A DNA stretch of 32,541 bases from Ignavibacteria bacterium RIFOXYC2_FULL_35_21 (GTDB lineage Bacteria > Bacteroidota > Ignavibacteria > Kapaibacteriales > UBA2268): positions 1 through 32,541 of the forward strand of contig MHAY01000069.1 of NCBI GenBank assembly GCA_001804705.1, read 5' to 3'. The notes under the pieces are model-generated. The model made no database searches. It was not told the origin of the DNA and was given only the letters and a program-made list of their open reading frames with translations. This document shows positions 1 to 32,541 of this stretch, piece after piece (position 1 is the stretch's first letter; each line of letters starts with the position of its first letter). The translations under genes and the position numbers were made by a program.

Positions 1-55
1 CGTACGGTGGTGTGAGAGGACGGTAAGGGAAATAATCCCTTACCTCCTACTCGAT
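1..55 (+). ncRNA. Group II intron, 3' end (domain V distal strand and domain VI)
   Basis: The first 23 bases match the 3' strand of a bacterial group II intron domain V (GTACGGTGGTGTGAGAGGAC). They run into a perfect 9-bp hairpin, GGTAAGGGA (22-30) with TCCCTTACC (36-44) and a 5-nt AATAA loop, which is the domain VI position. The terminal CTCCTACTCGAT (45-55) is the usual 3' splice end of such introns, with an unpaired A available as branch point. Domains I-IV and the reverse transcriptase would lie left of the window. The exact exon boundary (about 55-56) is inferred from the family ending. Confidence 0.85.
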
Positions 56-133
56 TGTTATGAATTAAGATTATAATAATAATTGAATTATTTATATATT
101 TGATTTTCAATTTTAAATAAATCATTTCTGTTT

Positions 134-1012
134 ATGCAAACGGGTACGAAAATGAAATCTGAATTGAAGCAATTACTTGATAGGATGGACCAGTTAAAAG
201 CTGAGGTTGACAAATATAAACCTCTCAAACCTGAGCAGGAGCAGAGACTAATGCAGAAAGTGAGGCTCGACTGGAATTATCATTCAAGTCATGTCGAGGG
301 GAACACTCTTACTTATGGTGAAACGAAAGCCTTATTGTTCTGGGGAATAACAGCAGGAGGTAAACCGATAAAAGATATTATCGAGATGAGAGGGCATGAT
401 AAAGTAGTTCAATTATTATATGAAATTGTCAAAGAAAAGGGCCGTCCATTAACGGAGCAATTTATAAGCGAGATGCACGAGATAATACTGGGTGAACCTT
501 ACGATATTGATGCTATCACTCCTGACGGACAACCAAAAAAAAGGAAAGTGGTTCCCGGCAGATATAAACAATTACCAAACCATGTGAAAACAAAGGATGG
601 GAGTATATTTTATTTTGCAACACCTGAAGAAACACCAGCCAAAATGAATGATTTGATGAACTGGTTCAAAGAAAATGATTCTAAACTACACCCATTAATT
701 ACTGCTGCGGGTTTTTATTATCAATTTGTTCGCATTCATCCTTTTGATGACGGGAACGGAAGGATGGCAAGAATCTTAATGAATTTTATACTGATGATGC
801 ACGACTATCCACCAGCAATAATTTCAACAGATGACAGAGAAGGATATTTGCAATCACTTGCTTATGCAGATTCAGGAGATTTGGATAAATTCATCGAGTA
901 TATTGGAGTACAAGAAATAGCATCTCTTGAATTAGTATTGAAAGCGGCTAAAGGTGAGATTATTGAAGAAGAGGTTGATTTAGATAAATTGGTAAAATCG
1001 TTAAAAATTTAA
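134..1012 (+). CDS. Fic family protein (predicted AMPylating enzyme, self-inhibited class II)
   Basis: Fic proteins transfer AMP, or another nucleotide part, to a target hydroxyl. The core motif HPFDDGNGRMAR lies at residues 202-213, with H202 as catalytic base and the acidic residue and GNGR loop for ATP/Mg binding. An N-terminal inhibitory helix motif (S/T)xxxE(G/N) is visible as SSHVEGN at 51-57, with E55 as the expected blocking glutamate; this is the class II arrangement. The 292-aa length suits a stand-alone Fic protein and no C-terminal winged helix is obvious. A second in-frame ATG at 152 is an equally plausible start, because neither has a good Shine-Dalgarno. It lies 80 bp after the intron end and 46 bp before the dinD-like gene, so the two may be cotranscribed. 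The target is unknown; regulation or phage defence are both possible. Confidence 0.9.
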   Translation: MQTGTKMKSELKQLLDRMDQLKAEVDKYKPLKPEQEQRLMQKVRLDWNYHSSHVEGNTLTYGETKALLFWGITAGGKPIKDIIEMRGHDKVVQLLYEIVKEKGRPLTEQFISEMHEIILGEPYDIDAITPDGQPKKRKVVPGRYKQLPNHVKTKDGSIFYFATPEETPAKMNDLMNWFKENDSKLHPLITAAGFYYQFVRIHPFDDGNGRMARILMNFILMMHDYPPAIISTDDREGYLQSLAYADSGDLDKFIEYIGVQEIASLELVLKAAKGEIIEEEVDLDKLVKSLKI

Positions 1013-1058
1013 ATAAAAAACATCTTGAAAAATATTCAATCAAAATCTTGAGGTGCTT

Positions 1059-1910
1059 ATGAATAATAATTATGAAATTGAAAAAGTAAAATCATCCGTT
1101 TTTGAAGATTATAAAAAAGTAAATGAGTATGGGCAGGAATACTGGTCTGCCCGTGACTTTTTTAAAATTCTTGAATACACGGATTGGCGAAAATTTATTA
1201 ATGTTATCAATAAAGCTAAGGAATCTTGTAACAACTCAGGACAAAAAGACTTAGACCATTTCGTCCGAATGGACAAAATGGTTCAGATTGGCTCTGGTGC
1301 TGAAAGAAATATAGGAGACCTACACCTTTCACGATATGCATGTTATTTGATTGTACAAAATGCTGACCCTTCCAAGAAAGTTGTTGCAATCGGTCAAACA
1401 TATTTTGCAGTTCAAACAAGAAAACAGGAAATTCAGGAACTTAAAGAATATCTGGAACTCAAGACTGAGGATGATAAAAGACTTTTCCTAAGAGAAGAAT
1501 TGAAAAAGCACAACCTTCAACTTGCATCCGTTGCAAAGGATGCGGGGGTAATTGAGCCATATGACTATGCAATATTTCAAGACCATGGTTATAGAGGTTT
1601 GTACGGTGGGCTTGGAGCCAAAGATATACATAAGAAAAAGCTATTAAAAAAGAGCCAGCAAATACTTGACCATATGGGTAGTACTGAACTTGCAGCAAAT
1701 CTGTTTCGTGCTACACAAACCGAAGAAAAATTAAAGAGAGAAAATATCAAAGGGAAACATAAAGCCAACAAAGCACATTTTGATGTTGGTGTTAAAGTCC
1801 GAAAAACAATTAAGGAAATTGGTGGCACTATGCCTGAGGATTTACCTTCAGTTGATAGCATAAAAAAAATCGAACAAAAGAAAAAGAAAACCCTAAATGC
1901 CCCAAAATAA
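1059..1910 (+). CDS. dinD: DinD-family DNA damage-inducible protein
   Basis: The protein matches the DinD family, which has a BRO-N-like N-terminal half. Recognisable stretches are YWSARDFFKILEY near the N-terminus, RYACYLIVQNADPSKKVVA followed by GQTYFAVQTRKQE in the middle, and ELAANLFRATQTEEKL near the C-terminus. In E. coli, DinD is SOS-induced and inhibits RecA filament activity; whether this homologue does the same is unknown. A GTG at 1053 is in frame, but ATG at 1059 is preferred because GAGG (1050-1053) sits 5 nt upstream of it. This gives 283 aa. The C-terminus is very lysine-rich (KKKKK-type run), suggesting nucleic-acid contact. No LexA-type operator was recognised upstream. Such genes are common in mobile or accessory regions, in keeping with the intron and Fic neighbours. 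Confidence 0.85.
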   Translation: MNNNYEIEKVKSSVFEDYKKVNEYGQEYWSARDFFKILEYTDWRKFINVINKAKESCNNSGQKDLDHFVRMDKMVQIGSGAERNIGDLHLSRYACYLIVQNADPSKKVVAIGQTYFAVQTRKQEIQELKEYLELKTEDDKRLFLREELKKHNLQLASVAKDAGVIEPYDYAIFQDHGYRGLYGGLGAKDIHKKKLLKKSQQILDHMGSTELAANLFRATQTEEKLKRENIKGKHKANKAHFDVGVKVRKTIKEIGGTMPEDLPSVDSIKKIEQKKKKTLNAPK

Positions 1911-2085
1911 AAATAATGATTAAAGATATTTTTTAAACTTATAGCGAATTTATTAGGTCTATCATTCAACTTTAAAATAACTCCTAAAATTTTATTTGGA
2001 AACCTTCGTATTTCATTATAATTTAATATGTTTTTAATTATCCTGTTTGTTGCAGTATTGCTATTGTATTTACGGAGGCTTTGAT

Positions 2086-3843
2086 ATGAAAACGAAATAC
2101 ACATTTTCATTTGCATTTACAATGCTATTGATTTTTGCAAATTCAATAACAATTTCACAAATCGTATTACCGAATGAGCAGGGGCAGAATGTACAGCTTT
2201 ACAACAAAAGCTATGCGCTGATTATCGGCGAAGTGAATTATAACAATGGATGGCCCGCACTGCGAGGCGTGCAGAAGGACATAGATGCAGTAAGGCAGTC
2301 ACTCGAAAAGCAGGGGTTCATCGTTTTCACAGTTATTGACGCCGACCACAAGCAAATTGACGGAACATACAGAGACTTCATAAATAAATACGGTATGGAC
2401 CCTGAAAACAGGCTTATATTCTACTTTGCGGGGCATGGGCATACAATCAAGACATCTTATGGGGAAGAAATGGGATACATAGTTCCTGTAGATGCCGCTA
2501 ATCCGAATGTTGACAAAGCATCATTTCTGTCACGTGCGATGACAATGCAGCAGATTGAAGTTTATGCAAAGCAAATTCAGGCAAAACATGCATTGTTTCT
2601 GTTTGACGCATGTTTTTCAGGTTCAATCTTTGCAATCACGAGGGCTATACCCGAAAATATTTCATATAGAACAGCGAAACCTGTTCGCCAATTTATTTCA
2701 TCCGGTAGTGCAGAAGAAACTGTACCTGATGAAAGTGTGTTTCGCCAACAACTTGTTACAGGGCTTGACGGCGAGGCAGATGTCAACCGAGACGGATTCA
2801 TCACCGGTACGGAGCTTGGCGAATTCCTTACTGAAAAGGTTATTAATTATTCAAGGAACAATCAGCACCCACAGTATGGAAAAATCCGGAATCCGCATCT
2901 TGATAAGGGCGATTTTGTTTTCCTCTCGACTAACACTCAAAAAGTTACTCCCGCTCAGGGCGGTGAGCAGGACATTGCATCGAGAGGCATGGCTGACAGG
3001 AGCAATCCTGTTCAGGATATTCCAAAGAAATCAGAATTACCATGGCAGGATGAGTACCAGGATATGCAAAGTATATTTGCAAAAGTTGCATTACGCACTT
3101 CGGGTGGTTATTTCATATGTGCCGATGGAGGAGGTGGCGGAAATATACTCGCTGACAGGGAAAGTGTCGGAGGCTGGGAAATTTTCTATGTTATTCCGGT
3201 TGGAGACCATAAAATTGCACTAAAAACGCAAAAGGGGAAATATGTAAGTGTAGCAGATAATATTGAGACTATCAAAGCTAACAAGGATTCTATCGGAACA
3301 ACGGAAATTTTCGATATTGTTGATTTGGATGATAACAAGATAGCTTTAAAGGGTGCTAACGGTAAGTATATTACTGCAATAAATGGAGGTGAACATGAAG
3401 TTTCGGCAAACCGCGATAAAATCCTCGAGTGGGAAGTATTCGAGATGCTCAAACTTCGCCGAGCATGGCTCAAATCATTCAACGGTTACTTTATCAGTGC
3501 AATTAATGGTGGCGGTGAAAAGATTTTAGTAAATGCAGGCAAAACAGAAAAATTTGAAAATTTCGAATTTGTAAAAGTGAATAAAAATAAAGTTGCACTT
3601 AAAACATTTAATGGAAACTATATATCAATTGACAAAGGGATGGCAAATGCCGGAGGAAGGGGAATTGGAAGCAATGAAATATTTGAATATATCGAATTGG
3701 AAAACAACAAATTTGCACTCAAGGCAACAAATGGTAAATACATGACTGCTGTGGGCGGCGGGGGCTTCGGATTGAAAGCCGATGCAGACCAAATCGGCGA
3801 CTGGCAGAAGTTCGAGCTAATACCGGATACACCGAGGAAGTAA
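2086..3843 (+). CDS. Secreted caspase-like (peptidase C14) protein with EF-hand loop and fascin-like repeats
   Basis: The start is ATG 2086, set by a strong Shine-Dalgarno GGAGG at 2074-2078; a TTG at 2047 is in frame but unlikely. Residues 1-25 form a signal peptide, so the 585-aa product is exported. Residues about 40-285 are a caspase fold with catalytic dyad His117 (in FYFAGHGH) and Cys176 (in FDACFSG). A canonical calcium-binding loop DVNRDGFITGTE is at 232-243, inside or at the edge of the protease domain. After a linker (about 286-330) come six repeats of about 42 residues, each with a pattern like K(I/V)ALK..NGKY(I/V) and ending ..EIFE, matching fascin-like beta-trefoil units; six repeats would make two trefoils. 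Known C14 family members are cysteine proteases; calcium dependence and carbohydrate or surface binding by the trefoils are inference. It is flanked by T9SS-type surface genes but has no T9SS sorting domain itself. Confidence 0.85.
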   Translation: MKTKYTFSFAFTMLLIFANSITISQIVLPNEQGQNVQLYNKSYALIIGEVNYNNGWPALRGVQKDIDAVRQSLEKQGFIVFTVIDADHKQIDGTYRDFINKYGMDPENRLIFYFAGHGHTIKTSYGEEMGYIVPVDAANPNVDKASFLSRAMTMQQIEVYAKQIQAKHALFLFDACFSGSIFAITRAIPENISYRTAKPVRQFISSGSAEETVPDESVFRQQLVTGLDGEADVNRDGFITGTELGEFLTEKVINYSRNNQHPQYGKIRNPHLDKGDFVFLSTNTQKVTPAQGGEQDIASRGMADRSNPVQDIPKKSELPWQDEYQDMQSIFAKVALRTSGGYFICADGGGGGNILADRESVGGWEIFYVIPVGDHKIALKTQKGKYVSVADNIETIKANKDSIGTTEIFDIVDLDDNKIALKGANGKYITAINGGEHEVSANRDKILEWEVFEMLKLRRAWLKSFNGYFISAINGGGEKILVNAGKTEKFENFEFVKVNKNKVALKTFNGNYISIDKGMANAGGRGIGSNEIFEYIELENNKFALKATNGKYMTAVGGGGFGLKADADQIGDWQKFELIPDTPRK

Positions 3844-3869
3844 TTACGAATTACGAATTACGAATTACG
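3842..3869. repeat. Heptanucleotide tandem repeat, (AATTACG)x4
   Basis: Four perfect copies of AATTACG start within the stop codon of the caspase gene. A degenerate array of the same AATTNNN heptamer type occurs at 32422-32449. The function is unknown; it may be slippage-generated spacer DNA. Confidence 0.9.
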
Positions 3870-3922
3870 AAAGAAGGTAAAAATTTAATTATTTCTGAGA
3901 CCTTTTTGGGTTTGATGTGTCA

Positions 3923-3952
3923 TTTATAAAATAAAAACAAGTATTTTATAAA
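3923..3952 (+). promoter_or_regulatory. A+T-only dyad upstream of the beta-propeller gene
   Basis: A perfect 11-bp inverted repeat, TTTATAAAATA (3923-3933) and TATTTTATAAA (3942-3952), has an 8-nt loop and ends 20 nt before the ATG at 3973. It could be a regulator site, an RNA hairpin in the 5' leader, or chance in A+T-rich DNA. Confidence 0.4.
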
Positions 3953-3972
3953 AAGTTCTTAAAATCATTAAG

Positions 3973-5382
3973 ATGAAAAAAGCAATTCTAATATTGACAT
4001 TTATTGTGCTATATGCAGGAGCCTTTGCTCAAAATCCCAAACAACTTACTGACACTACTGAATCAGGGTGGATTGATTACGGCACATATAAGCTCCAAAA
4101 GAAAGTAGTTGGTGAATATAAATATATCAAATATTCAATAGATGGCAATTACATTTATACATATAGCCTAGATAATGTATTTCGACAATGGGAATCGGAA
4201 ACAGGTTTATTAGTAAAGGAGTTTGTTGTACCGTATGATTCAGTAACGTATGTATGTATTGATGAAGAAGGTAAAAGACTTGGTATTGCAACAAGAGAAT
4301 ATGGCATTACTGCACCCGTTTATATGTATGATTATGTAAAAGATTCATTAATTTACTCAGTCAAAGCTGAACATGACTGGAGATATCAAGGAATGGTTTA
4401 TTACGATCTTAGTAAAACAACTCTAAGATTTAATCCACAAAATAATGAATTTATAACAGCTGTTTCTGTTGAAGAAGATCATGGTGGTATAGGCTGGACA
4501 AGTGGATTTGTAAATAAATGGGACAAAGAAAATGGTGAATTTTTATCTGAATTCAATTCCTATTCTCCTTTTTTTATTGGATATTCCAATGATGGTAATA
4601 TACTTATAATTAGTTCGTATTATTTTTATTGGACCAGTCCTTCACATGGAGGTGAATCCAGTTCTGAATCTTCAATCATACTTTATGATTTTAATACTTC
4701 TGATACTATTGAATTACTCAATTATGAAAATGTTTTTTATGATAACAATTATATAATGCTAGACATTTCTTATGATTCAAAATATTTATCGGCTACAAAT
4801 GGTGATTCACTTTTAATATGGAATTTAGATACAAAGAATTTGGAAAAACAAATTAGTTGGCCTTCATGTAATTCAATACAATATTCTCGAGATAATATGT
4901 ATTTGATTACAACTTCATTTACTGATGGTGATAATTCAGTTATCAGGTTTTATCAAATTGAAAATAAGGATTTGATTGATACAATTATGATAGAAGGACA
5001 TAATTCATTATTTATTGATACATCACCCGATTCATCAAAAATTGCATGCGGTTTATCCAACGGTAGCCTTATGTTATTTGATTTGACAAAATTTCTTGAT
5101 GTAATTGAAACACCCTCTATTAATAATTCAAAACTAATAATTAATCCTAATCTTGTTTCTTCATCATTGAGTATTAATTATAATGTTCCATCATATTCTT
5201 TCGTCAAACTTTCGGTTTGTGATATTTTTGGGAACGAAATCGAAAAAATTGTAAATGAGTATTTACCTGAAGGTAATAAAGAAACATCTTTTGATGCATC
5301 CTTATTGCCAGATGGAATTAATTTCATAAAACTTCAAGCTGGTTCTGAACAAAGAGTAGGGAAATTTATAAAATTGAAATGA
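3973..5382 (+). CDS. Secreted WD40-like beta-propeller protein with T9SS C-terminal sorting domain
   Basis: This is a 469-aa protein with a clear signal peptide (residues 1-19, cleavage after AGAFA). Residues about 40-375 are repeats of blade type, such as KYIKYSIDGNYIYTYSLDN, DISYDSKYLSATNGDSLLIW and DTSPDSSKIACGLSNGSLML, as in WD40/quinoprotein propellers. Residues about 380-469 form a Por secretion (T9SS type A) sorting domain: a proline/asparagine start (INPN), alternating beta strands, LPDG, and the terminal RVGKFIKLK. This directs export through T9SS and anchoring or release at the surface. No enzymatic residues were recognised; ligand or scaffold binding is inferred. The gene overlaps aat by 4 bp (ATGA). 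It is visibly more A+T-rich than aat, which suggests a variable surface protein. Confidence 0.85.
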   Translation: MKKAILILTFIVLYAGAFAQNPKQLTDTTESGWIDYGTYKLQKKVVGEYKYIKYSIDGNYIYTYSLDNVFRQWESETGLLVKEFVVPYDSVTYVCIDEEGKRLGIATREYGITAPVYMYDYVKDSLIYSVKAEHDWRYQGMVYYDLSKTTLRFNPQNNEFITAVSVEEDHGGIGWTSGFVNKWDKENGEFLSEFNSYSPFFIGYSNDGNILIISSYYFYWTSPSHGGESSSESSIILYDFNTSDTIELLNYENVFYDNNYIMLDISYDSKYLSATNGDSLLIWNLDTKNLEKQISWPSCNSIQYSRDNMYLITTSFTDGDNSVIRFYQIENKDLIDTIMIEGHNSLFIDTSPDSSKIACGLSNGSLMLFDLTKFLDVIETPSINNSKLIINPNLVSSSLSINYNVPSYSFVKLSVCDIFGNEIEKIVNEYLPEGNKETSFDASLLPDGINFIKLQAGSEQRVGKFIKLK

Positions 5383-5972
5383 GAGAAGACGCACTAAGAA
5401 CGATAATCGAGCCTCAATTTCTAATTAATGCTTATGCAAGCGGGTATTTTCCGATGGCGGAAAGTAAAGAGAGCGTTATTCTCTGGCATTCACCCGACCC
5501 GAGGGCAATCATTCCACTCGCTCAAATTAAAATGCCTCGCTCAGTGCGACAATCAATAAAGAAAGAAGGCTTTGAGATTCGGATTGACACTGCATTTCGA
5601 AAAGTAATAGAAGCATGCAGTCAGAGGGATGATACATGGATTTCGCAGGAAATAATTGATTCTTATGTGATTCTTCATTCAGCCGGTTATGCACATTCTG
5701 TTGAGACATACATAGATGGCAAACTCGTTGGAGGTTTGTATGGAGTGGCTTTGGGAGGTGCATTCTTTGGAGAATCAATGTTCACCACCGTCAGCGATGC
5801 TTCGAAAGCGGCTTTTTATCATCTGGCAAATTACTTAATCGAAAACGGATTTATACTACTCGACACACAATTTATAAATGAATTTACAGAGTCACTTGGT
5901 GCAGTGGAAATACCGAAGGCTCAGTATTTGAATATATTGAAAGTAGCAGTGAAACTACCGGTGAAGTTTTGA
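5379..5972 (+). CDS. aat: Leucyl/phenylalanyl-tRNA--protein transferase
   Basis: Aat transfers Leu or Phe from charged tRNA to N-terminal Arg/Lys residues of proteins, creating an N-degron for ClpS/ClpAP. The 197-aa sequence carries the family hallmarks: NAYASGYFPMAES, LWHSPDPRAIIPL, DDTWISQEIIDSY, and the core GGLYGVALGGAFFGESMF followed by SKAAFYHLANYLIENGF. The usual DCQ motif appears as DTQ (in LLDTQFINEFTESLGA). The length suits short bacterial Aat proteins. The start codon overlaps the stop of the preceding gene (ATGA), implying translational coupling, although the two functions are unrelated. The downstream gene is convergent, with only 28 bp between stop codons. Confidence 0.95.
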   Translation: MREDALRTIIEPQFLINAYASGYFPMAESKESVILWHSPDPRAIIPLAQIKMPRSVRQSIKKEGFEIRIDTAFRKVIEACSQRDDTWISQEIIDSYVILHSAGYAHSVETYIDGKLVGGLYGVALGGAFFGESMFTTVSDASKAAFYHLANYLIENGFILLDTQFINEFTESLGAVEIPKAQYLNILKVAVKLPVKF

Positions 5973-6000
5973 GGATTAAAGAAAAGATTTACTGATTTTT

Positions 6001-6588
6001 TTATTGATTTCTACCGTGACATTGTTTATACTTTTTCCCACTACCGCAGGGACAAGGATCGTTTCTTCCAATATTTTTCACAGATGAATGAATTAAACTG
6101 TTGTCTTCATTTACAAAATCAATTTTAGCCATAGAAGGAATACGAAATGTAAATATTGTATGCAATTTATTTGTTAAACAAAAATCACCTTTTGTTATAA
6201 CATCCATTCCAATTAATGCATCTAAATCGCTCATTATATCAGCACTCATAATTACATCTAAATTTGGGAAAACGATGCCGTTTGGTAACTTTAATGTTAC
6301 TAAATAAGTTGATGTTTCTAATGTTCCGTTTGGTGTAAATATTCGTGTTATACCAGTTGGTTTAAGATCAAGAGCTTCAACAATTTTTGGAGTGATTACA
6401 GTATTAGTAGCTCCGGTATCCCAGATAGCCTGCGTATCAATACTTTTAGTAATAATCTCATTTGGATTTTTATTTATGTAATCAGGATCCTCAATTGGAG
6501 GTGAAATGGTTATTTCACTCACTAAGGCATTAACTATTTTATTATAGGTTATTGTGAATGATAATGGATGTACTTGAGTATATTTCAT
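6001..6588 (-). CDS. Retropepsin-like aspartic protease fused to a SEC-C zinc motif
   Basis: This is a 195-aa cytoplasmic-looking protein with no signal peptide. A retroviral-type aspartate protease core is visible: the active-site motif DTGAT at residues 57-61 (W56-D57-T58-G59-A60), and the conserved hydrophobic-hydrophobic-Gly segment ALIGMDVI at 124-131. Such single-lobe proteases act as dimers. The last 22 residues are a SEC-C zinc motif, [19 protein letters not shown], with ligands C179, C181, C190 and H191, as at the end of SecA and many small proteins, where it binds zinc and mediates ribosome, SecB or protein contacts. The start overlaps the stop of the upstream 80-aa gene by 4 bp, so the two are translationally coupled. 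Substrate and role are unknown. A proteolytic partner of the small protein is inference. Confidence 0.8.
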
Positions 6589-6827
6589 TGATTAAAAACA
6601 GGCCTTCTAGAATAAAAAACTGCGGTAAATGCATCTTCTCCAGGTTCGCATTTTTGGATAAGAAATGTTCCTAATTCAAATTCTTTTTTAGCTTCTATAT
6701 AAGCTTCAATTTCAGTTTCATATGCTCCAAAAACTTTTTGGTCTTTGATAACAATGTACTTGCCATTGTAATCATTTACCAATTTATCCTGATTATTAAT
6801 ATAATATTGAAATTCATCATGAAGCAT
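6585..6827 (-). CDS. Small conserved protein coupled to the retropepsin gene (possibly DUF5678-like)
   Basis: This 80-aa protein has a pattern seen in small bacterial proteins that I tentatively associate with DUF5678: [20 protein letters not shown], then a regular EAYIEA helix, then [20 protein letters not shown]. The composition fits a compact alpha/beta fold with no membrane segment, signal or catalytic motif. It is the first gene of a two-gene reverse-strand operon and overlaps the retropepsin/SEC-C gene by 4 bp. I do not know its function. The tight coupling suggests it is a partner, substrate or specificity subunit of the protease. The DUF assignment is from memory and weak; the pairing is directly seen. 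Confidence 0.7.
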
Positions 6828-7180
6828 AATTTTTTTAAATATTAATTATTAAGGACTAAATTGTCAAAATAAATATAACAAAAAATATCTTATTTGTCAT
6901 ATTAATAACGAATTTTTTTATTATTTAATTCTACCTAATTGCACTGACTTCAAAGTCTCAATTCGATTTTGTTTAAGATTTTAAAAAAAAAATTGCAAAA
7001 AGAATTTCCAATTTCGAACTAAAACCATGTATATAACATAAAAAAAGTCATTTTGTTACAGTGAAACTGAATAATATTTTATTTCCATCCATACATTATT
7101 TCCATTTTACTTAATCTTAAAAATTGTATAAATTGCAGTTCAGGTTATTATGAGCAAACTTTATTGATTGGCTGGTGATT
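6828..7180. other. Divergent intergenic region with no gene seen
   Basis: This 353-bp, strongly A+T-rich region separates the reverse-strand retropepsin operon from the forward OmpA-type lipoprotein gene, so it must hold divergent promoters. I saw no open frame with family resemblance, no tRNA, and no convincing -33/-7 (TTTG...TAnnTTTG) promoter. A short GACTTCAAAGTC palindrome is the only dyad noted. Confidence 0.6.
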
Positions 7181-8950
7181 ATGACTGTTAAAAAAATTAA
7201 TTGCATTGTACTGTTTATAACTTATGTTTTTCTGTCGGGTTGTGCCTTGTGGCGTACAGAACCTAAACAACTTTATTGTCCTCCTCCGCCCCGGCAGAAC
7301 TGCCAGCACAGGGACTGGAACGGGGTTCCTTACGACACAATTAGTGAAAATGTCAAAAAATTGGAATGGTATTGGTCTTTTGAACAAGTTAAGCAAATCA
7401 ACACACCTAATGATGAGTGGTGCTTATCGTTTTACACAAATAACAGGGCTGTACTGACTTATTCGGATGAAAATCAGCAGAAGGGTATGCTTATCCGTAT
7501 GGTAAATCCTGACAAAGGAACGATGGAGTCCGGCATTGGTGTTCCGATTGACGGGAGTTATGGTGCATTTTCGTTTAACGGTGAGGAAGCTGCCTTTTCG
7601 GCATCTCAATCTGAAGATGTAGTGGGTAATTCTAATATATATTTCGGGAAGTTCAAAGGTAACCTAATTACGGGAATGAAATCAGCCGGGGAGATGATAA
7701 ACAAAAACGATTATTCATGGGAATCTCAGCCTGCATTTTCACCGGATGGCAATGTGCTTTTTTATTCATCCGATATAAATATGAATACAACCGGACATGA
7801 CCTGTTCTTTTCGGTAAAAATGCCCGATGGAAAATGGAGCGAACCTATAAATTGCGGTGATATGGTCAACAGCCAATGCGATGAACTAACACCTTTTGTT
7901 ACTAAGAACGGCAAGGAACTTTATTTCTCATCATCCGGTCCCGAAACAGTCGGAGGATATGATATTTTTGTTTCTCAGATTTCACCTGACTTTTGGAATT
8001 ATGCTAAAAGAGGTGATTTACAATCTCTGAGAGAAAAGAACTTTTTCACAATGGGGGAAAATTTAAAACCACCGCTTAACACATCTGCCGATGAATTGTT
8101 CCCATCGAGTCCTGTTGCTCCTGATTCTCTATTGTATTATTCATCAAATCAGAAATCGGGTGAAGGCGGATTAGTAATGATGCAGGGTGGTTTTGATATG
8201 TATGTCAGAATTAAAAATATTGTTCCTAAAAAGATTGTACAGGTAATAAAGAAAGTCGAGAAGGAGCCTGAAGTTCCGCAGGTATCCCCTACATATACAC
8301 TCGAAGGGACTGTGTTCAATGCAACAACGAATGAACCTGTTCCAGATGCAGAAATCACGGTTAAACAAATGCCTGAAAGAACCAAATACACCGAGACAAA
8401 ATCGGACAAACAGGGAGATTACAAAGTAAAATTAGAAAAGAATAAGGAATATGAAATCGTAGCCCAGGCTCGTGATTTATTCTTTGATGCATTTTCGATG
8501 AGGGTTGAACCCACAGATACATTAACTTATATCGAAAGAGATGTTTATATACCCGAAAACCTGACTTTGAGAATCAACTTTCCTACAGATGAGTATATGA
8601 ATCCTTACAGATATACGATTGACAGCAATGGAGTGGAAACATCAATGTTATGGGAATCGGCAATAGAAATACTTGCTGAAAATATTATGAAGTCTAAGGA
8701 TTACCTTGAGAAAATAGTATTTGTGGGACATACTGATGATGTAGGCACAGAAGAGTACAATAAACAGCTCGGACAGAGGCGAGTTGATTTTATCATAGCT
8801 CAGCTTGTCAAGCGGGGAGTGCCTGCAAAATTGCTGGAGGGTAGGTCAGCAGGGGAGTTAGAGCCTTTGCCTCAACGCACGGATGAAGATATCAAGATGT
8901 GGCGAAAGAGATGCCGCAGAGTAGAATTGGTGAAGGTGAATAAGAGTTAG
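7181..8950 (+). CDS. OmpA-family lipoprotein with PD40 beta-propeller and carboxypeptidase-regulatory-like domain
   Basis: The 589-aa product starts at ATG 7181; an in-frame GTG at 7175 is less likely. The signal ends in a lipobox LSGC (Cys near residue 21), so it is lipid-anchored. Domains in order: PD40/WD40-like propeller blades (for example AFSPDGNVLFYSSD, TPFVTKNGKELYFSSSG, DELFPSSPVAPDSLLYYSSN) over about residues 60-340; a carboxypeptidase-regulatory-like beta sandwich starting YTLEGTVFNATTNEPVPDAE (about 370-450); and an OmpA/MotB peptidoglycan-binding domain with VFVGHTDDVGTEEYN and QLGQRRVDFI at the C-terminus. The combination resembles PorE, a T9SS-associated lipoprotein of Porphyromonas, but without the N-terminal TPR; similar OmpA proteins have other envelope roles. 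The nearby T9SS-sorted protein fits a T9SS link, which remains inference. Confidence 0.85.
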   Translation: MTVKKINCIVLFITYVFLSGCALWRTEPKQLYCPPPPRQNCQHRDWNGVPYDTISENVKKLEWYWSFEQVKQINTPNDEWCLSFYTNNRAVLTYSDENQQKGMLIRMVNPDKGTMESGIGVPIDGSYGAFSFNGEEAAFSASQSEDVVGNSNIYFGKFKGNLITGMKSAGEMINKNDYSWESQPAFSPDGNVLFYSSDINMNTTGHDLFFSVKMPDGKWSEPINCGDMVNSQCDELTPFVTKNGKELYFSSSGPETVGGYDIFVSQISPDFWNYAKRGDLQSLREKNFFTMGENLKPPLNTSADELFPSSPVAPDSLLYYSSNQKSGEGGLVMMQGGFDMYVRIKNIVPKKIVQVIKKVEKEPEVPQVSPTYTLEGTVFNATTNEPVPDAEITVKQMPERTKYTETKSDKQGDYKVKLEKNKEYEIVAQARDLFFDAFSMRVEPTDTLTYIERDVYIPENLTLRINFPTDEYMNPYRYTIDSNGVETSMLWESAIEILAENIMKSKDYLEKIVFVGHTDDVGTEEYNKQLGQRRVDFIIAQLVKRGVPAKLLEGRSAGELEPLPQRTDEDIKMWRKRCRRVELVKVNKS

Positions 8951-8959
8951 AATCATTAC

Positions 8960-8984
8960 AACTGTTCGGAATTTCCGAACAGTT
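8960..8984. terminator. Perfect 11-bp hairpin between the OmpA-type gene and the R-M genes
   Basis: AACTGTTCGGA (8960-8970) pairs perfectly with TCCGAACAGTT (8974-8984) across a 3-nt ATT loop, 10 nt after the lipoprotein stop. No U-tract follows, so it may be a weak or factor-assisted terminator, or a protein-binding dyad in front of the methylase gene at 9028. Confidence 0.55.
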
Positions 8985-9027
8985 CAAAACGAAGGGAAAA
9001 GAGAAAATTTAAATTAAATTTAAAAAT

Positions 9028-10611
9028 ATGCTTAATTCTATAAAATTAGAACATAATATAAATGAAATCCCTTCTCATTATGCTGATAGGGTTGGCAGAC
9101 ATATATCTCAGCTAATCAGTGACAAGGATAAAAAAAAGCATGGTCAATTTCTAACACCCATTGATATTTCAAGTTTCATATCAACATTCTCAATAATTGA
9201 TAAGGATAGTATTAAAATATTGGACCCTGGTTGTGGTGTCGGGATACTCTCTTGTTCATTAATTGAATATCTATCAACTAACAATAAATATTTAAAAAGT
9301 GTTGAGCTAATTTTGTTCGAAATAGACAAAAGGATAATTGATCACCTTGGAATAGTTATTTCATATTTAAAAGAATGGACTAATAAACAAAAAATAAAAT
9401 TAGAATATAAGATTATCAATTCTGACTATGTCTTGAATTATGCACCAATACTTGAAAGTCATCAAAATTTATTCGAGAATTTCGAAAAATTTGATATTAT
9501 AATATCTAATCCCCCATACTTTAAATTAACTAAGACCGAACCTCATTCAAACGCAATGAAATCTATTATTAATGGACAGCCTAATATGTATGCTATGTTT
9601 CTAGCATTATCTGCCAAATTATTAAAAAAGGACGGCGAGTTAATTTTTATCATACCAAGAAGTTTCGCATCAGGCCAATATTTCAGGCTTTTCAGAGAAT
9701 TCTTTTTTAAGAATGTTACTTTAAGCAATGTACATCTATTTAACTCTCGCAAAGAAGCTTTTTCACGAGATGATGTTCTGCAGGAAAACATTATAATTAG
9801 AGCTATAAAGAGAAATAATCAAACTGAGAAAAAGGTTAAAATTAGTTTTTCAAATGGTTCAAAAGATTTAAGTAATTTTAAGTCATTTACTCTTAATGAA
9901 GATGAATTAATTGATTTAAAAACACATCAGAAAATATTGCATATACCTACTAATGAAACAGAAATAAAAATTAAAGAGCTTATCGAATCATTTAAGAATA
10001 AATTTATTGATTTAGGAATAAATATTTCAACAGGACCTGTCATTCCTTTCAGACATAAAAAAGTTATTGAATCAAATCCGAGATTAAAATCAGATTATGC
10101 ACCTTTAATTTGGATGAGTAATACTGAAAAAATGGAACTAAATTGGCCTATCAACAATAAAAATAAAGCTCAATATATATTGATTAATGAGGATTCAAAA
10201 TCTCTATTACTTCCGATTAAAAATTATATTTTGCTTCGTAGATTCAGTTCAAAAGACGATTCAAGCAGGCTGATTGCCTGTCCTCTATTGAAGAATAATT
10301 TTAACTTTGATTATGTTGGCGTTGAGAATCATTTAAATTATATTTATGGGATAGATAACGAACTAAATATGAAAATTTTATTCGGATTATTAGTTGTACT
10401 GAATAGTAAACTTTATGATATTTATTTCAGAACTTTTAATGGAAATACCCAGGTCAGTTCAACTGAATTTCGTGGAATAAAAATGCCTGATATTGATAAA
10501 TTGAATAAGATCGGAACTGAAGCATTATTACTTAAGAAAGTAACTCAGGATAAAATTGATTTGTTAATAGATAATATTTTAGATTTAAAATCAAATAAAA
10601 TCATACTATGA
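9028..10611 (+). CDS. Type II adenine-N6 DNA methyltransferase, BsuBI/PstI family (gamma class)
   Basis: The 527-aa protein protects host DNA by N6-adenine methylation. Motif order X-I-IV is visible: GQFLTP at 39-44, AdoMet-binding ILDPGCGVG at 64-72, and the catalytic NPPYF at 161-165, followed by a long C-terminal target-recognition region. This order and size match M.BsuBI/M.PstI-like gamma methylases (about 500 aa). The partner endonuclease, whose family is clearer, points to CTGCAG as the target, with the adenine modified. The stop overlaps the endonuclease ATG by 4 bp (ATGA), so the two are translationally coupled. No C-protein gene or C-box was seen. The coding sequence is visibly more A+T-rich than the adjacent PBP gene, in keeping with horizontal acquisition. 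Confidence 0.92.
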   Translation: MLNSIKLEHNINEIPSHYADRVGRHISQLISDKDKKKHGQFLTPIDISSFISTFSIIDKDSIKILDPGCGVGILSCSLIEYLSTNNKYLKSVELILFEIDKRIIDHLGIVISYLKEWTNKQKIKLEYKIINSDYVLNYAPILESHQNLFENFEKFDIIISNPPYFKLTKTEPHSNAMKSIINGQPNMYAMFLALSAKLLKKDGELIFIIPRSFASGQYFRLFREFFFKNVTLSNVHLFNSRKEAFSRDDVLQENIIIRAIKRNNQTEKKVKISFSNGSKDLSNFKSFTLNEDELIDLKTHQKILHIPTNETEIKIKELIESFKNKFIDLGINISTGPVIPFRHKKVIESNPRLKSDYAPLIWMSNTEKMELNWPINNKNKAQYILINEDSKSLLLPIKNYILLRRFSSKDDSSRLIACPLLKNNFNFDYVGVENHLNYIYGIDNELNMKILFGLLVVLNSKLYDIYFRTFNGNTQVSSTEFRGIKMPDIDKLNKIGTEALLLKKVTQDKIDLLIDNILDLKSNKIIL

Positions 10612-11549
10612 ACAAGATTGATGAAGCAAAGCAAATATTACAATATTTGGGATTGCCTGATGCCCAACAAAACGATACGTCAGCATTGACTCTTCTTGCA
10701 TTATGTGATATTAAAGAAAAAGATAATTGGAAAGAAGCTCAAAGAAAGAGTTTAGGAGTCTCAAAAGGAATAATGGAGTTTATGAAAAAAAATTATAAAA
10801 GAACTTATGCTCCAAACACAAGAGAAACTGTTAGAAGACAAGTGTTACATCAATTTGTTCAGGCAAGGATAGCTGATTATAATCCTGACTACCCTGATTT
10901 ACCTGTTAATAGTCCACGTGCACATTATGCAATTTCTATTGATGCTTTAAATGTAATAAAGAACTTTGGAACAAAAAAATGGAATTTAGAATTAAAAAAG
11001 TTTCTTAATAAAATTGATGAATTAAAAAAGGTTTATAGGAAAAGACGTGAAGCTGTGATGGTGCCTGTCAAATTTAAGGATAGATCTTTGTTAAAGCTCT
11101 CTCCAGGCAAGCATAATGAAATTCAAGCAGCTATTGTTGAACTATTTGCTCCAAGGTTTGCTACCAATTCCATAATACTGTATTTCGGTGATACTGAAAA
11201 TAAAGATTTATATATAGACAATGAAACTTTAGAAAAAATAGGTATTCCGATTGACCAACACAGCAAATTACCGGATATCGTACTATATGATAAAGAAAAA
11301 CAATGGATTTTCCTTATTGAAGCAGTGACATCCCATGGACCTGTTTCACCGAAAAGGGTATATGAACTTGAAGACTTATTAAAACATTGTAATGCAGGAA
11401 AAATTTATATTACAGCATTTTATGATTTCAAAGAATTCAAAAAACATTCTCAAGATATTGCTTGGGAAACAGAAGTGTGGTTATTGGAATTTCCTGACCA
11501 TTTAATCCATTATAATGGTGATATGTTTTTTGGACCAAGAAAGACTTAA
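10608..11549 (+). CDS. Type II restriction endonuclease, BsuBI/PstI family (expected CTGCAG)
   Basis: The 313-aa protein is close in length to PstI and BsuBI. The family signature is strong: LPDIVLYDKEKQWIFLIEAV followed by TSHGPVSPKR (residues 221-250) holds the PD-(D/E)xK-type core, with D223 and E238. Further on are GKIYITAFYDFKEFKKH, DIAWETEVWLLEFPDHLIHY and the C-terminal MFFGPRKT. It should cleave unmethylated CTGCAG to leave 3' overhangs; the specificity is inferred from the family. It is the second gene of the R-M operon and overlaps the methylase stop by 4 bp, an order that lets modification precede cleavage. At least five CTGCAG sites remain in this window, so the host relies on methylation rather than site loss. 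Confidence 0.93.
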   Translation: MNKIDEAKQILQYLGLPDAQQNDTSALTLLALCDIKEKDNWKEAQRKSLGVSKGIMEFMKKNYKRTYAPNTRETVRRQVLHQFVQARIADYNPDYPDLPVNSPRAHYAISIDALNVIKNFGTKKWNLELKKFLNKIDELKKVYRKRREAVMVPVKFKDRSLLKLSPGKHNEIQAAIVELFAPRFATNSIILYFGDTENKDLYIDNETLEKIGIPIDQHSKLPDIVLYDKEKQWIFLIEAVTSHGPVSPKRVYELEDLLKHCNAGKIYITAFYDFKEFKKHSQDIAWETEVWLLEFPDHLIHYNGDMFFGPRKT

Positions 11550-11564
11550 TACTAAATAATTATT

Positions 11565-13817
11565 ATGGCGCCAAAGAAATTTTTTATAATATTGCTTATT
11601 GCTTTTTTTGCGATACTTCTAATTACGGCGATTTATGTCGTAAGTGTTGTGTCTTATGGTTTGCCTTCTATTAACCAGCTTGAAAATCCCAAGCAGAACT
11701 TTGCGACACAGATATTCAGTGCTGATGGTGAATTGCTCGACCATTTCTTTATTGAAAGGCGAGTCTCATTGCCGATTGACAGCATACCGCTTGATTTTAT
11801 TAATGCACTTATTGCAGTAGAGGACAGAAAATTTAATGAGCATTGGGGAGTGCACGCTGTCAGAATTTTCAAAGCGGCAGTTAAAAACACACTTGCATTC
11901 AGAAGTAAAGAAGGTGCTTCAACGATTACAATGCAATTAGCAAGAAATTTATATTTCTCTCCGGAAGGTTCTTTTAAGCGAAAAATCCGTGAAGCATTCA
12001 CAGCGATACAGATTGAAAAGCGATATACGAAAAACGAAATTCTTGAGATGTACATCAATACCGTTGCTTTTGGCAGGGGTGCTTATGGAATACAGGTTGC
12101 ATCGCGTGTATATTTCAATAAATCAGCTCTCGAGATGACGACATCTGAATGTGCCTTTCTTGTCGGCTTACTCAAAGCACCTGAAAGATATAATGGTATC
12201 GTGAATTATGAGAGGGCAATCACAAGGCGGAATCTTGTTCTTTCATTGATGAGGGATGAATCTTATCTATCAGATGATGAGTACATAAAAGCCGCCGAAG
12301 AGCCGTTGAATCTTGCTATGGGGAAGGATAAAAGATTCAGGACAACAGAACTTGCACCACATTTCGTCGAGATGATAAGACAGAAGTTAAGCAAGGAGAA
12401 CAGTATTCAGGGTTATGATTTGTACAGGGATGGGCTTGTTGTTTACACTACACTCGATTCACGCATTCAAAGATATGCAAAAGATGCTGTTGCAGAGCAC
12501 CTCTCGAAATACCAGCAGATATTTAATAAATCCTGGTCATGGGGTGCAAATAAGAAATTGCTTAATGATTTGATCAATAAAGCAATCAGAAACAGGCCTG
12601 ATTATATTGCAGCTTCTGAACTTAAAAAATCAGAAATATCAAATTCATTGAAGATTAACAGAAAGTTTATTGACTCTGTGAAAAATGCTGCCACAACTCT
12701 TCAATGCGGTGTTGTTATAATTGACCCAATAACAGGTGCTATTCTTGGCATGGTTGGGGCATCATCAAAATTCATGCAGGAACATGTAGATGCAAAATAC
12801 TCACTCAATCATGTTACACAAATAAGAAGACAGCCCGGTTCCGCATTTAAGCCTTTTGTATATACATCTTCACTTAGCATGGGTATGAATCCCCAGAGTA
12901 TTATTGAATGCGGGCCATATACATATACTAATCCGGAAACGGGCGAAGCCTGGACTCCGAGAGGAACGGGCCATTGCGAACCGGGTGAGACTACGACTCT
13001 ATACCAGGCACTTGCAGCTTCGATTAATACTGTCTCGGCACGCTTGATTACACAAGTAACGAATCCCGAACAAGTCGTAAATCTTGCACACAGGATGGGT
13101 ATTGAATCAAATCTATATCCACTGCCTGCACTATCTTTAGGAGGTGCCGGTGAAGTTTCCCCCTTGGAAATGGCTTCTGCATTTTCAACTTTTGCTAATC
13201 AAGGGATACATGTTAAGCCCTATTTTCTCACGAAAGTGGAAGACCATTTCGGTAATGTTGTGCAACAGCAGGGAAAATCCCGCGAGGCTACTGATGTGCT
13301 GGATAAGAAAATATCCAATCAGATGACATATATGATGGAAGCTGTTGTCAATTATGGGACAGGTTCTAAAGTAAGACAATACTTCAAAAACGTTTCAGCG
13401 GCAGGTAAAACAGGAACAACAAACGATTTTGCCGATGCATGGTTCGTAGGTTTCACTCCCCAACTTGTATGTGCTATATGGGTTGGATTCGATGACCAGC
13501 GTGTTACTTTCACTGAGGGATATGGTTATGCTTCTGCTGCTGCTGCACCGATTTTCGGAATTTTGATGAATAAGATTTACAATGACCCAAAGCTTCCGTA
13601 TAAGCAAAAGGAGTTCAGCTATACAAGGGATTCAACCGGTTTTTCAACTCAATTCAATATTCAGCTAACCCCGTCACCTGAGAATTTCGATGCTGAAAGA
13701 CAACCTGAAGGTCCCCCTCAGGACACAAGTACGAATTTAAATAAACATAGGATAATTTTTCCAGTGTTACCAAGACAAAAGGATAGTTCAAAGATTAACA
13801 GGCAATTGATACGTTAA
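11565..13817 (+). CDS. Penicillin-binding protein 1A family (bifunctional glycosyltransferase/transpeptidase)
   Basis: This is a 750-aa class A PBP that polymerises glycan strands and cross-links peptidoglycan. An N-terminal membrane anchor lies at residues 7-30. The GT51 domain shows EDRKFNEHWG (catalytic E86), GASTITMQLARN (117-128), the RKIREAFTAIQIEKRYTKNE block and INTVAFGRGAYGIQ. The transpeptidase has SAFK (S426, K429), SIN (486-488) and KTGTTNDFADAWFVGF (KTG 615-617). All catalytic motifs are intact. The C-terminus is a short proline-rich and basic tail. Its stop TAA shares one base with the next ATG (TAATG), so the FAH-fold gene is translationally coupled. It begins 15 bp after the R-M operon, which therefore appears inserted directly in front of it. 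Confidence 0.95.
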   Translation: MAPKKFFIILLIAFFAILLITAIYVVSVVSYGLPSINQLENPKQNFATQIFSADGELLDHFFIERRVSLPIDSIPLDFINALIAVEDRKFNEHWGVHAVRIFKAAVKNTLAFRSKEGASTITMQLARNLYFSPEGSFKRKIREAFTAIQIEKRYTKNEILEMYINTVAFGRGAYGIQVASRVYFNKSALEMTTSECAFLVGLLKAPERYNGIVNYERAITRRNLVLSLMRDESYLSDDEYIKAAEEPLNLAMGKDKRFRTTELAPHFVEMIRQKLSKENSIQGYDLYRDGLVVYTTLDSRIQRYAKDAVAEHLSKYQQIFNKSWSWGANKKLLNDLINKAIRNRPDYIAASELKKSEISNSLKINRKFIDSVKNAATTLQCGVVIIDPITGAILGMVGASSKFMQEHVDAKYSLNHVTQIRRQPGSAFKPFVYTSSLSMGMNPQSIIECGPYTYTNPETGEAWTPRGTGHCEPGETTTLYQALAASINTVSARLITQVTNPEQVVNLAHRMGIESNLYPLPALSLGGAGEVSPLEMASAFSTFANQGIHVKPYFLTKVEDHFGNVVQQQGKSREATDVLDKKISNQMTYMMEAVVNYGTGSKVRQYFKNVSAAGKTGTTNDFADAWFVGFTPQLVCAIWVGFDDQRVTFTEGYGYASAAAAPIFGILMNKIYNDPKLPYKQKEFSYTRDSTGFSTQFNIQLTPSPENFDAERQPEGPPQDTSTNLNKHRIIFPVLPRQKDSSKINRQLIR

Positions 13818-14476
13818 TGATTATGGAATACGAATTTACTGACGGAAGAAAAATGAAGGTCGGCACAATGTTTTGTGTCGGGCAGAATTACTCAAAGCAT
13901 GCACAGGAAATGGGTTCTGAAGTTCCCAAAGACCCTATTATTTTCTTAAAGCCGCCGATTGCTTATATACCCGATGGTGGCAAGGTGATTCTCCCTGCAA
14001 TTTCAAATTTACCGCATCACGAAGTCGAGTTGGTAGTTGTAATTGGGAAAGATTGTGATGATGTGAGTATTGATGATGCAGTGAAATATATAGCAGGTTA
14101 TGCTGTCGGTCTTGATATAACTTTAAGGGATATTCAAAACAAGGCAAAGAAGGATGGGCATCCCTGGGCTGTAGCAAAGGGATTCAGGACTTCTGCACCT
14201 ATATCTAGAATAGTTCCTGCATCGCAATTTGCTGATGAAATTCCTTTTTTTGTTCTTGAATTAAAAGTGAACGATGATATGAAACAGTTTACAAACACAA
14301 GAGAAATGGAGAGAAACGTTGCTGTTTTGATTTCATATCTATCAGGAATTTTCGGATTGCGGGAAGGGGATTGTATTTTTACAGGAACACCTGAAGGAGT
14401 CGGTGAAATAAAACATGGGGACAGACTTCATGCAGAATTGAAGGGATATATCACATTGGATGTAAGTATTAAATAG
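13817..14476 (+). CDS. Fumarylacetoacetate hydrolase (FAH) family protein, acylpyruvase-like
   Basis: The 219-aa single-domain FAH-fold protein resembles FAHD1/YcgM-type enzymes that hydrolyse acylpyruvates or decarboxylate oxaloacetate. Motifs seen are GTMFCVGQNYSKHAQEMG at the N-terminus, IIFLKPP, the metal-binding HHEVELVVVIGK, GLDITLRDIQNKAKKDGHPW, and IFTGTPEGVGEI near the C-terminus. The metal ligands are expected from the EVE pair and the aspartate in the DITLRD segment. The first ATG (13817) overlaps the PBP stop; a second ATG at 13823 is also possible. It appears cotranscribed with the PBP gene, though no direct functional link is evident. The exact substrate cannot be told from sequence. 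Confidence 0.88.
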   Translation: MIMEYEFTDGRKMKVGTMFCVGQNYSKHAQEMGSEVPKDPIIFLKPPIAYIPDGGKVILPAISNLPHHEVELVVVIGKDCDDVSIDDAVKYIAGYAVGLDITLRDIQNKAKKDGHPWAVAKGFRTSAPISRIVPASQFADEIPFFVLELKVNDDMKQFTNTREMERNVAVLISYLSGIFGLREGDCIFTGTPEGVGEIKHGDRLHAELKGYITLDVSIK

Positions 14477-14501
14477 AATCAAAAAAAAATTTGTTTCACA
14501 G

Positions 14502-14535
14502 AGTATCACTGAATTATGCACAGAGTTTCACAGAG
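14502..14535 (+). repeat. Left inverted-repeat arm flanking the GxxExxY gene
   Basis: This 34-nt arm contains AGTATCACTGA and CACAGAGTTTCACAGAG. It is an imperfect inverted match to 14966-14997, which in reverse complement reads AGCATCACTGAGT then CACAGAGTTTCTCAGAG. Additional TTTCACAGAG copies lie at 14494-14503 and 14569-14578. Confidence 0.75.
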
Positions 14536-14581
14536 AAAAAGGAATAAGTAAAATAGTAATAAAATTGTTTCACAGAGAAAA

Positions 14582-14953
14582 ATGGAAGAGGATAAAATAA
14601 CCGAGAAAATATTAGGATTTGCGTTTCAGATTCATACAGAATTAGGTCCTGGTTTGCTTGAATCTGCTTATGAAGAATGTTTGTTGTATGAATTAACTCG
14701 AAATGGTTTTTCAGTTGAAAGACAAAAAGAAATTCCTCTTGTTTATAAAGAAATTAAACATGAGCATGGTTACAGGGCTGATTTAATAGTTGAAAATAAA
14801 GTTATAATCGAAATAAAATCTATCGAGGCTATACATGATGTTCATGTTGCACAAATGTTAACTTATCTTAGGTTAACAATGTGTCATATTGGATTGCTAA
14901 TAAATTTTAATGTCAAAAGTTTGAAGGATGGTATCAGGAGGTTTATTCTTTAA
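14582..14953 (+). CDS. GxxExxY family protein (PD-(D/E)xK-like small protein)
   Basis: The 123-aa protein has the family signature G(P)GLLESAYEECL near residue 22, giving the GxxExxY name. Later it shows YRADLIVENKVIIEIKSIE (about 66-85), which matches the D...ExK spacing of PD-(D/E)xK nucleases (Asp of RAD, Glu and Lys of EIK), and it ends KSLKDGIRRFIL. Full family length is present. The family is widespread in FCB, planctomycete and cyanobacterial genomes, often as isolated genes; nuclease activity is predicted, not shown here. It sits alone between CACAGAG-rich inverted flanks, unlike its neighbours, which suggests it moves with them. Confidence 0.92.
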   Translation: MEEDKITEKILGFAFQIHTELGPGLLESAYEECLLYELTRNGFSVERQKEIPLVYKEIKHEHGYRADLIVENKVIIEIKSIEAIHDVHVAQMLTYLRLTMCHIGLLINFNVKSLKDGIRRFIL

Positions 14954-14965
14954 TACTCTGAGAAA

Positions 14966-14997
14966 CTCTGAGAAACTCTGTGAGACTCAGTGATGCT
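14966..14997 (-). repeat. Right inverted-repeat arm flanking the GxxExxY gene
   Basis: CTCTGAGAAACTCTGTGAG followed by ACTCAGTGATGCT is the reverse-complement partner of 14502-14535. One further ACTCTGAGAA copy lies just upstream (14955-14964), making short tandem units on this side as well. Confidence 0.75.
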
Positions 14998-15053
14998 ATT
15001 TATTTGGATTATGGTATGAAAATGATTTTATAAATAATATTAAAAGTTGCATT

Positions 15054-16448
15054 ATGAAAAAGTATTTACTATTTCTTCTGTTGGCAGGAATATTGTCATC
15101 CCAGTTCTGGGGCTGTATATCTTACTCAAGGACTGAGACAGATATTTACACTATATCTGAACTTGACACAACAACCCAATATTTAGACAAGAATGCTCCC
15201 GGGAACAGGGATAACGGCATTATCTATTCCTCATCCCGAACAGTTCAATCCGAAAGGATGATGATTCAAAGAGACAGTACAGTTATACGCGAATATCCAA
15301 ACTTTATAAGGCTTGGGCTTTTCGAAAGTATTGGTTTAATAGGGACAAGCGTGGATAGTGCTATTGGTTCGGGAATGTTCGGTATTTTTCCGGATTTAGA
15401 TAATTTAAAAGCTACATATCGTGGAAGCGGCGGTAAAGTGTTCAGCGGTGGACTGTACCGGTTTGGTATAATGGAATTGCGTTTACGTTGGTTTCGGGAT
15501 GCAAAGGATTGGACTTATGGTTTCAGCGGATTTGAGATAATCAGGCCTGATGCCAGAATTGAAAACACTTTGGCAAGCATAGCACCATTCTATCTGAGAA
15601 AAAGGTTTTATTTACGTGAGGAAATTCCATATATAGCAATAACCGGGCACATGGGTTTAGGTTGGTATCCATCCCAATACTTGAATCTTTCTGCTTCTAT
15701 TGATGTAGGCTCAATAGGAGGATTAAACGTAAGGGGATATATCGGCCTTGCTGCAGGAATAAATCTTGCATCAAGCCCTTTCGTTAAGCAGAGTCCGGTG
15801 AATGATTCTAAATCTACAACATCAATTTTTCCGTATGCAGGAATCGGAATATCATTTCTCGATTTCCTGAACAGAGTTCCTGAGACATACAGGGAATGGA
15901 AGGACCACGAACATTCATCGTGGGACATTGGATTGATGCAATTCATATTTATTAATTCGGGAGCAAAATCTCTTTGGATAAGCGACAGCGGCTCTCCAAG
16001 TCTCCTTACGGGATTCATTTTGCGTCTTGCCAATGCTTCTGTGGCTCTGCCTCTTCTCGACTGGAAACTTTATGCCGGAACATCACTTGTAAATTTTGTC
16101 ATACTTGGAGAAAAAGAATGGGGAATGAGTATTTTACCTTTACGTCTTGGCTTCTGGCAGACGGTAATTATGGATGAATTGTCCGTTGAACCTTTCATTG
16201 AGTATAATTACTATCCTTCAAGTTTTGTACACATTGGCGGTAGATTGAACTTGCGTGTAACCGAAGGAATCAATATTGGTTTGGCTGCAGGTTATGCTTC
16301 AGGCTCTACGACAGGCGGCATTGGTAGCGAGATAACTCAAGGTATAGGCTATCCTGACAACTTTACCAGGACCTATATCGGCTTGAGTGTTGGATTATTC
16401 GACAGAATATTTTTCCCCGAACATTTGAGATATTTTAAGAACAAATAA
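15054..16448 (+). CDS. Exported protein of unknown function, probable lipoprotein or outer-membrane protein
   Basis: I do not recognise this 464-aa protein. It begins with a short basic and hydrophobic signal ending SSQFWGC (Cys21), an acceptable but not ideal lipobox, so it is probably a lipoprotein or otherwise exported. The mature part is rich in alternating beta strands with aromatic and Gly residues, for example HMGLGWYPSQYLNLSASIDV, GLAAGINLASSPF, FIEYNYYPSSFVHIGGRLNL and NIGLAAGYASGSTTGGIG, a texture typical of outer-membrane beta barrels. The last stretch ends in a short basic segment. The gene is 9 bp upstream of another exported protein gene, so the two probably form an operon. No catalytic motif was seen. 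Confidence 0.65.
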   Translation: MKKYLLFLLLAGILSSQFWGCISYSRTETDIYTISELDTTTQYLDKNAPGNRDNGIIYSSSRTVQSERMMIQRDSTVIREYPNFIRLGLFESIGLIGTSVDSAIGSGMFGIFPDLDNLKATYRGSGGKVFSGGLYRFGIMELRLRWFRDAKDWTYGFSGFEIIRPDARIENTLASIAPFYLRKRFYLREEIPYIAITGHMGLGWYPSQYLNLSASIDVGSIGGLNVRGYIGLAAGINLASSPFVKQSPVNDSKSTTSIFPYAGIGISFLDFLNRVPETYREWKDHEHSSWDIGLMQFIFINSGAKSLWISDSGSPSLLTGFILRLANASVALPLLDWKLYAGTSLVNFVILGEKEWGMSILPLRLGFWQTVIMDELSVEPFIEYNYYPSSFVHIGGRLNLRVTEGINIGLAAGYASGSTTGGIGSEITQGIGYPDNFTRTYIGLSVGLFDRIFFPEHLRYFKNK

Positions 16449-16457
16449 TCGAGTGCA

Positions 16458-17033
16458 ATGAAAATGAAAATATATCTTTTAATAGTGTGCATTATTTTGG
16501 CAATTGTTCCTGCTTGCGTTAATGAGCAGTTCTCGATTAACATGGGTAATAAAGAATTAATTGTTGGCTTGAAAATGTCAGACACTGAAACAATCGATGA
16601 AGTCAATGACAACTCTGTGATGCTCAATGAAGGGGGGGTTATTGCTTTGAAGAGGCAGGGAATAACAGACCTTGTATCTGATATAACTGTTGACATCAAG
16701 GAGGGTGAGGGCGTATGGTTTGCAATCCGCTGTGCATCCAATAATTATGAAAATCATCCTGCAATTATGTTTACTTTTTCAAAAAACGGATTGACGGTTC
16801 AGGAAAAAGGTAAACCTCTCATTTATCTCGCTCAGTATAAAGCAAGCATGGTCGAACCTTCACGCATTGTTTTCAGAAACGACTGCAAACGATACGATAT
16901 TCTCGTTGACTGCGACACCGTTTACACAGGTTTTACCGAAATTCCTAACACAGAGTATTTATTAATCAAGACTCTTCCAAAATCCAAAGTGTTACTGACC
17001 GGAATCAGCATGAAGGAGAAGGGGGAGGAGTAA
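16458..17033 (+). CDS. Probable lipoprotein of unknown function
   Basis: This 191-aa protein has an N-terminal hydrophobic signal ending AIVPAC (Cys near residue 20), which fits a lipobox. The mature part is predicted beta-rich, with segments such as GVIALKRQGITDLVSDITVD, EGVWFAIRCASNNYENHPAI and SRIVFRNDCKRYDILVDCDT. The layout recalls concanavalin-like jelly-roll domains of sugar-binding or LamG type, but no diagnostic motif is present, so this is only a guess. It follows the 464-aa exported protein by 9 bp, and the two are likely cotranscribed and work together in the envelope. Confidence 0.6.
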   Translation: MKMKIYLLIVCIILAIVPACVNEQFSINMGNKELIVGLKMSDTETIDEVNDNSVMLNEGGVIALKRQGITDLVSDITVDIKEGEGVWFAIRCASNNYENHPAIMFTFSKNGLTVQEKGKPLIYLAQYKASMVEPSRIVFRNDCKRYDILVDCDTVYTGFTEIPNTEYLLIKTLPKSKVLLTGISMKEKGEE

Positions 17034-17067
17034 TTTGAATTAAAACAACGATTACTCATAAATTATA

Positions 17068-17519
17068 ATGAACAAATTTAGAGTATATGCAGACACATCG
17101 GTTTTTGGTGGTTGCTTTGATAAAGAGTTTTCGATAACTAGTCTTGAATTTATTAAGCAAGTCGAAAAAGGAATATACAAATTAATTATATCACCTGTTC
17201 TGCTTGCTGAGTTAAATGATGCTCCAATAGAAGTTCGAAATATTTTATCAAAATTACCGGAAGAATGTTATGAAATATTATTATTTACTGATGAAATAAT
17301 CAAACTCAGAAATAAATATATTGAATCAGGTATAAAAACAAGTAATCACAAATCTGATGCTGAACATGTGGCTGCTGCGACTATTTCAAACGCCGATTTT
17401 ATTGTAAGCTGGAATTCAAACATATTGTACATTTTGATAAAATAAAAGGATTTCAAAACGTCAATTTAGAAAATGGGTATAATGCCATTAATATTTTTTC
17501 ACCACAACAAGTCGTTTAG
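17068..17519 (+). pseudogene. PIN-domain (VapC-like) toxin gene, frameshifted by one missing base
   Basis: The N-terminal 115 residues are a good PIN domain of the YADTSVFGG type: D9 in YADTSVFGGCFD, E48 in LLAELNDAP, D97 in SDAEHVAAATI, and the start of the SWN motif. The frame then runs into NSNILYILIK and stops at 17445. Adding one T in the AATTC at 17413-17417 restores NFKHIVHFDKIKGF and, further on, ENGYNAINIFSPQQVV, the expected end of this family, with a stop at 17517-17519 and 150 aa in total. The restored stop lies 3 bp before the downstream small gene. As sequenced, the toxin would lose its last conserved segment. This is either true inactivation or a one-base sequence error in a short T run. 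Confidence 0.85.
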
Positions 17520-17522
17520 AAT

Positions 17523-17708
17523 ATGAAAGAGAAAAAAAAATTCGATTGCGTTCAAATGAAATGGCACATACAGAAGAAAATCGAAAAAAAATACGCAGGA
17601 ATATCGGATAAAGAAAAATATGAAAGAATTTATGAAGAAATAAAGAATAATCCATTGTTATCAAAATTTGCTGTAATTTTTAAAAATGAAACTGGTTATC
17701 CAGCTTAA
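17523..17708 (+). CDS. Small charged protein, candidate antitoxin of the PIN toxin
   Basis: This 61-aa, strongly charged protein (Lys/Glu-rich) has MKEKKKFDCVQMKWHIQKKI at the start and a predicted helical middle (SDKEKYERIYEEIKNN). It begins 3 bp after the restored stop of the PIN toxin gene, the usual tight layout of toxin-antitoxin pairs. It lacks an AbrB, RHH or HTH DNA-binding motif that I can see. Antitoxin function is inferred only from position and size. Confidence 0.6.
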   Translation: MKEKKKFDCVQMKWHIQKKIEKKYAGISDKEKYERIYEEIKNNPLLSKFAVIFKNETGYPA

Positions 17709-17866
17709 TACATTTACTTAATATAACAACACCTCAATTAATAACACTAATTCAACAATTCTTAACGAACTTTATTTGCTTTGACCTTACCAAATTAATT
17801 TTTATTTTAGACTTACAAATTTAAACCGAACTGTTAATCTTTTTTTCACTAATAAATGGAGGAGTC

Positions 17867-18268
17867 ATGTTTAAAAAATTCCTACTTGCAGTAGTAGTTG
17901 TATTCGTTGCATTAGAGGCAATGGACTTCGTTTTGCACGGATTGATTTTGGCTGGAATATATAAGGAGACGGCGGCAATTTGGCGACCCGATATGAATAA
18001 ACTCATGTGGGCTATGTATGTCGTTACATTCCTTTCGACAATTGGTTTTGTTTATATTTATTATAAACTGATTAATCCCAAGTCACCTTTTATAGGTGTA
18101 TGGTATGGCTTAACATTTGGATTTATTTCAGGATTAGGCATGGGATATGGAACTTATGTGATGTTCCCGATTCCTTACAGTTTAGCTATAATCTGGTTCG
18201 TCGGCTCGATTGTATGCCATGGAATTGCAGGCTGGCTCACAGGAATTATAATAAAAGAAAAAGTGTAG
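17867..18268 (+). CDS. Small integral membrane protein of unknown function
   Basis: This 133-aa hydrophobic protein has four predicted membrane segments, roughly residues 5-30, 45-67, 73-97 and 105-128. Conserved-looking features are the membrane-buried acidic and histidine residues in EAMDFVLHGLILAG, the glycine-rich GLTFGFISGLGMGYGTYVMF, and HGIAGWLTGIIIKEK. A very good Shine-Dalgarno GGAGG lies just upstream of the ATG (GGAGGAGTC), one of the strongest in the window. I do not recognise a named family with certainty. It stands alone, followed by a hairpin at 18305-18338. Confidence 0.75.
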   Translation: MFKKFLLAVVVVFVALEAMDFVLHGLILAGIYKETAAIWRPDMNKLMWAMYVVTFLSTIGFVYIYYKLINPKSPFIGVWYGLTFGFISGLGMGYGTYVMFPIPYSLAIIWFVGSIVCHGIAGWLTGIIIKEKV

Positions 18269-18304
18269 AATTTTAAATTCATTCATTTGAAATTTTTTTT
18301 ATAT

Positions 18305-18338
18305 CATTTCCTGTCAGAAAAGATTCTGACGGGAAATG
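18305..18338. terminator. Strong 15-bp hairpin after the membrane-protein gene
   Basis: CATTTCCTGTCAGAA (18305-18319) pairs with TTCTGACGGGAAATG (18324-18338) around an AAGA loop, with one G-T wobble. It begins 37 nt after the stop codon. There is no U-tract after it, only TTAATATATG, so termination is inferred from position and stem strength. Confidence 0.6.
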
Positions 18339-18486
18339 GTTAATATATGTGTGTTTGGTTAGTTTATTATATAATTATCTTTCATTTTATATATCTTAAA
18401 TTTTCCTGAATTTCCCTTATTTTGCTTACTTTAAAAATTACAATGTTGTTTGTTGTTGTATGTCATCATTTTTCAGATGATTATTA

Positions 18487-19713
18487 ATGGAGTTTAGGTA
18501 TATAATGTTCAGAAAGACGTTCGTCAGAATTACATCTGTTGTTCTTTTAGCTGTTCCCAGTGTTGTCTTCAAAATTTTCAACATTCACACAGACCCGATA
18601 ATATCATCAATAATTTTTGGTTTTGGAATCGTTGTCGCGGCTGTGCTGTTGACATGGGCGGCAGAAGCGGCTCAGATTGATATTTCCGCAAGCTTTGCTA
18701 TTGCTATTCTTGCACTCATCGCAGTTTTACCTGAATATTCTGTTGATATATACTTAGCTTTCAGGGCGGGCAGCCATCCCGAGTATGTGCATTATGCGGC
18801 GGCTAATATGACAGGAAGCAACAGGCTGTTAATAGGAGTTGGCTGGACAGTAGTAGTATTTGCATTTGTTCTTTCAAAAAGATTAAAAGGGAAAAAAGAA
18901 GTTCAGGTCAAATTAGAGCCAAAGGCTAAGCTCGAATTGGCTTTTCTTGGAATCGCAAGCGTGTATAGCTTCTTCATCATTTTTTTTAAGAGAATATCAA
19001 TAATTGATTCAGTTGTCTTGATTATACTATTTTTTACATATATGATTGTTGTATCGAGCGGAGAACAAAGGGAACCACATTTGCGAGAAACTACAAAAGG
19101 TTTTCTGTCATTGACAAAACTTCAGAGATTTTTTGCAGTAAATGGTTTGTTTGCAACTGCAGGAGTAGTAGTATATGTTTGTGCCCAACCATTTGCAGAA
19201 TCTATGATAGACATAGGAACAAAATTTCACATTGATAAGTTTTTGTTGGTGCAGTGGGTAGCTCCAACTGCAACTGAAGCACCTGAACTGCTGGTAGCTG
19301 TGATATTTGCATGGCGGGCACAGGGACAACAAGCCATAGGTACATTGTTATCATCAAAAATAAATCAATGGACTCTCCTGGTGGGGAGCCTTCCGGTAGC
19401 TTATGTTATTGGAGGAGGAGGGCACTCACTGATTCTTGATGCGAGGCAGAGTGAAGAATTTTTACTAACATTAGCACAAACAATCCTGGGATTTGCTATT
19501 ATTCTGAATCTTAGATTCCATATTCGAGATGCCATAATACTTTTTTGTCTATTTTTTATTCAATTTTTATTTCCGGGTACACAGGCAAGAACAATAATTG
19601 CAATTGTATATTTCGTAATAGGAGGAAGCATTATTGTTATTCGCCGGAAGGAAGCATTGGCAGTGTTCAAATCATTATTCAGCAAGAAAAATTTCAAGCC
19701 GAAATTGTTTTAG
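18487..19713 (+). CDS. Sodium/calcium exchanger (CaCA) family antiporter
   Basis: This is a 408-aa multi-spanning membrane protein with the internal pseudo-symmetry of CaCA transporters. The first alpha repeat is seen as LIAVLPEYSVDIYLAFRAG and YAAANMTGSNRLLIG (residues about 78-116, with acidic E83 and N107/N112). The second is PTATEAPELLVAVIFAWRA with AIGTLLSSKINQWTLLVGSLP (about 258-303). The acidic residues in PEY and APE would coordinate the cation. About ten transmembrane helices are visible, with a polar cytosolic loop near 130-150. Transported ions are inferred from the family. The ATG at 18505 (M7) is an alternative start, because GGAG at 18490-18493 lies inside the longer reading. 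It is convergent with the ATPase gene that follows. Confidence 0.85.
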   Translation: MEFRYIMFRKTFVRITSVVLLAVPSVVFKIFNIHTDPIISSIIFGFGIVVAAVLLTWAAEAAQIDISASFAIAILALIAVLPEYSVDIYLAFRAGSHPEYVHYAAANMTGSNRLLIGVGWTVVVFAFVLSKRLKGKKEVQVKLEPKAKLELAFLGIASVYSFFIIFFKRISIIDSVVLIILFFTYMIVVSSGEQREPHLRETTKGFLSLTKLQRFFAVNGLFATAGVVVYVCAQPFAESMIDIGTKFHIDKFLLVQWVAPTATEAPELLVAVIFAWRAQGQQAIGTLLSSKINQWTLLVGSLPVAYVIGGGGHSLILDARQSEEFLLTLAQTILGFAIILNLRFHIRDAIILFCLFFIQFLFPGTQARTIIAIVYFVIGGSIIVIRRKEALAVFKSLFSKKNFKPKLF

Positions 19714-19743
19714 ATATAATTTATTGATATTATAAGGCTAACA

Positions 19744-20931
19744 TCAAAATAAATCCATGGGTTTAATATTTACAAATTCTTTCCACTGGATTCCGCTTTT
19801 TCCAATCAGATATATTTTATGTGGATTGAATTGCTTTTTAAATGCGGATAGTCCTGATGTGCCGTGTGAAGCACTTGTTGTAACTTCAATCCCGATTAGT
19901 TTATTATCTTTTAACAGTACAAAATCAACTTCATCGTTACTACTTTTCCAATAATAAAGATTGATTTGATTTGTTATAGAATAGTTAAGTAAATGTGCTC
20001 CGATTGCAGATTCAACCATCCTTCCCCATTTCTCAGGTTGTGAGGTTATTTTATCAAACCTATCTATGTTCTGTGCTGAAATAAGAGCAGTATTATGAAC
20101 CTGAAATTTTGGAATTGAAGCTCTTTGTCTCAATTTGCTTGTACTATATCGTTCAATACCTGCTAATAAACCTGCATTATCAAGCAAAGACAAATAATGT
20201 GAAAGTGTAGTTGTATTGCCGGCATCCTGCAAATGGCCTAAGATCTTATTAAATGAAATAATTTGGCCGGAATACAAACAGCCTATTTCGAACAAACGTT
20301 TCATTAAAGCAGGTTTATCAACCCGTGTTAGCATTAGTACATCTTTTGAAATACTTGTTTCTATCAAAGCATCACGAATGTATTGCTTCCACCTTCTTTC
20401 ATCATCAATTAAATTAGCACTGCCGGGGTAGCTTCCAAACCAGGCAAACTGCTCTTCGTTAAAGCCAAATGCTTTTTTCATCTCATTAAAATTCCAATGT
20501 CCAAGATAAATGGTCTCAAATCTTCCTGCAAGAGATTCGGTCAAAACTTGTTGTAAAATGACTCTCGAGGAACCGAGTAGAATTACTTTAATAGGTATTT
20601 TATTATTAGTATCAAAATCCCACTCCCTTTTAACTATTTCACTCCAATTTCTGATTTTCTGTATTTCGTCAATAATAAGTAGAAATTCTTTTTTCCCATT
20701 TTGCTTTAGTTTTAAGCGTGCTATATTCCATTGTTCTTCAATCCAAACTTGTTCATTACTTCTAATTAAATCTCCTGATGTAAAATGACAATGTATTAGA
20801 TTCTTTTTTATTAATTGCAATACCATGGTTGTTTTACCAACTTGTCTGGGACCATAAATAACCTGAATGAACCTTCGAGGCTCTTTCACTCTTTTAACTA
20901 ATTCTTTCAATTGCTCTCTTTGAAAATCCAT
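19744..20931 (-). CDS. AAA-type ATPase with C-terminal DUF4143 domain
   Basis: This 395-aa protein belongs to the stand-alone ATP-binding DUF4143 family. The N-terminal ATPase has Walker A GPRQVGKTT (27-35) and Walker B LLIIDEIQ (84-91), then a sensor-like VILLGSSRVILQQ and ESLAGRFETIYLGHWNFNEM. A winged-helix-like segment follows (about 215-260). The C-terminal DUF4143 domain ends with DEVDFVLLKDNKLIGIEVT, which recalls a PD-(D/E)xK core with the lysine replaced. Such genes are common in accessory regions of FCB bacteria; proposed roles range from toxin-like to DNA-related, and none is proven here. The upstream region holds three regularly spaced dyads (20956-21021), so the gene is probably tightly regulated. 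Confidence 0.9.
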   Translation of the reverse strand: MDFQREQLKELVKRVKEPRRFIQVIYGPRQVGKTTMVLQLIKKNLIHCHFTSGDLIRSNEQVWIEEQWNIARLKLKQNGKKEFLLIIDEIQKIRNWSEIVKREWDFDTNNKIPIKVILLGSSRVILQQVLTESLAGRFETIYLGHWNFNEMKKAFGFNEEQFAWFGSYPGSANLIDDERRWKQYIRDALIETSISKDVLMLTRVDKPALMKRLFEIGCLYSGQIISFNKILGHLQDAGNTTTLSHYLSLLDNAGLLAGIERYSTSKLRQRASIPKFQVHNTALISAQNIDRFDKITSQPEKWGRMVESAIGAHLLNYSITNQINLYYWKSSNDEVDFVLLKDNKLIGIEVTTSASHGTSGLSAFKKQFNPHKIYLIGKSGIQWKEFVNIKPMDLF

Positions 20932-20955
20932 AATTTTTACCTTTGAAATTAAATA

Positions 20956-21021
20956 TTTACTCAGTATGTTGAGTAAATTAACTCAATATATTGAGTATAA
21001 TTACTCAGTAAGATGAGTAAA
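20956..21021 (-). promoter_or_regulatory. Array of three ACTCA-N6-TGAGT dyads, 22 bp apart
   Basis: Dyads of the form ACTCA-N6-TGAGT start at 20959, 20981 and 21003, exactly 22 bp apart (about two helical turns). Flanking A/T bases extend the symmetry, most clearly as TTTACTCA and TGAGTAAA in the first. They lie 28-90 bp upstream of the ATPase start. Sites on one DNA face and identical spacing suggest cooperative binding of a dimeric regulator. The regulator is not identified. Confidence 0.8.
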
Positions 21022-21056
21022 ATTAAACAATATTTACATAATTACAAAGAAAATAT

Positions 21057-22163
21057 TTAATCTTGATTCTTTGTTCTTTGAAGTGTTCCTATTCTCCAGC
21101 TTCCATTGTTCTGGATTTCGATAAAGAGAGAAACATCTTTCCCGTTGAGTCTGATTTTTCCACCACGATGCAGAAGTTCTATTGCCTTGTTGGTTTCTTT
21201 ATTATTGAATCCGTTGTTCTTAATTTCTTTCTTCAATTCAACTTCATCAAAAACGAATTTTGAAGCAGAGGGATAATACTGCTCCATTTTGGCAATCGGT
21301 AATTCGTGAGGTACTGACAAAATAATTATTCTCTCACCTTTTACAGCGCCTTTTTCGTAAAAATAAACAATTGCACCGAACATTCCTTTTTTGTCACTCG
21401 TCGCCATATTTGGGAAAACATCAGTTGACACGAGAGCAGTAGGTTTCATTGATTCGTCAATGTCGCTCAACTTTAGTTTGTCGTCAATTATTTTCACTGG
21501 CTCGACTGCAATGAGAAATTTACCGGGCTTAATATCTTTCAGAATGAGTGGGGAATAGCCTTTGAAATTTATACTGTCAATGAGATAGTGCGATGATTGA
21601 ATCTGCAAATTGGATGAAATAAGCGTTGATTTAAGTGAATCTTTATCGGGTGCAAGATATATTTTCAATCCAAGGGGAATTGTTGTAATCAATATTTCAT
21701 TATCCTCCAATCCCGGGTCATTTGAATACTGCTCGCTTAGTGGGACAATAATACTAGAAGAATCTGCGAATACTTTCTCTCCTTTATTAAATTCATCACT
21801 CGTTGACGGATTAGAGTTGTAATTTCCTCCAACAGTTTTATTCAATGTAATTGAAATCGCTGTGTATTCTTTTTCTGTTTGAGTAATTATGAATGGGTCA
21901 CCTTTGGTAAAGGAATAATTCTTTGGATTATTACCATATCTGACAAGTATATAATATGTACCCGAAGAAACATTAACAATAACATTTTTTTTCTTTGGGA
22001 CTTCTACCTGGAGTTCAGTGGGCCCTACAATTTTCACAAAAGCTTTTTCACCGGAGTCATTTATTAAAGTGATTGTGTTAAAATATTTTTGAGCAAATGC
22101 AGATGAGAAAAAAACTAATACAAGTAAGAATGTAAATAATATTTTTAGTAATAAATTTTTCAT
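21057..22163 (-). CDS. Exported protein of unknown function, with PEGA-like beta segments
   Basis: I do not recognise this 368-aa protein as a named family. A signal peptide is clear (MKNLLLKILFTFLLVLVFF up to SSAFAQ, cleavage near residue 24). The first part (about 28-110) is a beta-rich segment with TYYILVRYGNNPKNYSF. A second segment (about 150-225), with ITTIPLGLKIYLAPDK and INFKGYSPLILKDIKPGKFL, resembles PEGA-type surface repeats. The C-terminal third is more soluble, with LHRGGKIRLNGKDVSLFIEI near the end. It is transcribed away from its neighbours, and no partner gene is obvious. Confidence 0.6.
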   Translation of the reverse strand: MKNLLLKILFTFLLVLVFFSSAFAQKYFNTITLINDSGEKAFVKIVGPTELQVEVPKKKNVIVNVSSGTYYILVRYGNNPKNYSFTKGDPFIITQTEKEYTAISITLNKTVGGNYNSNPSTSDEFNKGEKVFADSSSIIVPLSEQYSNDPGLEDNEILITTIPLGLKIYLAPDKDSLKSTLISSNLQIQSSHYLIDSINFKGYSPLILKDIKPGKFLIAVEPVKIIDDKLKLSDIDESMKPTALVSTDVFPNMATSDKKGMFGAIVYFYEKGAVKGERIIILSVPHELPIAKMEQYYPSASKFVFDEVELKKEIKNNGFNNKETNKAIELLHRGGKIRLNGKDVSLFIEIQNNGSWRIGTLQRTKNQD

Positions 22164-22167
22164 ATTA

Positions 22168-22190
22168 GATTCTTCACTTCGTTCAGAATA
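22168..22190. repeat. Dispersed intergenic repeat-like motif (ATTCTTCACTTCGTTCAGAAT)
   Basis: The core TTCTTCACTTCGTTCAGAA is partly self-complementary (ATTCT with AGAAT). From memory it resembles a short motif recurring between genes in many bacterial genomes, in forms such as TTCGCTACGCTCAGAAT. Only one copy was seen here. Confidence 0.45.
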
Positions 22191-22230
22191 ACAAAAAAAA
22201 ATTTTCTAATTTAAAAGAATATAGTTTAAA

Positions 22231-23304
22231 TCAAAGCGAGTAGAAACCTACTTTTTTATATACTTTTCGCAATGTTTTGAATGCAACTGAGTGGGCTTTT
22301 TCAGCACCTTCAGCCAAAACCTCTTTCAATTTATTCTCATCCTTACGAATCTCATTATATTGATTTCTTATCGGATTTAAATGTTCTGCCATAGAATCTG
22401 CAACAATTGCTTTTATAACGCCGAAACCTTTCCCCGCAAATTCTTTTCCTATTTCAATAAAGTTTTTGTTTGTTGCAACATGATACAATGAAATAAGATT
22501 TCCCAAGCCGAACCTGACATTAGTAAAGTCAGAGAATGAGTCCGGATTAACAGAAAAACTTTTAAAATCTTCTAAAGTTAATAATTCTGAGGAATCGGTA
22601 ACAGCCCTTTTTATTTTATTTTTAATTTCTTCGTCGCTGTCTGTTAGAAATATTGTTGCTTTTGAGTTGCCATCAGACTTGGACATTTTCTTTGTTGGTT
22701 CCTGTAAACTCATGATTCTTGCACCTGTATCGGGAATATATGGTTCAGGAATCTTGAAAGTATCGGAATAATTGTGATTGAAACGCTGAGCAATATCGCG
22801 AACAAGCTCGAGATGTTGCTTCTGGTCATCTCCCACGGGAACTAAATCTGCCTGATATAGCAAAATGTCTGCTGCCTGCAAAACCGGATATGCAAATAAT
22901 CCAACATTTACGTTTTCAGAATGTTGAACGGATTTGTCTTTAAATTGTGTCATTCGGCTTAGCTCACCCATTCCTGTGTAACAGTTGAGTACCCAGGCAA
23001 GCTGTGCATGTTCGGAAACATGTGATTGCACGAATAAGACTGATTTGTCGGTGTCAATTCCACAGGCAATAAGCATTGCAGCTATGTCGAGCGTGCTTCT
23101 TCTCAGTTCGGCAGGAACTTGTCTGATAGTGATTGAGTGAAGGTCAACAATTGTGAAAAAGCATTGGTACTCATCCTGCAAAGCCACCCAGTTTTTTATA
23201 GCACCGAAAAGATTGCCGATATGCAGTCCCCCGGTAGGCTGTATGCCGCTCAATATTACAGGGCGATTGCCCGATTTTGAATCATTTGGATTTATAGAAT
23301 TCAT
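22231..23304 (-). CDS. trpS: Tryptophanyl-tRNA synthetase
   Basis: TrpS charges tRNA-Trp with tryptophan. The 357-aa class I synthetase shows the HIGH-type motif in GGLHIGN (28-31) and the KMSKS motif in KKMSKSDGNS (206-210), with the tryptophan-pocket stretch NCYTGMGELSRMTQFKDKS (108-125) and QAADILLYQADLVPVGDD between them. Length and motif spacing fit bacterial TrpS. It has its own start on the reverse strand, 110 bp from the next gene upstream. No T-box, leader peptide or attenuator was recognised in front of it. Confidence 0.97.
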   Translation of the reverse strand: MNSINPNDSKSGNRPVILSGIQPTGGLHIGNLFGAIKNWVALQDEYQCFFTIVDLHSITIRQVPAELRRSTLDIAAMLIACGIDTDKSVLFVQSHVSEHAQLAWVLNCYTGMGELSRMTQFKDKSVQHSENVNVGLFAYPVLQAADILLYQADLVPVGDDQKQHLELVRDIAQRFNHNYSDTFKIPEPYIPDTGARIMSLQEPTKKMSKSDGNSKATIFLTDSDEEIKNKIKRAVTDSSELLTLEDFKSFSVNPDSFSDFTNVRFGLGNLISLYHVATNKNFIEIGKEFAGKGFGVIKAIVADSMAEHLNPIRNQYNEIRKDENKLKEVLAEGAEKAHSVAFKTLRKVYKKVGFYSL

Positions 23305-23414
23305 TCAAGAAATAAAAATTAACAGCTTACAAAATTTTTCAATTTCAAAGATAAGCTATTAATTAATGATTTACAATTAAGGTATTTGTTGTTTTGAGTT
23401 GAACATTTACATAA

Positions 23415-24467
23415 TTAAATTAATGGATTATAGACATGGAATCTCCCATGTAATAATTCAGCAAAAGATATTGCTTCAGACCAATCTTTGGATTTATTTA
23501 TATCAAGATATGATTGTGGTGGCCTCAATTCTTTATTTAATAAATAATTTAATTGAGTTAGAGGAATAGGACCTCTGTAAGATTGGTATTCTTTAAATTT
23601 AATGGCGTATATAATATCATGATTCTGTGTATAATTTACAAATTCTTCTTCACTACATCCAATATCGTATTTAAAATTTAACCAAACATTACTTGGATTG
23701 TCTTCAATAACTTTATCAATAATTGCATAACCATAAATCTCTTTATTGGGAGATGTGGAATAAAGTATAGCTCTCCTACCAGTATATTTTTTGTTAAAAC
23801 GTGTCCTTAGTTCTATTGACTTCTCACCATTTTCAATTTTTTGAATAAATTTCGGATGAATACTAAAAAGAACACCATTAAATATATCATCACTATACTT
23901 TGTAAATTGAGAAATTATTTTTGGTAATTTAATTTTAACATTTTCTAATACGTTTCTTAAGTCAGCAGAACATCGAAGTTCATTTTCAAAAGTTCTATAC
24001 TGTGTATTAGCCTTTGATGCTTCTCTAAAACCAAAGGATTTAAAAAAATCCTTTTTATTTTCCCATAAACCTTCCGGTAGAGTAAAATGAATATCTTTTG
24101 CAATTCTTTGACAATCTAATGCCATTTCTGAGAAAAATAAATCACCCAAATTTATATTAGAATAATTTTCATCAATAGACAAATGGCAAAACTTTGCATC
24201 GTTTGAAATCTTTAAGATTGAAGCAGCAATAGGAGTTTTACCAATAAAACCAATATAACCTATTCTTTCACCAGACTTTAAACCAGGTATAACTTTATTT
24301 TTAAACCACTTATCTATATTAGGATATAAAACTTCATTTTTAATAATTAATTCTTTTAAAACCTTTATAAAAGGCTCATAAGTTTCAAAAGTAGTACTTC
24401 TAATATCTATTAATTGAAAATCATCTTCATTAGTGAAGAGATTTCTCATGTTATTTAAATTTTTCAT
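23415..24467 (-). CDS. GNAT acetyltransferase-like domain fused to an ASCH domain
   Basis: This is a 350-aa two-domain protein. Residues about 15-165 resemble a GNAT acetyltransferase: a strand CHLSIDENYSNINLGDLFF where the acetyl-CoA loop would be (degenerate Gly pattern) and the usual late DFFKSFGF motif. Residues about 198-305 are an ASCH/PUA-like domain, with LFSIHPKFIQKIENGEKSI (ending GEKSIELR, 214-221), a family hallmark for nucleic-acid binding. A C-terminal helical tail follows. It starts 1 bp after the DCD-family stop, so the two form an operon. Both genes are visibly more A+T-rich than trpS and thyX, pointing to transfer. Acetylation of RNA, a nucleotide or a protein is possible; none is shown. 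Confidence 0.75.
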   Translation of the reverse strand: MKNLNNMRNLFTNEDDFQLIDIRSTTFETYEPFIKVLKELIIKNEVLYPNIDKWFKNKVIPGLKSGERIGYIGFIGKTPIAASILKISNDAKFCHLSIDENYSNINLGDLFFSEMALDCQRIAKDIHFTLPEGLWENKKDFFKSFGFREASKANTQYRTFENELRCSADLRNVLENVKIKLPKIISQFTKYSDDIFNGVLFSIHPKFIQKIENGEKSIELRTRFNKKYTGRRAILYSTSPNKEIYGYAIIDKVIEDNPSNVWLNFKYDIGCSEEEFVNYTQNHDIIYAIKFKEYQSYRGPIPLTQLNYLLNKELRPPQSYLDINKSKDWSEAISFAELLHGRFHVYNPLI

Positions 24468-24468
24468 T

Positions 24469-25647
24469 TTATTTATTTTTTGGTTTTACAATACCTTCTT
24501 CTTCATTTTCATATTCTAACATTTTTGGCCATTTTTCAAAATATTTTGAAAGCATTAAATTTTGTTTGTCATAAGGGCTTTTTCCTTCAGCCTTTTCTGA
24601 CATTCTATAAAAAATTAATTTCGCTAATGTTTCTCCATCAGCGAGCGTTACATTAACATCATGTCCACGAACTTCGAACATTAAAGGAGTACCTTTTTCA
24701 CCATCTTTTCTTTTATAACCAAAACAAGGATGAACAAATCCCGCATAATGAATTCTCATTTCACCGAGAGATTCATCAATTGCCCTACAATAGATTGCCA
24801 CTCCAGGTGGTAATGATATTAATTCTTTTGATCTCAAAATATAAAAATCTTCTTTTTCAATAGTCAATCTATTTTCATCGTTTGATTTTTTAAATGACCA
24901 AAATTTATATGGTTGATAATTTTTTTTAGTTATATCAATAAATTCTTCATTATTCTCATTTTTTCTAGCACAATATGAACAAACTTCCAAACCTCCTATA
25001 CGTAAGTTTTTTGTATTGACTGACAGGTAACCGACTTGACCAACTTCAAAACTACTTATTATACTACTTATGAAGGATTCATCTTTAATTTCAGAATCTT
25101 CTGTTTTGCCATAAAATAATCTAAGCTGAGATAAAGTGATACCTTCTTTTACAATAATATTGTAGCTTATTGGTAATATTTCTAAATACATTTCACCCTT
25201 AACATTATCTGGACTCATATAATCGTATTTATATTCACCATCTACTATCAATCGTGCAATAACATCTAATCTTCCAATTGAACTTTTAGCAGTTGCTTGT
25301 CCATAAAAAACATTTGATTTCTTTATTTTTCTTGTAAATTTCTCTTTAAGTTTAAATACATAACAGTGTCCTAAATGTAATTCATAACACCTATCTTTAT
25401 TTTGTTTTAAAGGTATGGAATATTTTCTTTGTTCTAGAAAGGACTTGTATGATTTATATTTCATTGGTTTGATGGTACCTTGTATCATTTCATAACCTTC
25501 ATTTGATAAATAAAGATCTATTGCAGATTCAAATTTACCTTTTTGTGGTATTGTAAAACCTTGAATAAAACCTTCATCCTGTAATTTTTGGATTTGATTT
25601 ATTGATAAAACACCGGGTAGCCAATATTCATTTTTCCAAACACACAT
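24469..25647 (-). CDS. DCD-family protein (2'-deoxycytidine 5'-triphosphate deaminase-like, two dUTPase-fold halves)
   Basis: The 392-aa protein matches the long DCD family with two tandem dUTPase-like halves. Half one: VLSINQIQKLQDEGFIQGF, ESAIDLYLS (compare SLDLRL), AKSSIGRLDVIARLIVDGE (SSxGR at 122-126), EMYLEILPISYNI and LSQLRLFYG. Half two: FYILRSKELISLPPG, MRIHYAGFVHPCFG (298-310), LMFEVRGHDVNV (322-333), LAKLIFYRMSE and LMLSKYFEKW. The second half carries HPC where the family usually has DPG, and AIYC where AAEM is usual, so activity may differ. An insert at 219-250 contains CxxC (C223, C226). The expected reaction is dCTP to dUTP, plus possible dUTP binding. It is the first gene of a two-gene operon with GNAT-ASCH. 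Confidence 0.8.
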   Translation of the reverse strand: MCVWKNEYWLPGVLSINQIQKLQDEGFIQGFTIPQKGKFESAIDLYLSNEGYEMIQGTIKPMKYKSYKSFLEQRKYSIPLKQNKDRCYELHLGHCYVFKLKEKFTRKIKKSNVFYGQATAKSSIGRLDVIARLIVDGEYKYDYMSPDNVKGEMYLEILPISYNIIVKEGITLSQLRLFYGKTEDSEIKDESFISSIISSFEVGQVGYLSVNTKNLRIGGLEVCSYCARKNENNEEFIDITKKNYQPYKFWSFKKSNDENRLTIEKEDFYILRSKELISLPPGVAIYCRAIDESLGEMRIHYAGFVHPCFGYKRKDGEKGTPLMFEVRGHDVNVTLADGETLAKLIFYRMSEKAEGKSPYDKQNLMLSKYFEKWPKMLEYENEEEGIVKPKNK

Positions 25648-25892
25648 TTTATATCATATTGATAATAAAATAATAATTTTTCGCTTCATATTCTGCAATT
25701 AAAGCAGATTCGCAAAAATAATTTAATGTATTCTTATAAATTTAAAATATTTTTAATCAATTTCCAATTGTGTTAATAAATATTACTTAATTCAAAGATA
25801 TGACTCTGCATTCATTCTTTCCTTTGCTTAATGCGAATTTTTGAAATGCAGTACTTTACAAAATGATTATAATTATCTAATAAGATAAGCTA

Positions 25893-26561
25893 TTAATTTT
25901 TAATTTCAATACCTCCGAATGAGGCAAGGTAGTTAATCTTTAAAACAGGACGTACTTCACCTTCGGGAAATTCCTGGCGTGTTTTATTTTCCATACCGCC
26001 GAAAATTGGTGTTCCGGTTACGAAAACTTTCCAGTCATAAGGAATCCTGATTTCAATCCCACCGAATGCGGCGGTCAATTCAAGAAAAGCACCTTCAGGT
26101 GCTATTTTTGCATTTCTTAAATCAAGTTCTGCTCCTCCGAAATAAGCACCGATTGTCCCGCCCTTGAAATTGTCTGTATTAATTATCTGGCTGACACCGC
26201 TGAACAAAGCAAGTATATTGACATCTTCAACAGTCGAAGGCTGTCTCTTGCTTCTCTGGTGTTTTACTGTTAAAATCCAGATGCCGATTAAAATAAGTAT
26301 GAGGGGCCAGAAAGAACTCCAAAAGCCTCCGGGAAGATAGTCGAGCTGGTCTGCCTGCAAAAGCACACCAATTGCGATAATGACAATTCCTGTAAAAAAG
26401 GATTTATTTGATGATGCGAGATGGCTTATACCGATTATTATTATTATCAGGGGCCACCAGGTTGAAATTATCCAACCGAAGCTCCATACTCCAAGCTGGT
26501 CTAAAAAGAAAAGAATACCAAGTATTACTAGGCTTATCCCAAAAATATATCTTGAACCCAT
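25893..26561 (-). CDS. LiaF-like / cell-wall-stress response membrane protein
   Basis: The 222-aa protein has three to four membrane segments in the N-terminal half (about residues 5-22, 29-47, 52-68 and 82-99), with the repeated motif LVILGILFFLDQLGVWSFG typical of LiaI/LiaF-like N-termini. The C-terminal half is a beta-rich domain with recurring FGG turns: ALFSGVSQIINT, GTIGAYFGGAELDLRNA, LTAAFGGIEIRIP, PIFGGMENKT and ASFGGIEIKN. In Firmicutes, LiaF inhibits a cell-wall-stress two-component system; here no such kinase is adjacent, so only the fold is certain. It is a single gene on the reverse strand. Confidence 0.8.
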   Translation of the reverse strand: MGSRYIFGISLVILGILFFLDQLGVWSFGWIISTWWPLIIIIIGISHLASSNKSFFTGIVIIAIGVLLQADQLDYLPGGFWSSFWPLILILIGIWILTVKHQRSKRQPSTVEDVNILALFSGVSQIINTDNFKGGTIGAYFGGAELDLRNAKIAPEGAFLELTAAFGGIEIRIPYDWKVFVTGTPIFGGMENKTRQEFPEGEVRPVLKINYLASFGGIEIKN

Positions 26562-26702
26562 TTTCGTTGAACTATTTAATGTTAAACATTTTTTTCCAAT
26601 AAATCATACGGAAAATCAGATAAAAAGTTTCTATATGAATAATTTTCATATTAAAAAGGATTTTTGTTTATCAAAATTAAGTTTCAATAAATAGTTTTTA
26701 AT

Positions 26703-26727
26703 CTAATTCATCAAATATATGAATTAG
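26703..26727 (-). terminator. A+T-rich hairpin overlapping the DUF2442 stop
   Basis: CTAATTCAT (26703-26711) and ATGAATTAG (26719-26727) pair perfectly over 9 bp with a 7-nt loop. The stop codon of the DUF2442 gene (26724-26726 on the reverse strand) lies inside the stem. It is a possible terminator, but the stem is A/T-rich and no U-tract follows. Confidence 0.4.
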
Positions 26728-26978
26728 GATACTTCTACATGTATATTTTTCACTTTATCATATAAAAACTCAGGAGCTAAATCTGCACCATTTTCCCAGG
26801 AAATGGTTTTCATAGTGTCTGAAATGTGAAATTTTTTGAAAACATTCACATCCTTTAATGGTTCAAATATACTTCCCCATAGTTCATCATTTAGGTCTGC
26901 AATACCTGTTGTACCATCACTGAATTCAATCCAAATCCTGTAGCTGTCTATATATTTTGCATTTTTTACTTCAATCAT
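26724..26978 (-). CDS. DUF2442 domain protein (antitoxin-like partner)
   Basis: The 84-aa DUF2442 protein shows the family pattern: IEVKNAKYIDSYRIWIEFSD at the start, GTTGIADLNDELWGSIFEPL in the middle, and TISWENGADLAPEFLYDKV at the end. It is small, acidic and soluble. DUF2442 genes are typically paired with DUF4160 genes, and such a gene lies immediately upstream (stop at 26983, 5 bp away) but is frameshifted. Toxin-antitoxin function of this pair is widely suspected in annotation but not established by this sequence. Confidence 0.9.
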   Translation of the reverse strand: MIEVKNAKYIDSYRIWIEFSDGTTGIADLNDELWGSIFEPLKDVNVFKKFHISDTMKTISWENGADLAPEFLYDKVKNIHVEVS

Positions 26979-26982
26979 ACTA

Positions 26983-27239
26983 TTACTCCAAAGGTGGAAT
27001 TTTATTTAATGGCTCATGTTTTCTGGGTAATTCCCAATCAAACATGAGTTGTTCTTTATTAATTTCATTCCATTCAATAACAGCATTCAAAGCTCTTCTT
27101 GGAAACTTGCCTTCTATTATACCGCTCTGAATTTCTATTTTTATATGATACTCACATATCTCGCATGGAAATGTAGCGGTTCATGTTCATTGTAAACCAT
27201 AAATACAATTATACCAAGAAATCTACTAATTTCAGGCAC
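26983..27239 (-). pseudogene. DUF4160 gene, frameshifted by one missing base
   Basis: Reading the reverse strand from GTG 27239 gives PEISRFLGIIVFMVYNEHE, then PLHFHARY, and then a premature stop. One extra base near 27153-27156 restores GEYHIKIEIQSGIIEGKFPR followed by RALNAVIEWNEINKEQL, FDWELPRKHEPLNKI and the stop at 26983-26985, about 85 aa in all, the DUF4160 size and pattern. GAGG lies 8 nt upstream of the GTG (CCTC at 27247-27250 on the forward strand), supporting this start. The broken codon is TATGTGAG where TATGGTGAG would be expected. No single open frame spans it, so a standard gene caller would miss it. Confidence 0.85.
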
Positions 27240-27497
27240 GAAATAACCTCAATTTTTATTATAAATAATATAAAATTTCTTTTTCTATGAAACTCTTAAA
27301 CAGAAAAAATTCATTCTTATAACAAATATCTACTTGATAAATCAGAAAATAAAAATATGAATATTCAAACCGGTACATAATTAAAATTAAATTAAAGCAT
27401 TGCAAAATACAAATAATATTTCAACATAATTGGTATAATCTCCAAAACATCATTAATTTTGCCGATTGAATTTCTGCAACCCAAGGGGAACATCTTT

Positions 27498-28343
27498 ATG
27501 GAAAAAAATGAGGAATTACTCAAAAGAATAGATTGCCTCGACAAAGGTTTCGTCAGATTAGTTGACTATATGGGCAGCGATGATTCTATTGTTCAGGCGG
27601 CAAGAGTGTCTTACGGCAAAGGTACAAAGTCAGTCAGGGCAGACAGGGAGCTAATACGTTACCTGATGAGGCACAGGCATACATCGCCATTTGAAATGGT
27701 GGAATTTAAATTTCACGTCAAGCTCCCGATTTTCGTAGCAAGGCAATGGATTAGACACAGGACTGCCAATGTTAATGAATACAGCGGGCGTTATTCCGAG
27801 ATGAAGGATGAATTTTATATACCGGATATTGACCAAATCAGGACTCAGAACACTGTGAACAGGCAGGGCAGGAGCGATGCGACATTACCACAGAATCAGG
27901 CTCAGGAAATCAATGAAATGCTGAGCAATACACAGAAACAGCTTTTTGAAGAATATAAGAACATGCTCGATATGGATATTGCCCGTGAGCTTGCAAGAAT
28001 TAATCTTCCGCTCTCAACTTATACCGAATGGTACTGGAAAATTGACCTGCATAACCTGCTTCATTTCTTAAAGCTGAGGCTGGATTTTCATGCTCAATAT
28101 GAAATAAGGATTTATGCAGATAAAATGGCAGAGCTTATTAAACCGATTGTTCCGTTGACATATCAAGCATTCGAGGATTATATTCTTGAATCCATGACTT
28201 TTTCCAAACAGGAACTTGGGATTATAAAAAAACTTCTTGTTCAAGAATTTCCTGACGATGATTTTCTTGCTCAGCATGAAATAAAAGGTTTGGAAGCAAC
28301 TGAATTCAAAGAGAAATTAAAAAAACTTCTTGGCATTGATTAG
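27498..28343 (+). CDS. thyX: Flavin-dependent thymidylate synthase
   Basis: ThyX makes dTMP from dUMP using FAD, NADPH and methylene-tetrahydrofolate. The 281-aa protein holds the ThyX motif in RHRTANVNEYSGRYSEM (RHRxxxxNExSxR), with LMRHRHTSPFEMVEFKF upstream and the YTEWYWKIDLHNLLHFLKLR block near the C-terminal half. The start is ATG 27498 with AGGGGAA upstream; an in-frame TTG at 27459 is less likely. It lies about 260 bp from the DUF4160 start on the other strand. The DCD-family gene nearby could supply dUTP for the same pathway, but the two are separate units. Confidence 0.96.
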   Translation: MEKNEELLKRIDCLDKGFVRLVDYMGSDDSIVQAARVSYGKGTKSVRADRELIRYLMRHRHTSPFEMVEFKFHVKLPIFVARQWIRHRTANVNEYSGRYSEMKDEFYIPDIDQIRTQNTVNRQGRSDATLPQNQAQEINEMLSNTQKQLFEEYKNMLDMDIARELARINLPLSTYTEWYWKIDLHNLLHFLKLRLDFHAQYEIRIYADKMAELIKPIVPLTYQAFEDYILESMTFSKQELGIIKKLLVQEFPDDDFLAQHEIKGLEATEFKEKLKKLLGID

Positions 28344-28421
28344 GTATATAATTTCAAATCTTAATTGCAGTTATTCGTTTTATTATAGTCTTTTAATGTG
28401 ATTTCATTAATTATTAATAAT

Positions 28422-29144
28422 ATGTATAAATTATCATTTGCAATATTGCTGTTTATTTTTCAATCGGCTAATTTATTATTTGCCCAATCGAAAGCTGATG
28501 AAATTTTCGGTAAAGTGCTTCAAACAAGAGGTTCGGGAGAAAAAATTAACTCACTGAAAATTACCGGGAGAATGACATTCGGCGGAGTGACGGGTACATT
28601 TGTAATATATAACAAAAAGCCATTTTTGAACAGGATGGACCTCGAACTAATGGAGAAAAGAATTATTCAGGGTATAAATGAGAAAGAAGGCTGGTTCATT
28701 AATGAAATTGCCGACCAAAATACTGCACAAAGAATGACAAATGAGACTTATGAAAGAGCAAAAACACAAAATTTTTATATGATTCATCCTCTCGAAAATT
28801 ATAAAAACAAGGGTATAAAATTAGAGTATAAAGGCGAATCGAATATTGATAGTATTAAATGTTTTATTATTACTGTCATTATGCAGGATTCGAGTGAAGC
28901 TGACATGTATATTGATTCTAAAAATTACGTTCAATTGTTCCAGAAAACAGTAGTAAAACAGCCTGAGTCACAGGATGTTGTTATTGAATCTTTTTATAAA
29001 GATTACAGAGATATTGGAGGTTTATTGATTCCGTATTTTATGGAATCAAAATCAAATGGACAATCACAATCTAAAATGTTGATAGAAAAAGTTGAGGTGA
29101 ATATTGTTCTTGATGACAGTGTATTCGCTCTACCTGTAAAATAA
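28422..29144 (+). CDS. LolA-like outer-membrane lipoprotein-sorting protein, paralogue 1
   Basis: The start is ATG 28422 (an in-frame GTG at 28398 is unlikely), giving 240 aa with a signal peptide ending in NLLFAQ. The body has the LolA/LolB-like beta-sheet pattern: SLKITGRMTFGGVTGTFVIY, a GWFINE turn, MYIDSKNYVQLFQKTVV, and GGLLIPYFMESKSNGQ near the C-terminus. These proteins carry or bind lipids in the periplasm. It lies 18 bp upstream of a second gene of the same type, and both share the N-terminal ADEI(F/I)(G/N)K pattern, so this is a tandem duplication. Confidence 0.75.
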   Translation: MYKLSFAILLFIFQSANLLFAQSKADEIFGKVLQTRGSGEKINSLKITGRMTFGGVTGTFVIYNKKPFLNRMDLELMEKRIIQGINEKEGWFINEIADQNTAQRMTNETYERAKTQNFYMIHPLENYKNKGIKLEYKGESNIDSIKCFIITVIMQDSSEADMYIDSKNYVQLFQKTVVKQPESQDVVIESFYKDYRDIGGLLIPYFMESKSNGQSQSKMLIEKVEVNIVLDDSVFALPVK

Positions 29145-29162
29145 ATTATTATTGGAGTTATT

Positions 29163-29882
29163 GTGGCAAAAAAAATATCGCTTTATTTTATATTTATATT
29201 TCTATTCTGTTCTTATTTATACTCGCAGACAGCCGATGAAATAATTAATAAAACATTACAGACACAAGGAAATGACAAGCTTCAGAATGTTAAATCAATG
29301 AAAATAACCAGTAAAATATCAGGTATGGGAACCGAGATACCTTTTAAAATGTATTTCAAACAACCTAAATCAATTCGTTCAGAATTTTCTATGAACGGGA
29401 AAAACATGATTCAGGCTTTTGACGGTAAAGTCGGATGGTTCATCAGTCCGCAAAGTAAGAACAATAAGCCTGAAAAGATGCCTGAAGAGATGTTAAGTAA
29501 ACTCAAAATTCAATCAAATTTTCTTGAAAGCCCTTTCAAAGATTACAAGCAGAAAGGTGTAAAAGTTAAACTCGCCGGCAAATCTAAAGTTGACGGAAGG
29601 AATGCTTATAAACTTTTGCTTACATTAAAGGATAAACAAAGATTAACTGTCTTTATTGATGCAGATAAATATATCTTTTTCAAGACTACAGTTGAAGTAA
29701 AAAATGGCAAGGAAAAAGCCAGGATAGATACTTATCTTAAAAATCATAAAAATATTAATGGAATTCTTATTCCTTACACGGTTGAAAACTATATTAACGG
29801 GAAAAAGGCAAGTTCAATGCAGCTTGAATCGGTCGAAACAGATATAAAAATTGATGATGCATTGTTCAGAATGCCTAAGTGA
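29163..29882 (+). CDS. LolA-like outer-membrane lipoprotein-sorting protein, paralogue 2
   Basis: The start is GTG 29163, chosen because GGAG (29154-29157) is 5 nt upstream. The 239-aa product has a signal peptide ending CSYLYSQ. Features parallel paralogue 1: TADEIINKTLQTQGN, KMYFKQPKSIRSEF, the GWFIS turn, TVFIDADKYIFFKTTVEV and NGILIPYTVENYINGK. The two proteins are clearly related but diverged, so the duplication is not recent. The pair probably acts on lipids or lipoproteins in the periplasm. E2 follows after 71 bp. Confidence 0.75.
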   Translation: MAKKISLYFIFIFLFCSYLYSQTADEIINKTLQTQGNDKLQNVKSMKITSKISGMGTEIPFKMYFKQPKSIRSEFSMNGKNMIQAFDGKVGWFISPQSKNNKPEKMPEEMLSKLKIQSNFLESPFKDYKQKGVKVKLAGKSKVDGRNAYKLLLTLKDKQRLTVFIDADKYIFFKTTVEVKNGKEKARIDTYLKNHKNINGILIPYTVENYINGKKASSMQLESVETDIKIDDALFRMPK

Positions 29883-29953
29883 AATCTTGTAATTGAATTA
29901 TTTTTTGTTAAATTTATTTATGTATTAATCTTGAATTCAACAAGGATTTATAT

Positions 29954-31606
29954 ATGAAAACAGAAGTCGTAATGCCAAAAATGGGTGAGTCACTGCAGGA
30001 GGGAACTGTACTGAAATGGCTCAAAAATGTCGGTGATAAAATAGAAAGAGACGAAATGCTCCTCGAGATTTCAACCGATAAAGTAGATACCGAAGTCCCT
30101 TCCCCTGTGAGTGGTATTATAGTTGAAATACTTGCCGCCGAAAATGAGACTGTTGAAGTAGGGAAAGTCATTGCTTATATAGAGACAGAGGAAGTTGCTG
30201 CTTTAGATATCAAACCTAAAGCGGCGGAAAAGCCAGCTAAGAATGAGGAAAAAGCAACAGTTGTTGCCTCTGAGCCACCCAAACCGATACGATCGGCCGA
30301 AGGTGAAATAGTTGATGTCGTTATGCCGAAAATGGGAGAATCCCTCCAGGAAGGAACTGTCATAAAATGGCTGAAAAACGTCGGTGAATCTATAGAGCGT
30401 GACGAAATGCTTCTCGAAATATCAACAGACAAAGTTGACACCGAAGTTCCCTCACCTGTTGCCGGTGTAGTCGTTGAACTATTAGCAAAGGAAAATGATA
30501 CGGTTGAAGTAGGAAAAGTCATAGCGAGAATTTCGACAGGTAAATCTACAGTATCAACTAAACCGGCACCTGTTGCAGAAGCTAAAGCTGAGGCAAAGAC
30601 CCAGCCTGCTGTAACGTCCGCCCCAATGAAAATGCCTGAAATAAAAGAAGAAGGAATAAAAGAAATTCCAAGAGTATCAGGCAAGCGTTTCTATTCCCCG
30701 CTTGTCAGAGCCATTGCCGAATCCGAAGGTGTCACTTTGCAGGAACTTGAAACTCTTCAAGGCAGCGGTGTCGATGGCAGGGTTACAAAGAAGGATGTTT
30801 TGACCTTTATCGAAAACCGTTCCAAAGGAATTACTAAGCAATCAGCCAGTGACGTGAAACCGTCATTCCAGCAGGCTCCAATATCTGCAGGAACTGATGA
30901 CGAAATTATACCTATGGTTAGGATTCGCCAGTTAATCGCCGAACACATGGTCTATTCCAAGCGAACATCAGCTCATGTTACGAGTGTGGGTGAAGCTGAT
31001 GTTACAGAGATTGTGAAATACAGGAAAAATCATCTCGAAGAATTTCAGAAACGGGAAGGATTTAAGCTGACCTACACACCATTCTTTGCCGCTGCTACGA
31101 TTAAAAGCCTGAAAGAGTTTCCGATGGTTAATGTCAGCGTGGATGGCAAAAATATTATAAGGCACAGGAGAATTAACCTCGGTATTGCAACTGCTCTCGA
31201 CGACGGCAACCTGATTGTTCCTGTTCTCAGGAGTGCAGATACATTGAGTTTGCTTGACCTTGCAAGGGGAGTTTATGATTTATCGAGCAGGGCAAGAACC
31301 AAGAAACTGAATCCCGATGATATACAGGGGGGTACGATTACTATAACGAATGTAGGGACTTTCGGCACTTTGTTCGGCACTCCGATAATCAATCAGCCCC
31401 AGACTGCAATTATTGGAATCGGTGCCGTGCAAAAAAGGCCAGTGGTGAGGGAATTCAATGGTGAGCCTGTTATTGCAATCAGGGATATGGCGTATGTCTC
31501 TATAACCTATGACCACAGGGTGATTGACGGAATGTTGGCAGGGCAGTGCCTTGCGGCAATCATCAGGAACCTCGAAAACATGAATGAAAGCACGATTATT
31601 ATGTAA
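29954..31606 (+). CDS. Dihydrolipoamide acyltransferase (E2) of a 2-oxoacid dehydrogenase complex, two lipoyl domains
   Basis: E2 transfers the acyl group from E1-bound intermediates to CoA. The 550-aa protein has two lipoyl domains, residues about 2-76 and 122-195, with lipoylated lysines K43 and K160 in EISTDKVDTEVPSP; their sequences are so similar that an internal duplication is evident. A subunit-binding domain (about 244-286, RFYSPLVRAIAESEGVTL) and the catalytic domain (about 315-548) follow. The catalytic histidine is in ITYDHRVIDGMLAG (H521, D525). Whether it serves pyruvate, 2-oxoglutarate or branched-chain oxoacids cannot be told, and E1 and E3 genes are not in the window. It follows the LolA-like pair by 71 bp. 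Confidence 0.94.
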   Translation: MKTEVVMPKMGESLQEGTVLKWLKNVGDKIERDEMLLEISTDKVDTEVPSPVSGIIVEILAAENETVEVGKVIAYIETEEVAALDIKPKAAEKPAKNEEKATVVASEPPKPIRSAEGEIVDVVMPKMGESLQEGTVIKWLKNVGESIERDEMLLEISTDKVDTEVPSPVAGVVVELLAKENDTVEVGKVIARISTGKSTVSTKPAPVAEAKAEAKTQPAVTSAPMKMPEIKEEGIKEIPRVSGKRFYSPLVRAIAESEGVTLQELETLQGSGVDGRVTKKDVLTFIENRSKGITKQSASDVKPSFQQAPISAGTDDEIIPMVRIRQLIAEHMVYSKRTSAHVTSVGEADVTEIVKYRKNHLEEFQKREGFKLTYTPFFAAATIKSLKEFPMVNVSVDGKNIIRHRRINLGIATALDDGNLIVPVLRSADTLSLLDLARGVYDLSSRARTKKLNPDDIQGGTITITNVGTFGTLFGTPIINQPQTAIIGIGAVQKRPVVREFNGEPVIAIRDMAYVSITYDHRVIDGMLAGQCLAAIIRNLENMNESTIIM

Positions 31607-31692
31607 TTTTACGTTTTAAATATACTTTTTTTAAAATAATAAAACAGTTACATTTGTCTTTATCATTATGTTAAAAAATTTTATAATAATTT

Positions 31693-31977
31693 ATGAACTC
31701 AGATAACAGAATCATCGAACTTTTGTCGGAAATGCTGATTGAGCAGAAGAAAACTAATGAAAAGTTAGGACATGTTGATGGTAGGCTGAGAAACCTTGAA
31801 GTTCAATTTGGCGGGATGGACAAAAGGCTTGAAAGACTCGAGAAACAGCAGGCTAAAACTAACCTTGCAATTGGAGAACTACGTTTGTCTATTATGAATT
31901 TTGCTGAAAAGATTAACCATCAGAACCAACTCGAGAAACGAGTTACTAAACTTGAAAAAGTAATATTCAAGAACTGA
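31693..31977 (+). CDS. Small coiled-coil protein of unknown function
   Basis: The 94-aa protein is built mainly of heptad-type helix (ELLSEMLIEQKKTNEKLGHV, MDKRLERLEKQQAKTNLAIG, EKINHQNQLEKRVTKLEKVI), so it should form a coiled-coil oligomer. There is no signal peptide or membrane segment. Similar short coiled-coil proteins of unknown role occur widely in FCB genomes. It lies 27 bp upstream of archease and could be cotranscribed with it. Confidence 0.7.
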   Translation: MNSDNRIIELLSEMLIEQKKTNEKLGHVDGRLRNLEVQFGGMDKRLERLEKQQAKTNLAIGELRLSIMNFAEKINHQNQLEKRVTKLEKVIFKN

Positions 31978-32004
31978 TTTCATTCTAAATACATATCTTT
32001 CACA

Positions 32005-32418
32005 ATGGGCTATTTCGAATATCTTCCGCATACAGCCGATGTTAGAATCAGAGCAGTTGGTTCGGATTTAGCCGACCTTTTTGATTCTGCTTTGAAAGGT
32101 TTGTGTGAAGTTATATATAGTGAGCCAATAAGCAATCAAAAACTGACAATCAAAACAAAAATCAATCTGACTTCCATTGACAGCTCAGCTCTTATTATAG
32201 ATTTTTTATCCGAAGTGTTATTATTGATGTATAAAAATAAAGCTGTATTTCCTGATATACAAATCTCAAAATTGGAAAATAATCAAATCACAGCAGAATT
32301 GAGCGGTTTCCATATTGATGGATTCACAGAAGACATCAAAGCAGTAACCTACCACGATGCAGAAATCATCACAAACAAAGAAAATCAATTAGAAGTGGTA
32401 ATTACATTGGATATTTAA
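32005..32418 (+). CDS. Archease
   Basis: Archease activates the RtcB-type RNA ligase by promoting guanylylation and turnover. The 137-aa protein has the family start FEYLPHTADVRIRAVGSDLA, the middle SALIIDFLSEVLLLMY, and the conserved end DIKAVTYHDAEI with acidic metal-binding residues. Full family length is present. RtcB is not seen in this window, so the ligase must be elsewhere, or this archease may have another partner. The gene ends just before the heptamer repeat and IS end at the right edge. Confidence 0.92.
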   Translation: MGYFEYLPHTADVRIRAVGSDLADLFDSALKGLCEVIYSEPISNQKLTIKTKINLTSIDSSALIIDFLSEVLLLMYKNKAVFPDIQISKLENNQITAELSGFHIDGFTEDIKAVTYHDAEIITNKENQLEVVITLDI

Positions 32419-32421
32419 TCG

Positions 32422-32449
32422 AATTTACAATTCACAATTAAAAATTAAG
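32422..32449. repeat. Degenerate heptamer repeat (AATTNNN)x4
   Basis: Four 7-bp units AATTTAC, AATTCAC, AATTAAA and AATTAAG follow the archease stop. They share the AATT-plus-three pattern of the perfect array at 3842-3869. Confidence 0.75.
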
Positions 32450-32453
32450 AAAG

Positions 32454-32541
32454 TGTGCTGTCCTAAATAGCGTTGACTTTTGAATCAACAAAAAGGAGGA
32501 AAAACTATGGACAGCAGTAAGAAAAAGAGTAAACACCTATA
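32454..32541 (+). mobile_element. Probable insertion sequence, left end (truncated by the window)
   Basis: TGTGCTGTCCTAAATAGCGT at 32454 has the look of an IS terminal repeat. It is followed by a short dyad (GTTGA...TCAAC), a strong ribosome binding site AAAGGAGG and an ATG. The right end and the transposase body are outside the window, and the IS family cannot be assigned securely. Confidence 0.5.
32507..32541 (+). CDS. Start of a probable transposase gene (partial)
   Basis: ATG 32507 follows AAAGGAGG at 7-nt spacing, the best ribosome binding site near this edge. The visible start reads MDSSKKKSKHLY, basic as in many transposase N-termini. Only 11 full codons are present, so the product is inferred from the strong translation signal and the IS-like end before it. 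Confidence 0.5.
   Translation, partial: MDSSKKKSKHL

Follow-up and report, generated by a model that had tools for sequence, protein, structure and literature searches.

The window, the whole 32,541-nucleotide stretch of DNA analysed here (contig MHAY01000069.1 of Ignavibacteria bacterium RIFOXYC2_FULL_35_21), carries a 372-bp gene, stop included, for a GxxExxY protein of 123 residues (14582-14953, + strand; TIGR04256/PF13366, PD-(D/E)XK fold), confirming the nuclease-like gene of that length described in a first-pass annotation of the sequence. Its left neighbour is a gene of the FAA hydrolase family (PF01557; 13817-14476, +) and its right neighbour a 464-aa open reading frame (15054-16448, +), and these two served as the conserved flanks of the empty-site test. 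Between them the GxxExxY gene is bracketed by arrays of short boxes, counted as CACAGAG with at most one mismatch. The upstream array (14497-14535, +) has boxes at 14497-14503, 14519-14525 and 14529-14535, together with a degenerate box, CACTGAA, that we read from the sequence at 14507-14513 (+), and an additional CACAGAG box lies immediately 5' of the start codon (14571-14577, +). The downstream array is on the opposite strand (14956-14992, -), with boxes at 14956-14962, 14966-14972, 14976-14982 and 14986-14992. Box starts are spaced 10-12-10 nt upstream and 10-10-10 nt downstream.

When the 200 nt on either side of the gene were compared, the best local pairing joined 14477-14535 (+) with 14956-15010 (-) at a score of 35, which none of 2000 dinucleotide-preserving shuffles reached (mean 18.0, maximum 29). 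The bracketing of the gene by CACAGAG inverted repeats is therefore real. The arms had been given as 34 and 32 nt long; inverted arms they are, but exact lengths depend on the chosen stopping point. Likewise, what had been called extra tandem half-copies are extra copies, and they prove to be boxes of tandem arrays with starts about 10 nt apart. A repeat search of the window breaks the same flanking structure up into three short inverted pairs, each 15-23 nt long. Terminal inverted repeats, a criterion for MITEs and transposons, are present at the unit. The sole gene between the window arrays is the PF13366 gene, with no HUH (Y1) transposase gene there, and the tetranucleotide GTAG is absent from both strands of 14497-14535 and 14956-14992. 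About 3 kb upstream of the GxxExxY gene, the window also contains a BsuBI/PstI-type restriction endonuclease gene (PF06616, PF17728; 10608-11549, +).

The GxxExxY protein

The window protein matches the TIGR04256 'GxxExxY protein' profile with 153.1 bits (curated cut-off 35), its only NCBIfam match, TIGR02436 not being matched; it matches PF13366 (PDDEXK_3) with 146.6 bits (cut-off 22). An AlphaFold2 model was obtained with a pLDDT of 93.8 and a pTM of 0.86, and the core fold and the D..ExK motif by which PD-(D/E)XK proteins are recognised are both found in it. No variation was seen among 59 sequences at D67, E77, K79, Q91 or Y95. The D..ExK and ExK..QxxxY patterns are both present in all 124 intact proteins scored, and the GxxExxY motif itself in 123 of the 124.

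The best structural match of the model is 4ic1 (SSO0001; Z 9.7), which we take to be a Cas4, and the archaeal resolvase Hjc (1gef) is matched at Z 7.3 amid many restriction-type folds. The GxxExxY protein is like Cas4 and Hjc in fold but smaller; a Z of 7-8 may mean no more than that the PD-(D/E)XK core is shared. Its matches to Cas4 profiles are weak (E ~0.01), Foldseek alone returned no match to the model at E ≤ 0.001, and a sequence search of solved structures with the window protein returned none. The one pair of orthologues computed (genomes G000 and G002) has a dN/dS of 0.08, at a dS of 1.36 that is near saturation. The protein is probably an active nuclease.

Inverted flanks across the family

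The family had been called common and poorly understood. Of 392 genomes sampled from the window's phylum, 192 had a GxxExxY match, and we found no role assigned to these genes in the open-access literature. The window's own genome holds ten matches to the family profile, including pieces of a single broken gene, and in most of the ten the flanks are spelled quite differently. Gene models were drawn from this genome, its relatives and 80 named contig loci, excluding two fragments (L009, L010) and matches below 60 bits. Removal of four duplicates or fragments (L231, L231b, L235, L118) from 151 models left 147, and seven more with short or N-containing flanks were set aside, leaving 140 that were scored. 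For the inverted-arm score, the 200 nt upstream were matched to the 200 nt downstream in reverse complement, and 28 was the lowest score counted.

Inverted arms at or above this threshold were found at 87 of the 140 GxxExxY loci, compared with 0 of 134 control open reading frames from the same loci (median scores 32 and 17, respectively); the controls had at least 150 codons and lay at least 450 nt away, and their flanks may be coding, so fewer repeats are expected in them. With the arms of other GxxExxY loci as the null, 82 of 140 loci lay above the 95% point, and 50 of them also above the 99% point. There is no scorable inverted repeat at 53 of the 140. Examples of inverted flanks come, by record title, from Bacteroidota, Ignavibacteria, Planctomycetota, Pyrinomonadaceae, Opitutaceae, Chloroflexota and Anaerolineales. 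Phage records gave no match to the GxxExxY gene and plasmid records eight, each below 60% identity. On a 24.8-kb plasmid of Bacteroides finegoldii, a GxxExxY gene (L266:3989-4363) lies tightly between radA and a gene for a FAD-dependent protein.

Array spelling and protein subfamily

The spelling of the boxes differs between protein subfamilies. Type A proteins, with LGPGLLE-like motifs, are flanked by arrays of the form TTAACC-RCARAG..CRCARAG, type B proteins (LGNGFQE) by GTCTGAA and then GGATT-like boxes, and type C proteins (LGxGFLE) by ACGGATT-like boxes. At least three A-boxes occur at 76 of 96 type A loci, at 0 of 21 type B loci and at 0 of 13 type C loci, the motif and the rules having been chosen after sight of these loci. 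With the rule fixed, 54 later loci gave A-boxes at 22 of 24 of type A and at none of 26 of type B. Four of the 54 were unclassed, and five, all type A, were identical to earlier loci; without those five the counts are 17 of 19 and 0 of 26 (Fisher p 1.6e-10). A GTCTGAA head on both sides was seen at 13 of the 26 later type B loci and at none of the 24 of type A, and inverted arms scoring at least 28 at 11 and 17 of them, respectively. The difference also holds inside genomes that have both kinds, with A-boxes at 8 of 10 type A loci against 0 of 15 of types B and C. Other GxxExxY genes thus have inverted flanks that match their class, which is what became of the suggestion that flanks might be shared across the family.

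The two arms of a type A locus resemble each other (likeness 32.6) more than they resemble arms of other type A loci (19.7; n = 99), and the largest of 5000 permutation means was 22.3. Within one Flavobacterium site the likeness of left and right arms was not significant (p 0.084, n = 15). At an orthologous site in two Dyadobacter species (L195 and L203), the arrays are spelled differently (CGCAGAG against CGCWATGG), and the left and right sides differ alike. The matching of spelling to subfamily suggests that the protein and its repeats form one unit, and it gives the GxxExxY family a first concrete substrate hypothesis.

The boxes are also regularly phased. Same-strand box distances in type A flanks peak at 9-10 nt (143 counts), 21 nt (50) and 31 nt (21), and are scarce at 14-18 nt (14 counts) and 26-28 nt (9). 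Distances of about 10, 21 and 31 nt equal the helix repeat of DNA and would place the boxes on one face. Helical spacing of this kind points to a protein that contacts the duplex from a single side.

Occupied and empty sites

In the window's genus, represented by four genomes, the gene and its boxes are present in G000 and G002, and boxes only in G001 and G003. Outside the genus, ten genomes have 37-188 nt, with neither gene nor box, between the FAA hydrolase gene and the 464-aa open reading frame, so the empty site to be looked for in relatives does exist. The possibility of an inverted insertion in G002 was ruled out, as the element there has the window's orientation. No target-site duplication was recognised at two sites, where even the closest pairs in different states are only ~88-90% identical in their flanks. 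This survey turned up no gene-bearing unit that had recently been duplicated.

A second site was followed in Flavobacterium. A HemW match was present in 147 genomes of this genus; 90 of these were read and joined with four named loci, and nine of the 94 entries, having no downstream match, were removed, leaving 85 that were scored. The GxxExxY gene is present in 19 of the 85, 12 are empty, with only ~10-26 nt, and 38 have a gene-less stretch of 41-143 nt (size class 27-150 nt); the remaining entries hold other sequences. Among the 38 gene-less stretches, A-boxes lie on both strands in 15, another spelling is found in 12 and neither in 11. When one half of each was paired with the other, none of the 38 scored 28 or more and four scored at least 22, and nine of the 15 A-type stretches fold at z ≤ -2. 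The idea that all gene-less stretches here are palindromic was weakened accordingly, since only 15 of 38 have A-boxes on both strands. Four stretches that appeared to be of zero length are really ~11 nt, with a TTG start.

The Flavobacterium tree (81 rows; 28 of 78 inner branches well supported) requires at least 16 switches, in either direction, between having and lacking the gene. Mean identity at this site is 0.79 for the gene and 0.77 for its neighbour, and the two are correlated (r = 0.66; 136 pairs, 17 loci). Since the divergence of the gene follows that of its neighbour, frequent new insertion at this site was rejected, and descent with repeated loss fits better. We take the Flavobacterium gene to be a long-standing resident that was lost many times, or else one that was both gained and lost.

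These results support in part the proposal that the window locus is a non-autonomous mobile unit. The finding that would have gone against it, a lack of both further armed loci and empty sites, did not come about. Arrays elsewhere, class-matched flanks and the empty site together support a unit that comes and goes in one piece. That the gene-bearing unit actively moves is not supported: a target-site duplication was not recognised, no gene-bearing duplicate of recent date was found, and the Flavobacterium gene diverges like its neighbour. 'Non-autonomous' may also be the wrong word, as the arrays may have their partner in the nuclease-like protein itself.

Nine of the 85 Flavobacterium entries seem to carry a GIY-YIG gene (four by relabelling). 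In some species the site has a gene of ~94 aa between TTTCAGCATCT and AGATGCTGAAA repeats (for example L337:141-425; also L302, L306, L314, L326, L328, L332, L351 and L352), and the one such gene that was profile-tested has a GIY-YIG domain (PF01541).

Gene-less units

Further loci with the same arms were also to be expected, and CACAGAG-type arrays, mostly gene-less, do occur elsewhere in the window's own genome; its relatives also have arrays away from GxxExxY genes. We searched genomes for a pattern of two A-boxes, CRCARAGNNCRCARAG, and found it at least three times in 11 of the 14 genomes that have a type A gene, but in 6 of the 46 that lack one, from a genome list and counts compiled by hand; because the genomes are mutually related, p values from this comparison are optimistic. 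A reversed control pattern gave at most three matches per genome. There are exceptions in both directions: G007 has a type A gene and 0 array matches, and G005, a 97% complete genome, has 23 type A array matches and no match to a GxxExxY or four-helix-bundle gene. One gene-less unit is present twice in G022, a genome with a type A gene, in copies that are 98.5% identical over 133 nt and have different flanks on both sides; both copies lie near contig ends. In G010 (C158:128-808), array matches are spaced ~213 nt apart, a pattern that tandem amplification of a gene-less unit might produce.

Discussion

Our leading explanation, in which we place a little short of even confidence, is that the locus is the gene-bearing form of an interspersed repeat family, and that its protein, small, nuclease-like and of the Cas4/Hjc type, is a putative class-specific partner of the arrays that would bind and cut them. 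The unit would consist of two inverted arrays, each with about four helically phased 7-nt boxes, with the GxxExxY gene between the arrays in some copies and no gene there in others. The protein would bind boxes of its own spelling class, bring the two inverted arrays together in a pair and nick or cut them, and host repair would then copy, delete or homogenise units. We infer the binding, the synapsis and the cutting, and that these drive copying. What we observed are the inverted arrays, their coupling to protein class, the helical phasing, gene-less copies and occupied and empty sites, along with a conserved nuclease motif and a low dN/dS in one pair. We counted against this explanation the lack of a recognised target-site duplication and of a recent gene-bearing duplicate, the vertical-looking Flavobacterium gene, the exceptions G005 and G007, the 53 of 140 loci with no scorable inverted repeat, the arm likeness of p 0.084 at the Flavobacterium site, the make-up of the 38 gene-less Flavobacterium stretches, of which 15 have A-boxes on both strands and none pairs half against half at 28, the position of the G022 copies near contig ends and the near-saturated dS of 1.36.

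The strongest rival is that the phased arrays are operators, binding sites by which the protein itself or another regulator would control genes close by, and that gene-less pairs are scattered operators, the GxxExxY gene lying amid operators of its own, with no movement at all. Helical phasing of the boxes is what such sites would have, and the vertical-looking gene history at the Flavobacterium site also speaks for them. A possible parallel exists in Geobacter metallireducens, whose class 2 sites are three tandem TCTCCGTS[Y] boxes in opposite-strand pairs at variable distance (PMC2700814, 2009). By the published legend their architecture is like that of the arrays here, and their complement resembles the A-box; they are labelled putative global regulator sites, and the part of that source available to us states no link to GxxExxY genes. 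We nevertheless consider operators unlikely, as the arrays lie on both sides of the gene, including 3' of the stop codon, empty and array-only states occur at the same site, a gene-less unit is found in two near-identical copies in different surroundings (G022), and the nuclease motif of the protein is intact.

It is also improbable, in our estimation, that the gene is a passenger on units moved by slippage, homologous recombination or an unrelated transposase, its coupling to spelling reflecting common descent. The gene's history at the Flavobacterium site and the arrays of G005, which occur with no gene, would be expected of a passenger; the coupling, however, is seen in genomes that are unrelated and also when loci within a single genome are compared, array-rich genomes tend to hold a gene of the matching class, and the dN/dS of 0.08 in the sole pair computed also counts against it. 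Least probable by far is an element acting at the RNA level, its arms pairing in a transcript as a terminator, stabiliser or processing signal. Two gene-less units that were picked for folding gave z of -5.6 and -4.7, in keeping with the nine A-type units at z ≤ -2, yet the other 6 of 15 do no better than -2, and box distances of ~10, 21 and 31 nt suit duplex DNA.

On our preferred explanation of an array-bound nuclease, the unit resembles the arrangement of REP sequences and their REPtrons, set on a PD-(D/E)XK protein. REPs are short, mostly intergenic interspersed repeats, often in inverse pairs with a linker (BIMEs), in which a conserved tetranucleotide, mostly GTAG, precedes the palindrome, as described in the portion of the account available to us (PMC8266576). 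In that same portion, as here, one small nuclease-type gene (TnpAREP in the REPtron) is associated with inverse-paired interspersed repeats, and here too the gene lies beside its own inverse-orientation repeats with gene-less inverted pairs elsewhere. The differences are a PD-(D/E)XK protein in place of an HUH transposase and an array of phased 7-nt boxes in place of a GTAG-tagged stem-loop, and cleavage is proposed for the system described here. MITEs share with these units their shortness, the terminal inverted repeats and the dispersed gene-less copies, but differ in that no target-site duplication was recognised here. That GxxExxY proteins are class-specific nucleases recognising helically phased inverted arrays, and thereby spreading and maintaining many interspersed repeats in Bacteroidota and other phyla, REPtron-like and of independent PD-(D/E)XK origin, is a broader possibility that we advance tentatively. 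If true, the REP/TnpAREP principle would have arisen on a second nuclease fold, and a widespread type of short intergenic repeat would be explained.

In the open-access literature we found no paper that links GxxExxY genes with flanking arrays and none on four-helix-bundle genes with repeats; CACAGAG itself returned primer matches. REPs in Flavobacterium are counted in the RepRanger study, whose available text states no gene link (PMC12306157), and TAACTGA repeats are treated in a further source, likewise available in part (PMC4679880).

A comparable arrangement is seen in another protein family, the four-helix-bundle genes of TIGR02436. In a sample of 27 such loci (L236-L262), of which 25 were scored, inverted arrays bracket 16 of the 25 at the same threshold; the array period is 7 nt (24 of 50 flanks), as against 9-10 nt at GxxExxY loci. 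Together with the GIY-YIG gene, which lies in inverted repeats at the Flavobacterium site, these 7-nt arrays offer parallels by which a small protein plus its own inverted array would be a general strategy. The TIGR02436 arrays are spelled, for example, as TCAATGG or GTTATAA repeats, and the window's own genome has 17 TIGR02436 matches.
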